A program made the translations under genes and the position numbers. 64,000 bases of DNA. Source: Pusillimonas sp. TS35. GTDB lineage: Bacteria > Pseudomonadota > Gammaproteobacteria > Burkholderiales > Burkholderiaceae_B. Shown one piece after another: positions 1 through 64,000 of this stretch. The first letter of the stretch is position 1. Each line of letters begins with the position of its first letter. Under the pieces are notes generated by a model that worked only from the letters and a program-made list of their open reading frames with translations, searched no databases and had not been told where the DNA came from. Location: NCBI RefSeq assembly GCF_009857885.1, contig NZ_WWER01000001.1, positions 620,001 to 684,000 on the forward strand. The letters run 5' to 3'.

Positions 1-855
1 AGCCGGTTTCTCGATATCAATTTCCGCATCCCCGAAGAGCTGCGCATGGCGGAAGGGATGGTGCGGGAGCAGCTTGGCCAGCAGGTGAAACGCGGCAAAG
101 TGGATATCCGCGTCTCCTTTGCCCGCGCGGCGAGCGCCATTGAGGTCCAGCTCGACGAAGCACGCCTGGCCGATCAGGCCCGCAAGCTCGAGCTTGCCCG
201 TCGCTACATCGCTGATGTTCCCGCTCCCACACTCTCCGAACTGGCTGCCGCTTCGCGCGGAACTGAGGTGGACAGCATGGATGGCGAAGCCTGGATGGCG
301 ATGTGCCAGCAAGCCACGGCGCAGGCATTGGCGGATCTGCAGGCAACCCGCGAACGCGAGGGCGCACGCCTTGCGCAGATGATGCTCGAGTGCGCGGCTA
401 CAGCGGGCGTTATCGTCGACGAGGTTGAACGCGACCTGCCGACGCTGTTGGCAGAGCATCAAGAGAAGATCGCCACACGGCTGCGCGATGCCTTGCTGGC
501 GGCCAGCCCCGAAGGCTTCGCCCAGATCAGCGGCAATGAGCTTTCAGCCCGCATTGCCCAAGAGGCATCCTTGTTCGCCCTGCGCATCGACGTGGCCGAA
601 GAGCTGTCGCGTCTGCGTTCCCATATTGCCGAACTGCGCCACCTGCTGGCCGCAGATGTGGCTGACGGTGAATCTGGGCGCGGCCGTAGAGGCGGCGGCA
701 GTGCCGGCAAGCGGCTCGACTTTTTGTTCCAGGAAATGAATCGCGAGGCCAATACCCTGGGCTCCAAGGCCGGCGCCCTCAGCGTCACCCGCGCCGCTAT
801 TGACCTGAAGCTGCAGATCGAGCAGATGCGCGAGCAGGCGCAAAATATCGAATAG
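1..855 (+). CDS. yicC: YicC family endoribonuclease, 5' end missing
   Basis: The frame is open from the first base of the window, so the true start lies upstream; the visible 284 residues cover nearly the whole of a family of about 290-310. The N-terminal YicC segment starts with SRFLDINFRIPEELR, and the C-terminal DUF1732 segment contains GKRLDFLFQEMNREANTLGSKA, the family's most conserved stretch. YicC proteins are RNA-cleaving enzymes linked in E. coli to turnover of the small RNA RyhB. Neighbourhood with rph (RNA 3' processing) fits an RNA-metabolism role. The internal ATG at base 46 is not the start, because the conserved domain begins before it. Confidence 0.93.
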   Translation, partial: SRFLDINFRIPEELRMAEGMVREQLGQQVKRGKVDIRVSFARAASAIEVQLDEARLADQARKLELARRYIADVPAPTLSELAAASRGTEVDSMDGEAWMAMCQQATAQALADLQATREREGARLAQMMLECAATAGVIVDEVERDLPTLLAEHQEKIATRLRDALLAASPEGFAQISGNELSARIAQEASLFALRIDVAEELSRLRSHIAELRHLLAADVADGESGRGRRGGGSAGKRLDFLFQEMNREANTLGSKAGALSVTRAAIDLKLQIEQMREQAQNIE

Positions 856-1186
856 GGCCGCTACCCGCTACCCGCTACCCGCTACGCGCCGGAGTGCGAC
901 GCCACGTCTTATGCCTGTACTGGCGTGGTGCGTTTTTCGCCGCTAGCCTGCCTGATCGACGCCGAACCACTAAGCGGCACCATGGCTCGGCGCGAGTGCG
1001 CAGCTTTCGCGGCGTTGCCGGTGCAGGCCTTCCGCCGCGATGGCGGGGCGATGCAATTCGCATCACTGGTCAAGGCCAGGAGCATCCGGATGGAAGGAGC
1101 AGCGGCTGTTCCGTGCGAAAATGCCTTTCTGTCCGGGGTGGCCGGCGTCAGCCAGGCCGCCCTTATTGTTTTCCAGAGAGGTTGCA
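856..1186. other. 331-base stretch without a recognised gene
   Basis: It begins with a short GCTACCC tandem repeat just after the yicC stop. The short open frames here resemble no family I know and carry no convincing ribosome binding site. The last bases contain an AGAGAGG that serves rph. A decayed gene cannot be excluded, but nothing supports one. Confidence 0.5.
860..887. repeat. GCTACCC tandem repeat, four units
   Basis: Three exact 7-base units GCTACCC (860-866, 867-873, 874-880) are followed by a fourth, GCTACGC. The array starts 5 bases after the yicC stop codon. The 7-base period is not a multiple of three, and the array is non-coding. Confidence 0.85.
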
Positions 1187-1930
1187 GTGTCCGATTTCAT
1201 CACATCTTCGCGCCGGCCTTCGGGCCGCTCCGCCGCCGAGCTGCGGCCCATCACGCTTGAAACGGGCTACACCCGCTACGCCGAAGGCTCGGTGCTGATC
1301 CGTGCCGGCAATACGCATGTGTTGTGCAATGCCAGTGTGCTGGATAAGGTGCCGCCCTTTCTGAAGGGTAAGGGCCAGGGTTGGGTCACGGCCGAGTACG
1401 GCATGCTGCCGCGCTCTACGCACACGCGGTCTGATCGCGAGGCGGCACGCGGCAAGCAGAGCGGGCGCACGCAGGAAATCCAGCGCCTAATCGGGCGCAG
1501 CCTGCGCGCAGTGTTCAATCTGGGCGCGCTCGGCGAGCGCACACTGCATTTGGATTGCGATGTCATCCAGGCCGACGGCGGCACACGCTGCGCCAGCATT
1601 ACCGGCGCCTGGGTGGCGGCCGCGCTGGCCATGCGGCGGCTGGTGGCCGATGGGCAGTTGGCCGCCTCGCCGGTCCTCGATCACGTGGCGGCGGTGTCCG
1701 TCGGCCTGTACGAGGGGCAGCCAGTGCTGGATCTTGACTATATCGAAGACTCGGGCTGCGGCGCTGACATGAATATCGTCATGACGGGCGCAGGCCATTT
1801 CGTGGAGGTGCAGGGTACCGCCGAGGGGCAGACCTTCGGCCGCGAGCAGTTGGACAGCCTTCTGGACCTGGCCCAGAACGGCATCGCCGACTTGATTGGC
1901 ATACAGAAAAAGGCGCTCGAAAGCGCCTGA
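1187..1930 (+). CDS. rph: Ribonuclease PH
   Basis: A phosphorolytic 3'-5' exoribonuclease that trims tRNA 3' ends using inorganic phosphate and acts as a hexamer in the cytoplasm. The 247-residue product carries the family motifs: [13 protein letters not shown] near the N-terminus, [30 protein letters not shown], and [19 protein letters not shown] in the core. The frame is open further upstream, but I chose the GTG at 1187 because an AGAGAGG lies 6 bases before it and the product then starts [21 protein letters not shown], the expected beginning at the family's usual length. It is followed by a convergent intergenic region with strong inverted repeats. Confidence 0.95.
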
Positions 1931-2008
1931 TCGCGTGGCGCGGTATGCATTCCCGCGCCTATACAACCGCGAAGTTTACGCAGCCAGCCCAGGCGTCAGG
2001 CAAAGCCG

Positions 2009-2125
2009 GGCAAGCGCCGGGCAATCATGCATGGCACGCACACATGCCAAACGGCAACGCATACGTTGCCGTTTGGCGTTTGCACAAAGCGCTGTCTGCG
2101 CAGGCAGCGAGGCCCGGCGCTTGCC
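2009..2125. repeat. Nested inverted repeats between convergent genes
   Basis: The outer arms GGCAAGCGCCGGGC (2009-2022) and GCCCGGCGCTTGCC (2112-2125) are perfect 14-base complements. Inside lies a second perfect 14-base stem, 2046-2059 with 2064-2077, with a CATA loop. A third, near-perfect hairpin occupies 2090-2109. No long T-run follows any of them. The element separates convergent rph and the MmgE/PrpD gene, so bidirectional termination is the plain reading; a REP- or MITE-like element is the alternative. Confidence 0.8.
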
Positions 2126-2147
2126 ATCGCCAAGCCCGTACACGGGT

Positions 2148-3500
2148 TTACTCCAGGAAGTGCCCCACCATAGGCGCGCGGGCAATCGCCCATACTTTGT
2201 CAATAATGGCCTGCGCCTCTTGCGCCGTAGCCGCGTTGCGGTAGGTGCTCAGGCGGCGGGCCTTGTCTTCGATCTCGGCGCGCGACAGCGTGTTGCCCGG
2301 ATCGCCCTTGGGTTCGTCCACACGGCTCTCCAGCGTACGCCCGTCGCGTGTACGCACGGCAACCTTGCCGATCCAGCGTGCAGGGTAGGCGGCGTCCACC
2401 TCCTGGTCCAGTTCCATCGACACCCGATTACGGAAGTCGCTGACCTGCGCGTTTTCCAGGCCGGCATCGAATTCAGCCAGACCGGCGCGCTGGTGAACGG
2501 CAATCAGGCCCAGCACCGTGCCCATCGAAAACTTGGACTGATGCACGGTGGTGGGGTTGACCACCGGCCCTAGCACGTCGATGGCGCCCTGGTGTACACG
2601 GGCCGTAACGGATTCGATATCGCCAGCCGTCAGGCCGTGTTCACGCACCAGTGCCAACAGGGCGTCGGCGGCAGGGTGGGTATGGCGGCAGGAGGCGTGG
2701 TATTTGAAGGAGGTCTCGAGTACCGTCCAGCGCTGGCCCAGCCCGTCTGTTAGCTTGGCGGGGTTGGCGTCGCTGGACATGCCGGCCGCCATGCCCTGGG
2801 GGCCTTCCAGGATGCGGCGCGCGCCGGTAAAGCCCTCTTGCGCCAGGTAGGCGGCCGTCAGGCCACTGGCGGCCGCTTTGGCGGTATGCAGTTGTTTGGA
2901 ATCCGCCGCATCGCGCAGGAATTCCCAGAGGCCGCTGGCCTGGGTGCCAGCCGAACCAAAAGCGTCGAGCATCTGTTCGGCGGTGAGGTTGAGCAGCCGG
3001 CCCACAGCCGCCGCAGCCGCCAGCGTACCCGCTGTGCCGGTGGTATGGAATACTTTGTAGTGCGACCGACCCAGGAATTCGCCAACGCGGATACCGACCT
3101 CATAGCCCGCGACACAGGCCGTGAGCAGTTCGCGGCCGGTGCGGCCCAAGGCCTGGGCAGCTGCGATGGCAGGCGGGAACACCACGGCGGCAGGGTGGAA
3201 CACCGAGCCGTTGTGCACGTCATCCTGCTCCACCATATGCGCGGAGGCGGCGTTGACCATGGCGGCAAACAATGGGCTGGTAGTCTTGCGTGTGACCATG
3301 TTTTCAGAAGGCCCGCTGGCAGGCCCCATGGCGTCGGCGAAATGCCCGATGGCCTGCACCGGCCGCGCGCTGGAACCGGCCAATATCGATGCCAGCGTAT
3401 CCAGCATCAAGTCTTCGGTGCGGCGCAGCACTGCGTCGGGGATTTCTTCGTAGGATAGGCCTGCGGCGAAGGCGGCAAGCTCAGCGCTGGGATGGCTCAT
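2148..3500 (-). CDS. MmgE/PrpD family protein (dehydratase or decarboxylase fold)
   Basis: A 450-residue protein of the MmgE/PrpD family, which includes 2-methylcitrate dehydratase and cis-aconitate decarboxylase. Family landmarks: the N-terminal LAAFAAGLSYEEIPDAV, LDTLASILAGSS, an ASAHMVEQDDVHNGS segment resembling the active-site region, and KYHASCRHTHPAADALL. The frame is open upstream, but MSHPSAELAAFAAG is the natural start; the earlier part lies over the end of the upstream dehydrogenase. It is 76 bases downstream of that gene on the same strand, so both are likely co-transcribed. No citrate synthase or prpB/prpC lies nearby, so true 2-methylcitrate dehydratase activity is not supported; the substrate is unknown. 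Confidence 0.85.
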   Translation of the reverse strand: MSHPSAELAAFAAGLSYEEIPDAVLRRTEDLMLDTLASILAGSSARPVQAIGHFADAMGPASGPSENMVTRKTTSPLFAAMVNAASAHMVEQDDVHNGSVFHPAAVVFPPAIAAAQALGRTGRELLTACVAGYEVGIRVGEFLGRSHYKVFHTTGTAGTLAAAAAVGRLLNLTAEQMLDAFGSAGTQASGLWEFLRDAADSKQLHTAKAAASGLTAAYLAQEGFTGARRILEGPQGMAAGMSSDANPAKLTDGLGQRWTVLETSFKYHASCRHTHPAADALLALVREHGLTAGDIESVTARVHQGAIDVLGPVVNPTTVHQSKFSMGTVLGLIAVHQRAGLAEFDAGLENAQVSDFRNRVSMELDQEVDAAYPARWIGKVAVRTRDGRTLESRVDEPKGDPGNTLSRAEIEDKARRLSTYRNAATAQEAQAIIDKVWAIARAPMVGHFLE

Positions 3501-3576
3501 GATATGTTTGCCTGATGGTATTTGACAGTGTTGGGGGAAGGGCGGCGCGGGGCCGCCTTGTTTCATTGGCTTGCGA

Positions 3577-4737
3577 TCAGAACGAGCGTGGCAGGCCCAG
3601 TATATGCTCGGCCACGTACGACAAGATAAGGTTGGTGGAAATCGGCGCCACTTGATACAGGCGCGTTTCGCGGAACTTGCGCTCGATGTCGTATTCGTTG
3701 GCAAAGCCGAAGCCGCCATGGAATTGCAGGCAGGCGTTGGCGGCCTCCCATGAAGCATCGGCCGCGAGCAGCTTGGCCATATTGGCTTGGGCGCCACAGG
3801 GCTGGTGCGCATCGAACAGGCGGCAGGCTTCGAAACGCATCAGGCTGGCCGCCTCGATATTGATGTGAGCGCGAGCGATGGGGAACTGCACGCCTTGGTT
3901 CTGACCAATGGGGCGGCCGAATACAATGCGCTCCTTCGCATAGGCCGAGACCTTGTCGATGAACCAGCGACCATCGCCAATGCATTCGGCGGCGATCAGC
4001 GTGCGTTCTGCGTTCAGGCCGTCGAGAATATACTTGAACCCCTTGCCTTCTTCGCCGATCAGGTTCTCGGCAGGGATTTCCAGGTTGTCAAAGAAGAGCT
4101 CGTTGGTTTCGTGGTTTACCATATTGGGGATGGGGCGCACCTCCATGCCCTTGCCGATGGCCTGGTGCAGGTCAACGATGAAAATCGACATGCCTTCCGA
4201 TTTCTTCTTCACCTGCTCCAGCGGCGTGGTGCGCGCCAGCAGAATCATCAGGTCGGAATGCTGGATGCGCGAGATCCATACCTTCTGGCCATTCACGACA
4301 TATCGGTCGCCCTTGCGCACCGCGGTGGTCTTGATCTTGGTGGTATCGGTGCCGGTGGTGGGTTCCGTGACGCCCATGGACTGCAGGCGCAGCTCTCCGC
4401 TGGCAATGCGCGGCAGGTACAGGTTTTTCTGTGCGTCGGATCCATGGCGCAGCAGCGTGCCCATGTTATACATCTGCCCGTGGCACACGCCCGAATTGCC
4501 ACCGTTGCGGTTGATCTCTTCCATGATGACCGAGGCCGCTGTGAGGCTCAAACCCGAGCCGCCGTATTCTTCGGGGATGAGCGCCGCCAGCCAACCGGCT
4601 TCGGTGAGCGTCTTGACGAACGCTTCGGGGTAGCCGCGTTCTTCGTCCACCTTGCGAAAGTATTCGGGCGGGAACTGTGCGCACAGGTCGCGGATGGCGT
4701 CGCGGATGTCCTGGAAGTCGTTGTGCGGGTTGGTCAT
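3577..4737 (-). CDS. Acyl-CoA dehydrogenase family flavoprotein
   Basis: A 386-residue FAD-dependent acyl-CoA dehydrogenase: N-terminal helical domain, middle beta domain (SMGVTEPTTGTDTTKIKTTA around 120-139, the FAD/substrate loop), and C-terminal helical domain (ERIVFGRPIGQNQGVQF, QFHGGFGFANEYDIERKFRE). The usual catalytic Glu in the C-terminal YEGT motif is missing; the matching segment reads YQVAPIST (361-368). A Glu at 244 in GLNAERTLIAAE sits where isovaleryl-CoA and long-chain dehydrogenases keep their base. The start MTNPHNDFQD was chosen because earlier residues are outside the domain. It is first in a two-gene minus-strand unit with MmgE/PrpD, divergent from a LysR regulator. The substrate is unknown. 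Confidence 0.9.
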   Translation of the reverse strand: MTNPHNDFQDIRDAIRDLCAQFPPEYFRKVDEERGYPEAFVKTLTEAGWLAALIPEEYGGSGLSLTAASVIMEEINRNGGNSGVCHGQMYNMGTLLRHGSDAQKNLYLPRIASGELRLQSMGVTEPTTGTDTTKIKTTAVRKGDRYVVNGQKVWISRIQHSDLMILLARTTPLEQVKKKSEGMSIFIVDLHQAIGKGMEVRPIPNMVNHETNELFFDNLEIPAENLIGEEGKGFKYILDGLNAERTLIAAECIGDGRWFIDKVSAYAKERIVFGRPIGQNQGVQFPIARAHINIEAASLMRFEACRLFDAHQPCGAQANMAKLLAADASWEAANACLQFHGGFGFANEYDIERKFRETRLYQVAPISTNLILSYVAEHILGLPRSF

Positions 4738-4946
4738 GGCTTGGATTCCGGGTTTATTACAATAGAGGTGGATTGCTGTCGTTGCGCTACTGTGCCCCAA
4801 GCGTCGCGGCTTGCCAATTATTGCTTGCTTAAGCGGGGCTTTCTAATTCATGAAGAGCGCGCTGCGCGCCCTGATGTCGGCCTGCCCCGTGGCGGCATGC
4901 ATCGCCGGCAAGCTTTCTTAACCCACTACTGCGCGAGATCGTTACG
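4738..4946. promoter_or_regulatory. Divergent promoter region, acyl-CoA dehydrogenase / lysR
   Basis: These 209 bases separate the oppositely oriented dehydrogenase and LysR genes, the standard place for LysR operators. An AT-richer patch at 4813-4850 contains the small palindrome GCTTAAGC (4827-4834). No confident promoter hexamers can be assigned. Confidence 0.4.
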
Positions 4947-5906
4947 ATGGCCACGCATTTCGACCTGATCGACATGCAATTAATGGTGAATGTTGCAAGT
5001 GCCCAAAGCATGACCAAGGGAGCCGAGCGCTCGTTTCTTTCCTTGCCTGCCGCCAGCAATCGCGTCAAGAACCTGGAGCAGCACTTGGGCACCGCGCTGC
5101 TGTATCGCAACAGCCAGGGCGTCACCCTCACGCCCTCCGGCGAGGCGTTCGTGCGCCACGCCCGCATTGTGCTGCGCCAGCTCGAACACCTGCGCGGCGA
5201 CATCCGCGAGTATGCCAGCGGGGTCAAGGGGCAGATCCGTGTGTTTGCCAACACAACGGCCATGAATGAATTCATGCCTAATGTGCTGGCCCGCTACCTC
5301 AGCGCCCACCCCGAGGTCAATGTCGAGCTGCGCGAACGCCTCAGCTACCAAGTGGTCAAGGCGGTGGCCGACGGCTCGGCCGATATCGGTATCACCGCGC
5401 AAAGCGGCGGCGGCGAAAACATAGAATTCCTGCCTTACCGCACCGATCGCCTGGTGCTGGTCACGCACCGCGATCATCCGCTTGCCGCCCATGTCTCGGT
5501 GGATTTTGACGCCACTCTGTCATGGGACTACGTTGGCCTGTTTGAGGCCAGCGCTATTCACAGCTTTCTGTTGCAGGCCGCCGACGAAATCGGGCGCGTG
5601 CTGCGATTCCGGGTCGAAGTCAGCAACTTCGAGGCCGCATGCCGCCTGATCGCCGCACAGGTCGGGATTGGGGTCATTCCAGAATCTGCCGCGCGGCGCT
5701 ATGTGCAGGGCTTGCCGCTGGCCATGATCGGCCTGAACGACTCCTGGTCGCTGCGCCGGCTCAGCATCTGCGTGCGGCAATTCGACAAACTGCCCGTTTT
5801 CGCCAAAGACCTGGTATCCCTCCTGGTCAGGGACGGCGCACAGGACGAAACTCTGGCGCAAGGTGCCACCGACGCCGCCTGCGATGCCAGCACACCTCCG
5901 ATGTAA
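4947..5906 (+). CDS. LysR-type transcriptional regulator
   Basis: A 319-residue regulator with an N-terminal winged helix-turn-helix (residues about 5-65, including SMTKGAERSFLSLPAASNR and LGTALLYRNSQGVTLTPSG) and a C-terminal periplasmic-binding-like effector domain (about 92-295). It is divergent from the acyl-CoA dehydrogenase/MmgE unit and is the likely controller of that unit; the inducer would be expected to relate to their substrate. It ends 4 bases before rdgB, so readthrough into rdgB is possible. The C-terminal tail after residue 295 is low-complexity and probably not functional. Confidence 0.92.
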   Translation: MATHFDLIDMQLMVNVASAQSMTKGAERSFLSLPAASNRVKNLEQHLGTALLYRNSQGVTLTPSGEAFVRHARIVLRQLEHLRGDIREYASGVKGQIRVFANTTAMNEFMPNVLARYLSAHPEVNVELRERLSYQVVKAVADGSADIGITAQSGGGENIEFLPYRTDRLVLVTHRDHPLAAHVSVDFDATLSWDYVGLFEASAIHSFLLQAADEIGRVLRFRVEVSNFEAACRLIAAQVGIGVIPESAARRYVQGLPLAMIGLNDSWSLRRLSICVRQFDKLPVFAKDLVSLLVRDGAQDETLAQGATDAACDASTPPM

Positions 5907-5910
5907 AGAC

Positions 5911-6570
5911 ATGAATTCCTCCAACGATACATATTCCTCAAATGCCATCGCCGGCACAAAAGTCGTGCTCGCTTCCAACAACGCCGGAAAGCTGAAAGAG
6001 TTTTCCGCCATACTTGGCCAGGCGGGTATTGTCATGGTCGCGCAGGGCGAGCTGGGCGTGCCCGAAGCTGACGAGCCGTTTTCAACCTTCGTCGAGAACG
6101 CGCTGGCCAAGGCGCGCCACGCCAGCAGCTTCACCGGCCTGCCTGCATTGGCCGACGATTCCGGGTTGTGTGTGCACGCCCTGGATGGCGCGCCCGGCGT
6201 GTTTTCTGCACGCTACGCGGCGCTGGCGGGTGGTCCCAAGTCGGATGCCGCCAATAATCAGCGCCTGGTGCGTGAGTTGGCCGATTGCACCGATCGCCGA
6301 GCCTGTTATGTTGCGCTGCTGGTCTATGTGCAATCGGCGCAGGATCCCACGCCACTCATTGCCGAGGGCCGCTGGGAGGGCGAAATCATCGACTCCCCGC
6401 GGGGGGAGAACGGCTTTGGCTACGATCCTCATTTTTACCTGCCCGGCCTGGGCCGTACCGCCGCCGAACTGAGCCCGGCGGAAAAAAACGCAATCAGCCA
6501 CCGCGCCCAGGCCTTGCAGGTGTTGCTGCGAGGCTTGCACGATAGAGGCGTGAGGGGTGCGCTGTCATGA
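5911..6570 (+). CDS. rdgB: XTP/dITP diphosphatase (non-canonical purine NTP pyrophosphatase)
   Basis: Hydrolyses dITP, ITP and XTP to monophosphates, keeping deaminated purines out of DNA and RNA. The 219-residue Ham1-type protein shows KVVLASNNAGKLKEFSAIL at the N-terminus, the nucleotide-binding GLPALADDSGLCVHALDGAPGVFSARYA core, and GENGFGYDPHFYLP near the C-terminus. The ATG at 5911 gives a 14-residue leader before the conserved KVVLAS start, slightly longer than E. coli RdgB. It overlaps hemW by four bases (ATGA), indicating translational coupling. Confidence 0.94.
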   Translation: MNSSNDTYSSNAIAGTKVVLASNNAGKLKEFSAILGQAGIVMVAQGELGVPEADEPFSTFVENALAKARHASSFTGLPALADDSGLCVHALDGAPGVFSARYAALAGGPKSDAANNQRLVRELADCTDRRACYVALLVYVQSAQDPTPLIAEGRWEGEIIDSPRGENGFGYDPHFYLPGLGRTAAELSPAEKNAISHRAQALQVLLRGLHDRGVRGALS

Positions 6571-7790
6571 CCACACCCACCGTACGCGTGGCCTCGCGGC
6601 AGCCCGGCGTGGTTGCCGGAAGCGGGCAGCAGCGGGCCACCATTCTGCGCAGCCTTCCGCCGCTGTCGCTCTATGTGCACGTGCCGTGGTGCGTGCGCAA
6701 ATGCCCTTACTGCGATTTCAATTCCCACGAGGCGGGCGGGGAGATACCCGAGCAAGCGTACTTGGAGGCCTTGCAGGCTGATCTGGAACAAGCGCTGCCG
6801 TTGGTTTGGGGCCGTCAGGTCATTTCGGTGTTCATTGGCGGCGGGACGCCCAGTCTGCTTTCCTCGTCGGCAATGGACCAAATGCTCGCTCTGTTTCGCG
6901 CCTGCCTGAATTTATTGCCGGATGCCGAGGTCACCATGGAGGCCAACCCAGGAACAGTAGAGGCGGGGCGATTTGCCGATTATGCTGCCAGTGGCGTGAA
7001 CCGCATCTCGTTGGGCATACAAAGCTTCGACGACGGCGCGCTCGCAGCCCTTGGCCGCATTCATGACAGCCGGCAGGCGCGCGCGGCCATCGATATTGCG
7101 CAACGTGCGGTGGACCGCGTCAATCTCGACCTAATGTTCGCGCTGCCGGGGCAATCGCTGGAAGGCTGCGCCCGCGACCTTAACGAAGCCATGTCTTTCG
7201 GCACCGGGCATTTATCGCTGTACCACCTGACGATGGAGCCCAATACCGTCTTCGCCAAGTACCCGCCTGTCGTGCCTGACGACGATGCCAGCGCCGCGAT
7301 GCAGGACATGATCGTGGCCATGACAGCGCAGGGCGGCTGGTCGCGTTACGAAGTATCTGCCTATGCCAAGCCCGGGCAGCAATGTCGGCATAATCTCAAC
7401 TATTGGCAATTTGGCGATTACCTTGGTATTGGGCCCGGCGCGCACGGCAAGCTCTCGTTCCACGACCGCATTGTGCGCCAGGCGCGCCTGCGCAACCCAG
7501 CTTCTTGGATAGACAAGGCGGTTCGGCGCGATGGCAGCCATATCGCCGAAGACCGCGAGGTGCCGTGGCAGGACCTGGGCTTCGAATTCATGCTCAACGC
7601 GCTGCGCCTGAAAGGTGGTGTCGATCGCGGCGACTTCATCGCGCATACCGGGCAGTCCATCCTTACCATTATGCCCGCCATCGAGCGAGCAACCGCCCGC
7701 GGCTTGCTGGATCCGGACCGAGAGCGCCTGAAAGCCAGCGAACTGGGCTGGCGTTTCCTCAATGACCTGCAGGCGGAGTTTCTGCCCTGA
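6567..7790 (+). CDS. hemW: HemW, radical SAM heme chaperone
   Basis: A 407-residue radical SAM protein of the HemW type, often annotated as oxygen-independent coproporphyrinogen III oxidase-like. The [4Fe-4S]/SAM motif is CVRKCPYCDFNSHE (CX3CX2C), preceded by LSLYVHVPW. FIGGGTPSLL is the glycine-rich SAM-binding strand, and the HemN-type C-terminal domain follows (LNYWQFGDYLGIGPGAH). HemW binds heme and delivers it to respiratory enzymes; it lacks the extra N-terminal HemN features for coproporphyrinogen oxidation. It is co-translated with rdgB; the nitrogen regulon begins after about 220 bases. Confidence 0.93.
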   Translation: MTTPTVRVASRQPGVVAGSGQQRATILRSLPPLSLYVHVPWCVRKCPYCDFNSHEAGGEIPEQAYLEALQADLEQALPLVWGRQVISVFIGGGTPSLLSSSAMDQMLALFRACLNLLPDAEVTMEANPGTVEAGRFADYAASGVNRISLGIQSFDDGALAALGRIHDSRQARAAIDIAQRAVDRVNLDLMFALPGQSLEGCARDLNEAMSFGTGHLSLYHLTMEPNTVFAKYPPVVPDDDASAAMQDMIVAMTAQGGWSRYEVSAYAKPGQQCRHNLNYWQFGDYLGIGPGAHGKLSFHDRIVRQARLRNPASWIDKAVRRDGSHIAEDREVPWQDLGFEFMLNALRLKGGVDRGDFIAHTGQSILTIMPAIERATARGLLDPDRERLKASELGWRFLNDLQAEFLP

Positions 7791-7847
7791 AACGTTGCCG
7801 GGATGCGTCGCGTAAACAGCGCATCGCACTGGCTATGCACTAAAATA

Positions 7848-7864
7848 TGCACCATTAATGTGCG
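7848..7864 (+). promoter_or_regulatory. Candidate NtrC binding site upstream of glnA
   Basis: TGCACCATTAATGTGCG is a 17-base dyad matching the enteric NtrC consensus (TGCACCA, three bases, TGGTGCA) closely on the left arm and partly on the right. It lies about 80 bases upstream of the sigma-54 element, the usual enhancer distance, and its regulator is encoded two genes downstream. Confidence 0.75.
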
Positions 7865-7944
7865 TGCCGCCCCATAACGGGGCGTTACGCGCCCTCCCGC
7901 CGCATGGCAGGCCGCGTTTTCAGCAAAATCGGGCCCAGCAAATC

Positions 7945-7960
7945 TGGCACGCGTATTGCT
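7945..7960 (+). promoter_or_regulatory. Sigma-54 (RpoN) promoter of glnA
   Basis: TGGCACGCGTATTGCT matches the -24/-12 consensus TGGCAC-N5-TTGCW with exact spacing. Transcription would start near 7971, about 40 bases before the glnA ATG. Together with the upstream NtrC site it indicates nitrogen-limitation control. Confidence 0.9.
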
Positions 7961-8012
7961 TTTTGTCTCATATCACAGCCCTGTTCTGTATTTATCCTCC
8001 CCTGGAGCCTTT

Positions 8013-9425
8013 ATGTCCACTCCCGAAGACGTTACCAAGCTGATCGCAGACCGTGAGGTCGTGTTCGTCGATTTTCGCTTCACCGATACGCTCGGCAAAG
8101 AGCATCACCTGACCGTTCCCGCGCATTCGGTGGACGAAGAGAAACTGGAGTCGGGTGTGGCCTTCGACGGCTCCTCGATCGCTGGCTGGAAGGGGATCGA
8201 GGCCTCTGACATGCTGTTGATCCCGGACGCTGGCTCGGCCCGCCTGGATCCTTTCCGTGAAGAAGTCACGCTCAACCTTACCTGCGACGTCGTCGAACCT
8301 TCCGACCTGAAGGGCTACAGCCGCGACCCGCGTTCGCTGGCCAAGCGTGCCGAAGCCTATCTGAAGTCCAGCGGCCTGGGCGATACCGCTTACTTCGGCC
8401 CTGAACCCGAATTCTTTGTCTTTGACGGTGTGAGCTGGGACGACAACATGTCCGGGTGCTTCGTCAAGGTCAAGTCTGAAGAGGCGCCTTGGTCGCGCGG
8501 CCTGGATGTTGAGGGCGGCAACACGGGGCACCGCCCGGGCCTCAAAGGCGGCTATGTGCCTGTTTCTCCGGTCGATTCCTTCCAGGACATGCGCGGCGAA
8601 ATGTGCTTGCTGCTCGAGCAGCAGGGCGTACCGGTCGAGATCCATCACCATGAAGTGGCGGCGCCTGGCCAACTTGAGATCGGCACTAAGTTTTCCACCC
8701 TGGTGCAGCGCGCCGACTGGAACCAGATTCTCAAGTACACGATCCGCAACGTTGCGCATGTCTATGGCAAGACGGCCACCTTCATGCCCAAGCCTATCGT
8801 GGGCGACAATGGCTCGGGCATGCACGTACATCAGTCCATCTGGAAGGACGGCCAGAATCTGTTCGCCGGCAACGGCTACGCCGGCCTGTCCGAGTTCGCG
8901 CTTTACTATATTGGCGGCATCATCAAGCATGCCAAGGCGCTCAACGCCATCACCAATCCTGGCACCAACTCCTACAAGCGTCTTGTGCCGCACTACGAAG
9001 CGCCCGTCAAGCTGGCATACTCGGCTCGTAACCGCTCGGCCTCCATTCGCATTCCCTATGTGGGCAGCCCCAAGGCGCGTCGTGTTGAGGCCCGCTTCCC
9101 CGATCCGCTGGCCAACCCCTACCTGACGTTTGCGGCGCTGATGATGGCGGGCCTGGATGGTGTGCAGAACAAGATCCATCCCGGTGATCCGGCCGACAAG
9201 AACTTGTACGACCTACCGCCGGAAGAAGATGCGAAGATCCCGACCGTGTGCGCCTCGCTTGAAGAAGCACTGGACGCCCTGGATCGCGACCGTGAGTTTC
9301 TCACCCGTGGCGGCGTGTTCAGCAACGACATGCTTGATGCCTACATCGAACTCAAGATGAGCGAAGTCACGCGCCTGCGCATGACCACGCACCCGATCGA
9401 GTTCGATATGTACTACAGCTTGTAA
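8013..9425 (+). CDS. glnA: Glutamine synthetase type I
   Basis: Makes glutamine from glutamate, ammonia and ATP; a cytoplasmic dodecamer and entry point for ammonia. The 470-residue length is typical for GSI-beta. Visible motifs: [17 protein letters not shown] (N-terminal signature), [10 protein letters not shown] (metal ligands), [16 protein letters not shown] (ATP region), and NLYDLPPEE with Tyr399, the site adenylylated by GlnE. ATG at 8013 follows CTGGAG by about five bases; the earlier in-frame ATG at 7956 sits inside the sigma-54 promoter. Expression is expected from that NtrC-dependent promoter. Confidence 0.98.
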
Positions 9426-9435
9426 GGTTGCAGGT

Positions 9436-9457
9436 CTGCGCGTGCATGCACGCGCAG
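9436..9457. terminator. Perfect 22-base palindrome after glnA
   Basis: The sequence reads the same on both strands across all 22 bases, centred on TGCATGCA, starting 10 bases after the glnA stop. It would fold into a strong GC-rich hairpin in the glnA-ntrB gap. No T-run follows, so it may be a partial (leaky or Rho-assisted) terminator or mRNA 3' stabiliser that separates high glnA from low ntrBC expression. Confidence 0.6.
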
Positions 9458-9603
9458 GCCGCCGGCAGCGGGCGAAAGCGTATGCACCCAGCAAAGTTCA
9501 CCGCCTGAAAGCGTCGGCGCGTTCGTCACCGCCCGGCAAAGCCCGCGAAGGATTTATGCCGCTGGAGGGCGCATCCGCGCCGCGCGCTACAGAAGGAAAC
9601 TTG

Positions 9604-10656
9604 ATGGAACCAGCCAGCTACGACCTGCTTTCGACCGCCGTGCTGTTTCTGGATCACGACGGGCGCATCCTGCACGCCAACACGGCCGCCGAAGAGCTTT
9701 TCAGCCTGTCGCGCAGACAGCTTGCGGGGCAATTGCTGGGCAGGCTGCTGGATGCCCACGGTGCACTTTGCGAGCGGCTGCCCGATGCCATCGAAGGTAA
9801 GTTCGGCATCCTGCGCCAGGATCTGATCATGACGCGCTGGGGGCGCCAGCAGGCCATCAGCCTGGCGGTGGTGCCCCTGCACCAGCAGCCCTGGGCTGCG
9901 CTGGTAGAAGCGCGGGTCATCGAACACCACATTCTGTTGGATCGCCACCAGCAGCTTGCCAACGAGCTCACCGCGCAGCGCGAATCCCTGCGCAATCTGG
10001 CGCATGAAGTCAAAAACCCGCTGGGTGGCATACGCGGGGCGGCACAACTGCTCGAAGCCGAGCTCGGCGACGACAGCCTGCGCGAGTATACGCAAGTCAT
10101 CATTGCCGAAGCCGACCGCTTGGGTGGCTTGGTCGATCGCCTGATTTCCCCGCAGGGTGAGTCGCTGGTGATGGGTTGGCTCAATATCCATGAAGTCTGC
10201 GAGCGTGTTTATACGCTGTTGTCGGCCGAATTCCCGCACATTCAGTTTGTACGCGATTACGATGCCTCGGCACCGGACTTAAAGGGCGATTTTGCACGCC
10301 TGCTGCAGGCGCTGCTGAACATTGCCCGCAACGCAGCGCAAGCGCTCACTGAGCATGCGCCCCACGACGGCGCACCGCGCGTCATTTTGCGCACCCGCGT
10401 GGGGCGCCAATTGCTGCTGGGTGGCCACCAGGCCCGCATGGGCCTTATTGTGTCGGTGATCGACAACGGCCCCGGTGTTCCGCCCGAACTGCGCGACAAA
10501 ATTTTTCATCCTCTGGTTACCGGACGGCCGAGCGGCACCGGCTTGGGGCTGAGTCTGGCACAGGAATTCACCCAGCAGCACGGCGGTATCGTGGAGTTCG
10601 ATTCCTACGCGGGGCGCACGGAGTTCCGGATGGTGCTTCCGCTTGAATCCCCATGA
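9604..10656 (+). CDS. glnL: Nitrogen regulation sensor kinase NtrB (GlnL)
   Basis: A 350-residue soluble histidine kinase/phosphatase that phosphorylates NtrC when PII signals nitrogen limitation. A PAS domain occupies about residues 10-110, followed by the HisKA H-box LAHEVKNPLGGIRGAAQ with phospho-acceptor His134, then an HATPase domain with LLNIARNAAQAL (N box), DNGPGVP (G1) and GTGLGLSLA (G2). The frame runs further upstream, but the ATG at 9604 has AGAAGGA just before it and gives the family length. Its end overlaps the space before ntrC; the two are co-transcribed. Confidence 0.96.
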   Translation: MEPASYDLLSTAVLFLDHDGRILHANTAAEELFSLSRRQLAGQLLGRLLDAHGALCERLPDAIEGKFGILRQDLIMTRWGRQQAISLAVVPLHQQPWAALVEARVIEHHILLDRHQQLANELTAQRESLRNLAHEVKNPLGGIRGAAQLLEAELGDDSLREYTQVIIAEADRLGGLVDRLISPQGESLVMGWLNIHEVCERVYTLLSAEFPHIQFVRDYDASAPDLKGDFARLLQALLNIARNAAQALTEHAPHDGAPRVILRTRVGRQLLLGGHQARMGLIVSVIDNGPGVPPELRDKIFHPLVTGRPSGTGLGLSLAQEFTQQHGGIVEFDSYAGRTEFRMVLPLESP

Positions 10657-10702
10657 ACGCCAAGTGCGGGCGCGCGCAGCGCCTGCGATGACGGAGCAAA
10701 GC

Positions 10703-12271
10703 ATGAAAGCAGTGTGGATCATCGACGACGACCAAAGCATCCGCTGGGTGCTGGAGAAAGCCTTGGCTCGGGTCGCTATCCCGGCGCAGGGGTTTGCAAA
10801 CGCCGCGGACATGCTGGATGCACTCGAACACGATACGCCGGCCGTACTGGTGACCGACATCCGCATGCCTGGCCAGGATGGCCTGTCCTTGCTCAAGCGC
10901 GTCAAGACGCAATGCCCCGCATTGCCGGTTATCGTGATGACCGCTTATACCGATTTGAACAGCACGGTGGCGGCGTTTCAGAAGGGCGCATTCGATTACC
11001 TGCCCAAGCCCTTCGACGTCAACGCAGCCATTGCCTTGATACAGCGCGCGGTGCAATCCGGCACAAATGCCGACGGGGCTGAAACGCCGGCGGCCAGCAG
11101 CCCCGAGCGCCTGATGATGCAATCTTCCGCGCCCGCGATGCAAGAGGTGTTTCGTGCGATTGGGCGGTTGGCGGCATCGAACGTGACCGTGCTGATCACG
11201 GGCGAATCCGGCACCGGCAAAGAACTGATCGCCCGCGCTCTGCACACGCACAGCAATCGGGCCAACGGTCCGTTTGTGGCTGTCAATGCGGCGGCTATTC
11301 CCAAGGATCTGCTGGAGGCCGAGCTCTTCGGCCATGAGCGCGGCGCCTTCACTGGCGCTACGCAGCAGCGCCGCGGCCGCTTCGAGGAAGCACGGGGTGG
11401 CACGCTGTTTCTGGACGAAATCGGTGACATGCCTTTCGAGTTGCAGACGCGTTTGCTGCGCGTACTGGCCGAAGGCAGCTTTTATCGGGTTGGGGGTTCT
11501 CAGGCTATCCACGCCGATGCCCGCATCGTCGCTGCCACACATCAACCGCTTGAGCAGCGCGTGACCGAAGGGCGCTTTCGGGAGGATTTGTTCCACAGGC
11601 TCAATGTGATCCGCCTGCGCCTGCCTCCTTTGCGCGAACGCAAGGAAGACATACCAGCGCTGGTGCGGCTATTCATGCAGAACAGCGCCAACGACCTTGG
11701 CGTGCCGGTGCGGCGCCTCACGTCCGAGGCCATGCAGGCCCTCTCGGCATTCGATTATCCGGGCAATATCCGCCAGCTAGAAAACTTCTGTCAGTGGCTC
11801 ACTGTCATGTCATCTGGCCAGCTTATCGAGGCCAAGGATCTGCCGCCCGAGGTATTGGCCGCTGCGGCCTCCGACGGCGCGGCTGGGCAGGGTGCCCCCG
11901 GCGGCGATGCGAATCAAGGCGGGGGGGGCGCGCTGGCGTCGCCTCAAAGGCACACCGCGGATGCAACCAGGGCGGAGCTGCTGGAGCAGCCAACATCGGC
12001 GGCGCAGACGGTTCAGCCCGCGCTGGCGCCTACCCTCGCTGGTCAACTAGACACTGCGCGCGGCTGGCTGGGCTTGCTCGAACTAGAAGCCCAGGCTCGC
12101 CTCGCGCGCAACGAGCCGGCCATCATGACCACACTGAGCCGTGACTTTGAGCGTGTACTCATCCAGACTGCGCTTGAATACTGCCGTGGCCGCCGCATGG
12201 AAGCTGCCCAGCGCCTGGGCATAGGCCGCAACACGCTGACGCGCAAATGCAGTGAACTGGGTATTGAGTGA
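10703..12271 (+). CDS. glnG: Nitrogen regulation response regulator NtrC (GlnG)
   Basis: A sigma-54 enhancer-binding protein. Receiver domain 1-120 with Asp52 in LVTDIRMPG; AAA+ domain with Walker A GESGTGKE, the sigma-54 contact loop GAFTGA and LFLDEIGDMP; and a C-terminal Fis-type helix-turn-helix (MEAAQRLGIGRNTLTRK). The start MKAVWIIDDD was chosen over two upstream in-frame ATGs because GGAG lies at 10693-10696 and NtrC proteins begin this way. At 522 residues it is longer than usual (about 470-490) because of a Gly/Ala-rich linker between AAA+ and HTH, which contains a G8 tract at 11921-11928. Confidence 0.97.
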   Translation: MKAVWIIDDDQSIRWVLEKALARVAIPAQGFANAADMLDALEHDTPAVLVTDIRMPGQDGLSLLKRVKTQCPALPVIVMTAYTDLNSTVAAFQKGAFDYLPKPFDVNAAIALIQRAVQSGTNADGAETPAASSPERLMMQSSAPAMQEVFRAIGRLAASNVTVLITGESGTGKELIARALHTHSNRANGPFVAVNAAAIPKDLLEAELFGHERGAFTGATQQRRGRFEEARGGTLFLDEIGDMPFELQTRLLRVLAEGSFYRVGGSQAIHADARIVAATHQPLEQRVTEGRFREDLFHRLNVIRLRLPPLRERKEDIPALVRLFMQNSANDLGVPVRRLTSEAMQALSAFDYPGNIRQLENFCQWLTVMSSGQLIEAKDLPPEVLAAAASDGAAGQGAPGGDANQGGGGALASPQRHTADATRAELLEQPTSAAQTVQPALAPTLAGQLDTARGWLGLLELEAQARLARNEPAIMTTLSRDFERVLIQTALEYCRGRRMEAAQRLGIGRNTLTRKCSELGIE

Positions 12272-12279
12272 GCGATGAG

Positions 12280-12375
12280 GGCGGCGGCGCCTGCAACGAT
12301 ATGCGAGCGCTGCGTGCTGCGGATAGCCGGTGAGGATGCGTCAGATTGCGGGAAAACTTCGCAGGCGCCGCCGCC
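12280..12375. terminator. 15-base perfect inverted repeat between convergent ntrC and fbpC
   Basis: The arms GGCGGCGGCGCCTGC (12280-12294) and GCAGGCGCCGCCGCC (12361-12375) are exact complements around a 66-base loop. It starts 8 bases after the ntrC stop and faces the fbpC end from the other side. A bidirectional transcript-end structure is likely; there is no T-run. Confidence 0.55.
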
Positions 12376-12428
12376 GTGCCCACGCATCGCATGTGTTGAT
12401 TGGCGTGCGCGCCAGCCCCGTTTTCAGG

Positions 12429-13211
12429 TCAGTGCGCCTCGCCGCGCAAGTAGGCTTGCGCACGCTGAGCCATCAGGGCTTCGCGGCGGATAAAGTTGGC
12501 CACGAAGGGCGAAACCGGGTTGGTGTGCAAGCCGTAGGGGCTGTCCCACTGCACGATAGCGCCGTCTTTCATGATGCCAATGCGATCGGCAATGGCGAAG
12601 GCCTCAGCCTGGTTGTGCGTGACCAATATGGCGGTATGCCCTGTTTGTTTCAGGATATCGCGCACTTCGAATGCCAAGTGCTCGCGCGTGTCCACGTCCA
12701 GATTCGAAAACGGTTCATCCAGTAGCAGCAGTTCGGGCTCGGGTGCCAGGGCGCGCGCCAGCGCGACACGCTGCTGCTGCCCGCCTGACAGTTCGTGGGG
12801 ATATCGTTTGGCTGAACCTTCAAGATGCGTGAGAGAGAGCAGCGCTTCAATCCGGGCTTCACGGCGTTGCCTGTCCCAGCGTCGCAGCCCGAAACCGACG
12901 TTGCCTGCCACTGTGAGGTGGGGGAAAAGCGCATAGTCCTGGAACATCATGCCTACCCGGCGCTGTTCGGGGGGAACCCGTGCATTGACGGTGGACAGCA
13001 CGGTATGATCCAGGACAATGCGGCCGGCGCGCAGCGGTTCGAAGCCGGCAATGGCGCGCAGCACCGTCGTTTTGCCGCAGCCCGAGGCACCCAACAGGCA
13101 GGCAATGGTGCCCTTGTCGAGCGAGATCGAGAGATCGCGCACCGCAGGCACCAAGCCGTTGGCGGTTTCATAGGCGAGAGAGATGCCTTCAAGAGTAAGC
13201 AGGGCGGACAT
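12429..13211 (-). CDS. fbpC: Iron(III) ABC transporter ATP-binding protein, short form
   Basis: The ATPase of a ferric iron importer. Walker A GASGCGKTT, Q-loop MFQDYALFPHLTV, ABC signature LSGGQQQRVALARAL, Walker B LLLLDEPFSNLD, and the H-loop in VTHNQAEA are all present. At 260 residues it lacks the C-terminal TOBE/regulatory extension of the roughly 350-residue FbpC proteins of Neisseria or Haemophilus. It lies 18 bases after the permease gene and is the last gene of the fbpA-fbpB-fbpC unit transcribed leftwards. Confidence 0.9.
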   Translation of the reverse strand: MSALLTLEGISLAYETANGLVPAVRDLSISLDKGTIACLLGASGCGKTTVLRAIAGFEPLRAGRIVLDHTVLSTVNARVPPEQRRVGMMFQDYALFPHLTVAGNVGFGLRRWDRQRREARIEALLSLTHLEGSAKRYPHELSGGQQQRVALARALAPEPELLLLDEPFSNLDVDTREHLAFEVRDILKQTGHTAILVTHNQAEAFAIADRIGIMKDGAIVQWDSPYGLHTNPVSPFVANFIRREALMAQRAQAYLRGEAH

Positions 13212-13229
13212 GGTGCGATGATGCGGTGA

Positions 13230-15050
13230 TTATTGGTTGGTTCTGAACTGCGTGCGTGCGAGCAGAATGACAGGCACTAGGCCGGCCAGCACGATCGCCA
13301 GCGCGGCCACGGCGCCTTCTTCGTAAGTACCGCGCGCCGCCTCGGCATACAGCCAGGTGGCCAGTGTCTCGAAGTTTACTGGGCGCAGCAGCAGCGTCGC
13401 GGGCAGCTCTTTCATGGCGTCGACGAACACCAGCAGCGCTGCCGCGCCCAATGCTGGCCGCAGCAGCGGCAGATGGACGCGACGCAATGTGCCGGCGGGT
13501 GTTTCACCCAGCAGCCGGGCAGCTTGTTCCATAGAAGGCGGAATGCGCGCCAGGCCCGCTTCAATGCCGCCGATGGAGATGGCAAGAAAGCGGATCATAT
13601 AGGCAAGCACGAGCGCCGCACCGCTGCCCATGAGGATGAGGCCCGGGTCGGGCCTGCCCAGCATCTGCCAGAGCGCGGAGATAGCATGGTCGGCCAGCAC
13701 GAAGGGCATCAGCAGCCCGATCGCCAACACAGTACCGGGCAGGGCGTAGCCGCTGGTGGCGACCCGTGCGCTGGCTTGCGCCAGCCGTTCGGCCGTGCGC
13801 GACGATTGCCGGGCACAGCGCACAGCCCAGGTGGCGACAAGGCCGCATGCCAGCGTAAGTGCCGTGGCGGCCAGGGCAATAAAAACGGTATTGCCGGCAC
13901 TGTGCAACAACTGCTCGGATATTGAACCGACCTCATGAAGACGCTTGACGGTTTCATTGAGCAAATACAGCGCGGGGGCCACAAAGCCGATTACAACAGG
14001 CAGCCAGCCAAGCAGGCAGGCGAGCCAGGCGGATGAGCCGCGCAGCTTGATAGGCTGCACCGTACGCGCGCGTTGCGTGCCCGCATAGCGCTGGCGCCGC
14101 CGCCCCATGCGCTCGGCTACGATCAGCACAGCGACGATGGCCAACATGGCCAGTGCAATTTGCGAGGCGCCGGCAAGGTCATTGCGGGTGATCCAGGTGG
14201 TGTAGACCGACACGGTGAGCGTCTGCACACCCAGGAATTCGGAAGCGCCGATATCGTTGAGCGTTTCGAGCAGCGCCAGGCTCACACCGACTGCGATGGC
14301 GGGGCGCGCCATAGGCAAGGCCACGCGAAAGAACACACTGCGGCTGGATTCGCCCAGCACCCTTGCCGCTTCCAGCAGGCTGGCCGCCTGTGTGGAAAAC
14401 ATGATGCGGGTGCTCAGGTAGACGTATGGGTAGAGTACGAAACCAAGCAGGAAGATGGCCCCCGGCAGGGAGCGCAGATCGGGCAGACGGAACTGGCGCG
14501 GGCTGTCGTAGCCGAGAAGATCGCGAATGAGTGATTGTATGGGCCCGATGGGGTGCAGCAGGTCGAGGTAGGCGAAGGCCACAATATATGTCGGCACGGC
14601 TAATGGCAGCAGCAGCGCCCATGACAGCGTACCGCGCGTGGGGAAATCGAATGCGGTGATCAGCCACGCGGCGCCCACGCCCAGACAGGCTACCAGCGTG
14701 CCAACCCCAACAAGCAGCAGCAATGTGTTGCCCAGGGCCGAGGGCAGCACGAACGCCCAGAGGTGCGACCAATGGCCTGCTTCCCCTTGCATGGCGTACC
14801 ATGCGAGCGCCAGCACGGGTGCCAGCACACAGGCGGCGATGGCAAAGCCGGCGAGCGGCCAGCCCGCCCCAGCCTTGAGCAGATTTCGCAGTTTACGGCC
14901 CAAGGCAAAACCGGCAGGCCCCGTGGTGAGGGCTGCCGGCTGTGAAGCGCGGGCCTGGCGGACGCTGCCAGGCGCGGTGGGCGCACCAGAAAGGGAAGCA
15001 CCCGCGCGCGCGCTGATCAACGGTTGTTGCGGTTTAGTTGTTGAAGCCAA
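13230..15050 (-). CDS. fbpB: Iron(III) ABC transporter permease, fused two-domain type
   Basis: An inner-membrane permease of 606 residues with two internally repeated six-helix halves, each ending in an EAA-type loop (EAARVLGESSRSVFFRVALPMARPA and EQAARLLGETPAGTLRRVHLPLLRPA region). This double architecture is typical of FbpB/SfuB iron permeases. The annotated start is a TTG at 15050, overlapping the end of fbpA by 17 bases, with no strong ribosome binding site. The first 60 residues are Ala/Ser/Thr-rich and do not look conserved, so the true start could be internal. It sits between fbpA and fbpC. Confidence 0.9.
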   Translation of the reverse strand: MASTTKPQQPLISARAGASLSGAPTAPGSVRQARASQPAALTTGPAGFALGRKLRNLLKAGAGWPLAGFAIAACVLAPVLALAWYAMQGEAGHWSHLWAFVLPSALGNTLLLLVGVGTLVACLGVGAAWLITAFDFPTRGTLSWALLLPLAVPTYIVAFAYLDLLHPIGPIQSLIRDLLGYDSPRQFRLPDLRSLPGAIFLLGFVLYPYVYLSTRIMFSTQAASLLEAARVLGESSRSVFFRVALPMARPAIAVGVSLALLETLNDIGASEFLGVQTLTVSVYTTWITRNDLAGASQIALAMLAIVAVLIVAERMGRRRQRYAGTQRARTVQPIKLRGSSAWLACLLGWLPVVIGFVAPALYLLNETVKRLHEVGSISEQLLHSAGNTVFIALAATALTLACGLVATWAVRCARQSSRTAERLAQASARVATSGYALPGTVLAIGLLMPFVLADHAISALWQMLGRPDPGLILMGSGAALVLAYMIRFLAISIGGIEAGLARIPPSMEQAARLLGETPAGTLRRVHLPLLRPALGAAALLVFVDAMKELPATLLLRPVNFETLATWLYAEAARGTYEEGAVAALAIVLAGLVPVILLARTQFRTNQ

Positions 15051-16083
15051 CTTTGTCTACCAATTCACTGGCCTGTTTGCGATGTTTCGCGATCTCGGTC
15101 AGCGCAAGATTATCGACCTTGAGTTCGCCGAAGCTGGCAACCACAGGATCAAGTTCGACGCCGGCCTTGACCGGGTATTCGTAGTTGGCCTTGGCGTACA
15201 TGCTTTGCGCCTTGTCGGACACCAGGTATTCGAGCAGCGCAACTGCATTGTTGCGGTTGGGCGCATGCTTGGCGACCGCGGCGCCCGAAATGTTGACGTG
15301 CGTGCCGCCGCTTTTCTCGAACGTGGGGCGCACAACCTTGATGGCTTCGCCCCATTTGTAGGCGTCGGAGCCGGGCTGTGCGTTCTTCATGCGGCCGACA
15401 TAATAGGCGTTGGCGATACCGACATCGCAGATGCCGCCAAGGATATCACGCGCTACATCGCGATCGCCCCCCGCAGCCTTGCGGCCCAGGTTGTCCTTTA
15501 CCTTGCGCAGCCAGGTTTCGGTGGCTTCGGTGCCGTTGTGCGCGATCATGGCCGCGATCATTGCGGTGTTGTAAGGGTGCTGGCCTGAACGGATGCAGAC
15601 TTTTTTATTCCATTTGGGATCGGCAAAATTTTCGTACGTGATGGCTTTCAGGTCGAGATCTTTTGCGACATAGGCGACGCGATCACGCAGCGACAGCGTG
15701 AACCACTGGTTGTCCTGGCCGCGCAGATTGGCGGGGATGGTTTCCTTCAGTACCTTGGAATCGACAGGCTGGGTGATCCCGGCATCGACCAGATCGAGCA
15801 GATTGCCGATGTCGACTGTCATGAGCACATCGGCCGGGGATTTGTCGCCTTCGGTCTTCACGCGCTCGATCAGGCCGTCTTTGACGAAAACCGTGTTGAC
15901 CTTGATGCCGGAGTCTTTGGCAAACTGATCGAGCAGCGGCTGGATGAGGCCGGGTTCGCGTGTGGTGTAGAGCGTGACATCGCCGCCCGCGGCGTGAGCG
16001 ACCCCAGGAAGGGTGACAAGGGTGGCAGCGCCAGCCAAGGTGAGAGCACGAAAGAGGGGTTGCAGCCTGGGGGCGAAGGACAT
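15034..16083 (-). CDS. fbpA: Periplasmic iron(III)-binding protein
   Basis: A 349-residue periplasmic ferric-ion binding protein. A Sec signal peptide (residues 1 to about 32, ending GVAHAAG) precedes VTLYTTREPGLIQPLLDQF, and the paired tyrosines Tyr227/Tyr228 in GIANAYYVG match the iron-coordinating pair of FbpA proteins. It delivers iron to FbpB/FbpC encoded directly downstream. CCGGAG lies about 10 bases before the ATG. A Fur-box-like site lies about 100 bases upstream and a GC-rich hairpin lies in the leader, pointing to iron repression. Confidence 0.95.
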   Translation of the reverse strand: MSFAPRLQPLFRALTLAGAATLVTLPGVAHAAGGDVTLYTTREPGLIQPLLDQFAKDSGIKVNTVFVKDGLIERVKTEGDKSPADVLMTVDIGNLLDLVDAGITQPVDSKVLKETIPANLRGQDNQWFTLSLRDRVAYVAKDLDLKAITYENFADPKWNKKVCIRSGQHPYNTAMIAAMIAHNGTEATETWLRKVKDNLGRKAAGGDRDVARDILGGICDVGIANAYYVGRMKNAQPGSDAYKWGEAIKVVRPTFEKSGGTHVNISGAAVAKHAPNRNNAVALLEYLVSDKAQSMYAKANYEYPVKAGVELDPVVASFGELKVDNLALTEIAKHRKQASELVDKVGFNN

Positions 16084-16116
16084 GAGCGGTATCTCCGGAA
16101 ATTGGGGGAAGGAAAG

Positions 16117-16143
16117 ACGGCCCCGCGGGTAATGCGGGGCCGT
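16117..16143 (-). promoter_or_regulatory. GC-rich hairpin in the fbpA leader
   Basis: ACGGCCCCGC (16117-16126) pairs perfectly with GCGGGGCCGT (16134-16143) around a 7-base loop, 34 bases upstream of the fbpA ATG. Read in the fbpA direction it is followed by TCTTTCCTT, a weak pyrimidine run, so it might act as an attenuator or 5' stabiliser. Confidence 0.6.
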
Positions 16144-16182
16144 GATCGAAAACGGATTGTAAAGCTTAATGGGGTTTTAAAT

Positions 16183-16201
16183 ACTAATGATTCTCATATA
16201 A
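16183..16201. promoter_or_regulatory. Fur-box-like site upstream of fbpA
   Basis: ACTAATGATTCTCATATAA matches the 19-base Fur consensus at 11 or more positions, including the central AATGAT..TCAT. A related element TTGAGAACAAT follows at 16204, giving a TTCTCA/TGAGAA dyad. Iron-dependent repression of fbpABC by Fur is the natural inference; fpr on the other side might also be affected. Confidence 0.7.
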
Positions 16202-16425
16202 CATTGAGAACAATACCAGAGTCCGATATCGCTTTCAATATTTTGTCAGGAAACGTCGTATCCGTGCTGCGGTTTTCTGCCTGGATTTGCGTCATATCAA
16301 GCCTGGTGTGCGGTGTTTATGTGACAGTGCCGCAAGTGGGATAAAATCTTCTTTGTCAACAAGTACATACCAGTACGCGCGTTTGGCCTGGATACCAGCA
16401 TCCGGCGCGCTTCATTTTCAACAAT

Positions 16426-17202
16426 ATGGCAGCCTTCAATACTGAGCAGGTCCTGAGCGTTCATCACTGGAACGATCGGCTATTTTCCTTTACCACCACC
16501 CGCGATCCGGCACTGCGTTTCCATAACGGCCATTTCGTCATGGTTGGCCTTGAGGTGGAAGGCAAACCGCTGATGCGCGCCTACAGCATCGCCAGTGCAA
16601 ACTACGAAGAAAATCTCGAGTTTCTCTCGATCAAGGTGCCAAACGGCCCGCTCACCTCGCGGCTGCAGCACCTGAAGGCGGGCGACTCGGTGCTTGTCAG
16701 CCGCAAGCCGGTCGGCACCTTGGTCGCCGATGACCTGCGCCCCGGCAAGCATCTGTACCTGTTCGGCACGGGCACTGGCCTGGCGCCGTTCATGAGCATC
16801 ATCAAAGATCCCGACATCTACGAACGCTTCGAAAAGGTCGTGCTGGTGCATGGCGTGCGCTACATCAGCGAACTTGCCTACGCCAACTACATCGAAAATG
16901 AGCTGCCCGCCAACGAATACTTCGGCGAGCTCGTGCGCGACAAACTTATCTACTATCCCACCGTCACCCGCGAACCCTTCCGTCATAACGGGCGTATCAC
17001 CAAACTGGTCGAAACCGGCCAAATCTTCCAGGATATCGGTCTGCCGCCGCTTGATCCCGCTGTTGACCGCGCCATGCTGTGCGGCAGCCCGGCCATGTTG
17101 GCCGATGTCAGCGCCATGCTCGATAGTCGTGGCTTCGAGGCCTCACCGGGCGTAGGTCAGCCGGGCGATTACGTCATCGAACGCGCTTTCGTGGATAAAT
17201 GA
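16426..17202 (+). CDS. fpr: Ferredoxin/flavodoxin-NADP+ reductase
   Basis: A 258-residue FAD flavoenzyme moving electrons between NADPH and ferredoxin or flavodoxin. RAYSIASANYEENLEF is the FAD-binding RxYS motif, GTGTGLAPFMSI the NADP(H) pyrophosphate loop, MLCGSPAML the C-terminal NADP region, and the end YVIERAFVDK is the proteobacterial subclass tail in which the last residues stack on FAD. It stands alone, divergent from iron uptake and followed by a strong hairpin. Fpr often supplies electrons for Fe-S assembly and iron release, which suits its location. Confidence 0.95.
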   Translation: MAAFNTEQVLSVHHWNDRLFSFTTTRDPALRFHNGHFVMVGLEVEGKPLMRAYSIASANYEENLEFLSIKVPNGPLTSRLQHLKAGDSVLVSRKPVGTLVADDLRPGKHLYLFGTGTGLAPFMSIIKDPDIYERFEKVVLVHGVRYISELAYANYIENELPANEYFGELVRDKLIYYPTVTREPFRHNGRITKLVETGQIFQDIGLPPLDPAVDRAMLCGSPAMLADVSAMLDSRGFEASPGVGQPGDYVIERAFVDK

Positions 17203-17229
17203 AAAACATCGGTACTGTTGCCGAATAAA

Positions 17230-17274
17230 CTGCGGCCACTGCCACCATTGATTAAATGGCGGCAGTGGCCGCAG
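17230..17274 (+). terminator. Long hairpin after fpr
   Basis: A 20-base arm (17230-17249) pairs with 17255-17274 with a single mismatch around a 5-base loop, 28 bases after the fpr stop. No T-run follows, but the stability suggests a transcript end or 3' protection. Confidence 0.75.
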
Positions 17275-17402
17275 TGCTTGCCCCAACCCAGTAGTGCACG
17301 CCTCGCTACTCAATACCACTGCATGCTTTCCGCATCGCCGTTTTGCCGCGCAACGATGCTCGGTGAAACGTTCAAGGTGTCAACGCTCGCGGTTCCCCTC
17401 CG

Positions 17403-17450
17403 GCCCTTTTCTCGTCGCATCGTCCGCGTTCGGCCAAGAAAGGGGCTTTT
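17403..17450 (+). terminator. Candidate Rho-independent terminator
   Basis: GCCCTTTTCT (17403-17412) pairs with AGAAAGGGGC (17437-17446) with one G-T wobble, directly followed by TTTT and then AGTTTT. It follows no annotated gene, so it would end either fpr readthrough or an unannotated small transcript. Confidence 0.45.
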
Positions 17451-17573
17451 AGTTTTGGCTATAGCAGATTAAACTCCAATAGTATTCAACACGGCGTTTA
17501 ATGCGGGGCGGCCAGGGGTTGTCGGTCGTGCCACCGCGTCAGGGATCGTTCAACAAAGCACAAAGGCGCACAC

Positions 17574-17960
17574 ATGAGCAAGCAAGTCATCCACACCGAT
17601 GCAGCCCCCCCCGCAGTGGGGCCATATTCGCAAGCCATCGCTGTCAATGGCGGCAAAACGGTCTATCTTTCCGGTCAGATCGGTCTCGAACCCGCCACCG
17701 GCGATCTGGTATCCGAGAACTTCGAAGGGCAGGTACGCCAGGCGTTCGCCAACCTCAAGGCAGTAATCGAAGAAGCCGGCGGCACGCTGGACAATATCGT
17801 CAAGCTCACGCTCTTCCTGACCGATCTGTCAAAGTTCGCCAGCGCCAATGCCATCATGGCAGACTTTATTCCCCAGCCATATCCCGCCCGCTCCACACTG
17901 GGCGTAGCCAGTCTGCCCAAAGGTGCGCAGTTCGAAGTGGAAGCGGTCGTCGTCATCTGA
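17574..17960 (+). CDS. ridA: RidA family enamine/imine deaminase
   Basis: A 128-residue trimeric cytoplasmic enzyme that hydrolyses reactive enamine/imine intermediates, such as 2-aminoacrylate, formed by PLP enzymes. Signature features: PPAVGPYSQAI, VYLSGQIGLEPATGDLV, and the C-terminal PYPARSTLGVASLPKGAQFEVEA with the substrate-binding Arg. It is 8 bases upstream of recG, so the two are probably co-transcribed. A run of eight C residues (17605-17612) lies within the first 13 codons. Confidence 0.96.
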   Translation: MSKQVIHTDAAPPAVGPYSQAIAVNGGKTVYLSGQIGLEPATGDLVSENFEGQVRQAFANLKAVIEEAGGTLDNIVKLTLFLTDLSKFASANAIMADFIPQPYPARSTLGVASLPKGAQFEVEAVVVI

Positions 17961-17968
17961 AGCGGCCT

Positions 17969-20107
17969 ATGGGCTCTGCTACGCGGGCACCCGCCAACGG
18001 CGCCGTCGATGTGCCGGGCGGCAGCGGTCGGGCGGCCGGTCGCCGTGCGTCGAGCGGCAAGGCTGCGCCCGCCAAGGCGCAAGACGAGCAGGGGGCGTCG
18101 GCATTGCAGCGCCGTTTTGGTCGCCTGGGCCTGCGCGAGCCGGCAGATTTCATCGTTCACCTGCCGCTGCGGTATGAAGACGAAACCCGCATCGTACCTA
18201 TCGCCTCGCTCATGCCTGGCATGAGCGGCCAGGTGGAGGGCGAGGTCGTGCGCAGCGAGGTACTGTTCAGGCCACGCCGGCAACTGCAGGCGGTACTCGA
18301 AGACGACTCCGGCCAGTTGGCGCTGCGATGGCTCAATTTCTACCCCAGCCAGCAAAAACAGGTGGAGGCGGGCAGGCGCCTGCGCGTACGCGGCGAGGTT
18401 CGCGGCGGCTTTGGCGGCTACGAAATGGTGCACCCTAAAGTCAGCGCCGCCGGTGCACCACTGCCGCAGGCGCTCACGCCCGTATACCCCACCACAGACG
18501 GCCTTTCACAGGCTAGTCTGCGCAAGGCGATCGACCAAGCGCTGGGGCGGGCGGACTTGTCCGATACCTTGCCTGATGCGCTGCGCGAGCAGTATGGGCT
18601 GATTCCTTTTGCACAGGCCATTCGCGTGCTGCATCATCCGCCGGCCAATGTTTCTTATCACGATCTGATCGAGCGCGGCCATCCAGCCTGGGCCCGCATC
18701 AAGTTCGATGAGCTGCTGGCGCAGCAGTTGTCGCTGGCGGCTGCGCGGGCCGCGCGGCGCCGCCAGCGGGCTACGCCGCTCCCGCCCGACGCGGGCCTGT
18801 CAAAGACGCTGCTGGCCAATTTGCCGTTTACGCTCACTGATGCACAACAACGCGTAATCGCTGAAATCTCGGCTGATCTGGCGCGCTCCTTCCCCATGCA
18901 TCGCTTGCTGCAAGGGGATGTGGGTAGCGGCAAGACTATCGTGGCGGCGTTTGCCGCCGCGCAAGCCGTGTCCGCTGGTTGCCAAGTGGCCATTATGGCG
19001 CCCACCGAAATCCTGGCCGAACAGCATTTTCACAAGCTTGCGGCTTGGCTGGAGCCGCTGGGTGTGCGGGTGGCCTGGCTTACCGGCAGCATGTCTGCGG
19101 CGTCGCGGCGGCAGGCAGTGACGGACGCTGAGTCTGGCCAGGCCGACCTTGTCGTGGGGACGCAGGCGCTGATTCAAGACAGGATCGCCTTTGCCCGCCT
19201 GGGTCTGGTGATTCTCGATGAGCAGCACCGCTTCGGTGTGGGCCAGCGGCTGGCGCTCAGCCGCAAGGGGGAAGACGGGGCGTTGATCCCGCACCAGCTC
19301 AATATGAGCGCCACGCCGATTCCGCGCACCTTGGCCATGACCTTCTTCGCTGACCTGGATGTGTCCGCCATCGATGCACTACCTCCTGGTCGTACACCAG
19401 TGGTAACCAAGCTGATCGCCGACTCTCGGCGCGACGAGGTGTTGGGCAGCGTGACAGCCGAAGTGAGGCAGGGTCGCCAGGCCTACTGGGTATGTCCGCT
19501 GGTCGAAGAAAGCGAAGCGCTGCAGTTGCAGACGGCTGTCGATACACATGCGCGCCTGGCGCAGGCGCTGCCTGATCTGCGCGTGGCGCTGATACACGGC
19601 AAGATGGCGCCAACCGAGAAGCAGGCGGTTATGCAGGCCTTTCGCGATGGGCAGACCGACCTGCTGGTGGCGACCACGGTAATCGAGGTTGGGGTGGATG
19701 TACCCAATGCCTCCCTCATGATCATTGAACATGCCGAGCGCTTCGGGTTGGCCCAGTTGCATCAGTTGCGCGGCCGGGTAGGGCGCGGCAGCGCGCGTTC
19801 GGTGTGCGTGCTGATGTACCAGGCGCCGCTGAGCATGGTGGCGCGCCAGCGCCTGCGAGCAATGTACGAAACGACGGATGGCTTCGAGATCGCGCGGCGT
19901 GATCTCGAACAGCGCGGCCCGGGTGAGTTCCTGGGTGTCAGGCAGTCCGGTCAGGCATTGCTGCGCTTTGCCAGCCTGGACACCGATGCGTCCCTGGTCG
20001 AACAGGCGCGGCAGGCGGCGGTCGATATGCGCACAAAGTATCCGGACTATGCTGCCGCGCATTTGCGGCGCTGGATGAAGGACCGTGAGGATTACCTGAG
20101 AAGCTAG
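17969..20107 (+). CDS. recG: ATP-dependent DNA helicase RecG
   Basis: A branch-migration helicase that remodels stalled replication forks and Holliday junctions. 712 residues: an N-terminal wedge/OB domain (about 45-200), then helicase motifs MHRLLQGDVGSGKTIVA (Walker A), LVILDEQHRFGVGQR (motif II DEQH), MSATPIPRTL (III), and HQLRGRVGRG (VI), then the RecG C-terminus GPGEFLGVRQSG. The frame is open into the ridA region, but the ATG at 17969, 8 bases after ridA, gives a usual length. The first 40 residues are Ala/Gly-rich and probably unstructured. oxyR follows after 25 bases. Confidence 0.96.
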   Translation: MGSATRAPANGAVDVPGGSGRAAGRRASSGKAAPAKAQDEQGASALQRRFGRLGLREPADFIVHLPLRYEDETRIVPIASLMPGMSGQVEGEVVRSEVLFRPRRQLQAVLEDDSGQLALRWLNFYPSQQKQVEAGRRLRVRGEVRGGFGGYEMVHPKVSAAGAPLPQALTPVYPTTDGLSQASLRKAIDQALGRADLSDTLPDALREQYGLIPFAQAIRVLHHPPANVSYHDLIERGHPAWARIKFDELLAQQLSLAAARAARRRQRATPLPPDAGLSKTLLANLPFTLTDAQQRVIAEISADLARSFPMHRLLQGDVGSGKTIVAAFAAAQAVSAGCQVAIMAPTEILAEQHFHKLAAWLEPLGVRVAWLTGSMSAASRRQAVTDAESGQADLVVGTQALIQDRIAFARLGLVILDEQHRFGVGQRLALSRKGEDGALIPHQLNMSATPIPRTLAMTFFADLDVSAIDALPPGRTPVVTKLIADSRRDEVLGSVTAEVRQGRQAYWVCPLVEESEALQLQTAVDTHARLAQALPDLRVALIHGKMAPTEKQAVMQAFRDGQTDLLVATTVIEVGVDVPNASLMIIEHAERFGLAQLHQLRGRVGRGSARSVCVLMYQAPLSMVARQRLRAMYETTDGFEIARRDLEQRGPGEFLGVRQSGQALLRFASLDTDASLVEQARQAAVDMRTKYPDYAAAHLRRWMKDREDYLRS

Positions 20108-20132
20108 CCAGATTTACCGCGAGAACTCCACC

Positions 20133-21086
20133 ATGACCCTGACTGAACTCAAATATATTGTTGCCGTTGCGCGTGAGCGCCATTTCGGCCGGGCCGCCGA
20201 GGCCTGCTTCGTCAGCCAGCCCACGCTGTCTGTCGCCATACGCAAGCTTGAGGATGAGTTGGGCGTGGTGCTGTTCGAGCGTGGCGGCGCCGAGGTCGGC
20301 ATTACACCCATCGGGCTGCGCATTGTGGCACAGGCCCAGCGCGTGCTGGAAGAAGGCGCGCAGCTGCGTGAGATCGCCCGCCAGGGGCATGACCCGCTGG
20401 CCGGCCCGCTGCGCGTGGGTGTCATCCACACCATAGGCCCATATCTGCTGCCAAGGCTGGTGCCCACGCAGATCGAGGCCACGCCGCAGATGCCGCTGCT
20501 GCTGCAGGAGAATTTCACGGCTCGGCTGCTGGAGCTTTTGCGCCAAGGCGAAATCGACTGTGCCATCCTGGCGCTGCCCATACCGGATGCAGGGCTGTCG
20601 GTGCACCCACTCTACGACGAACCGTTCCTGGTGGCGATTCCCAAGAACCACCCCTGGAGCAACAGGAAGGAAATTGACGCCACTCAGTTGAAGGACGAGA
20701 CTATGCTGCTGCTGGGAACGGGGCATTGCTTTCGTGACCAAGTGCTTGAAGTATGCCCTGAGTTGTCGCGGTTTTCGGCATCCAGCGAAGGCATCCAGCG
20801 CACCTTCGAAGGCTCGTCGCTCGAGACCATACGCCACATGGTGGCGGCCGGCCTCGGCGTGACGGTGCTGCCGGCCAGTTCGCTTTCCATGCCGGGCATC
20901 GAGAACCACCTGCTCTCCTACATACCGTTCAAGAAGCCGGTGCCCGACCGTCGCGTCGTGTTGGTCAACCGCAAGAGTTTCCCCCGTCCCGCCGCCATCG
21001 ACGCCTTGATCAAGGCCATCCATGATTGCGCGTTGCCCGGCGTCAACTACCTGGATACTGTGCCGGCCGCCGCCGAGCCGGCGTGA
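20133..21086 (+). CDS. oxyR: Hydrogen peroxide-responsive regulator OxyR
   Basis: A LysR-family peroxide sensor of 317 residues. The HTH spans about 1-65 (FGRAAEACFVSQPTLSVAIRKLE). The redox pair is Cys199 and Cys208 in GTGHCFRDQVLEVCPE, at exactly the E. coli residue numbers, so disulfide sensing should be intact. recG-oxyR adjacency recurs in beta- and gamma-proteobacteria. The next gene is dps, a classic OxyR target, and a candidate OxyR site lies between them. Confidence 0.97.
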   Translation: MTLTELKYIVAVARERHFGRAAEACFVSQPTLSVAIRKLEDELGVVLFERGGAEVGITPIGLRIVAQAQRVLEEGAQLREIARQGHDPLAGPLRVGVIHTIGPYLLPRLVPTQIEATPQMPLLLQENFTARLLELLRQGEIDCAILALPIPDAGLSVHPLYDEPFLVAIPKNHPWSNRKEIDATQLKDETMLLLGTGHCFRDQVLEVCPELSRFSASSEGIQRTFEGSSLETIRHMVAAGLGVTVLPASSLSMPGIENHLLSYIPFKKPVPDRRVVLVNRKSFPRPAAIDALIKAIHDCALPGVNYLDTVPAAAEPA

Positions 21087-21141
21087 GAGTGCTGGCAATT
21101 TCGGGGTGGTAGGCGCCGAAGTGAATGCTGCCGTGCGCCGC

Positions 21142-21178
21142 GTAGCTGACGGCTATCACGCCGATCAATAAATCTCAT
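21142..21178 (+). promoter_or_regulatory. Candidate OxyR binding site upstream of dps
   Basis: Four tetramers, GTAG (21142), CTAT (21153), ATCA (21164) and TCAT (21175), are spaced by exactly 7 bases, as in the OxyR motif ATAG-N7-CTAT-N7-ATAG-N7-CTAT. Eleven of 16 defined positions match. It lies 118 bases before the dps ATG. The right half is weak. Confidence 0.5.
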
Positions 21179-21295
21179 GCCGCGCAACACATTTCGAACT
21201 ACTTTGCCGTGATATCCTGAGCCCTTCTTCGAATGCATGGATACGCCACGCCGCGTTCCGTGCATAGCGTCCAATGCTCATCAAGGAGATCCATC

Positions 21296-21820
21296 ATGGC
21301 AAAAGAGCGCAAACCCGATGCAGCCAAGAGCACCGCGCCCGCGGAAAAAGGCCTCGACATCGACATCGGTATTTCAGACAAAGACCGTGCGACTGTGGCC
21401 GCCGAGCTATCCAAGATGCTGGCGGACTCCTACACGCTGTATTTGATGACGCACAACTTCCACTGGAACGTCACCGGCCCGCAGTTTAATACGCTGCACA
21501 ATATGTTCATGACGCAGTACACCGAAGCCTGGCAGGCGCTGGACAGCATTGCCGAGCGCATCCGCGCTTTGGGGCATTTCGCGCCCGGCACCTATGCGCA
21601 ATACGCAGCGCTGTCGTCGATCAACGAAGTTGCGACGGTGCCGAACGCAACAGCCATGATCGAACTGCTCGTCAAGGGCAACGAGGCAGTCGCCAAGACA
21701 GCGCGCCAGGCCCTCAAGAAGGCTGACGCGGTCGACGACCAACCTACCGTTGATCTGCTCACCCAACGCTTGGATGTGCACGAGAAGAACGCCTGGATGC
21801 TGCGCAGCATGCTGCAGTGA
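21296..21820 (+). CDS. dps: Dps, DNA-protecting ferritin-like protein
   Basis: A 174-residue miniferritin that oxidises and stores iron using hydrogen peroxide and can coat DNA. The ferroxidase region is visible as LMTHNFHWNVTGPQFNTLHNMF...AWQALDSIAERIRALG, whose His, Asp and Glu residues form the inter-subunit iron site. The Lys-rich N-terminal tail (MAKERKPDAAKS) could bind DNA. I chose the ATG at 21296 because AAGGAGAT lies 5 bases before it. It sits directly after oxyR. Confidence 0.95.
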   Translation: MAKERKPDAAKSTAPAEKGLDIDIGISDKDRATVAAELSKMLADSYTLYLMTHNFHWNVTGPQFNTLHNMFMTQYTEAWQALDSIAERIRALGHFAPGTYAQYAALSSINEVATVPNATAMIELLVKGNEAVAKTARQALKKADAVDDQPTVDLLTQRLDVHEKNAWMLRSMLQ

Positions 21821-22053
21821 CGCTGGCGCGGGGTTTCGTTGCCCGATCGTAGCGGCTGGCCGCCTCGCATGCGGCCATGCGCAGCCCGGTGGCAGTTGTA
21901 ATGCGCTCGTACAGGGCTGCTGGTCAACGCCGTGCCGGGCGTCTGTCGTAACGTTCAGTAATAACCCTGAGTTTTCAACTGGGGCGGGCTATGCGGCATG
22001 GGTTCAGTGTATGCTTGGCAGCGTATCTGGATAGCGCACTTCGAGGAGGCTAT

Positions 22054-23169
22054 ATGAAAGTTCGCTTTACCCCCGTCGCCGCCGCACTCGGCTTGGCCGC
22101 GGGTATGCTTATGGCAGGCCCCGCAGCGGCCGCCACGATCAAAATTGCCATTGCCGGTCCGTTCACCGGCCCCGTCACGCAATACGGCGACATGGTCAAG
22201 CAGGGTGTTGACACCGCCATCGAACAACTCAACGCTAAGGGCGGTGGCAACACCTTCGAAGCCGTGGTGCTCGATGACGGCTGCGAACCCAAGCAAGGCC
22301 CCGTGGTCGCCAATCGTGTTGTCAACGATGGCATCCATTATGTGGTTGGCCATGTATGCTCGGGCGCCACCATTGCCGCCACCGACATCTACAACAACGA
22401 AGGCATTGTCATGGTCACGCCCTCGGCCACTTCGCCGGCGGTCACCGATGGCAAGAATTACGAAACCATCTTCCGCACCATCGGCCGCGACGACCAGCAG
22501 GGTCCCGCAGCGGCCAAGTTCATCATCGAAAAGATCAAGCCCAAGAAGGTTGCGGTTCTGCACGACAAGCAGTCTTACGGCCAGGGCATCGCAAGCGCTG
22601 TGCGCAACGATCTGCAGAAGGCGGGCGTTGACGTCGTGCTGTTCGAAGGCATCAACGCGGGCGATTCCGATTACTCAGCCGTCATCACCAAGCTCAAGAC
22701 CACGGGCGCTGATTTCGTCTATTACGGCGGCTATCACCCTGAAATGGGCCTGCTGCTGCGCCAGGGTTCGGAGCAAGGCCTGAAGGCGCAGTTCATGGGC
22801 CCTGAGGGTGTAGGCAACCCCGATATCAACGCCATCGCGGGTGCTGCAGTCGAAGGCATGTTGGTTACCTTGCCGGCAGACTTCACCAAAAATCCGGCCA
22901 ACGCCGAGATTGTGAAGGCCTTCAAAGACAAGGGCCGCGACCCCAGCGGCGCTTTCCAGCTCACTGCCTATTCAGCCATGCAGGCCATTGCCGCCGGCAT
23001 CAAGGGCGCAGGCGCGGATGACCCTGCCAAGGTTGCTGCATACCTGCACAGCCATGCCGTCAAGACGCCAATCGGCGAAATTTCCTGGAACAAGCAGGGC
23101 GACCTGAAAGAGTTCAAGTTTGACGTCTTCAAATGGCATAAAGACGGCAGCAAATCGGTTTATCAATAA
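22054..23169 (+). CDS. Orphan branched-chain amino acid binding protein (LivK-like)
   Basis: A 371-residue periplasmic binding protein of the type I fold. A signal peptide ends near GPAAAATIKIAIAG. Shared with the LivK at 29245: DDGCEPKQ, CSG at the ligand site, the IGRDDQQGP stretch, GDSDYSAVITKLK and MGPEGV, so the two are clear paralogues. It has no permease or ATPase beside it, has its own GAGGAGG ribosome site and ends in a terminator, so it is a single-gene unit. It probably feeds the LivHMGF core about 7 kb downstream with a different ligand preference. Confidence 0.92.
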   Translation: MKVRFTPVAAALGLAAGMLMAGPAAAATIKIAIAGPFTGPVTQYGDMVKQGVDTAIEQLNAKGGGNTFEAVVLDDGCEPKQGPVVANRVVNDGIHYVVGHVCSGATIAATDIYNNEGIVMVTPSATSPAVTDGKNYETIFRTIGRDDQQGPAAAKFIIEKIKPKKVAVLHDKQSYGQGIASAVRNDLQKAGVDVVLFEGINAGDSDYSAVITKLKTTGADFVYYGGYHPEMGLLLRQGSEQGLKAQFMGPEGVGNPDINAIAGAAVEGMLVTLPADFTKNPANAEIVKAFKDKGRDPSGAFQLTAYSAMQAIAAGIKGAGADDPAKVAAYLHSHAVKTPIGEISWNKQGDLKEFKFDVFKWHKDGSKSVYQ

Positions 23170-23481
23170 CAACAAACAATAAAAAGGCCACACAGGCCCA
23201 GTCGGCGCACAGGCGTCACAGCTTGTACGCCGTCTCTGAACCCCGCGCAGCCAGAACTAGGCCTGGTTTCGCGGGGTTTTTTGCCGCCATCTTGTTAGCA
23301 CAATAGGCATGAACGCAGGCGCCGCCCTGGCTGCCGCCCGCTCGCCACGGAAGGGTCGCGCGCATGGCTGGTATGGCAGCCTATCTCCTGGGGGCTGCCG
23401 TGCTTTCTCGGCGGCAGGGCCCTCGTGGCCGCGGCAGGCAGGTTGGGGATATGTGACCCTGCGCTTGTTGCGGTATAGCGG
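23170..23481. other. 312-base convergent gap holding a terminator
   Basis: The region separates the orphan binding protein gene from the end of ugpC on the other strand. Apart from the terminator at 23241-23282 and small GC-rich dyads near 23395-23420 there is nothing I can assign. Confidence 0.6.
23241..23282 (+). terminator. Rho-independent terminator of the orphan binding protein gene
   Basis: CCCCGCG (23241-23247) pairs with CGCGGGG (23270-23276), with inner pairing CCAG/CTGG, followed directly by six T residues (23277-23282). Confidence 0.88.
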
Positions 23482-24567
23482 TTACGCGTCGACGCGTTTA
23501 CCGGTTTCCGGGTCGAACCAATGCAGCGGATGGATGCCATCCTGGCCAACCTGCACCGCTTCGCCCGTCTGCAGCGGGTATTCGCGCGTCAGGCCGATCG
23601 GGCAGCGCAATACCACCGGGGTGTCGCCGTGCCGGCCGTGGATCAGTTGCTCGGATCCGAGAATTTCGATCATTTCGATTGTGATGGCAAGGCCGCTTGT
23701 ATGCAAGGCGATATGCTCTGGCCGCATGCCAAGCAGGGCCTTGCGGCTGGCCAGCGAGGCGGGCGCTTGCGCGGCATCGAAATCGAGTACTTGGCCGTTT
23801 TCGTCGTGGACCCGCCGCTCGGCATCAAGCTGCACCGGGATCAGGTTCATGGGCGGCGAGCCAATAAAGCTTGCCACAAAGACCGATGCGGGGCGTTCGA
23901 ATACCTCGACCGGGGTGCCGATTTGTTCGGGCACACCTTTGTTCATCACAACCATGCGTTGGGCCAGTGTCATCGCTTCTACCTGATCGTGCGTGACGTA
24001 CAGGCTGGTGGTGCCCAGGCGGCGGTGCAGCTTCTGGATCTCGAGCCGCATCTGCACGCGCAGTTTCGCGTCCAGATTGGACAAGGGCTCATCGAACAGG
24101 AAGACTTTTGGGTCGCGTACGATTGCCCGCCCCATGGCCACCCGTTGGCGCTGGCCCCCTGACAGTTGGCCGGGACGACGGTCGAGCAGATGCAACAGCT
24201 CGAGTATGCGCGCGGCGTCTTGCACTTTGCGCTGGATCTCTGCCTTGCTGAGCTTGCGTATCTTCAGGCCATAGGCCATGTTGTCGAACACGCTCATGTG
24301 GGGGTAAAGCGCGTAGTTCTGAAACACCATCGCAATATCGCGCTCGGCTGGCTCCAGATTGTTGACAACCTTCCCGTCGATGGCGATCTCGCCGCTGGTT
24401 ACGCTTTCGAGGCCTGCCACCATGCGCATCAGCGTGGATTTGCCACAGCCCGACGGGCCGACGATGACGATGAATTCGCCGTCCTTGATATCCATGCTTA
24501 TGCCATGGATCACGGCAATGCCGTTGGGATAGGTTTTGCTTACGTTGCGGAAACTCAGCGTTGCCAT
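23482..24567 (-). CDS. ugpC: sn-Glycerol-3-phosphate ABC transporter ATPase
   Basis: The ATPase of the UgpBAEC importer, a MalK/UgpC-type subunit with a C-terminal TOBE/MalK domain (about 240-361). Walker [11 protein letters not shown]-loop [13 protein letters not shown], signature [15 protein letters not shown], Walker [13 protein letters not shown] and H-loop YVTHDQVEA are intact. The ATG at 24567 begins [16 protein letters not shown]; longer upstream readings run into ugpE. It is last in the minus-strand operon, after ugpE. Confidence 0.95.
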
Positions 24568-24605
24568 GTGTGCATCCAGTTCTATGTATAGTGCGGCCAG
24601 CCGGC

Positions 24606-25448
24606 TTATTTTTCGGCGTCTACCAGGCCCTTGACGAACCACTTCTGCATGAAGATGACGACCGCCACGGGCGGGATCATCGCCAGCATTGCTGTAGCCA
24701 TGACCAGGTTCCATTCTGTGACGGAATCGCCGCCCGAAATCATGCGCTTGATACCAATGACCACCGGGTACATGTTTTCTTCGGTGGTGATGATGAGCGG
24801 CCACAGGTATTGGTTCCAGCCGTAGATGAATTGGATCACGAAGAGGGCGGCGATGCTGGTGCGTGACAGCGGCAGCAGCACATCGCGGAAAAATCGCATG
24901 GGGCCGGCGCCGTCGATCCGTGCGGCCTCAATCAGCTCATCGGGAACAGTAAGAAAAAACTGCCGGAACAGGAAGGTGGCGGTTGCCGAGGCGATGAGCG
25001 GCAGGGTGAGGCCCGCGTACGTGTTGAGCATGCCCAGATCCGCGACTACCTTGTAGGTGGGCGCGATTCGCACCTCGACCGGCAGCATGAGGGTGACGAA
25101 GATCATCCAGAAGAAAAACATGCGGAAACGGAAGCGGAAATACACTACAGCAAAGGCGGAGAGCATGGAAATAGCGATCTTACCGATGGCGATAACCAGG
25201 GCCATGACAGTGCTGATCCACATCATGCGCGCAACGGCCGGGGTGTTGATGGCGTCGCCCGTGAGCACGCGCGCGTAGTTTTCGATGAAGTGGCCGCCCG
25301 GCATCAGTGACATGGGCGCAGCGGCGACCTCCTGCGCGGTCTGGGTCGATGCTACAAAAGTGACGTAAAGCGGGAATGCAATGATCGCCACCCCGACGAT
25401 GAGCACAATGTGGGTGACGATATCCAGGACAGGTCGGCGTTCGATCAT
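24606..25448 (-). CDS. ugpE: sn-Glycerol-3-phosphate ABC transporter permease UgpE
   Basis: A 280-residue inner-membrane permease with about six helices and the cytoplasmic EAA loop [26 protein letters not shown] that docks on UgpC. The N-terminal segment ([27 protein letters not shown]) and the C-terminus [14 protein letters not shown] match the MalG/UgpE class. It lies 36 bases after ugpA and 38 before ugpC in the same transcript. Confidence 0.95.
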
Positions 25449-25484
25449 GGTGCGTAGGCTTGAAGAGTCGGTTGCGGGCGCGTG

Positions 25485-26366
25485 TCAGTAATTGACCTTG
25501 CGGTCGATATAGCGAAACTGCACGACGGTGAGTGCAATCACGATCAGCATGAGGATTACGGACTGTGCGGCGGATGAGCCAAGATCCAGGCCTTTGAAGC
25601 CGGCGTTGTACACCTTGTAGACCAGGATGGAAGTGTCGGTACCCGGACCGCCCTGCGTGATGATGTCGATAATGGCGAAGGTGTCGAAGAACGCGTAGAT
25701 CACATTGATGATCAGCAGAAAGAAGGTGGTGGGCGACAACAGGGGAAAGACGATCGTCCAGAACCTGCGCCGCGGGCCGGCGCCATCAATCGCGGCTGCT
25801 TCGATCAGCGAGCGTGGGATGGCCTGGAGCCCGGCGAGAAAGAAAAGAAAGTTGTAGGAAATCTGCTTCCAGACGGCGGAGATCACGACCAGTGTCATGG
25901 CATCGTTGCCGTTCAGGCGTGGGTTCCAGCCTATGCCAAGCTTACTGAGCATAACGGCGAGGATGCCAACGGAAGGCGAGAACAGGAACAGCCAGAGCAC
26001 CCCTGCCACCGCTGTGGCGACGGCGTAGGGCCAGATCAGAAGGGTTTTATAGACGCCGGCCGCCTTGACGGCGCGGTCTGCCATGACGGCCAGCAACAAC
26101 GAGATGGCGAGCCCTAGTATGGCAACAAGCAGCGAAAATACCGCAGTGATGCGGAATGAATCGGTGTAGTCGCTGCTGGACAGGAGGTCTGCGAAGTTTG
26201 CCAGGCCCACGAACTGTGACGACAGGCCGAACGGATCTTCGAGATGAAAGGACTGCCACAGCGCCTGGCCGGCAGGCCAAAAGAAAAACACAACCGTTAC
26301 CGCCAGTTGCGGAAGCAGCAGGAGATAGGGCAGTACTTTATGGGTGAAGACGACGCGTTTTTCCAT
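25485..26366 (-). CDS. ugpA: sn-Glycerol-3-phosphate ABC transporter permease UgpA
   Basis: A 293-residue MalF-class permease with six predicted membrane segments and the EAA loop [27 protein letters not shown]. The N-terminus ([20 protein letters not shown]) and the C-terminal [10 protein letters not shown] are typical for UgpA. It forms the channel with UgpE. A 203-base gap with strong inverted repeats separates it from ugpB upstream. Confidence 0.95.
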
Positions 26367-26450
26367 GCGGCGAATTGTAGTCCTGGTATAAGAGGCCCGG
26401 GGAAGTGCGCATGCCTTGTTTGTGACGGGCCAGCCCCTGCGTTGGTGGTG

Positions 26451-26507
26451 GCGGGGTTCGCAGCCGCCCGTTCGGGCGCGGCGGTATGGTGCGGGCGGCT
26501 ACCCCGC
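26451..26507 (-). repeat. Intercistronic hairpin between ugpB and ugpA
   Basis: GCGGGG (26451-26456) and AGCCGCCCG (26462-26470) pair with CGGGCGGCT (26492-26500) and CCCCGC (26502-26507), with internal mismatches. It sits between the binding-protein gene and the permease gene, a common place for structures that protect the binding-protein mRNA and lower downstream expression. Confidence 0.65.
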
Positions 26508-26569
26508 ACAGCAAGCACGCACCGGCGAAAGTGGCGCCGGCGAATGCGCGCTTGCGGCGGGCGCCTGGC

Positions 26570-27877
26570 TTACTTGACGCTCTTCTCGAAGCGCTCGAGC
26601 AGCTCGTTGCCGCGCTTGTTCATGTTGGCCAGGCCTTGCTCGGCGGAAACCTTGCCAGCAAAGATGTTTTCCATTTCACCATCCTCGATCTCACGGATCT
26701 GCGGCAGATAGCCCAGACGGATACCGCGCGAATTGGTGGTGGTGGTGGCGTCCAGCTGCTTGACGGCGATATCGGTGCCCGGATTTTTTTGGTAGTAGCC
26801 GGACTCTTGCGTCAGCTTGTAGCCTGCCTTAGTGACTGGCACGTAACCCGTGGCCTGGTGCCATTGCGCTGCTTTTTCGGGGCTGGACAGGAACTTGAAG
26901 AAGGCCGTCACGCCTTTGTAGACCTCGGGCGACTTTTTGGCAAAGACCCACAGCGACGCACCGCCGATGATGGAGTTCTGGGGCGCGCCCTTGACATCGT
27001 CGTAGTAGGGCAGGAAGGATGTACCGAAGGCGAAGTTGCCGGTTTTGATAATGTTGGCGCGATTGCCGCTGGAACCGGTGAACATGCCGCACTTGCCGGA
27101 GGTGAACAATGCGTTGGGTGCATCGCCGCGGCCGCCGTAGGTGAACGTGCCTTCTTTGGACATGCGGGCCAGATTGCTCAAATGGCGCACGAACAGCGGA
27201 TTGGTCAGCGCCAGGCGAGCCTGCGGGCCGTCGAAGCCGTTGTTATGCGTGGCATAGGGGATGTTATGCCAAGCGGCAAAGTTTTCGAGCTGTATCCACG
27301 ACGGCCAAGAGGTGGTGTAGCCGCATTCCATGCCGGCGGCACGCAGCTTCTTGGCGGCTTCTTCCACTTCCTTCCAGGTGCGGGGCGGTTTTTCGGTGTC
27401 GAGCCCGGCCTTCTTGAAGGCATCTTTGTTGTAGTAGAACACGGGCGTGGAACTGTTGAACGGCATCGAAATCAGCTGGCCGTCGGTGGTGGAATAGTAG
27501 CCCGCCACGGCACCCAGGAAATCGGCAGGATTGATGGCGCTGCCGGCCTTCTCGGACATTTGCTGGACGGGCTGGATTGCACCCTTGGCGTTCATCATCG
27601 TTGCCGTGCCCACCTCGAAAACCTGCAGAACATCCGGCGCGTTGCCGGCGCGGAAGGCAGCAATGCCCGCGTTCATTGACTCGCCGTAATTGCCCTTGTA
27701 GGTACCTTGCACTACGTAATCGGACTGGCTCTTGTTGAACTCGTTGATCAATTCATTGACGCGGTCGCCGAGCGCGCCTTCCATGGAGTGCCAAAAAACG
27801 ATGTCAGTTGCTGCATTTGCGGTGCCGGTATGGGCGAAGGCGGTAACCAGGGCAAGGGCAATCAATTTTGCGCGCAT
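26570..27877 (-). CDS. ugpB: sn-Glycerol-3-phosphate periplasmic binding protein
   Basis: A 435-residue periplasmic protein. The signal peptide ends near GTANAATDIVFWHS; DIVFWHSMEGALGDRVNELINEFN and the later TSGKCGMFTGSSG and GGASLWVF segments are typical of UgpB. It binds glycerol-3-phosphate and related phosphodiesters as a carbon and phosphate source. It is first in ugpBAEC and a three-repeat Pho box lies 57 bases before its ATG, so phosphate starvation should induce the whole operon. Confidence 0.95.
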   Translation of the reverse strand: MRAKLIALALVTAFAHTGTANAATDIVFWHSMEGALGDRVNELINEFNKSQSDYVVQGTYKGNYGESMNAGIAAFRAGNAPDVLQVFEVGTATMMNAKGAIQPVQQMSEKAGSAINPADFLGAVAGYYSTTDGQLISMPFNSSTPVFYYNKDAFKKAGLDTEKPPRTWKEVEEAAKKLRAAGMECGYTTSWPSWIQLENFAAWHNIPYATHNNGFDGPQARLALTNPLFVRHLSNLARMSKEGTFTYGGRGDAPNALFTSGKCGMFTGSSGNRANIIKTGNFAFGTSFLPYYDDVKGAPQNSIIGGASLWVFAKKSPEVYKGVTAFFKFLSSPEKAAQWHQATGYVPVTKAGYKLTQESGYYQKNPGTDIAVKQLDATTTTNSRGIRLGYLPQIREIEDGEMENIFAGKVSAEQGLANMNKRGNELLERFEKSVK

Positions 27878-27933
27878 TTATTTTCTCCGTTGTGGGCTGG
27901 CCGAGAAGGCGGCTGGCCGTGTGGACGCAAGTT

Positions 27934-27962
27934 TATGACCGGTCTATGACTTTGATGTGACT
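27934..27962 (-). promoter_or_regulatory. Pho box of the ugp operon (three tandem repeats)
   Basis: On the minus strand three 7-base units, AGTCACA, AGTCATA and GGTCATA, repeat with an exact 11-base period (plus-strand starts 27956, 27945, 27934). This is the PhoB arrangement (CTGTCAT-like units separated by 4 bases). PhoB control of ugp is established in E. coli. Confidence 0.85.
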
Positions 27963-28037
27963 GTAACGATATTATGTTGCCGGGGTCAATCGTCTTCTTG
28001 TCGCAGCCCGCTGTCAACATCACTGTCGGCTTCGGCC

Positions 28038-28066
28038 ATGGCACGGCGTCCGCGGGCGCCTACAAT
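28038..28066 (+). promoter_or_regulatory. Possible sigma-70 promoter of proC
   Basis: ATGGCA (28038-28043) and TACAAT (28061-28066) are separated by 17 bases. The -10 is good and the -35 modest. The start would lie about 90 bases before the proC ATG. Confidence 0.4.
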
Positions 28067-28082
28067 AGCGGCGTTGCGGGAA

Positions 28083-28116
28083 CCCGGTTGTGCGGCGCGC
28101 CCGCCGTATAACCGGG
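28083..28116 (+). repeat. Hairpin in the proC leader
   Basis: CCCGGTT (28083-28089) pairs with AACCGGG (28110-28116), with an inner CGGCG/CGCCG stem. It lies in the probable 5' leader of proC, 46 bases before the start codon. Confidence 0.45.
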
Positions 28117-28161
28117 CAACCCGTCCGGCATCGTTACATCGGTATATCTCTAGGTGAAAAC

Positions 28162-28998
28162 ATGACCAGCAAAGCAATGACGCTCGCCTTCATCGGCGGG
28201 GGCAATATGGCGAGCGCCCTGGGCGCAGGCCTGATCGGCAAGCGCTGCGGCGCGCATGATGTCCACGTGATCGACCCCAACGAAGCGGCGCGCGAGCGTT
28301 GGCGCAAGCAGGGCACGACAGTGGCGGCCGCCGCGGATGAAACACTCGCCAGCCGAAACGTATGGATTCTGGCGGTCAAGCCGCAGTCGCTCAAGGAGGC
28401 CGTGCTGGCATGCAAGCCTTGGTTGCGCGAGGATACCCTGGTCATCAGCATTGCCGCCGGCATTTCCGCCGCGACGCTGTCTCGGTGGCTGGGCGAACCT
28501 GAGCGGCCCTGGACACGATTGGTGCGCTGCATGCCCAATACGCCCGCCCTGATCGGCGAGGGGGCCACAGGCGTCATGGCGCTCAAAGGCGTTACCCAGG
28601 AAGACCGCGCGGTAGCCCAGCAGATGCTGGGCGCCGTGGGCAAGGTTGTGTGGGTCGACACAGACGCTCATATCGATGCCGTGACAGCGCTGTCAGGCAG
28701 CGGGCCGGCCTATGTGTTCCTGTTTCTCGAAGCCCTCATACAAGGCGGCGTGGCGCAAGGCCTGACGCCCGAGCAAGCTCGCACCTTGGCGTTCGCCACG
28801 CTCGCGGGCGCCACCGAGCTGGCAGCGCTGTCGCCCGAGCCGCTGGCCACCCTGCGCGACCGCGTAACGTCCAAAGGCGGCACCACAGCTGCTGCGCTGG
28901 ATGTGTTCGGCCGCGAAGGGTTTTCCGGCATCGTCATGCAGGCCATGGATGCGGCCCGGGATCGTGCGGCCGACATGTCGCGGGAGCTGGCAGACTGA
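28162..28998 (+). CDS. proC: Pyrroline-5-carboxylate reductase
   Basis: Last step of proline synthesis: reduces pyrroline-5-carboxylate with NAD(P)H. 278 residues with the N-terminal Rossmann motif LAFIGGGNMASALGAGL, VKPQSLKE, MPNTPALIGEGATG, and the C-terminal catalytic/dimer region ALSGSGPAYVFLFLEAL and TSKGGTTAAAL. The ATG at 28162 gives the family length. It stands alone between ugp and liv operons. Confidence 0.96.
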   Translation: MTSKAMTLAFIGGGNMASALGAGLIGKRCGAHDVHVIDPNEAARERWRKQGTTVAAAADETLASRNVWILAVKPQSLKEAVLACKPWLREDTLVISIAAGISAATLSRWLGEPERPWTRLVRCMPNTPALIGEGATGVMALKGVTQEDRAVAQQMLGAVGKVVWVDTDAHIDAVTALSGSGPAYVFLFLEALIQGGVAQGLTPEQARTLAFATLAGATELAALSPEPLATLRDRVTSKGGTTAAALDVFGREGFSGIVMQAMDAARDRAADMSRELAD

Positions 28999-29244
28999 TC
29001 TGCCGATCCGCCGGTCATCGCCCGCCCGCGGCACCGCAAGGGTAGACCCTGCTGGCGCCGCTTGGCGGTACGAAGCTCTGCGAAAGAATTTGTAAGGGGT
29101 TATACGTAGTGACAGCCTTACAGCGGATAGTCAGAATACGCATGCCGATCAAGGCGGAAGCTAATAACAATGGCTTGCCGTTCTATACGCGAGCCCGCAA
29201 GATGGGCCGCGCGCATGACGGCAGGCCCAACCGGAGAAGCGGGC

Positions 29245-30366
29245 ATGAGTTTCAGTAAACGTGTAACACCCCTGGTCCTGGCGGTTGCAGCCATGGCTGC
29301 CTACGGCACTGCCAGCGCCGCAGACCCGATCAAAATCGGTATTCCCCAGCCCATGACGGGCCCGGCCACCCAATACGGCGACCAAATCCAGGCCGGTGCG
29401 CTCACCGCTATCGACGCGATCAACGCGGCGGGCGGGGTGAAGGGCCGTAAACTCGAGCCGCTGCTGATCGATGACGGCTGCGAACCCAAGCAGGCAGTGC
29501 CCGCCGCCAATCGTGTCGTCAATGCCGGCGCCAAGTTCGCAGTCGCCCATGCCTGCTCCGGCACTACCGTACCGGCGGTCAATGTCTACGAACAGGAAGG
29601 CATCGTAGCCATCACGCCGGGGGCTACTTCGCCGCTGGTCACCGACACCATCCGTCCGCACTATTTCTTCCGCACCATCGGCCGCGACGATCAGCAGGGC
29701 CCGTTTGCCGCCGAATACATCGCCTCGCACCTCAAGCCCAAGTCCGTCGCGATTCTGCACGACAAGCAGACCTACGGTACTGGCGTGGCCACCCAGGTCA
29801 GCAATGCGCTCAAGAAGGCCAATGTCAATGTGGCCATGTTCGAGGGCATCAATGTGGGTGACAGCGACTACTCCGCGGTCATCACCAAACTCAAGGCGCT
29901 GAACCCTGATCTGGTCTACTTTGGCGGCTACCACGCCGAACTCGGTCTCTTGCTGCGCCAGGCGCGTGAGCAGGGCTTTAAAAACCAGTTCATGGGTCCT
30001 GAAGGCGTGGCCAATAAAGATTTGGTGGCGATCGCCGGCCCAGCGGTCGAGAACCTGTTGGTGACGCTGCCGGCCGACTTCACTAAATTGCCGGCCAACA
30101 AACCGGTGCTCGAGCACTTCAAGACAAGCAAGCGCAGCCCCGACGGCGCATTTACCTTCCCGGCCTATGCGGCGGTGCAGATCATTGCGCAAACCATCGG
30201 TGCCGTGGGCGAAGACCCCGTCAAGGGCGCCGACTACATGCACAAGAACACCTTTGATACCGCGATCGGCAAGGTCGAGTACGACGAAAAGGGTGATCTG
30301 AAGCATTTCGAGTTTGCGGTCTTCAAGTGGGACGCCAAGGGCAACCTCGAGCAACTCAAACTCTAG
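29245..30366 (+). CDS. livK: Branched-chain amino acid binding protein LivK
   Basis: A 373-residue periplasmic binding protein with a signal peptide ending near ASAADPIKIG. The type I fold has the ligand-site CSGTT and the same landmark stretches as the orphan paralogue at 22054. It is first gene of livKHMGF; a 109-base gap separates it from livH. A GGAG lies about 10 bases before the ATG at 29245; upstream in-frame codons would place residues before the signal peptide, so they were rejected. Confidence 0.95.
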   Translation: MSFSKRVTPLVLAVAAMAAYGTASAADPIKIGIPQPMTGPATQYGDQIQAGALTAIDAINAAGGVKGRKLEPLLIDDGCEPKQAVPAANRVVNAGAKFAVAHACSGTTVPAVNVYEQEGIVAITPGATSPLVTDTIRPHYFFRTIGRDDQQGPFAAEYIASHLKPKSVAILHDKQTYGTGVATQVSNALKKANVNVAMFEGINVGDSDYSAVITKLKALNPDLVYFGGYHAELGLLLRQAREQGFKNQFMGPEGVANKDLVAIAGPAVENLLVTLPADFTKLPANKPVLEHFKTSKRSPDGAFTFPAYAAVQIIAQTIGAVGEDPVKGADYMHKNTFDTAIGKVEYDEKGDLKHFEFAVFKWDAKGNLEQLKL

Positions 30367-30475
30367 TTATAAGCAGTGGCCGCCCGCCCTGACGATCAAC
30401 CAGGGCGGCTGCATATCATCCTGCGACGTTTTTGCACGGCCGGCTGCCGCGCTGCCCACCGGACCTCCGTTCCCT

Positions 30476-31402
30476 ATGTCTGACTTTCTTCCCCAGTTGA
30501 CCCAGCAGCTCTTCAACGGGCTTTCATTGGGCGCGATCTACGCGCTCATCGCCATCGGCTACACCATGGTGTACGGCATCATCGGCATGATCAACTTCGC
30601 GCACGGTGAAATCTACATGATCGGCGCTTATGTCGGCCTGGTTACGCTCTCGGCCATTGGTGTGAACAGCGGCTTGCCGCTGCCCTTCATTATTCTTGCC
30701 ATGCTGGTCGTCGCTATTGCGGTTACGGCTGTCTATGGCTACGCCATCGAAAAAGTCGCATACGCGCCGCTGCGGGGCGGGCCGCGTCTGGTGCCGCTGA
30801 TTTCGGCCATTGGCATGTCGATTTTCCTGCAGAACTGGGTGGCGATTGGCCAGGGCGCGCGCGACGTCGCTGTACCGGCTTTGGTTACCGGCTCGGTGCA
30901 GTTCGACATGGGCTCTGATTTTATCGTTACCGCGCCGTATTCGCGCATCATGATCATCGTAGTAACGGTGCTGCTGATGATCGGTCTGTCTTTGTTCATC
31001 AAGTATTCGCGCCTGGGCCGTGCTTCGCGTGCATGCTCTCAAGATCTGCGCATGGCCAATCTGCTTGGCATCGACACCAACCGGATCATATCCTTTACCT
31101 TCATCATCGGTGCCATGCTTGCCGCTGTAGGCGGTGTGCTTATCGCCCTGGCCATTGGCAAGCTCAATCCCTTCATCGGTTTTCTGGCCGGCATCAAGGC
31201 CTTCACGGCGGCGGTACTCGGGGGGATAGGCAGCATTCCCGGCGCCATGCTCGGCGGGGTTCTTCTGGGTTTGGCCGAGACCTTTGCCGCCGCCTATATT
31301 TCATCCCAGTACAAAGATATCGTCGCCTTCGGGCTGCTGGTGTTCATTCTACTGTTCAGGCCCACAGGCCTGCTGGGCAAACCCGAAGTGGAAAAAGTGT
31401 GA
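30476..31402 (+). CDS. livH: Branched-chain amino acid ABC permease LivH
   Basis: A 308-residue inner-membrane permease, about eight to nine helices. It begins [43 protein letters not shown], the hallmark LivH start, and ends [38 protein letters not shown] is the conserved cytoplasmic-loop region. The stop overlaps the livM start (TGATG), showing translational coupling. Confidence 0.96.
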
Positions 31403-32631
31403 TGGGCAACAATCTGAAGAATGCGTTCATCGCGGCTATTGTGGCCGGTATTGTGATTGCGCCCATATTTGGCGTGAATATCGTGCGCCGGGGTATGGAT
31501 TCCACCCTGCAGCCAGAATGGGGGGTTCTGTTGTCAGGCGTCGGCATCGTGTTCGTGTTTCAATTGCTGGTGCGGCCGGCCCTGGCGCGGCTTTTCGCAC
31601 ATAAGGCCAAGAAGCGCACGCTGCCGGCCATGCCCGAATCCATGCGGCGCGGGCTTATCCTGCTGCTGATCGCAATTGCCCTGATCTGGCCGATGTTCAC
31701 GGGCCGCGCGCAAGTGGATATTGCCACCTTGGTGCTGATCTACGTGATGCTGGGCCTGGGCCTGAACATCGTGGTCGGGTTTGCAGGCCTGCTCGACCTC
31801 GGTTTCGTCGGCTTCTATGCGGTGGGTGCCTATACCTATGCGCTGCTCTATCATTGGGCAGGCTGGGGTTTTTGGCAGGCCTTGCCGCTGGCCGGAGCGA
31901 TGTCGGCCACATTCGGCTTCTTGCTGGGCTTCCCTGTGCTGCGCCTGCGCGGCGACTACCTCGCCATCGTCACGCTGGGCTTTGGTGAAATCATCCGTCT
32001 GCTGCTGATCAACCTCTACAGTTTCACGGGTGGTCCGGATGGTATCTCGGGCATCCCCAAGCCCTCGGTGTTCGGCTTGCCCATGGTGCGCCGCGCGCCC
32101 GAGGGGGTTACCACTTTCCACGACTTCATGGGCTGGCAATACAACACCCAGGATGTTGTGGTGTTTGTTTACCTGATGGCTTTGGCCCTGGCACTGTTTA
32201 CCCTGTTCGTCTCCAATCGGGTGATACGCATGCCCATCGGCCGCGCCTGGGAGGCGCTGCGCGAAGATGAGATCGCCTGCCGTTCGCTGGGCCTGAACCC
32301 CACGCGCATCAAGCTGTCCGCGTTTACCATGGGCGCGATGTTCGCCGGTTTCGGTGGCGCTTTTTTTGCCGCGCGCCAGGGTCTGGTCAATCCTGAGTCT
32401 TTCACCTTCATCGAATCCGCGCTGATCCTGGCCATTGTAGTGTTGGGCGGCATGGGCTCACAGGTAGGGGTTATATTGGCGGCCGTTGTGCTGACGGTGG
32501 TGCCGGAGATTGCGCGCGAATTCGCTGAATACCGGATGATGATTTTTGGTTTGGTCATGGTGTTGATGATGATCTGGCGGCCGCAGGGTCTGCTGCCCGT
32601 CAAGCGCCCACATGTGGAGCTCAAGGCATGA
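31402..32631 (+). CDS. livM: Branched-chain amino acid ABC permease LivM
   Basis: A 409-residue permease; an N-terminal extension of about 100 residues with two to three helices precedes the conserved core ([70 protein letters not shown]). That extension is typical of LivM in proteobacteria. Its start overlaps the livH stop and its end overlaps the livG start by four bases (ATGA). Confidence 0.96.
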
Positions 32632-33395
32632 GCGATGTTCTACTCGAAGTGTCCGGGCTCAGCATGCGTTTCGGCGGGCTGCTCGCCGTGGATCAGGTGC
32701 AGTTCGATGTCAAGAAAGACGAGGTTTTCGCCATTATTGGGCCCAACGGCGCGGGTAAAACCACGGTGTTCAACTGCGTGGGCGGTTTCTATAAGCCTAC
32801 CGCCGGCGCCATCCGCATGGCGGGGCACGAGATTACCGGCCAACCCAGCCACAAGGTAGCCCTGCACGGCTTGGTGCGCACCTTCCAGAACGTGCGCCTG
32901 TTCAAGCAGTTGACCGTGCTGGAGAACCTGCTGGTCGCGCAGCACTCGCAAATGGAAACCAACCTGCTGTGGGGCTTGCTCAAGACACCGCGCTACCGAG
33001 CCTCGGAAGCGAAGGCGCTGGAGCACGCGGGGCAATGGCTGGATTTCATGGGCATACGCGAGTATGCCAACCGCGAGGCTGGCAACCTGGCATACGGCCA
33101 CCAGCGCCGGCTCGAGATCGCGCGCTGCATGATCACCCGGCCGCGTCTGTTAATGCTGGACGAGCCCGCGGCTGGCCTGAACCCGCAAGAAAAGCGTGAA
33201 CTGCAGGCGCTGATCGACCAACTGCGGCGTGAGTTCGACGTAGCCGTACTGCTTATCGAGCACGACATGAGCTTGGTCATGGGCGTGTCGGATCGCATCA
33301 TGGTCATGGAGCAGGGCAGGCCCATCATGACTGGGCTGCCCGAAGCAGTGCGCAGCGATCCACGCGTCATTAAAGCTTATCTGGGGGAAGAGTAG
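32628..33395 (+). CDS. livG: Branched-chain amino acid ABC ATPase LivG
   Basis: A 255-residue ATPase. Walker [23 protein letters not shown] is the Q-loop; the signature is degenerate, [14 protein letters not shown], as usual for LivG; Walker [17 protein letters not shown]-loop [10 protein letters not shown]. It pairs with LivF on the LivHM channel. Its stop codon overlaps the GTG start of livF. Confidence 0.96.
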
Positions 33396-34096
33396 TGCTC
33401 AAGCTGGAAAACGTGCATACGCACTATGGCGCGATCCAGGCTCTGGATGGCGTGTCGGTCGAGGTGAACAAGGGCGAAATTGTCACGCTTATCGGGGCCA
33501 ATGGCGCCGGCAAAACGACACTGCTGATGACGGTGTGCGGGACGCCGCATGCCAGTAGTGGCACAGTCAGTTTCCTCGACCAGGACATCACCCGCTGGGA
33601 CACGCATAAGATCATGCAGCGCGGTATCGCCATCTCGCCGGAGGGGCGGCGGGTGTTTCCCGATCTGACGGTATCGGAAAACCTGCAGATGGGTGGTTTC
33701 TTTCTCAAGAAAACAGAGATCGAACAGGGCCTGGAACATGTCTATGGCTTGTTTCCGCGCCTGCGCGAGCGCGCCACTCAGCGTGCTGGCACCATGTCGG
33801 GCGGCGAGCAGCAAATGCTCGCGATCGGGCGCGCGTTGATGACGCGGCCGCAGTTGCTGTTGCTCGATGAGCCAACGCTGGGCCTGGCCCCGCTGATCAT
33901 TGCGCAGATATTCGACATCATCCGCACCATCCGGGCGCAGGGCGTTACTGTGTTCTTGGTGGAGCAGAATGCCAGCAAGGCGCTGGCTGTGGCCGACCGC
34001 GGCTATGTGCTGGAAAATGGCAAGGTTGTGTTGCACGACACAGGTGCAAACTTGCTGGTCAACGATAACGTGCGGCGTGCGTATCTGGGCGGCTGA
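33395..34096 (+). CDS. livF: Branched-chain amino acid ABC ATPase LivF
   Basis: A 233-residue ATPase with Walker A GANGAGKTT, signature MSGGEQQMLAIGRALM, Walker B LLLLDEPTLGLAP and H-loop FLVEQNASKAL. The start is GTG at 33395, overlapping the livG stop by one base. It is the last gene of the liv operon; a convergent GST gene follows after 123 bases. Confidence 0.96.
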   Translation: MLKLENVHTHYGAIQALDGVSVEVNKGEIVTLIGANGAGKTTLLMTVCGTPHASSGTVSFLDQDITRWDTHKIMQRGIAISPEGRRVFPDLTVSENLQMGGFFLKKTEIEQGLEHVYGLFPRLRERATQRAGTMSGGEQQMLAIGRALMTRPQLLLLDEPTLGLAPLIIAQIFDIIRTIRAQGVTVFLVEQNASKALAVADRGYVLENGKVVLHDTGANLLVNDNVRRAYLGG

Positions 34097-34219
34097 TCGA
34101 CGACCGGTGATTCGCTGTTATTGGCAAGGAGGCCTGGCATCGGTATGCATGGGCGGGTCTGTTCCATCGGGCGCGCATGCGGCATTCACCCCACGCGCGC
34201 CGCCAGTCAAGCCGTTTCC

Positions 34220-34828
34220 TCAGGCCAAGCCTTCCGTCTTCAGTGCGGCCTGCACACCGGCGTCGGCTTCCATGCGGGCCGAGAACGCCGCCAGGTTTTT
34301 CAGGTGGCCGATGTCGATATTCTTGCCCTTGGCCCAGCGCAGCAGCGTGTACAGGTAAGGGTCAGCAATCGAGCGGCTGCCCGAGACCCACTGCTTGCCT
34401 TCCAGTTGCTGATCGACCACGGTGAATAGTGCTACCAGCTTGGCGCTGCTGTTGGCAATGAGTTCTTTCCGGCCTGTTTCGTCCTGGACCAAGCGAGGCG
34501 CGGCGAAGACATCACCAAACGTTCGATGCAGATCGGCATTGCACAGGCCCAGCCAGCGACGCATTTCGGCGCGCTCGCGTACGTCTTCGGGCACCAGGCC
34601 TGCTTCGGGGCTTAGCTCGGCCAGGTATTCCAGAATGGCCGCGCTTTGTGTCAGGGTGCTCTCACCGTCTGTAAGCACGGGTACCGCGCCCAGCGGGTTT
34701 AGCGCAAGGTAGGCGGGCTGCTTGATTTCCTCGCGGCTGACGCGCTGCGTTTCGTACGGCTTGCCTATCCATTCGAGCGTGATGTGCGAAGCCAGGGAGC
34801 AGGCACCGGGCATGTAATACAGTTTCAA
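34220..34828 (-). CDS. Glutathione S-transferase, beta class
   Basis: A 202-residue cytosolic GST. The N-terminal thioredoxin-like domain begins MKLYYMPGACSLASHI, with Cys10, the mixed-disulfide cysteine that defines bacterial beta-class GSTs. NPLGAVPVL holds the cis-proline, LTQSAAILEYLAE the glutathione gamma-glutamyl contact, and IADPYLYTLLRWA the C-terminal helix N-cap motif. Roles include peroxide and xenobiotic detoxification. It lies 47 bases downstream of the S9 peptidase start's opposite end, on the same strand. Confidence 0.93.
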   Translation of the reverse strand: MKLYYMPGACSLASHITLEWIGKPYETQRVSREEIKQPAYLALNPLGAVPVLTDGESTLTQSAAILEYLAELSPEAGLVPEDVRERAEMRRWLGLCNADLHRTFGDVFAAPRLVQDETGRKELIANSSAKLVALFTVVDQQLEGKQWVSGSRSIADPYLYTLLRWAKGKNIDIGHLKNLAAFSARMEADAGVQAALKTEGLA

Positions 34829-34875
34829 ATCAAATCTCCTTGGAATGACAGCGGATTGCCTTGGGGCGGGGTGCC

Positions 34876-36717
34876 TCAGGGCTTGAGGTACTCGGCCAGG
34901 AAGGCTTCCATGCGTTCGTAGAACTCGAACTTGTTCTCGTCGTTATGGAAACCGTGGCCTTCATTGTCTTTGACCATATATTCGACTTCTACGCCGCGGG
35001 CCCGCAGAGCGGCAACCATCTGGTCGCTTTCGTTCTTGTTCACGCGCGGGTCGTGGGCGCCTTGGGCAATGAACAGCGGCGTGCGGATGCGTTCGGCATT
35101 CAGCGCAGGCGAGGTGGCTTCGAGACGCGCACGGTCGATTTCAGGGTTGCCCACCATGGCATGCATTTTTGTGAGCATGGGCTTCCAGTATGGTGGGATG
35201 GTGTCCATGAAAGTAAGCAGATTGGACACGCCCACGTAATCGACTGCAGCGGCGTATAGATCAGGCGTGGATACGATGCCCGCCAGCGTAGCGTAGCCAC
35301 CATAGCTGCCCCCATAGATGGCGATGCGGGCCCGATCGGCAATGCCCTGGTCAATGAGCCATTGAACGCCGTCGGTGATGTCATCCTGCATAGCCAGGCC
35401 CCACTGGCCGAAGCTGGCTTCCCAGAAGGCGCGGCCGTAGCCGGTGGAGCCGCGGAAGTTCAGTTGCAGCACGCAGTATCCCCGGTTTGCCAGGAACTGC
35501 GCTTCGGGATTGAAGCCCCAGCTGTCTCGCGTCCAGGGGCCGCCGTGGGGGTTGACGACGCAGGGCAGGTTTTGTGCGGGGCGGTCTTGCGGCAGCGTCA
35601 GATAGCCGTGTATGACCAGCCCGTCGCGTGATGTGTACGAGATAGGCCTGACGTGGGCCATTTCGTTCTCGTCAAGCACAGGATTGATGTCGCCCAGCTT
35701 ATCGAGTGTGTTGGCGTCGGCATCGTAGATGTAGCGGCTGCCGGGGGTACGATCGTTCCAGGCAGCTACGATGAACTTGGTTTCGTCGCGCGTGGCGCTT
35801 TGCATCGTGATTTCGTGGCCGGGCAGCTTCTCGCGCAAGCGCGTGTGGCGTAGGGCGGTGATCTCATCGAAGAAGTGATAGTGCGGTTTGTCGGTCTGGT
35901 AAGTGACTGCGGTAAGTACATGGCGCAGGCGTGAATAGCCTGCCGCATCGAGGTCGTAGCCCGGCACCTCATGCACAAGGTGCTCGCGGCCGGGATCGGC
36001 AGGGTCGATCACCACCAATGCCAGGCAGTCGCGGCCGCGGTTGCTGAGCGCGTACAGAGCGCGGTCGTTGAAGGTGAAGAACTGCGGATGGACGGTCGTG
36101 CGAAAATCGGTGGACACGATGGGGCGGAACGCATCGTCTTCGGTATCGCGATACAGCAACACGGTTTCCAGGCCATCGCTGGCTACGGCGGCGCGCACCA
36201 GGCCGTGATGGTCAGTTTGCCAGCCGATGATGTTGCCGGGGTTCTCGGCGACCAGTGTCAGCTCACCCGTGTGAATGTTGGCGCGATAGACGTCGAACAC
36301 CTCGGCGTTGCGCGCGTTGTGGCTGATGAGGATGTGCCCCGGGTCATCTTCGAGATCGTCTTCGATGCTGGCCCGTACACCGGGAAACGGCGTGAGATCA
36401 CGCACGTCGCCTGTGTCGGCATTGACAGCGATGACGTGGAAGTTTTCATCGCCATTGAAGTCTTTTTCGTAGATGACGGTCTGGGCGCCTTTCCAGAAGA
36501 ACTGGGCGATGTCGCGCTCGGTCTCGCTGGTAAGCCGACGTACCGGCCCCGTCGGTGTGCTGCCTTGGAGCGCCTGCACGAATACATTCATGCGCGCGGG
36601 GTTTTCGTCGATGCTGGCCGGCTCCATGAAGCCCAGCATGCTGCCGTCGTCGGAGAGGCGAAAGAATGCGCGCTGGGGGTTGCGGAAGAAGTCTTGTACA
36701 GCGTAATGGCGTGGCAT
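34876..36717 (-). CDS. S9 family prolyl oligopeptidase-like serine peptidase
   Basis: A 613-residue protein with an N-terminal beta-propeller (about 1-350) and a C-terminal alpha/beta-hydrolase peptidase domain (about 370-613). The nucleophile elbow is YGGSYGGYA, the acid is in AQGAHDPRV, and the His in NEGHGF, giving a complete Ser-Asp-His triad. PHGGPWTRDSWGFNPEAQFLA is typical of acylaminoacyl-peptidase/dipeptidyl-type S9C enzymes. No signal peptide or membrane anchor is seen, so a cytoplasmic peptide hydrolase is likely. Natural substrates are unknown. Confidence 0.92.
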   Translation of the reverse strand: MPRHYAVQDFFRNPQRAFFRLSDDGSMLGFMEPASIDENPARMNVFVQALQGSTPTGPVRRLTSETERDIAQFFWKGAQTVIYEKDFNGDENFHVIAVNADTGDVRDLTPFPGVRASIEDDLEDDPGHILISHNARNAEVFDVYRANIHTGELTLVAENPGNIIGWQTDHHGLVRAAVASDGLETVLLYRDTEDDAFRPIVSTDFRTTVHPQFFTFNDRALYALSNRGRDCLALVVIDPADPGREHLVHEVPGYDLDAAGYSRLRHVLTAVTYQTDKPHYHFFDEITALRHTRLREKLPGHEITMQSATRDETKFIVAAWNDRTPGSRYIYDADANTLDKLGDINPVLDENEMAHVRPISYTSRDGLVIHGYLTLPQDRPAQNLPCVVNPHGGPWTRDSWGFNPEAQFLANRGYCVLQLNFRGSTGYGRAFWEASFGQWGLAMQDDITDGVQWLIDQGIADRARIAIYGGSYGGYATLAGIVSTPDLYAAAVDYVGVSNLLTFMDTIPPYWKPMLTKMHAMVGNPEIDRARLEATSPALNAERIRTPLFIAQGAHDPRVNKNESDQMVAALRARGVEVEYMVKDNEGHGFHNDENKFEFYERMEAFLAEYLKP

Positions 36718-36845
36718 AGAAAATCAAAATCCGTTCTGCGAAATTCCCATTACTATATCGTGTCATCGCGCGCACCCGGCCGCAAGTCGGCTCCGCGCGT
36801 GCCGTGGCCACAGGCAGCCAACAAAAAACCAGAAGAGGATCCTCC

Positions 36846-37835
36846 ATGACAGACCGCTTGCAGGTTGTATTCCTGGATCGGGAGACAATATCGCCGCAAA
36901 CCATTATGCGCCCGCCCGCGTTCGCCCACGACATGGTCGTGCATGGGCGCACTGCGCCGCAGGACGTAGCCGCGCGCATTGCGCAGGCCGACATCGTCAT
37001 CGTCAACAAGGTGCGGCTGGATCGCGCCGCGATACTGGCGGCGCCCCGCCTGAAAATGATTGCTTTGGCCGCGACGGGCACCGACAACATTGATCTTGCG
37101 GCCTGCAATGAAAGAGGCATTGTTGTGTCGAATATACGCGGCTATGCGCTGCACACGGTGCCAGAACACACATTCGCGCTCATATTTGCCTTGCGGCGCA
37201 GCATCGTGGCCTATCACGCTTCAGTCAAGGCCGGGCGCTGGCAGGCGGCGCAGCAGTTTTGTTATTTTGACTACCCGATCAAGGATCTGGCGGGCTCCAC
37301 GCTGGGCATTATCGGCGAGGGCGCGCTGGGCCAGCAGGTGGCTGCCATGGGCAGGGCGCTGGGCATGCGCGTGCTGTTTTCGGCCCGCAAGGGCGGGCCG
37401 CGCCAGGGCAGTCTGTACACGCCGTTCGAGCAATTGCTTGCCGAAAGCGACGTCATTACACTGCATTGCCCGCTGACGGAGCAGACGCGCGGCTTGATCG
37501 GCGCCCCAGAGTTCGCGTTGATGCAGCGCCGGCCCTTGTTGATCAACACGGCGCGCGGCGGCCTTGTCGACGACGCAGCGCTTGGCGAGGCGCTGCGCAG
37601 CGGGCAGTTGGGCGGTGCGGGCTGCGACGTGGCCACACCCGAGCCCCCACCTGCGGACCACCCGCTGATGCAACTGCTCGATCTGCCTAATTTCATCCTC
37701 ACGCCGCACGTTGCCTGGGCGAGCGAAGAGGCGATCCAATCGCTGGCCGATCAGCTTATCGACAATATCGATGCCTTCGCCCAAGGGCAGCCGCGTAATG
37801 TTGTTGCAGGCGCTGCAGCACGGCGGGAGGCCTGA
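36846..37835 (+). CDS. D-2-hydroxyacid dehydrogenase, probable hydroxypyruvate reductase
   Basis: A 329-residue NAD(P)-dependent dehydrogenase. The nucleotide fold is GIIGEGALGQQVAAMG, with the active-site trio Arg in INTARGGLVDD, Glu in ATPEPP and His in LTPHVAWAS. ALAATGTDNIDLAACNERGIVVSN is the family substrate region. The product gene pair with glycerate 2-kinase two bases downstream suggests glycerate dehydrogenase (hydroxypyruvate to D-glycerate). GAGGA just before the ATG supports the start. Other 2-oxoacids are possible. Confidence 0.9.
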   Translation: MTDRLQVVFLDRETISPQTIMRPPAFAHDMVVHGRTAPQDVAARIAQADIVIVNKVRLDRAAILAAPRLKMIALAATGTDNIDLAACNERGIVVSNIRGYALHTVPEHTFALIFALRRSIVAYHASVKAGRWQAAQQFCYFDYPIKDLAGSTLGIIGEGALGQQVAAMGRALGMRVLFSARKGGPRQGSLYTPFEQLLAESDVITLHCPLTEQTRGLIGAPEFALMQRRPLLINTARGGLVDDAALGEALRSGQLGGAGCDVATPEPPPADHPLMQLLDLPNFILTPHVAWASEEAIQSLADQLIDNIDAFAQGQPRNVVAGAAARREA

Positions 37836-37837
37836 TC

Positions 37838-38983
37838 GTGCGTGTCGTGATTGCACCTGATTCATTCAAAGAAAGCCTGAGCGCGGCGGGCGTGGCCGCA
37901 GCACTGGCCGATGGCGTGCGCGATGCGCTGCCCGACGCCGAGATCGTCTGCGTGCCCATGGCTGATGGCGGCGAAGGCTCGCTGGACGCAGTACTCGACG
38001 CGACGGGCGGAGCACGCCGCGCTGTAAGCGTGCGTGATGCGAACGGGCGGGCTTGTGAGGCGGCTTGGGCCTGGCTCGGAGAGGGCAAGGCATTCATCGA
38101 GATGGCCGCCGCCGCGGGGCTGGAGCGCATCTCGCCAGCCGAACGTCGCCCGCTGGACGCCAGCAGCTATGGCGTGGGGCAACTGATTGGCGACGCACTG
38201 GATGCGGGCGCGACGCATATCGTCATCGGCCTGGGCGGCAGCGCCACCAATGATGCGGGTGCCGGTGTGCTGCAGGCGCTGGGCGTGCGGCTGCTGGATG
38301 AACATGGCGCCGAACTGCCACCCGGTGGCGCGGCGCTGGCCCGGCTGGAGCGTGTGGACATGGGCGGGGTGGATGCGCGCCTGAGCAGTGTGCACTTCGA
38401 TATTGCGGTCGACGTCGACAATACCCTGTGCGGTGCGCGTGGCGCTTCCGCGATTTTCGGGCCGCAAAAGGGCGCAACGCCGGAGCAAGTGCGGCAACTG
38501 GACGCCGCGCTGACGCATTTCGCCGATGTCTGCGCGCGGCAGTTCGGGCGCGACGAGCGGGATATACCGGGGATGGGCGCCGCAGGCGGGCTGGGCTTTG
38601 CAATCAAGACGTGTTTTAACGCGCAGTTCCGGCCCGGCGTCGAACTGATCGCCGAACTGGCAGGTTTGGATGTCGCGTTGGCGGGTGCGGATCTGGTGCT
38701 GACCGGCGAGGGGCGTATGGACGCGCAGACGGTGCTGGGCAAGACACCGGTGGGCGTGGCACGGCATGCGCAGCGGCACGGGATTCCGGTGGCGGCGATT
38801 GTCGGGTCGCTGGGAGAGGGGTTCGAGGCCGTTTATGATTGCGGCATTACCGCGGCGTTCAGCCTGGCGCCTGGGCCGATTACGCTGGAACAGGCCTGCA
38901 AGGAGGCAGGTGCGCTGCTGCGCCAGCGAGCCAGCGCTTGCATGCGGTTGTTTCTGGCAGGGCGCGCCGCGACAACACGCTGA
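37838..38983 (+). CDS. garK: Glycerate 2-kinase
   Basis: A 381-residue type I glycerate kinase (GarK/GlxK family) that phosphorylates D-glycerate to 2-phosphoglycerate. Signatures: VVIAPDSFKESLSA, MADGGEGSLDAVL, GLGGSATNDAGAGVLQALG, VDVDNTLCGARGASAIFGPQKGA, and LTGEGRMDAQTVLGKTPVGVA. It starts with GTG at 37838, two bases after the dehydrogenase stop. Together they convert hydroxypyruvate to a glycolytic intermediate, feeding lower glycolysis in photorespiration-like, glyoxylate or serine routes. Confidence 0.93.
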   Translation: MRVVIAPDSFKESLSAAGVAAALADGVRDALPDAEIVCVPMADGGEGSLDAVLDATGGARRAVSVRDANGRACEAAWAWLGEGKAFIEMAAAAGLERISPAERRPLDASSYGVGQLIGDALDAGATHIVIGLGGSATNDAGAGVLQALGVRLLDEHGAELPPGGAALARLERVDMGGVDARLSSVHFDIAVDVDNTLCGARGASAIFGPQKGATPEQVRQLDAALTHFADVCARQFGRDERDIPGMGAAGGLGFAIKTCFNAQFRPGVELIAELAGLDVALAGADLVLTGEGRMDAQTVLGKTPVGVARHAQRHGIPVAAIVGSLGEGFEAVYDCGITAAFSLAPGPITLEQACKEAGALLRQRASACMRLFLAGRAATTR

Positions 38984-39068
38984 ACCCAGTGCGGGTATTG
39001 GCGTCCAGCGGTCAACTAAAGTAGTACAGTTACAGTATCCTTGACCACCCGCTCCATCCGGATTCGCC

Positions 39069-40133
39069 ATGACCGCTCCTATCCGTATTGCTATCAATGG
39101 CTACGGCCGCATTGGCCGAAGTGTGTTGCGCGCCCTTCAGGAAAGCAAGAGTAAATGCGGGCTCGACGTAGTGGCCATCAATGAGCCGGCGGCGGATCTG
39201 GAAACCATGGCTTACCTGACGCGCTACGATTCCACGCATGGCGTGTTTCCGGGCACCGTTGGCCACGAAGGCAACGCGCTCGTCATTGATGGCCAGCCCA
39301 TTGCCGTGCGGCATGTGCGTGACCCGGAAGCGGCGGATTGGGCGTCGCTGGATGTGGATATATTGCTTGAATGCTCAGGCCGATTTGGCGCCCGGGCGCA
39401 GCTGCAGCGCTTTCTGGATGCGGGCTGCCCGCGCGTACTGGTGTCCCAACCCGGCAACAGCGCCAGCGATGTCGATTACACCGTCGTGTTTGGTGTGAAC
39501 GACGAAGGCCTGTCTGGCCGCGAAAGGATTGTGTCCAATGCTTCATGCACCACCAATGCCATTGTGCCGGTGCTGGACGAGCTTGATCGCGCCTATGGCG
39601 TCCAGCATGCCTTCCTGACCACATTGCACTCGGTGATGAACGACCAGCCCATGATAGACGGCTACCATCACGCCGACCTGCGACGCACTCGTTCAGCCAT
39701 GCAATCTATCGTGCCCGTGGCAACCGGCCTGGCGCAAGGCGTGGAGCGGCTGCTGCCCAAGCTGGCCGGTAAAGTGCAGGCCAAGGCCATACGCGTGCCC
39801 ATCCTGAACGTGTCGGCCATTGACCTCATGGTCAAACTGGGCCGGGACGTTACCCCCGAGATGCTGAACACACTGATGCAAGACGCGCGGCGGCGGCATC
39901 CGCGGCTGATCGCGTATTCAGACCACCCGCATGCGTCGATCGACTTTAACCATGATCCGCACTCCGCCATTATCGATGGCAGCCAGACACGCAGCAATGG
40001 CGACGGTTTTGCGAATTTGTTCATCTGGTTCGACAACGAGTGGGGCTTTGCCAACCGCATGTTGGACGTTGCCTGTATGTGGGCGGAGCGCATCCGCGCC
40101 CCGCAGGCCGAAACCGCTGCGGCGTCAGCCTGA
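39069..40133 (+). CDS. epd: Erythrose-4-phosphate / glyceraldehyde-3-phosphate dehydrogenase (Epd type)
   Basis: A 354-residue GAPDH-family protein: Rossmann start [19 protein letters not shown] and catalytic Cys in [17 protein letters not shown]. It resembles E. coli Epd more than GapA, with [30 protein letters not shown] and [19 protein letters not shown]. Epd makes 4-phosphoerythronate for vitamin B6; Epd-like proteins can also serve as GAPDH. Substrate choice cannot be settled from sequence. It is followed by fumC after 61 bases. Confidence 0.88.
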
Positions 40134-40194
40134 CGCCGCAGCGGCGCGCGCCGCATGTATCAGTAAGCGCTACAAAAAGCAGGAGAACACGATT

Positions 40195-41595
40195 ATGGCG
40201 GACTTTCGCATAGAAACCGATTCGATGGGCGAGATCAATGTGCCCGCCGAGCACTACTGGGGTGCGCAAACCCAGCGCTCCATCCAGAATTTCCCAATCG
40301 GCGTGAGCCGATTCAGATGGCAATCGCCCATCATTTCGGCGCTGGGCACCCTGAAGCGGGCCGCAGCCCAGGCTAATGCGGAGCTGGGCCAACTGCCACA
40401 GGACATCGCCGACCTGATCGTGCGCGCCGCCGACGAAGTCATTGAAGGCAAGCTGGATAGCGAATTTCCACTCGTGGTGTTCCAGACCGGCTCGGGCACG
40501 CAGTCGAACATGAATGCCAACGAGGTGATCTCCAACCGCGCCATTGAACTGGCTGGCGGCGCACGCGGCAGTAAAATGCCTGTACACCCCAACGACCACG
40601 TCAACTGCGGCCAATCCTCCAACGACACCTTCCCCACCGCCATGCACATTGCCGTGGCGCGCCAGCTCGAAGCCCGCCTTTTTCCGGCCGTGGGCAAGCT
40701 GCGCAACACGCTTGACGACAAAGCGAGAGCTTATACCGACATCGTCAAGACCGGCCGCACGCACTTGCAGGATGCCACGCCGATCACTCTGGGCCAGGAA
40801 ATCAGCGCCTGGGTCGCGCAGGTCGATTTCGCCCTGGATGCCGTGCAGGCAGCCCTGCCGGGCATCTACGACCTTGCCATTGGCGGTACAGCGGTGGGCA
40901 CCGGCCTGAACGCCCATCCGGCCTTTGGCGAAACCGCGGCGCGGCATATCGCCGAGATCACTGGTTTGCCATTCCGCTCGGCGGAAAACAAATTCTTTGC
41001 GCTGTCGGCCCACGATGCCTTGGTCAACCTGTCGGCCGCCCTGCGCACGCTGGCCGGCGCCCTGATGAAGATGGCCAACGATGTACGCTGGCTGGCCAGT
41101 GGCCCGCGTTGCGGCATCGGCGAGCTGGTTATCCCAGAGAACGAGCCGGGCTCGTCCATCATGCCGGGCAAAGTCAACCCCACGCAGTGCGAGGCCATGA
41201 CCATGGTGTGCGCACAAGTATTCGGCAATGACGCCACGGTCGCCTTTGCCGGCTCGCAGGGCAATTTCCAGCTCAACGTTTACAAGCCAGTCATGGTGCA
41301 CAACGTGCTCGAAAGCATCGAACTCATCAGTGATGCCTGCCTCGCCTTCGACGAGCATTGCGCCACCGGCATCGAGCCCAACCGCGAGGTGATCCAGGCT
41401 AATCTTGACAAGAACCTGATGCTGGTCACCGCGTTGAACCGCCATATCGGCTACGACAAGGCGGCGGCCATTGCCAAGAAGGCACACAAAGAAAAAAGCA
41501 CGCTCAGAGCGGCCGCGCTTGCACTGGGCTATGTTTCCGAAGCCAACTACGATGACTGGATACGTCCGATCGACATGACGCATCCGAGCGCATAG
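40195..41595 (+). CDS. fumC: Fumarate hydratase class II
   Basis: An iron-independent, oxygen-stable fumarase interconverting fumarate and malate; a tetramer in the TCA cycle. 466 residues with [46 protein letters not shown], and the superfamily signature [15 protein letters not shown] containing the catalytic Ser loop. The ATG at 40195 follows AGGAG by 9 bases; an upstream in-frame extension overlaps epd and was rejected. A hairpin lies 18 bases after its stop. Confidence 0.97.
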
Positions 41596-41613
41596 TCGGC
41601 ATCGACGTTTCCG

Positions 41614-41635
41614 CGCGGGGTTGCGGCGCCCCGCG
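41614..41635 (+). terminator. Hairpin after fumC
   Basis: CGCGGGG (41614-41620) pairs with CCCCGCG (41629-41635) around an 8-base loop, 18 bases after the fumC stop. There is no T-run, so this is a weak or Rho-assisted transcript end at best. Confidence 0.5.
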
Positions 41636-41655
41636 TGGGCTGCAAGGAGCCTGTA

Positions 41656-42018
41656 ATGACTGAGCACGTGAAGATCAAGCGCGCTTATGATCCCGCCGCG
41701 TCTGGCGACGGCTACCGTGTGTTTGTGGATCGTCTCTGGCCGCGCGGCATCGCCCGTGAAGACCTCAAATATGATGCCTGGGTCAAGGATCTCGCGCCCA
41801 GCCCCGAGCTGCGCAAGTGGTTCGGGCACAAGGTCGAGAACTGGGCGCACTTTCGCGAAAGTTACGAGAATGAACTGCGCGACCCGGCGCAGGTGGATCG
41901 CATGCGTGAGGTGATCAAAGACGCTGGAAAGCGGCACATCACCCTGGTTTATGCCGCCAAGGATACCGATCACAACCATGCGCTCATACTCGCGCGGGAA
42001 ATGAACCGTCTATACTGA
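41656..42018 (+). CDS. DUF488 family protein
   Basis: A 120-residue protein of the DUF488/YeaO-like family: IKRAYDPAASGDGYRVFVDRLWPRGI at the start, DAWVKDLAPSPELRKWFGH, and TLVYAAKDTDHNHALIL near the end, all conserved in the family. The molecular function is unknown. I chose the ATG at 41656 (AAGGAGCCTGTA before it) over an upstream ATG. No operon partner is obvious; nfeD starts 64 bases downstream. Confidence 0.88.
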   Translation: MTEHVKIKRAYDPAASGDGYRVFVDRLWPRGIAREDLKYDAWVKDLAPSPELRKWFGHKVENWAHFRESYENELRDPAQVDRMREVIKDAGKRHITLVYAAKDTDHNHALILAREMNRLY

Positions 42019-42082
42019 AGGCTGAAGGCAGGCCTGGACATCGCTGCTCTGGCCGGCCCGGAAGGCACTTTCGGAGGCTGCC

Positions 42083-43549
42083 ATGCGCAATGTGCGACTG
42101 TTGTGGTGCTTTGCCTGCCTGCTGATGGGGATGCTGATGGCAGGCGCAAGCCTGTTCATGATGCCGGTCCCGGCGGCACAGGCCGGAGTCGCCACAGCAC
42201 AGGCTGTGGCGTCAAAGGCAGCGCAGCGCGAGTTGGTGCGCGTGCTGTCGCTCAGCGACATCATCACCCCGGCCAGCGCCGATTTCGTTGTACGCGGGCT
42301 GGATGACGCGGCCAAAGCCGGCGCCGCGCTGGTCGTCTTGCAGCTTGATACCCCCGGCGGCCTGGATACGTCCATGCGCAGCATCGTGCGCGCCATCCTG
42401 GCTTCGCCCGTACCCGTCGCCACCTTTGTGGGGCCCGGCGGCGCGCGCGCAGCCAGTGCGGGCGTGTTCATCCTGTATGCCAGCCATATTGCGGCGATGG
42501 CGCCCGCCAGTAACCTGGGCGCGGCGTCACCCGTATCCATTGGCTTCCCGCAGCCTGAAAATAGCCGCGACAAGGCTGCCGACGGTGGCAAGGGAGATAA
42601 GGGGGACAGCGGTACAACGGCCCCTGCCGGCAGCGAGGCCGATACCATGACGCGAAAAGTCACCAACGACGCTGCCGCCTATCTACGCAGTCTTGCGCAA
42701 CTGCGCCATCGCAATGCGGAATTCGCGGAGCGTGCCGTGCGGGAGGCGACCAGCCTGTCTTCGCGCGAAGCGCTGGACGACAACGTCATAGACTTCATCG
42801 CCAACGATGTTCCCGACCTGCTCGCTATGCTGAACGGGCGCAGCATTACGCTTGACCATGGCAGGCAGGTGACACTACGGCTGGAAAATGCCGAAGTCCA
42901 AGTGATGGAGCCTGACTGGCGCACGCGTATTCTGGCGCTCATCGCCAACCCGCAGATCGCGCTGGTGTTGATGATGATCGGCATCTATGGCCTGTTCTTC
43001 GAGCTCATGAACCCCGGTGCGGTGCTGCCGGGCGTTGCGGGCCTGATCAGCCTGTTGCTCGCGCTGTATGCCTTTCAATTGCTGCCGGTCAACTGGGCAG
43101 GGCTGGGCTTGTTGTTTGCGGGCATCATTATGATGGTTGCGGAGGTTTTCCTGCCCAGTTTTGGCGCACTCGGCGTGGGCGGCATCATCGCGTTCGTGAT
43201 CGGGGGCTTGATGCTGACCGACACGGGTATTCCCGGTTTCGATCTGTCCGTGCCATTTCTCGCGGGTATGGCGGTTGCTGGCGCAGGGCTAATCATCCTG
43301 ACCGGCTTGCTCGCGGCGCGTGCCGCGCGCAGCACGGTGATGACCGGGCAGGAAGCGATGACAGGGCAGGAAGGGCGGGTGAGCGCCGTTACGGGCGACA
43401 TGATTTATGCCGACATCGCCGGCGAGCGCTGGCGCGTGCGCGCCACTGAACCACTAACGCCGGGAGACAGGGTGATCGTGAGGCGGGTGGAAGGCTTGAC
43501 GCTGCAGGTGGATCGGCTTGCAGGACGGCCGGGCATCGGGCCGCCCTAG
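42083..43549 (+). CDS. NfeD family membrane serine protease (ClpP-like)
   Basis: A 488-residue long-form NfeD. The signal/anchor lies at about 8-34; a ClpP-class protease domain (about 50-260) has LQLDTPGGLDTSMRSIV and GGARAASAGVFILYASH with nucleophile Ser125; four to five membrane helices follow (about 290-425), then an NfeD OB-fold (EGRVSAVTGDMIYADIAGERWRVRA). A Lys/Gly/Asp-rich insertion (about 160-195) interrupts the protease domain. The next gene is a slipin; NfeD proteases of this class cleave their slipin partner. Confidence 0.92.
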   Translation: MRNVRLLWCFACLLMGMLMAGASLFMMPVPAAQAGVATAQAVASKAAQRELVRVLSLSDIITPASADFVVRGLDDAAKAGAALVVLQLDTPGGLDTSMRSIVRAILASPVPVATFVGPGGARAASAGVFILYASHIAAMAPASNLGAASPVSIGFPQPENSRDKAADGGKGDKGDSGTTAPAGSEADTMTRKVTNDAAAYLRSLAQLRHRNAEFAERAVREATSLSSREALDDNVIDFIANDVPDLLAMLNGRSITLDHGRQVTLRLENAEVQVMEPDWRTRILALIANPQIALVLMMIGIYGLFFELMNPGAVLPGVAGLISLLLALYAFQLLPVNWAGLGLLFAGIIMMVAEVFLPSFGALGVGGIIAFVIGGLMLTDTGIPGFDLSVPFLAGMAVAGAGLIILTGLLAARAARSTVMTGQEAMTGQEGRVSAVTGDMIYADIAGERWRVRATEPLTPGDRVIVRRVEGLTLQVDRLAGRPGIGPP

Positions 43550-43606
43550 GCTGACACGCGCCCGTCGAGCCATTGCCTGCGTTTTTTTCACTGCCATGGA
43601 GGCACC

Positions 43607-44371
43607 ATGTTCATCTATAGCGTCAATATCGGCCTCACAGCCGTCATTATTGTGCTGGCGCTGGTCGTCATCAACGCCATCAAGATTCTGCGTGAATACC
43701 AGCGCGGCGTGGTGTTCACCCTGGGGCGCTTCACCAGTGTCAAGGGCCCAGGGCTGGTATTTGTCATCCCAGTCATCCAACAAATGGTGCGTGTCGATCT
43801 GCGTGTGGTCACCATGGACGTGCCCAGCCAGGATGTGATCTCGCGCGATAACGTGTCGGTGAAAGTGAACGCGGTGCTGTACTTTCGCGTGGTGGCGCCC
43901 GACAAAGCCATCATCCAAGTTGAACGCTACCTGGATGCCACCAGCCAGCTGGCGCAGACTACGCTTCGCGCGGTACTGGGCAAGCATGAGCTGGATGAAA
44001 TGTTGTCCGAACGCGAGAAGCTCAACCTGGACATCCAGCAGATACTCGACGCACAGACCGACGTCTGGGGCATCAAGGTCACCAACGTCGAGATCAAGCA
44101 TATCGACCTGAATGAGAGCATGGTAAGGGCGATTGCGCGGCAGGCTGAGGCCGAACGAGAACGGCGCGCCAAGGTCATCCACGCCGATGGTGAAAAGCAG
44201 GCAGCGCAGGCCTTGATGGAGGCGGCCGAAATCCTGGCCACGCAGCCCTCGGCGCTGCAACTGCGCTATCTGCAAACGCTGACGCAAGTGGCCGGCGACA
44301 AGACCTCCACACTGGTGTTTCCGATCCCGGTTGATCTCTTGAACACGTTGATGGAACGACCGCCCAAGTAG
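43607..44371 (+). CDS. Slipin (stomatin/SPFH family membrane protein)
   Basis: A 254-residue protein with one N-terminal membrane hairpin (about 5-25) and an SPFH/Band 7 domain: [70 protein letters not shown] charged coiled-coil segment ([36 protein letters not shown]) and a hydrophobic C-terminus ([13 protein letters not shown]), the type of site cut by NfeD, follow. It oligomerises in the inner membrane. The pair is a conserved operon linked to membrane quality control. Confidence 0.94.
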
Positions 44372-44408
44372 AATTGGTCGGTTGATGACGATACACAGGA
44401 GAACGTGA

Positions 44409-45434
44409 ATGCAATTAGGTATGGTCGGGCTGGGCCGCATGGGCAGCAACATGGTGCAGCGCTTGCTGGGCAAGGGCCATGCATGTGTGGTGTACGACCC
44501 CAACCTCGAAGCCGGCCGTACGTTGGCCGGGCAGGGGGCCGTGGCGTGCGAGACGCTGGCCGATCTGGTCGCCGCTCTCGAGGCGCCGCGCGCGGTATGG
44601 CTAATGGTGCCCGCCGCCATCGTGGACAATGTGTTGGATAATCTCATCCCCTTGCTGGCGCCCGGCGATATCGTGATCGACGGGGGCAACTCGTCATATC
44701 ACGACGACATACGCCGCGCTGCAGCGCTGGGCGCCAAGGGCTTGCGCTATATGGACGTGGGCACCAGCGGCGGCGTATTCGGGCGTGATCGCGGCTATTG
44801 CCTGATGGTGGGTGGCGAGCGCGCCGCATTTGAACACCTGGAGCCTGTATTTGCCGCGCTGGCGCCCGGCGTCCAGGCGGCCACACTTACGCCTGGCCGC
44901 CCGGAAGGCGGCACCGCGCATCAGGGTTACCTGCATTGCGGTGCACATGGTGCGGGCCATTTCGTGAAGATGATCCATAACGGGATCGAGTACGGCATCA
45001 TGGCCGCCTATGCCGAGGGCTTGAACATTTTGCATCGTGCCAATATAGGCAAGCACGAGCGTGAGGCCGATGCCGAAACCACACCCCTGCGCAATCCCGA
45101 ACACTATCAATACGACTTCGATCTGCCCGAGATCACCGAGCTTTGGCGGCGAGGCAGCGTGATTGGATCATGGCTGCTGGACCTGACCGCGCAAGCGATG
45201 CAGGGCGATGCGCAACTGGCGAACTACAGCGGCCATGTATCTGATTCGGGAGAAGGGCGGTGGGCGCTGGCTGCAGCTATCGATGAAGGCATCCCCGCGC
45301 CGGTGCTCAGCGCCGCGCTGTTTTCGCGTTTCGAGTCGCGCGGCAATGGCGATTATGCCAATCGCGTACTGTCCGCCATGCGGCATCAGTTTGGCGGGCA
45401 TGCAGAGAAAAAACCGGGAGGCAGGCACGAATGA
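44409..45434 (+). CDS. gnd: 6-Phosphogluconate dehydrogenase (short, decarboxylating type)
   Basis: Oxidatively decarboxylates 6-phosphogluconate to ribulose 5-phosphate. The 341-residue length is the short form (YqeC/GndA-like) rather than the 470-residue enteric enzyme. [21 protein letters not shown] is the coenzyme fold, [10 protein letters not shown] and [10 protein letters not shown] bind substrate, and [18 protein letters not shown] carries the catalytic Lys and Asn. It overlaps zwf by four bases, so the two oxidative pentose phosphate enzymes are co-translated. Confidence 0.94.
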
Positions 45435-46879
45435 CGGCTCACGCCACTGTCACCACAGCTCGCGGCGACATCGCTGCAGCGGATGCCTTGGTGCTGTTCG
45501 GCATCACGGGTGACTTGGCATACAAAAAAATCTTTCCCGCGCTGTATATTCTGGCCGAGCAGGGAAGGCTGCGGGTTCCTATCGTAGGGGTGGCGGGTTC
45601 GCGTCTCACGCCGGCGCAACTGCGCCAGCGCATACGGCGCAGTGTGCGCGAGGCATGGCCACGGCCCGACAAGGCAGCGCTGGCGCACCTGCTTGCCAGC
45701 GTCAGCTACGTGAGCGGAGACTATCGTGACATTGCTGTGTTCCACGCCTTGGCGCAGGCGTTGGGCCAGGCACGCCGTCCCGCGCATTATTTGGCGATTC
45801 CGCCCTCCTTGTTTCCCACGGTGATAAAGGCATTGGCAACCACGGGCCTGGCCGACGGCGGGCGTGTCATTGTTGAAAAACCTTTCGGGCGTGATCTCGC
45901 ATCGGCGCGGTCTCTGAACGATTTGGCCAGTTCGGTGTTCCCAAAAAACGCGATATTCCGCATTGATCACTTCCTGGGCAAGGAGGCGATCATGAATATC
46001 CTGTACTTCCGTTTTGCCAATTCATTTCTGGAGCCGATCTGGAACCGCGATCAAATCGAAAGCGTACAGATCACGCTGGCAGAAGACTTTGGCGTGGGCA
46101 GCCGGGGCGCATTTTACGAGAGCGCAGGCTGTCTGCGCGATGTAGTGCAGAACCACTTGTTCCAGATCATGGCCTTGCTGGCCATGGAGCCGCCCGCCTC
46201 GCGAGACTACGCCGCGGTGCACGCTGAGAAGGCCAAGGTGCTCAAGGCGCTGCGGCCTGTGCGGCGCGAAGATCTCGTGCGCGGGCAGTATCGGGGCTAT
46301 CGTCGCGAACCGCATGTGGATCGGCGTTCGGACGTCGAAACGTATTGCGCGCTGCGGCTGCATATAGATTCATGGCGGTGGGCTGGCGTGCCGTGGTTCC
46401 TGCGCTCGGGCAAATGCCTGGCTGCCAGTGCGGCGGAAGTCGTGGTGCGCTTCAAACCGCCGCCTCAACCACTGTTCGAAGATGCGGCCGCACATGCGGA
46501 CGCACCCAATTACATCCGCCTGCGTCTTTCGCCGGGTTCGGCCGTGGCGCTGGCCGCACGCGTTAAACGGCCTGGCAAAGAATTCATCGGTGAGCAGCAT
46601 GAGTTATATCTGCTGGACACGGACACGAAGGAAGATCCGCCGTATGCGCGGCTGTTGAGTGACGCGCTGGCCGGAGAGCGGGCGTTGTTCACCAGCGAAA
46701 GCGCGATCGAGGCGGCGTGGACGGCGCTTGCGCCGGTGCTTGAGGATCACGACGCCGCTCTGCCTTACACGAAAGGAAGCTGGGGGCCGCGACAGGCACA
46801 GGAACTGATGCGGGGATACGGCGGCTGGCACAATCCGCAGCCCGAGGAGTCGCCATGCAATGGCACGCGCGCGATTTGA
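45431..46879 (+). CDS. zwf: Glucose-6-phosphate 1-dehydrogenase
   Basis: First oxidative pentose phosphate enzyme, 482 residues. The coenzyme loop is [17 protein letters not shown] (usual FGASGDL with Thr for Ser), and RIDHFLGKE is the substrate-binding signature with the catalytic His region. VRGQYRGY and the C-terminal PYTKGSWGP are family features. It starts inside the gnd stop and its last 25 bases overlap the next gene, which starts in another frame at 46855. Confidence 0.95.
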
Positions 46880-48021
46880 GGGCGCTGGGTATTGCCCTGT
46901 GCGGCCTGGCGGGCCTATGGCGGGCGGCGCCCGCCGCGGCTGTGCAGCACGATGCCCCCGCAGTGCGTACACCGGGCGACGTCGTGGTCGAGGTCTTGGC
47001 CGAAGGGCTGACACACCCTTGGGGCATGGCCTTTCTGCCCGCCGATGCGGGCGTGCTAATTACCGAACGCCCGGGCACACTCAGGCTGTGGCGCGCAGAG
47101 CAGGGGCTTTCCGCCCCCTTGGCGGGCGTGCCCGGCGTATATGCGCATGGTCAGGGCGGTTTGCTGGATATCGCGCTAGCCCCCGATTTTGCGCAGAGCC
47201 GGCGTGTCTATCTCTCGTATGCCGAGCGTGGCGATCAGGGCAAAGCGGGAACTGCCGTGGGCTATGGCGTGCTGGCGCACGATCTGACACGGCTTGAAAA
47301 CTTCAGGGTTATCTTTCGCCAGCAGCCCAAACTGTCCACAGGCGAGCATTTTGGTTCGCGCCTGGTTTTTGATCGCAACGGGCACCTGTTCGTTACATTG
47401 GGTGAAAACAATCAGCGTCCCACTGCGCAGCAGTTGGACAAGCTGCAGGGCAAGGTGGTGCGGATTCTCCCCGATGGCGGCATACCAGCCGACAATCCTT
47501 TCGTCGGTCGCTCGGATGCGCGACCCGAGATTTGGTCTTATGGCCACCGCAACCCGCAGGGCGCGGCGCTCAATCCATGGACGGGCGTGCTGTGGGTGAA
47601 CGAACACGGCGCCCGAGGCGGCGATGAGATCAATATCCCGCGCGCCAGCCGCAATTACGGCTGGCCTATTGCCACGCATGGCGTTAACTATACGGGGTTT
47701 CCCATCCCTGAATCGAAAGGCGCGGTTGTGGCGGGCACCGAGCAGCCTGCCTATTATTGGAAGGAGTCGCCGGCGATTTCGGGCATGGCCTTCTACGCCG
47801 CCGAGCGCTTCTCGCCTTGGCAGTATTCAGTATTTATTGGTGCGCTGAAAGACCGTGCCTTGATTCGCCTGAGCCTGGACGGCAACGATATCAGCGGCGA
47901 GGAATGGCTGCTGGAATCACGCCGGCAGCGCATACGCGATGTGCGCGTCGGGCCTGACGGCTACGTGTACGTACTGACCGACGAGAGCGATGGCCAGTTG
48001 TTGAAGCTGGGCTTGAAGTAG
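46855..48021 (+). CDS. PQQ-dependent aldose sugar dehydrogenase (YliI/Asd-like)
   Basis: A 388-residue beta-propeller of the soluble PQQ sugar dehydrogenase family. A signal peptide (about 1-29, ending APAAAV) exports it to the periplasm. [55 protein letters not shown] and [16 protein letters not shown] are the family's PQQ- and calcium-site regions. It would oxidise aldoses to lactones. Its start codon is 25 bases inside zwf. PQQ synthesis genes are not in the window. Confidence 0.92.
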
Positions 48022-48076
48022 GCAGGCTCGGCGCGCGGCGGAACGCGCGTGCTTGGCGCCTGCCTGCATGGAAGCC

Positions 48077-48505
48077 TTATTTGACCAGCGTGACCGGCAC
48101 GGCGGAGAGGCTGATTACCTTGGTGGCTATGGACCCGAGGATCAGGCCGCTGACAGGGCCCAGGCCGCGCGTGCCCATGAAGATTTGGTCGCAGTTGTGT
48201 TTTTTGCCGTATTCGATCAGCGTGGGGGCAATGGGGCCGACCACGACTTCGTGGGTGAACTTGACACCGCTAGCCTCGAGAACGGGAATTGCCGGCGCGA
48301 GCGCGACACGGCCTTCGTCTTGATAAAAGGCATTAATGTCTTCAGCGGAGAAAAAACGGGTGACATTGCCGGAAATAATGGGGGCCTGGACGTTGACGGC
48401 GAATATGGCGCTGTCGCCGTTAAGCGTCTTGGCCAGGTTGATGGCCGCCTGGAGCGCGCGCACCGAACCTTCAGAGCCATCGATTGGTACCAGAATGTTT
48501 TTCAT
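48077..48505 (-). CDS. Universal stress protein UspA family
   Basis: A 142-residue single-domain Usp: ILVPIDGSEGSVRALQAAINLAK at the start and MGTRGLGPVSGLILGSIATKVISLSAVPVTLVK at the end. The G-2x-G-9x-G(S/T) ATP-binding motif is intact, so this is probably an ATP-binding Usp. The upstream leader has a 17-base tandem repeat, and an FNR-like box lies about 140 bases before the ATG, near a TAATAT hexamer; this suggests oxygen-limitation control. It is divergent from the GH15 gene. Confidence 0.93.
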   Translation of the reverse strand: MKNILVPIDGSEGSVRALQAAINLAKTLNGDSAIFAVNVQAPIISGNVTRFFSAEDINAFYQDEGRVALAPAIPVLEASGVKFTHEVVVGPIAPTLIEYGKKHNCDQIFMGTRGLGPVSGLILGSIATKVISLSAVPVTLVK

Positions 48506-48520
48506 GAGGCATCCCTGTTG

Positions 48521-48554
48521 TGAAACGAGTAGTTTTATGAAACGAATAGTTTTG
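48521..48554 (-). repeat. 17-base tandem repeat upstream of uspA
   Basis: TGAAACGAGTAGTTTTA (48521-48537) is directly followed by TGAAACGAATAGTTTTG (48538-48554); 15 of 17 positions match. Each unit contains a small dyad, AAAC and GTTT around five bases. It begins 16 bases before the uspA ATG, so it is part of the 5' leader. Confidence 0.75.
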
Positions 48555-48637
48555 AAATTATCGCCCCGCTTGCGCATGCTATTTGTTGCGCACGGCTCGA
48601 CTCGCTTATATTAGAAGATGTCAGCGCCCGGTGGGGC

Positions 48638-48651
48638 ATGATTTATATCAA
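48638..48651. promoter_or_regulatory. FNR/ANR-like box between uspA and GH15 gene
   Basis: ATGATTTATATCAA matches TTGAT-N4-ATCAA at 9 of 10 defined positions. On the minus strand, TAATAT (48608-48613) could be a -10, placing the box centre near -43 from the resulting start, close to the -41.5 of FNR-activated promoters. It is also 18 bases upstream of the GH15 ATG on the other strand. Confidence 0.6.
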
Positions 48652-48669
48652 GTCAAAGAGTGGGGGACT

Positions 48670-50520
48670 ATGGCAGCCCGAATCGAAGACTATGCAATGC
48701 TCGGCAACTGTCGTACGGCCGCGCTGGTATCCAGGGCCGGGTCGATCGATTGGTTGTGTTTTCCACGCTTTGACAGCGCAGCGTGCTTCGCCGCGTTGCT
48801 TGGCTCGGCCGAAAACGGGCGATGGCAGATTGCGCCGTCGCAGCCTACAACCGAGATTCGGCGCAGCTATCATGACGGCACGCTGATTCTTGAAACCCGG
48901 TTCGTCACCGATGACGGTGAGGCGGCGCTGATCGATTTCATGCCTTCGACATTTCGGCATTCCAGCGTGGCCCGTATCGTAGTCGGCATACGCGGCACCG
49001 TTGCGTTCAGCATGGATCTGGCCATGCGCTTCGATTATGGGCACACCGTACCCTGGGTTGAGCATCACCGAGCCGAAACCCTGACTGCGGTGGCGGGGCC
49101 AGAGATGTTGATTTTGCGCACCCCGGTCAGTCTCAAGCCGCGCGCCAAGCACACCACGTCGCGGTTCACGGTCACAGCGGGCGAACGCATCCCTTTTCTG
49201 TTGACACACCAGCCTTCGCACGAGCCGGTACCCGATCCCGTCGATGTCGAAGCGGCGCTCGACGAGACCACCTACTTCTGGCGAGAGTTTTCTGACCGCT
49301 GTCCTGATGTGGGCCAGTGGACCAACCTGGTCAAGCGTTCGCTCATAACGCTCAAGGCCTTGACCTATCGCCCTACGGGCGGCATTGTGGCCGCCGCCAC
49401 AACCTCGCTGCCCGAGCATATCGGTGGCCCGCGCAACTGGGATTACCGCTATTGCTGGCTGCGCGACGCCACCATGACGCTGATGGCGTTCATGAAGCTG
49501 GGTTACTTCGATGAAGCCCATGCCTGGCGCGAATGGCTGGCCCGGTCTGTTGCGGGCCGCCCCGATCAAATGCAGATCATGTATGGCCTGGGTGGGGAGC
49601 GCAGGCTGCCCGAATACGAAATCCCCTGGTTGGCCGGCTACGAAGGGTCGCAGCCAGTGCGTGTCGGCAATGCTGCCGCCACGCAGCGCCAACTCGACAT
49701 CTATGGTGAGGTGGCGGATGCGATGGAACAGGCGATCAAGGGCCACTTGCCCCGCCACCAGCGCATCGAGGCTATCGCCGAGGTTATTGTTCCGTTTCTG
49801 GAAAAGGCCTGGCGCCTGCCCGACGAAGGCATCTGGGAGATCCGCGCCGTTCAGCGCCACTTCACGCATTCCAAGGTAATGGCCTGGGTGGCCTTCGACC
49901 GCATCGCCATGGTGGCGGACGGCGTAGAGAACGGCCGTGAGTTTTCGGCCTATTGCCGTCGCATCGCAGACGAGATTCACGCCGAGGTATGCCGCGAGGC
50001 TTACGATGAAACCTTGGGCAGTTTTGTGCAGTACTACGGCTCGCAGTTGCTCGACGCCAGCCTGCTGCAGATCGCGCTGACGGGTTTTCTGCCGCCTGAC
50101 GATCCGCGTGTTACGGGTACGGTGAAGGCGATCGAAAAGCGCCTGATGCGCGACGGCCTGCTGCTGCGCTATGAAACCGAGCATGGCGTCGACGGCCTGC
50201 CGCCGGGCGAGGGCGCATTTCTGGTGTGTTCGTTCTGGTTGGCTGACGTCTATGTGCTGCAGGGGCGCGATCACGACGCGCGTGCGTTGTTCGAGCGTCT
50301 GGCAGGGCTGTGTAATGACGTGGGGCTGCTTGCGGAACAGTACGATGTGGCTGATCGGCGCATGCTGGGCAATTTCCCGCAGGCGTTCAGCCACGTCGGC
50401 ATCATCAATACCGCGCTAAACTTGCACCGCGTCAAGGGCCCTGCCCAGGATCGCGCGAGCGGCGCGGTGCACGATGGCACCAGCGCCGCCCCGGCATTTG
50501 CGCCGTCCTCCGCCCAGTAG
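48670..50520 (+). CDS. Glycoside hydrolase family 15 protein (glucoamylase/trehalase-like)
   Basis: A 616-residue cytoplasmic enzyme. An N-terminal beta-sandwich (about 1-220, starting IEDYAMLGNCRTAALVSRAGSIDWLCFPRFDS) precedes an (alpha/alpha)6 barrel with GPRNWDYRYCWLRDATMTL, LPDEGIWEIR (general acid Glu) and PPGEGAFLVCSFWLADVYVLQGR (general base Glu). No signal peptide, so it acts on internal alpha-glucans, trehalose or similar glucosides. It follows gnd-zwf-aldose dehydrogenase and could supply glucose units. The short Ala-rich tail is unconserved. Confidence 0.92.
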   Translation: MAARIEDYAMLGNCRTAALVSRAGSIDWLCFPRFDSAACFAALLGSAENGRWQIAPSQPTTEIRRSYHDGTLILETRFVTDDGEAALIDFMPSTFRHSSVARIVVGIRGTVAFSMDLAMRFDYGHTVPWVEHHRAETLTAVAGPEMLILRTPVSLKPRAKHTTSRFTVTAGERIPFLLTHQPSHEPVPDPVDVEAALDETTYFWREFSDRCPDVGQWTNLVKRSLITLKALTYRPTGGIVAAATTSLPEHIGGPRNWDYRYCWLRDATMTLMAFMKLGYFDEAHAWREWLARSVAGRPDQMQIMYGLGGERRLPEYEIPWLAGYEGSQPVRVGNAAATQRQLDIYGEVADAMEQAIKGHLPRHQRIEAIAEVIVPFLEKAWRLPDEGIWEIRAVQRHFTHSKVMAWVAFDRIAMVADGVENGREFSAYCRRIADEIHAEVCREAYDETLGSFVQYYGSQLLDASLLQIALTGFLPPDDPRVTGTVKAIEKRLMRDGLLLRYETEHGVDGLPPGEGAFLVCSFWLADVYVLQGRDHDARALFERLAGLCNDVGLLAEQYDVADRRMLGNFPQAFSHVGIINTALNLHRVKGPAQDRASGAVHDGTSAAPAFAPSSAQ

Positions 50521-50568
50521 GCGGCCGCCTTTCGCCCTATATTACCAAGCAAGTGTCGTTGCTCTGTC

Positions 50569-50865
50569 ATGAAGAAGCTGTCAAGTGATCACAACCAGGA
50601 AACCATTGTTGCCCACGTGGTGGGCAGAGTGCAGGGGGTGGGCTTTCGCGCCGCCACGGTGCGGCAGGCGCATCTTACCGGCGTGCGCGGCTGGGTGCGC
50701 AACGGCCATGACGGTTCGGTCGAAGTGCTGATCCAGGGTACGCACGATCGCATCGATCGTCTGCTGTCCTGGTTGCGCACCGGCCCGCCGGCCGCCCGGG
50801 TTACCGACGTGACGCACGAAGAAGTGCAGACTGAGCGTCGATACGACCGCTTTGAGCAGATCTGA
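50569..50865 (+). CDS. acyP: Acylphosphatase
   Basis: A 98-residue enzyme hydrolysing acyl phosphates. AHVVGRVQGVGFRAATVRQAHLTGVRGWVRNGHDGSVEV holds the phosphate-binding loop GRVQGVGFR (with catalytic Arg) and the catalytic Asn in RNGHDG. Length is typical. It is 48 bases after the GH15 gene and probably read from its transcript; a physiological link (for example 1,3-bisphosphoglycerate) is speculative. Confidence 0.93.
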   Translation: MKKLSSDHNQETIVAHVVGRVQGVGFRAATVRQAHLTGVRGWVRNGHDGSVEVLIQGTHDRIDRLLSWLRTGPPAARVTDVTHEEVQTERRYDRFEQI

Positions 50866-50946
50866 ATACGGCGGGCGATAGCAGTACCGCAGTACCCGTG
50901 CAAGCGTGATCGCCCATGGCAAGGCGCGGTGCGCCGCCGGTGCTGC

Positions 50947-52287
50947 TTACGCGCGGATGGCGGGCAGGCTCTCCGCGAAGGTTCGCTTGCGGTGCAGGGC
51001 GGGCACGGCCTTGCCGCGCAGCAACAGGTTCCAGTAGAACCATGGCAGCCAGGTTTTCTTCAGCGACCAGTACAGCCGACGCGGCTTGCGTGGGTCCAGC
51101 GGCAGGCTAGGCGTAATGCTGCCCCCGTAGCTGAACTCGGCGAGGAGCACTTTGCCAGCCGATGTGGTCAATGGGCAGGCTGCATAGCCATCATAAGCCG
51201 CCTCGAGCGACCTGCCGGCCAGTTGTGCGAGCAGGTTTGCCACGACAACCGGCACCTGTGCCTTGACGGCTGCGGCCGTCTTGCTGTTAGGGGTCGAGGT
51301 GCAATCGCCCAGACCAAAAATATCCGTATGTGTTACGTGCCGCAGCGTAGCCGAGTCGACGTCCAGCCAGCCGGCGGCATTGCCTAGCGCGCTGTCGCGG
51401 ATGAAACCGGGCGCGCGCTGGGGCGGCACCACGTGCAGAAGATCGAAGCGCACAGTCTCGCGCCGCCGTTCGCCGTCGATGACCGTCTCGAAAACCGCCG
51501 CGCGCGCTGCGCCGTCCACGGCAACCAGTTCACGGTTCAGCACTGTGCGCGCGCCATAACTGGCGATGACCTCGTCCAGAGCGCGCGCATAAAAGGGCAC
51601 GCCGAAAATTGCGCCTGCGGCCGTGTAGAAGGAAAGATCAGCCTTGACGCCGCGACGCCGTAGTGCGTCGGCCGCGAGATACAAGGCTTTCTGCGGAGCG
51701 CCTGCGCATTTGATGGGGGTGCCGGGCTGGGTGAAGATAGCGGTGCCGCCATTCAGGGCTTGCACGCATTTCCATGTATAGGGCGCCAGATCGTAGCGAT
51801 AGTTGCTGGTAACACCATTGCGGCCGAGGGTTTCCTCCAGGCCGTCGATTGCGGCCCAGTCTAAGGTAATGCCCGCGGCGACCACCAGGGCGCGGTAGGC
51901 GATCCGCCGGCCATCGTTGAGCGCCACCGCGCGCTGCGCGGCGTCGATGGCGACTACCTCGCCCTGCACCAGGGTGGCGCCCGGAGGGAGGACGCTGGCT
52001 GTGTCGCGGCGCGTATGCGCGGCTTGGTACTGACCGCCGCCCACCAGCGTCCAGGCGGGTTGATAATAATGCGACGCCGAAGGCTCGATCAGCGCGATGG
52101 ACAATTGCGCATTGGCACGCCGCAGGCTCGCCGCAACAGAAACGCCGCCGGTTCCGGCGCCGATGACGACAACGTCAAAGGCGGCGGACACGGCGGCGGT
52201 GGATGAAGATGCATTCGCCAGGGCGGCGTTGCCGGAGGATATCGGCGATGCGGTTGCGGCGTAATCAGGAATGTGTGGGGTGCTCAT
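50947..52287 (-). CDS. sqr: Sulfide:quinone oxidoreductase, type II
   Basis: A 446-residue membrane-associated FAD enzyme oxidising sulfide to persulfide and passing electrons to quinone. VVIGAGTGGVSVAASLRR binds FAD. Cys194 in TPIKCAGAPQKALYL and Cys371 in YDGYAACPLTT match the redox pair of human SQOR-type (type II) enzymes; DIFGLGDCTSTPNSKTAAAV is the second FAD motif. The C-terminal WSLKKTWLPWFYWNLLLRG resembles the membrane-anchor helices. The first 35 residues are Ser/Ala-rich, so the start is uncertain. No persulfide dioxygenase or rhodanese gene is adjacent. Confidence 0.92.
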   Translation of the reverse strand: MSTPHIPDYAATASPISSGNAALANASSSTAAVSAAFDVVVIGAGTGGVSVAASLRRANAQLSIALIEPSASHYYQPAWTLVGGGQYQAAHTRRDTASVLPPGATLVQGEVVAIDAAQRAVALNDGRRIAYRALVVAAGITLDWAAIDGLEETLGRNGVTSNYRYDLAPYTWKCVQALNGGTAIFTQPGTPIKCAGAPQKALYLAADALRRRGVKADLSFYTAAGAIFGVPFYARALDEVIASYGARTVLNRELVAVDGAARAAVFETVIDGERRRETVRFDLLHVVPPQRAPGFIRDSALGNAAGWLDVDSATLRHVTHTDIFGLGDCTSTPNSKTAAAVKAQVPVVVANLLAQLAGRSLEAAYDGYAACPLTTSAGKVLLAEFSYGGSITPSLPLDPRKPRRLYWSLKKTWLPWFYWNLLLRGKAVPALHRKRTFAESLPAIRA

Positions 52288-52401
52288 GCTGCGGCTCAGA
52301 AGGCAGTGGAAACGACGGCGGCTCTCACCGCTGCGGATACCTGCATTCTAAGGCGGCGGCCGCACACCCGAACGACACAATGGATATTTGCTTATTGCCG
52401 C

Positions 52402-53907
52402 TCACTCTTCCTCGACGAAGGCTTCTTCGCGCTTCTTCTTGACCGAAGGCAGCGCAACCAGGATGACCAGAGCCAATGCCATGGCCAGCAGCGTCAGCGA
52501 CAGCGGACGGGTGACAAAGGTGGCATAGTCGCCACGCGCCAGCAACAGCGCTCGTCGGAAGTTTTCTTCCATCATGGGCCCCAGCACCAGGCCCAGCAGC
52601 AGCGGCGCGCCTTCGCACCTGAGCTTGGCCCACACGTAGCCGATGAGGCCGAATGCGGCGGTCATCCAGATATCGAACACGTTGTAGTTCAGCGAATACA
52701 CACCGATCGTGCAGAACACCAGAATGGCCGGGAACAGGATGCGGTAGGGCACGCGCAGCAACTTGACCCACAGACCCACCAGCGGCAGGTTCAGGACGAT
52801 CAACATCAGGTTGCCAACCCACATTGAGACGATCAGGCCCCAGAACAGATCAGGGTGGCTGGTCATCACCTGGGGGCCAGGCTGGATATTGTGGATCGTC
52901 ATCGCACCGATCATCAGTGCCGTCACGGCGTTGCCGGGGATACCCAGCGTGAGCAGCGGGATAAAGGACGTCTGCGCCGCCGCGTTGTTGGCCGACTCGG
53001 GGCCTGCCAGGCCGGCGGGATGGCCCTTGCCAAAACGCTCGGGTTGCTTGGCGATTTTTTTTTCAAGCGTGTAGGACGCAAACGAGGAGAGCACTGCACC
53101 GCCGCCGGGCAGGATGCCCAGCGCAGAGCCGAGCGCAGTGCCGCGCACACATGCGGGCCAGGCTTCCTTGAACTCCGTCTTGTTCGGGTACAGCGAACCG
53201 ACCTTGTCGGTGATATCCACGCGCTGGTCGCGCAATTCCAGGTTGGTCATGATTTCGGAGAAGCCGAAAACGCCCATGGCAACCACGGCGAAGTCGATAC
53301 CATCTTGCAGTTCGGGGATGCCGAAGTCGAAACGGGCCACCCCGGAGTTGACATCGGTGCCGATCATGCCCAGCAGCAGGCCCAGCAGAATCATGCAGAT
53401 GGCCTTGGGCAGCGAGCCCGAAGCCAGCACCACGGCACCGATCAGGCCCAGCACCATCAGCGAGAAGTATTCGGCGGGGCCGAACTTGAAGGCAACTTCA
53501 GCCAGTGGTGGTGCGAAGCCAGCCAACAGCACAGTGGCCACGCAGCCCGCGAAGAACGAACCCAGCGCCGCAATGGCCAGGGCTGCGCCCGCGCGGCCGT
53601 TGCGGGCCATCTGGTGGCCGTCCAGCACGGTAACCACGGCCGAGGTTTCACCGGGCAGCGCGACCAGGATAGCTGTGGTCGAGCCCCCATACTGTGCGCC
53701 GTAATAGATGCCGGCCAGCATGATCAGGCCTGCCACGGGCGGCAGCACATAAGTGATGGGCAGCAGCATGGCAATGGTGGGCACGGGCCCGATGCCGGGC
53801 AGCACCCCGATCAAGGTGCCCAGCAGACAGCCAAGCAGGCAGTAGGCGATGTTCTGCATCGACAGCGCCACGGAAGCGCCCAGCGCCAAGTGTTCAAACA
53901 GTTCCAT
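52402..53907 (-). CDS. tctA: Tripartite tricarboxylate transporter large membrane subunit TctA
   Basis: A 501-residue inner-membrane protein with about 11-12 helices. The start (LGASVALSMQNIAYCLLGCLLGTLIGVLPGIGPVPTIAMLLP) and ILPGGGAVLSSFASYTLEKK, AAAQTSFIPLLTLGIPGNAVTALMIGAM are family hallmarks. It imports citrate or other carboxylates with a proton or sodium gradient, needing TctB and a periplasmic TctC (Bug) protein. The coding strand contains nine A residues in a row (53055-53063) within the LEKKIAK codons. It follows tctB by 23 bases. Confidence 0.95.
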   Translation of the reverse strand: MELFEHLALGASVALSMQNIAYCLLGCLLGTLIGVLPGIGPVPTIAMLLPITYVLPPVAGLIMLAGIYYGAQYGGSTTAILVALPGETSAVVTVLDGHQMARNGRAGAALAIAALGSFFAGCVATVLLAGFAPPLAEVAFKFGPAEYFSLMVLGLIGAVVLASGSLPKAICMILLGLLLGMIGTDVNSGVARFDFGIPELQDGIDFAVVAMGVFGFSEIMTNLELRDQRVDITDKVGSLYPNKTEFKEAWPACVRGTALGSALGILPGGGAVLSSFASYTLEKKIAKQPERFGKGHPAGLAGPESANNAAAQTSFIPLLTLGIPGNAVTALMIGAMTIHNIQPGPQVMTSHPDLFWGLIVSMWVGNLMLIVLNLPLVGLWVKLLRVPYRILFPAILVFCTIGVYSLNYNVFDIWMTAAFGLIGYVWAKLRCEGAPLLLGLVLGPMMEENFRRALLLARGDYATFVTRPLSLTLLAMALALVILVALPSVKKKREEAFVEEE

Positions 53908-53930
53908 GATTCAATTCCTTAAGGCGCCGA

Positions 53931-54392
53931 TCAGTTGCCGATGAAGCTGGGCCACAGCGGGAAAATAAGCCCCAGGCCCTTGATGAAGGCGAGCCAGGAG
54001 AAAAGGACGAGGAACAGGCCGTTGGCGGCGGCGACCTTCCAGTTGAAGACGTGGCTGGCCATGCTGCTCAGGAATACCAGCAGGAACACCGAGATATAGA
54101 CCCCCAGGAAGTTGAGCGCCAGGCCAGTCAGCGCGACGGAGCCAATGATGATGAAGACAATGTTGAAATCGAACTTTTCGACCTCGACCTTTTCAGCCTT
54201 GGCCGACAGGCCGCTCAGGGCCACGCCTGCACCGAGAATAGCCATCAACATGCCCAGCCAGAACGGGAAATAGCCCGGCCCCATGCGTGCCGCGGTACCC
54301 ATGGAATACTGGGTGGCGCCCGCGGCAAAGCCCAACCCTACGACAAGGAACATTACGCCAGACCAGAAGTCCTGCTTGTTTCTGATTTTCAC
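53931..54392 (-). CDS. tctB: Tripartite tricarboxylate transporter small membrane subunit TctB
   Basis: A 153-residue membrane protein with four predicted helices; KQDFWSGVMFLVVGLGFAAGATQYSMGTAARMGPGYFPFWLGMLMAILG is the TctB signature start, and the end SWLAFIKGLGLIFPLWPSFI resembles the family. The start is GTG at 54392. It is the first gene of a tctBA pair; the binding-protein gene tctC, usually first in such operons, is absent here. Confidence 0.93.
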   Translation of the reverse strand: MKIRNKQDFWSGVMFLVVGLGFAAGATQYSMGTAARMGPGYFPFWLGMLMAILGAGVALSGLSAKAEKVEVEKFDFNIVFIIIGSVALTGLALNFLGVYISVFLLVFLSSMASHVFNWKVAAANGLFLVLFSWLAFIKGLGLIFPLWPSFIGN

Positions 54393-54514
54393 ATTGTCTC
54401 CACACGTGAACGGAATGACGGTGGAAGCGCGAATTGCATGCGCGCGCCTCGGAACCGTCCGAAAAAGGAAGAAGGAATGATAGGAGAGAAGACGACGGCG
54501 TAACCGGCGCGCGG

Positions 54515-54542
54515 ATTACCGGAACATTACCGATCGGTAATG
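54515..54542. promoter_or_regulatory. ATTACCG repeats and palindrome upstream of tctB
   Basis: ATTACCG occurs at 54515 and 54526 (11 bases apart) and in inverse orientation, CGGTAAT, at 54535. The last two form a perfect 18-base palindrome, CATTACCGATCGGTAATG (54525-54542). The 11-base direct spacing fits an OmpR-family regulator, one of which is encoded upstream at 56075-56791. It lies 123 bases before tctB and 58 bases after the kinase gene's end. Confidence 0.65.
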
Positions 54543-54599
54543 CATAAGGAGAAGGATGGGCGCCTGATGGTGCCCGGCACCTTGTGTGCGCCGCGACGC

Positions 54600-56078
54600 T
54601 TAGCCTTGCGAAATGGGAAGATCGACGCGCACGCGCAGGCCCGGCCGCGCATCTTCGAAGACAATGATGCCGTCGTGCAGCGACACAATGGCTCGCACTG
54701 AGGCGAGGCCCAGGCCGAAACCTGGGGCATCGGGATCGATGCGGTAAAAGCGCTCGCCAAGATGCGGCATGTGGCGCGCGTTGACGCCCGGTCCGTTGTC
54801 TTCGACGGCCAGGCGCACTACGCCGTCCACGCGCTCGCAGTGGATGACGATGCGGGCGCCATCACCCGCGTATTTGATCGCATTCTCGACCAAGTTGACG
54901 ATCACGCCAGCCAACAGGTCGGGGTCGGCCCACACCAGCGGGGCGAGCACCGGGGCGGCGAGCGGTGCGTCGGGCGTGTCGTCGTCGCGAAGATCGTGTA
55001 CCGACGCATTTTGCCCGCGGCCCAGCACGATACCGCGTTCAGCCGCGAGCGGCTCGTATAGATCAATAACGTCATCTACGATGTGGTCCAGCCTGACTTG
55101 CTGGAATGATTGACGGCGCACGCCCGATTCAGTTTCGGCGATCAGCAGCAGTTTTTCGGCGACGGTGATCATATCGAGGATCTCGCGCCGGGCATTTGCG
55201 ATGGCTTGGGAGGCCGCTGTATCAGCGCCCATGCGCGCCTGTGCGGCGTCCAGGCGCGCCAGCACGCGCATCAAGGGTGTGCGCACGTTGTGGGCGATGG
55301 AGTCTGACACGTTGCGTACGCCTTGCATCAACGCTTCAATGTCGTCGAGCATCTGGTTGATGTCGCCCCGCAGCCCTGAGAACTCGTCTGTTTCGGGGCT
55401 GCCAGGTACGCGCCGGTTTAGCTCGCCAGTGCCCACCCGGCGTGCGGTATCCCGGATATCCTGCACCCGCCACATCAGCGCCACGCGAAAGATGTACGTA
55501 CCCGCCATGACGAGGATGATCGCGATGGCGGTTGTTGCCAGCATGGCCTGGCCAATCAAGTGTTTGATCTCCTGCAATTCATAGGTGTCGCGCCCCACCA
55601 CCAGCGTCCAGCCGTTGTCCAGCGTCACGGCGCGCAGATAACCGCGATCGGGATGGCCATTGCGGCTGACGCGGATGGGTGAACTGGCGAGCTTATCCAA
55701 GCGAGCCGGGTCGGCGTCGAATGGATCGATATTGCCGACCAGTTTGGCGCCGCTTGTATCCATGAGCAGATACATTTCGACGTCGACGTCGGCATTGTCG
55801 GAAAGCAGGGTGCGGACGGTATCAATAAGCGCCGCACCGCCTTCCTGCTGGTACTGGACAACCAGGCGGCCGGCGTCGAGCGCGGTCTGGCGCGCAACGC
55901 GGGCCTGCAGCAGATTCACGATCTGTAGATAGACGAAGAACAGCACCACAATAGCGGTGACCACCGCCAGCAGGCTGTAGTTGAAGGTGAGCCGGAATGA
56001 AACCGAGCTCCAGAGCCGCCGCCAGCTTGCATCCAGGCGCGCCAGCAGGCTCCCTGCCCATATACGCACGGACATCAT
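54600..56078 (-). CDS. Sensor histidine kinase, atypical H-box
   Basis: A 492-residue inner-membrane kinase: TM1 about 33-57, periplasmic sensor about 58-175, TM2 about 178-200, HAMP (VGTGELNRRVP), then HisKA with DSIAHNVRTPLMRV (His263) and HATPase with LVENAIKYAGDGA (N box), DNGPGVN (G1), FGLGLASVR (G2). Residue 264 is Asn where most HisKA kinases have Glu or Asp. It overlaps its response regulator by four bases (ATGA). Position next to tctBA suggests control of carboxylate uptake, but it does not look like TctE itself. Confidence 0.92.
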   Translation of the reverse strand: MMSVRIWAGSLLARLDASWRRLWSSVSFRLTFNYSLLAVVTAIVVLFFVYLQIVNLLQARVARQTALDAGRLVVQYQQEGGAALIDTVRTLLSDNADVDVEMYLLMDTSGAKLVGNIDPFDADPARLDKLASSPIRVSRNGHPDRGYLRAVTLDNGWTLVVGRDTYELQEIKHLIGQAMLATTAIAIILVMAGTYIFRVALMWRVQDIRDTARRVGTGELNRRVPGSPETDEFSGLRGDINQMLDDIEALMQGVRNVSDSIAHNVRTPLMRVLARLDAAQARMGADTAASQAIANARREILDMITVAEKLLLIAETESGVRRQSFQQVRLDHIVDDVIDLYEPLAAERGIVLGRGQNASVHDLRDDDTPDAPLAAPVLAPLVWADPDLLAGVIVNLVENAIKYAGDGARIVIHCERVDGVVRLAVEDNGPGVNARHMPHLGERFYRIDPDAPGFGLGLASVRAIVSLHDGIIVFEDARPGLRVRVDLPISQG

Positions 56079-56791
56079 GTGTCGGCGCGCGTGGCGCCGG
56101 GAGGCTGATCGCGGGCCGTGAGCATATAGCCGGCGCCGCGTACCGTGTGAATCAACCAGGGCGGGGCATGGCTACCATCAATTTTCTGGCGCAGCCGGCT
56201 GATGGCGGCGTCAATGACATTGGTTTGTGGGTCGAACTGGTAGCCCCAGACCGAGCCCAGCAGCATCGCCCGTGTGAGCGTCTGGTCGGGGTGGGTCATC
56301 ATGTACGACAGCAGCCGGTATTCGCGCGGCTGCAGCGGGATGACCTTCCCGACGCGCGTGGCCCGCGGCACGGTTAGATCCAGCCGCAGATCGGCATACT
56401 CGAGTATCCGGTTGCTGTCGTCGCTTTGGGTGCGGCGTATCAGCGCCTCTGTGCGTGCCAGCAATTCCATCAGCGCAAAGGGCTTGACCAGATAGTCGTC
56501 GCCGCCAGCCTTCAGGCCGCGTACGCGTTCATCGAGCGTAGTAAGGGCGCTGAGCACCAGTACGGGCACCTTCTTGCCGAGGCCGCGCAAGGTGGTGAGT
56601 ATGGACAGGCCGTCGACCTGGTCGGGCAGCATGCGGTCAAGGATGATGACGTCCCATTGGCCCGATACGGCTTTCTGCAGCCCCTCAACGCCGTCATAGC
56701 AAACCACCGCGTGATGGCCGAGCTGGCGAAAGCCATCGGCCACATAGTGCGCATTGTCGCGATCGTCTTCGATAATCAGGCAATTCCACAT
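56075..56791 (-). CDS. OmpR-family response regulator
   Basis: A 238-residue two-domain regulator: receiver (about 1-118) with Asp52 in VIILDRMLPD and Lys in DDYLVKPFA, and a winged-helix DNA-binding domain (VIPLQPREYRLLSYMMTHPDQTLTRAMLLGSVWGYQFDPQTNVIDAAISRLRQKI). The ATG at 56791 (AAGGGA before it) is chosen over an upstream reading. It is translated with the following kinase. The ATTACCG repeats upstream of tctB are its best local candidate target. Confidence 0.93.
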   Translation of the reverse strand: MWNCLIIEDDRDNAHYVADGFRQLGHHAVVCYDGVEGLQKAVSGQWDVIILDRMLPDQVDGLSILTTLRGLGKKVPVLVLSALTTLDERVRGLKAGGDDYLVKPFALMELLARTEALIRRTQSDDSNRILEYADLRLDLTVPRATRVGKVIPLQPREYRLLSYMMTHPDQTLTRAMLLGSVWGYQFDPQTNVIDAAISRLRQKIDGSHAPPWLIHTVRGAGYMLTARDQPPGATRADT

Positions 56792-56847
56792 GCATAATCC
56801 CTTTGGCGTGCCGGCGCGCCCCGTGGCCGCCACCATCCCCGGGGATT

Positions 56848-57492
56848 TTAGCCTCTACCCGTCAGTATCTGTTCTACCTCTCTGTCGGTGGTCTGGGTAA
56901 ACCTGTCGTACCACAGCCCTACCGCGCGGAACTGCGCCGGACAAGCCAGGCAGACCATATCGTCGGCACGCCCGGCAAGGTCTTCGCGGGCGTCGGCTGA
57001 ACCGACCGGCGCTGCAACGACAACGCGAACGGCGCCCAGTTTGCGGGCCGCGACGATAGCGGCCCGCATAGTGGCTCCGGTGGCCAAGCCGTCATCGACG
57101 AGAATCACGGTTCTGCCCTGCAAGTCCAGGGGAGGGCGGCCTGCGCGGTAGGCGAGTTCGCGGCGCTCGAGTTCGCGTTGTTCCATGGTGCGCACGCGCT
57201 CAAGCGTCTGTGCGCCGATGCCCATCAACCGCGTAACCTGCTCGTCCACCACGCAGACATCACCCGTGGCGATCGCACCCATGGCAAATTCTTTGTCGCC
57301 GGGCACGCCCAGCTTGCGTACCAGAAGCACATCCAGCGGCGCATCCAGGAGGCGGGCGACTTCAGCGGCTACCGGGACGCCGCCGCGCGGCAGCCCCAGC
57401 ACCAGCACGTTGGGCTGTTGGCCGTAGTTCGGACGCAGGGCTTCGCCCAACGCCCGGCCGGCGTCACGGCGATCGTGGTAGAGCGGTTTCAT
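56848..57492 (-). CDS. Phosphoribosyltransferase-fold protein
   Basis: A 214-residue type I PRTase-like protein. VLGLPRGGVPVAAEVARLL and LVRKLGVPGDKEFAMGAIA come first, then the PRPP-binding loop TVILVDDGLATGATMRAAI. This architecture is common in bacteria next to dienelactone hydrolase or stress genes; the purine/pyrimidine specificity of known enzymes is not evident, and the function is unknown. It stands alone, on the minus strand, between a two-component system and an ABC transporter. Confidence 0.88.
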   Translation of the reverse strand: MKPLYHDRRDAGRALGEALRPNYGQQPNVLVLGLPRGGVPVAAEVARLLDAPLDVLLVRKLGVPGDKEFAMGAIATGDVCVVDEQVTRLMGIGAQTLERVRTMEQRELERRELAYRAGRPPLDLQGRTVILVDDGLATGATMRAAIVAARKLGAVRVVVAAPVGSADAREDLAGRADDMVCLACPAQFRAVGLWYDRFTQTTDREVEQILTGRG

Positions 57493-57678
57493 GATCAGGC
57501 GGATGGAGAGCTAAAAGGCTTATCGTCATTTGCCAGCAATTTCGGGGCCAGACATAGTAGCCGCCCAGCATGGCCCGCCACGGATACCCTGCACGATGGC
57601 GATCAGCGTCTGGTCACTGTGGCAAGCGGAGAGTGAGCAAAGGACAGGCCCACAGGCGCGCGCTGGCGCAAGGCTGGA

Positions 57679-57684
57679 TATAAT
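57679..57684 (+). promoter_or_regulatory. Consensus -10 hexamer before the amino acid ABC operon
   Basis: TATAAT lies 90 bases before the ATG at 57774 in the only intergenic stretch of the region. No good -35 is present at 16-18 bases upstream, so an activator may be needed. Confidence 0.4.
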
Positions 57685-57773
57685 GCTGGATTCGGCCTTT
57701 GCACGGGTAAACCCTTGGCGCGGCCAGCCCAACCCTATTTTGATTCCTACGCGCCTCGCGGGCGCCGCCTACC

Positions 57774-58568
57774 ATGAAAAAAATCACTGCCGTACTCACG
57801 ATATCCGCCCTGTCGCTGCTGCTTGCCGCCTGCGGCAAGGGCGAAGACGCTCCCAAGGTGTCGGCCGCGCCCGCCGCGGCCCAGAAGATTGTCGTAGGCC
57901 TGGACGACAACTTCCCACCCATGGGGTTTCGCGATGAAAGCAACAAACTGGTGGGTTTTGACATAGACATGGCCAAAGAAGCCAGCAAGCGGCTGGGCAT
58001 AGAGGTCGAATTCAAACCCATCGACTGGAGCGCCAAAGAGGCCGAACTCAACGGCAAGCGGGTGGACGCCCTCTGGAACGGCCTGACCATCACCGAAGAG
58101 CGCAAGAAGAACATCGCGTTCACCAAGCCCTACATGGCCAATCACCAGATCATTGTTGTCGCTCAGGCGTCCGCCATCAAGGTCAAGGCTGATCTGGCCG
58201 GCAAAGTAGTGGGCGCCCAGGAAGGCAGCAGCGCGGTCGACGCGATCAAGAAAGAAGCCGATGTCGCCGCCAACATGAAAGAGCTCAAAACGTTTGGCGA
58301 CAACGTTACCGCGCTGATGGATTTATCCGCCGGCCGCCTGGACGCAGTGGTCGTTGATGAAGTGGTGGGCCGTTATCTGGCCAGCAAGCGCGAGGGCCAG
58401 TACCGCGTGCTTGATGAAAATTTCGGCACCGAAGACTACGGCGTCGGCGTGCGCAAAGACGACACCGAGCTGCTTGCCAAGCTGGATGGCGCGCTTGACG
58501 CCATGAAAAAGGATGGCACTGCCGCAAAGATCGCCACCCAGTGGTTTGGCGCCGACATCATCAAATAA
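57774..58568 (+). CDS. Amino acid ABC transporter binding lipoprotein
   Basis: A 264-residue type II solute-binding protein, family 3. A lipobox LLLAAC at the signal-peptide end (Cys20) predicts a lipoprotein attached to the membrane, unusual for Gram-negative uptake systems but seen in this subfamily. KIVVGLDDNFPPMGFRDESNKLVGFDIDMAKEASKRLG is the ligand-domain start, with acidic and aromatic contacts typical of His/Gln/Cys-type amino acid binders. The permease and ATPase follow. Ligand identity cannot be set from sequence. Confidence 0.92.
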   Translation: MKKITAVLTISALSLLLAACGKGEDAPKVSAAPAAAQKIVVGLDDNFPPMGFRDESNKLVGFDIDMAKEASKRLGIEVEFKPIDWSAKEAELNGKRVDALWNGLTITEERKKNIAFTKPYMANHQIIVVAQASAIKVKADLAGKVVGAQEGSSAVDAIKKEADVAANMKELKTFGDNVTALMDLSAGRLDAVVVDEVVGRYLASKREGQYRVLDENFGTEDYGVGVRKDDTELLAKLDGALDAMKKDGTAAKIATQWFGADIIK

Positions 58569-58576
58569 TGTCCTTA

Positions 58577-58646
58577 CCGGCCGCCCTGGCGGGCGTTGCA
58601 TGCCCGCCCGCGGGCATGGCCAACGTCCAACAGGCCGGGCGGCCGG
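58577..58646 (+). repeat. Nested hairpins between binding-protein and permease genes
   Basis: Outer arms CCGGCCGCCC (58577-58586) and GGGCGGCCGG (58637-58646) are perfect complements. Inside, GGCGGGC (58588-58594) pairs with GCCCGCC (58602-58608). The structure fills the 89-base gap and probably uncouples abundant binding protein from the permease, as with the ugpB-ugpA hairpin. Confidence 0.75.
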
Positions 58647-58657
58647 GAGCCCATTGA

Positions 58658-59311
58658 ATGGACTATATCGTTTCGCTTCTGGGGCCCATGGCCGACGGCG
58701 CCAAGGTCACCCTGACGCTTTTTTTCATTACGCTCGCGCTGGCTGTGCCGCTCGGCCTGGTGCTGGCGCTGTTGCGCATTTCCAGGTGGCGCACAATCAG
58801 CCGCCTGGTAAACGGCTATATCTGGCTGATGCGGGGCACACCGCTGATGCTGCAGATGCTGTTCATCTATTTTGCGCTGCCTTTCGTTCCGGTGATCGGT
58901 GTGCGGCTGCCGGACTTCCCCGCCGCTGTGGTGGCTTTCGCACTCAATTACGCCGCGTATTTCGCCGAAATCTTCCGCGCGGGCATCCTTTCCGTTGATC
59001 GCGGTCAGTACGAAGGCAGCCAAGTGCTGGGTATGTCTTATGGGCAAACCATGCGACGCATCGTGCTGCCGCAGATGGTCCGCCATGTGTTGCCGCCGCT
59101 CAGCAACGAAACCATCACCCTGGTCAAGGACACCTCGCTGATCTACGTGCTTGCGCTCAACGATATTCTGCGTGTGGCCCGCGGCATCGTCCAGCGCGAT
59201 TTCTCCACCACGCCTTTCTTGGTCGCCGCGGCGTTCTATCTCCTCATGACGCTGGTCTTGACCTGGATGTTCCAGTATCTGGAAAAGCACTATGACAAAT
59301 ACGACCGATAG
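58658..59311 (+). CDS. Amino acid ABC transporter permease
   Basis: A 217-residue HisM/GlnP-class permease, about five helices. The conserved [26 protein letters not shown] and the EAA-type loop [42 protein letters not shown] are present. Only one permease is encoded, so it probably acts as a homodimer. Its last 20 bases overlap the ATPase gene start. Confidence 0.94.
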
Positions 59312-60119
59312 CGCCGTGCACGCCGGCGGCGGGCGCAATCAGGCACCGGGCGCGGAGCGCCCCGTTATGATCGCCGCGCGTGATGTCGTCAAATCCTTTG
59401 GCGCCAACAAAGTGCTCGACCAGGTTTCGCTTACTCTGCGCAAGGGCGAGGTGGTGGCGGTGATAGGCCCGTCGGGCTCGGGCAAGAGCACTTTTCTGCG
59501 CTGCCTGATCAACCTCGAACGTATAGACCGCGGCACTATCACCATCGAAGGCGAACCGCTTGCCCGCGCGTCGGGCGCCAGTGCCAGCCAGTATCCGGCC
59601 GAGGCTGAGATCCGCCGTATCTGCGGCAAAATGGGCATGGTGTTCCAGTCTTTCAATCTGTTCCCGCACATGACGGTGCTGCAGAACGTGATCGAGGCCC
59701 CACTCACCGTCAAAAAGCTGCGGCGTGATTCCATCGTTCCCAAGGCCGAAGCTTTGCTGCGCAAGGTGGGTTTGCTCGAAAAGCGCGATAGCTATCCGGG
59801 CCGGCTCTCGGGTGGGCAGAAGCAAAGAGTGGCCATTGCCCGAGCGCTGGCCATGGAGCCCGACATCATGCTGTTCGACGAACCCACCTCTGCGCTAGAC
59901 CCTGAGCTCACAGGCGAGGTCTTGCGCACCATGCGCCAGTTGGCTGACGAGCATATGACTATGCTGGTCGTCACACACGAAATGGGTTTCGCCCGCGAAG
60001 CCGCTCACCGCGTGATTTTCATGGACCAAGGCAAGGTTGTCGAAGAAGCGCCGGCGGCGCAGTTTTTCCAGGCACCCGAACACCCGCGCACGCGCGCATT
60101 TCTCAGCCAGATGTTGTAA
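59292..60119 (+). CDS. Amino acid ABC transporter ATPase
   Basis: A 275-residue GlnQ/HisP-type ATPase. Walker [32 protein letters not shown] (Q-loop), signature [15 protein letters not shown], Walker [21 protein letters not shown]-loop [21 protein letters not shown]. An N-terminal extension of about 25 residues (Gly/Ala-rich) precedes the domain. Translationally coupled to the permease. Confidence 0.95.
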
Positions 60120-60420
60120 AAGCGGCCATCGGTCGGGCGTTTCTCGACGACTGGGCGCCGGATGGCTGGCGCCGCCGCGTTTTGCGCCGTTCCGCATCCG
60201 CGCATACGCCTGCGAGCTTCCCATGCATCCGCACATGCACCTGCGTGTGCTTCCCATACATACGCGCATACGTCCTCGCGCGTGCTTCGATGATTCCCAG
60301 GCCGTTCACACGACTGTGGCAGCGTGGCATCGCTGCCATGTATTCGCTGCTGGCCGCGTATCTTGCCTCTTCGTTATTTGTTATGATAATTAGCATATTT
60401 TTATTAGTTATATAGTAAAT
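60120..60420. other. 301-base gap before the TauE gene
   Basis: The first 240 bases show nothing I recognise: a 77-codon frame at 60182-60415 has a hydrophobic C-terminus but no family resemblance or ribosome site. The last 50 bases are strikingly AT-rich and hold an inverted repeat. Confidence 0.5.
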
Positions 60421-60424
60421 ATGC
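60393..60424. promoter_or_regulatory. AT-rich operator-like dyad over the tauE start
   Basis: GCATATTT (60393-60400) is an exact complement of AAATATGC (60417-60424), with a 16-base AT-rich spacer. The right arm includes the TauE start codon, so a bound protein would block transcription and translation start. A similar layout is used by ArsR-type sulfur regulators, but none is adjacent. Confidence 0.5.
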
Positions 60425-61221
60425 TGATCTTACCGGTATTGCTGGGCGCAGCCATAGGCATGATCCTCGGGCTGACTGGCGCGGGCGGGGGCATACTCGC
60501 CGTACCGGCGCTGGTGATGGGGCTGGGTATGAGCCTTACACAAGCCGCGCCTATTGCACTGATCGCGGTAGGCGCCGCAGCCGCACTGGGCGCGGCAGAC
60601 GGGTTGCGGCGTGGGCTGGTCCGCTATAAAGCCGCCGCTCTCATGTCTGTGGTCGGCGCGCTCACCGCGCCATTGGGTTTGGCCATTGCCCACCGCCTTC
60701 CCGCATTTTGGCTCGCCGTACTGTTCAGTTTCGCCATGCTGGCGGTAGCGTGGCGCATGTTCAGACAGTCCCTGCAAGCCGCGCATGCGCACGATGCCAT
60801 GGCCGACGCCCGCAAGCCCTGCCATATTTCGCCTCAAACCGGAAAATTCATCTGGACGGGCAGGGCGGGTGTCTCGATCAGCCTGATCGGTGCCGTATCG
60901 GGCCTGTGCACCGGCATGCTGGGGGTGGGTGGCGGCTTCATCATCGTGCCTGCCCTCACCGCACTGACCGACGCACCCATGCGGACTATCGTACCTACCT
61001 CGCTCATGGTGATTGCGCTCGTCTCATCGGCCGCCGTGCTGGCGGCCTTGGACCGCGGCGTTGACTTCCCTCCCGCCGCTTGGTGGTTTATTGCGGCTAC
61101 CGGCGCGGGCATGCTGCTGGGCCGTATCGTGAGCGGGCGCATCCCGGCATGCTGGGTGCAGCGCAGCTTCGCGATCGTGTGCGTGGTGGTGGCAGCCGTG
61201 CTTGTTGCACGAGCGTGGTGA
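60421..61221 (+). CDS. TauE/SafE family sulfite/organosulfur exporter
   Basis: A 266-residue membrane protein with about eight helices in two repeats, each beginning with a Gly-rich motif: IGMILGLTGAGGGILAVPALVMGLG (near residue 10) and SGLCTGMLGVGGGFIIVPAL (near 165). TauE/SafE proteins export sulfite, sulfoacetate or related anions. The ATG at 60421 has no Shine-Dalgarno sequence; an alternative in-frame ATG lies at 60460. The downstream neighbour is convergent. Confidence 0.9.
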   Translation: MLILPVLLGAAIGMILGLTGAGGGILAVPALVMGLGMSLTQAAPIALIAVGAAAALGAADGLRRGLVRYKAAALMSVVGALTAPLGLAIAHRLPAFWLAVLFSFAMLAVAWRMFRQSLQAAHAHDAMADARKPCHISPQTGKFIWTGRAGVSISLIGAVSGLCTGMLGVGGGFIIVPALTALTDAPMRTIVPTSLMVIALVSSAAVLAALDRGVDFPPAAWWFIAATGAGMLLGRIVSGRIPACWVQRSFAIVCVVVAAVLVARAW

Positions 61222-61285
61222 TACGCCAGCGCTTCGCTCTTGCGGCAAAGCCCTGAGGGCCAGCAGTATTGGCGGTACTGTTGCG

Positions 61286-62308
61286 TCAGTCTTGCACGAG
61301 CCGGATCAGGCGTTTGCCGAAGTTTTTTCCCTGATAGAGATCGGCGATGGAGCCAGGCGCTGCTTCAATGCCGTCCAGGATTTCCTCGCGGTAGCGTAGG
61401 CGGCCCTCACGGATCATGGGCGCCAGCACGTCGATGGCTTCCTGGTAGCGGGCCTCATAGTCGAAGGCCAGGAACCCTTGCATGCTGGCGGCCTTGTTGA
61501 GCAGGTGGCGATCCACCCTGGGGCCTGCGGGCCAAGGGTCCCAACTGGAAATGGAGGCTGTGCCTACCACGACAATGCGCGCATGGCGGTTGATGCGCCG
61601 GATCACCGCATCGGAGATAAAGCCGCTGGTATTGTCGAAATAGACATCGACGCCCTGGTCGGTGGCCTGCGTGAGCGCCTCTTCAAAGCCTGGCGCCTTA
61701 TAGTCGATCGCATGCTTGACGCCAAACTCATTCTGGCAAAGGGCAACTTTCTCGGGCCCGCCCGTTATGCCGACAACGTTGCATCCACGCGCCGCAGCCA
61801 GTTGACAGGCAATCGACCCGACAGCGCCGGCGGCAGTTGAGACAACGACGGTGTCACCGCGCTCAGGTCGACCGCAGGCCGTCAGGGCAAAATACGCCGT
61901 CAGCCCGTTCAGGCCCAATACGCCCAGCGAGAGCGAAAGAGGGAGGTCCTGCTCGCGTATTGTGCGGCGTATGTTGGCCCCGTCGGAAATCGCATAATCC
62001 TGCCAGCCCAACGACCCCATCACTGCGGTGCCCACAGGGTAATCCGGGTGCCGTGATTGCACGACACGCCCGGCCGCATACGACCGCATCACATCGCCAA
62101 TGCCGACGGGCACCGAATAATTGGCGACTGCATTGACCCAGCCTCGCATAGCAGGGTCGACCGATAGGTAGTGATTACGCACGAGAAATTGCCCCGCCTG
62201 CAAAGCGCCGACGGGCACCGTACGGATTCCGAAATGCTCGGCTTGCGGTACGGCTGAGGGGCGCGCTTTCAGGAAGACCTGGCGATTGACGGCAGGAGAG
62301 GTAGGCAT
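61286..62308 (-). CDS. Zinc-free NADP-dependent oxidoreductase (CurA/prostaglandin reductase type)
   Basis: A 340-residue medium-chain dehydrogenase/reductase without zinc ligands. The substrate domain includes FLVRNHYLSVDPAMRGW, and the NADP fold is VVVSTAAGAVGSIACQLAAARGC (AAGAVG loop). YFDNTSGFISDAVIRRINRHARI is typical of leukotriene B4 dehydrogenase/CurA-like enzymes that reduce the double bond of enones. The start MPTSPAVNRQVF has GGAG before it. It is divergent from a MarR regulator, suggesting induction by reactive or phenolic compounds. Confidence 0.92.
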   Translation of the reverse strand: MPTSPAVNRQVFLKARPSAVPQAEHFGIRTVPVGALQAGQFLVRNHYLSVDPAMRGWVNAVANYSVPVGIGDVMRSYAAGRVVQSRHPDYPVGTAVMGSLGWQDYAISDGANIRRTIREQDLPLSLSLGVLGLNGLTAYFALTACGRPERGDTVVVSTAAGAVGSIACQLAAARGCNVVGITGGPEKVALCQNEFGVKHAIDYKAPGFEEALTQATDQGVDVYFDNTSGFISDAVIRRINRHARIVVVGTASISSWDPWPAGPRVDRHLLNKAASMQGFLAFDYEARYQEAIDVLAPMIREGRLRYREEILDGIEAAPGSIADLYQGKNFGKRLIRLVQD

Positions 62309-62497
62309 GGATGGTGCTCCGTACGGAATCAGGGCAAAGGCCGATAAACACACTATTGTAGGCAAGCTGCAATATCATGCCACCATCACGGCACAAGCGC
62401 GGGGCAGGGGGCTGCCGCCATGACGCTGACAGGCATCGGGCAGGGCGGTTGACGCCGCGCGCACGCTTTTCTGTTGGCAACCTCTATAGTAAAATAC

Positions 62498-62509
62498 TTT
62501 GCATGCAAA
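62498..62509. promoter_or_regulatory. Palindrome over the marR start codon
   Basis: TTTGCATGCAAA is a perfect 12-base palindrome whose centre holds the marR ATG (62503). No ribosome binding site precedes the start. MarR proteins bind such dyads, so autoregulation is plausible. Confidence 0.5.
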
Positions 62510-62982
62510 CTAGTTCTGCCCTTGAACCCGATGACGCGCCTGACATTGCTCAGGCACGCTCGCGTTTCGGGCTGCTGCTGGGCAGTGTTTACAGGCAGTG
62601 GCGCCGCCAAATCGACCTCGCGTTCAAAGATCTGGGGCAGTCCGACGCTACGCGCATGCCCCTGCTGATCCTGTATGTGCACGACGAACCGCTGCGGCAA
62701 AAAGACCTTGCCGATGCCCTGCATCTGGATTCTTCCTCTCTGGTTCGCGTGCTGGCGCATCTCCGGGAAGCTGAACTGGTCGATTGGGCCTGTAATCCCG
62801 CTGATCGGCGCACAAAATACATTACCTTGACGCCTTCGGGCCGCAAAATGGCCAAGCTGATCCTGGCAAAGAGTATGGAAATAGAACACGCCATTCTGCA
62901 AGGCCATTCCCCCCAGGAGCTTGATGTCACCCGCCGCGTACTTGAAAGCATTTCGCGGCGCTTCAGTGAATTGGGCAGTTGA
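62503..62982 (+). CDS. MarR family transcriptional regulator
   Basis: A 159-residue winged-helix dimeric repressor. LRQKDLADALHLDSSSLVRVLAHLREAELVDWACNPADRRTKYITLTPSGRKMAK is the recognition helix plus wing (DRR motif). MarR proteins release DNA on binding small phenolics or on oxidation. It is divergent from the CurA-type reductase and upstream of an MFS gene on the same strand (73-base gap), the usual MarR setting of a drug or aromatic-compound response. Confidence 0.92.
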   Translation: MQTSSALEPDDAPDIAQARSRFGLLLGSVYRQWRRQIDLAFKDLGQSDATRMPLLILYVHDEPLRQKDLADALHLDSSSLVRVLAHLREAELVDWACNPADRRTKYITLTPSGRKMAKLILAKSMEIEHAILQGHSPQELDVTRRVLESISRRFSELGS

Positions 62983-63055
62983 ACCGCAAGCAGCCACATC
63001 ATCCCGTCAGGGGCCGGCACCGCCAAAAGGCGGTCCATTACGCATCCATCCAACA

Positions 63056-64000
63056 ATGAAGTTGAAAATTTCCGCCTATGCATGGGTGAGCTTTGCCATG
63101 ATCGTCGGGGTCATGGGCACTGCGCTCATCAGCCCCCTGTACGCGCTCTACAAAGAAAGCTGGCATCTGCAGGCCAGCGATATCTCAATAATCTACGTGG
63201 TCTACATGGGCGGCGCGCTCTGCGGTCTTTTGTTTCTGGGTCGCCTGCCCGACCGGGTGGGTTTTCGGCCCATGATGCAGTGCGGCCTTGCGCTGGCGCT
63301 GCTTGGCACCTTCATCAGCCTGGTCGCATGGGACATGGCCAGCCTTTGCGTCGGCCGGATAATCATGGGTGTGGCATCGAGCATGCTGACGACCAGCGCC
63401 ACAGTGGGGTTGTCCAGGCTCTCACGTTCGGGCGATATTCAGCGCGTGGCCATGATGACAGGCTTTCTGATGGCGTTCGGTTTCGGCCTGGGCCCATTGG
63501 TGGGCGGCATTATTGGCCAATGGGGGCCTGCGCCATTGGTAAGCACCTATGTTCCAACGTTGTTCCTGGGGGTGCTGGGCCTGGCGGCACTGTTCCGTCT
63601 GACCTTGCCGGACTACGCCAGCCACCAGGCTGGCCTTTCCTTGAACGTGCACGATGTTCTGCCCAGGCTCACATGGCCGGGGCGGGATACCTCCAGGGCC
63701 TTCTTACTGACCTGCTGCCTGCCGTTTCTTGCGTTTGGCGTCTTTGGCTTGTATGCGTCCATGGCGCCGTTGTTTCTGGATCAACTGCTGCCCTGGCATG
63801 GCCCCGTTGTCAGCGGCACCGCCATCGCTTTGATTCTGTTTGCCTCGGCCGCCGTCCAGATGATGGCTGGGCGCATGCCTACGTATTATTGCGGCACGGC
63901 TGGGCTGATTAGCCTGGCATTGAGCAACCTGACTCTGATGCTGAACCTGTGGGCAAGCTCAGCCGTTTTGTTTGCGTTGGGCGTGCTGCTGACTGCCGTG
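63056..64000 (+). CDS. MFS transporter, 3' end beyond window
   Basis: The frame starts at ATG 63056 (MKLKISAYAWVSFAMIVGVMG) and stays open for 315 codons to the window edge, so about three quarters of a usual 400-residue MFS protein is seen. GRLPDRVGFRPMMQ is the loop 2-3 motif A (G-x-x-x-D-R-x-G-R/x). About nine hydrophobic segments are visible. It is co-oriented with marR and a natural efflux partner. The substrate is unknown. Confidence 0.88.
   Translation, partial: MKLKISAYAWVSFAMIVGVMGTALISPLYALYKESWHLQASDISIIYVVYMGGALCGLLFLGRLPDRVGFRPMMQCGLALALLGTFISLVAWDMASLCVGRIIMGVASSMLTTSATVGLSRLSRSGDIQRVAMMTGFLMAFGFGLGPLVGGIIGQWGPAPLVSTYVPTLFLGVLGLAALFRLTLPDYASHQAGLSLNVHDVLPRLTWPGRDTSRAFLLTCCLPFLAFGVFGLYASMAPLFLDQLLPWHGPVVSGTAIALILFASAAVQMMAGRMPTYYCGTAGLISLALSNLTLMLNLWASSAVLFALGVLLTAV

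Follow-up and report, generated by a model that had tools for sequence, protein, structure and literature searches.

The locus described here raises the question of what a short repeated element does between a sensor kinase gene and tctB, in the 64-kb stretch of DNA that was analysed (hereafter the window). A sequence-only reading had noted phased ATTACCG repeats and an 18-base palindrome, with two direct copies 11 bases apart plus one inverse copy between the kinase gene and tctB, and our analysis confirmed this description in its exact letters and coordinates. The copies lie at 54515-54521 (+), 54526-54532 (+) and 54535-54541 (-), the starts of the direct copies being 11 bases apart, in the gap that separates the kinase ORF (ending at 54600) from tctB (starting at 54392); the regulator, kinase, tctB and tctA genes are all carried by the minus strand (Table 1). 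The heptamer alone is mildly enriched in the window (9 occurrences versus 3.85 expected, with at least 9 in 2 of 100 shuffles), and it is the arrangement, rather than the heptamer count, that is the striking feature of the site. With up to three mismatches allowed, the palindrome CATTACCGATCGGTAATG occurs a single time in the window (0.01 expected), and its 16-bp core, with up to two mismatches, is present as a single copy in the window's own genome (4,101,330 bases). We consider it highly probable that the adjacent OmpR-family pair controls tctBA through the 29-bp element, which would serve as the operator of a promoter that depends on an activator. The observations behind this proposal are the site, its conservation, its linkage to two-component genes, its orientation and its spacing to a -10-like box.

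Table 1. Coordinates of the predicted control element and of the genes around it in the window.
Feature	Position	Strand	Remark
29-bp tripartite operator (predicted), CATTAC-n6-GTAATG-n5-GTAATC	54514-54542	-	reads towards tctB
Perfect 18-bp palindrome CATTACCGATCGGTAATG (half-sites 1 and 2)	54525-54542	strand-neutral	palindrome axis conserved across 58 distinct sites
Half-sites 2 and 3, direct repeat GTAATG-n5-GTAATC, 11-bp period	54514-54530	-	
Predicted -10 box TATCAT, 31 bp after the operator	54477-54482	-	putative transcription start
tctB, 153 aa, GTG start, proposed target	53931-54392	-	Pfam TctB 70.9 bits
tctA, 501 aa, proposed target	52402-53907	-	Pfam TctA 547.6 bits
Sensor histidine kinase, 492 aa	54600-56078	-	His263 (no variation in A1 or A2) is the candidate phospho-acceptor
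OmpR-family response regulator, 238 aa, proposed site binder	56075-56791	-	Response_reg 74.9 bits, Trans_reg_C 87.7 bits

The regulator has the make-up of the OmpR/PhoB family, i.e. a receiver and a C-terminal winged-helix domain, both with Pfam scores above the cut-offs, and the closest solved DNA-binding domain is that of PcoR (2jzy). Its nearest NCBIfam model was cztR_silR_copR (TIGR01387), matched at 200.2 bits and thus below the cut-off of 279.2 bits, and it was also below the cut-off of the TctD model (NF012023; 126.7 versus 337 bits). For the sensor part of the kinase a PDC/CACHE-like domain was predicted, with WalK, TlpB, KinD and CusS among the fold matches (Z 8.8-10.9, middling values that are common and name no ligand); the catalytic core matched CusS among other kinases, which likewise names no ligand. 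The sensor domain 2CSK_N is associated with TctE. It had no match in the window kinase, nor in its sensor part at E up to 1, and was matched by 6 of 28 sensor domains (best E 8.4e-5). As to the flanking genes, tctA is followed by one for a sulfide-quinone-reductase-like FAD protein (50947-52287) and the regulator is preceded by one for a phosphoribosyltransferase-domain protein (56848-57492); both neighbours are also present in A. ginsengisoli L154.

The kinase was searched for in 151 genomes of the family, which gave 58 matches, spread over 49 genomes, at E 1e-60 or better, and 30 loci were taken; the two nearest kinase relatives in this set belong to genomes of the window's genus. The order regulator-kinase-tctB was co-directional in 12 loci (L002-L013), with tctA next in 11 and TctA undetected in L009, and tctB was divergent from the regulator genes in six (L016, L021, L022, L026, L027 and L030). 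The pattern [C/G]ATnnC-n6-GTAATG-n5-GTnAT was found upstream of tctB, pointing towards it, in all 18 of the loci with TctB beside the kinase. In an alignment of the 12 sequences of the co-directional clade, the columns without variation were those of the half-sites, those of TA and of AT in a TAnnAT motif, and one T five columns ahead of that motif. A matrix was then trained on 16 distinct sites, namely the best match in each of the 18 upstream regions to a consensus that we had composed ourselves after inspection of the same regions. Nine of the 12 other family loci, which are not training sites, scored above 27 bits, and 3 of the 30 loci scored 16.5 bits or less.

The same matrix separated TctB genes according to their neighbours. 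Among the best 30 TctB matches, taken with about 1.5 kb of flanking DNA (a kinase farther off would be missed), the seven with the kinase alongside all scored at least 32.8 bits and none of the 23 that lack it exceeded 13.1 bits; in the window's own genome one of six tctB genes carries the site. With the site in 7/7 kinase-linked versus 0/23 other TctB loci, the element belongs with the two-component system and not with tctB. The tie earlier drawn between this uncharacterised two-component system and tctBA is supported. A strict pattern, which misses some true sites, matched once in each of 10 of the 151 family genomes, in all 10 between the kinase and TctB matches by coordinates, and its reversed form, used as a control, had no match in the 151 genomes. 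The sequences are related, so these site counts are not independent.

Beyond the family set, an alignment search with the kinase listed 173 relatives, of which the top 80 were kept as named loci, mostly from beta-proteobacterial genera. As 15 of them carry a site identical to a training site, the other 65 were used as a held-out set, in which 52 loci reached at least 18 bits, 50 at least 20 and 40 at least 25. The maximum was 16.5 bits in first-order simulations of the window's composition (200 sequences of 10,350 bases); two further held-out loci (17.3 and 17.8 bits) exceed it and were left out of the count. A site of at least 18 bits was missing from 13 of the 80 named loci, all of which have the kinase. 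The 65 named loci and the 12 other family loci are relatives and form mutually overlapping sets. With regard to orientation, 66 of 67 best sites face outward from the regulator-kinase genes, and none of the 67 falls between the regulator start and the kinase end.

The geometry of the element was examined in 58 distinct sites. Around the axis of the palindrome, 4.71 of 6 pairs were complementary versus 0.14-1.88 with the axis slid, and identity between half-sites 2 and 3 was 0.72 at lag 11 versus 0.06-0.26 at lags 8, 9, 10 and 12, the direct repeats with a period of about one turn that are a trait of OmpR/PhoB-family operators. In addition, C at position 14 co-occurs with G at position 5 in 10 of 11 sites. 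The dyad and lag figures were drawn from matrix-selected sites and are therefore not independent of the matrix. Judging from these sites, the inverse copy is retained as well as the direct one, and the earlier reading can be refined: the element has three half-sites, and the inverse copy is a conserved component of it.

A further line of evidence is the distance to a putative -10 box. TAnnAT follows the site at 20-22 bp in 49 and at 31-32 bp in 11, i.e. in 60 of 66 distinct sites, with about 0.1 expected per offset and only two occurrences elsewhere in the 60 bases scanned; the remaining six sites have no -10-like box at the expected offsets. This motif played no part in the building of the matrix and is thus independent of it. 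The 31/32-bp class, the window included, corresponds to a single clade in the kinase tree, with 12 tips and a support of 1.0. A spacing of 21 bp places the last half-site over the -35 position, and 31-32 bp is one helical turn higher; a jump of one turn that preserves the helix face would be compatible with a DNA-bound activator. Neither a sigma-70-like -35/-10 pair nor a terminator-like site was found in the kinase-tctB spacer. Overall, the suggestion of an OmpR-family-like operator has gained support from conservation, two-component linkage, orientation and the fixed spacing to the -10-like box.

In the mechanism that we propose, the kinase would phosphorylate the adjacent regulator, which in its phosphorylated form would bind three GTAATG-type half-sites, two facing each other as a palindrome and the third in direct repeat with an 11-bp period. 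The bound regulator would help RNA polymerase to start at the TATCAT -10 promoter (54482-54477, minus strand), which lacks a usable -35, and tctBA would be switched on by the regulator at its operator. Binding, phosphorylation, activation and the signal are the parts of this scheme that we infer.

Kinship with heavy-metal regulators is apparent in the letters of the site. The published CopR and CzcR sites are CTGACAn5GTAAT and GAAACn6GTAAT, respectively (PMC11195947), and the C-n6-GTAAT frame of the window (CATTAC-n6-GTAATG) is the frame given there for both; by this comparison, the first two half-sites share the frame of the CopR/CzcR site. The sequence-only reading had also called for a genome search for further sites. 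This yielded one site of 21.2 bits at a CopR-type gene, but a wider regulon was not found by the two patterns. With up to three mismatches the pattern had 16 matches in the window's own genome (two of them readings of the window site) versus 7 for the reversed pattern, and the direct-repeat pattern with up to two mismatches had 22 (window site included) versus 18 reversed. The stretches around 20 of the 22 direct-repeat matches and around 11 new loci of the three-mismatch pattern (L172-L182) were scored, and besides the window site only two reached 20 bits (21.2 and 20.4). The 20.4-bit match, upstream of two tandem tRNA-like repeats, is probably due to chance. The 21.2-bit site, GATTACAAAAATGTAATGTTGAGGTCACC (L182 1465-1493, minus strand; contig C19 near 357041-357069), is located between the gene of a CopR-type regulator and an ORF that runs divergently and, with its CxxCH motif, is cytochrome-c-like. 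This regulator scored 350.2 bits against the cztR_silR_copR cut-off of 279.2 and is 44% identical to the window regulator. That GATTACAAAAATGTAATGTTGAGGTCACC precedes the gene of a genuine CopR-type regulator supports a kinship between the window site and CopR-type sites, and, as this regulator is a paralogue in the same genome, leaves room for cross-talk. Among plasmid records, 67 had a match and none covered 80% of the query. A published account of this operator was not found in the open-access literature among the titles listed.

The sign of the control deserves consideration. A place at or above the -35 position and upstream of the -10 is classical for activators of the OmpR/PhoB type. Activation rather than repression is suggested solely by such a position: the site precedes the -10-like box and either covers the -35 position or sits one helical turn higher, and the spacer offers no sigma-70-like pair, both of which argue against repression. 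Sequence conveys the position and not the sign of control, and TctD of P. aeruginosa, while required for the expression of opdH, works against PhoB at other promoters (PMC4513871). We nevertheless regard it as unlikely that tctBA is repressed by the same regulator from this site, or both repressed and activated depending on the phosphorylation state of the regulator. A different protein could also be the user of the site, either a TetR-type repressor acting on the palindrome or, by cross-talk, the CopR-type paralogue of the own genome. Perfect palindromes are also typical of TetR-type operators. CopR, CusR and CzcR have common targets in Pseudomonas (PMC11195947), and the CopR-type gene mentioned above is preceded by a similar, weaker site, so this paralogue might bind the window site too. 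Against such an assignment, the site accompanies the neighbouring two-component pair rather than tctB, is still present when a different gene follows, and contains a direct repeat; we find this assignment quite improbable.

It could also be argued that the inverted repeat acts as RNA, as a terminator or attenuator after the kinase gene, and a hairpin is indeed possible in the predicted RNA (z -2.36 for the whole 207-nt spacer). However, the spacer scan gave no terminator-like site, the element is also found upstream of divergent genes, and, being upstream of the conserved -10-like box, it would lie outside the proposed tctBA transcript; this reading is very improbable. As for a chance repeat, the mild enrichment of the heptamer alone would be in line with it, but conservation across genomes and the held-out test leave it a negligible probability. 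Chance, a terminator or attenuator and an unlinked regulator were set aside on the rarity of the palindrome, the linkage to the kinase and the spacer scans.

The operator proposed for the window regulator does not always precede tctBA in related loci. The gene within 700 bp downstream of the best site encodes TctB or TctA in 41 of the 67 cases and is another gene in 26. Ten of the downstream genes other than TctB/TctA, some after a second site of the locus, were scanned, and four CusB/HlyD-type efflux adaptors (L116, L156, L169 and L170; Pigmentiphaga, Alcaligenaceae SAGV5, Undibacterium and Collimonas loci) and one MarR regulator were detected, the other five having no Pfam match. Efflux adaptor, MarR and other genes downstream of sites suggest that the regulator and its site also serve other targets. 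The regulator family is linked to both uptake (tctBA) and efflux (CusB/HlyD) genes. Loci L109 and L114 carry two operators each: one faces divergent tctBA, and the other lies behind the kinase gene and points at a different target. The Pfam-less ORFs are L102 6011-6760, L106 2642-3358 (-), L109 6027-6905, L118 1068-1802 and L132 6010-6717; they are about 235-290 aa long, with uncertain starts, and are partly alike (19-27% identity to the L102 ORF). None of the five matched a Pfam model, or an NCBIfam model at better than E 0.1, and they may possibly represent an unknown protein family of this regulon.

Several characterized systems are comparable to that of the window. Expression of bctCBA in B. 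pertussis depends on BctDE (PMC5812351), and there, as in the window, the two-component genes are just upstream of, co-directional with and adjoining the TTT transporter genes; unlike bctCBA, the window operon has no TctC receptor gene, and the likeness is one of gene arrangement. By analogy, the window system likely works in the manner of BctDE, minus the receptor gene. A regulator of the OmpR/PhoB subfamily that controls a TTT operon and has a small regulon is also known as TctD, with TctE and tctCBA, in Salmonella and P. aeruginosa, and, as in the window, no strong -10/-35 motif is reported for PhoB/TctD sites (PMC5812351, PMC4513871, PMC10865840). The difference lies in the regulator protein, which in the window scores below the TctD model cut-off. 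CopR, CzcR and CusR are the nearest sequence relatives of the regulator; the GTAAT half-site and its frame recall CopR/CzcR and the palindrome recalls CusR (PMC11195947), whereas the window has a third half-site, TTT transport genes as targets and a regulator below the family cut-off. Here the wider gene context of the transporter comes into play. For Comamonas TpiBA, receptors are encoded elsewhere. This TctB/TctA-type pair is needed for uptake with the TctC-type receptor TphC (PMC5812351), a likeness to the pair of the window.

The own genome has 108 TctC, 6 TctB and 6 TctA matches. Going by coordinates, a TctC gene adjoins four of the TctBA pairs but neither the window pair nor a pair on contig C1; the operon of the window lacks a TctC receptor gene, and the nearest of the 108 TctC on the contig is about 100 kb away. 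The other orphan pair (G000:C1:103252-103710, L195) has a TctA 93% identical to that of the window, and neither an operator nor two-component genes were found within the stretch read around it. Receptors are known to outnumber membrane pairs in Bordetella and elsewhere: in some beta-proteobacteria there are dozens to more than 100 TctC (Bug) receptors, most of them orphans, for few TctAB pairs (PMC5812351, PMC5994714). As one membrane pair has been proposed to serve several receptors (PMC5994714), the control of a TctBA pair becomes a direct question. The element is probably the control point of an orphan translocon. More tentatively, and with clearly less confidence, one two-component system might set the level of the orphan TctBA for many of the roughly 100 unlinked TctC receptors and so gate many carboxylates at a single promoter, perhaps with receptors reporting to the kinase. 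The predicted operator, regulator and promoter would provide a handle on the control of a shared pair, and the matrix may be used to search other Burkholderiales for such control.
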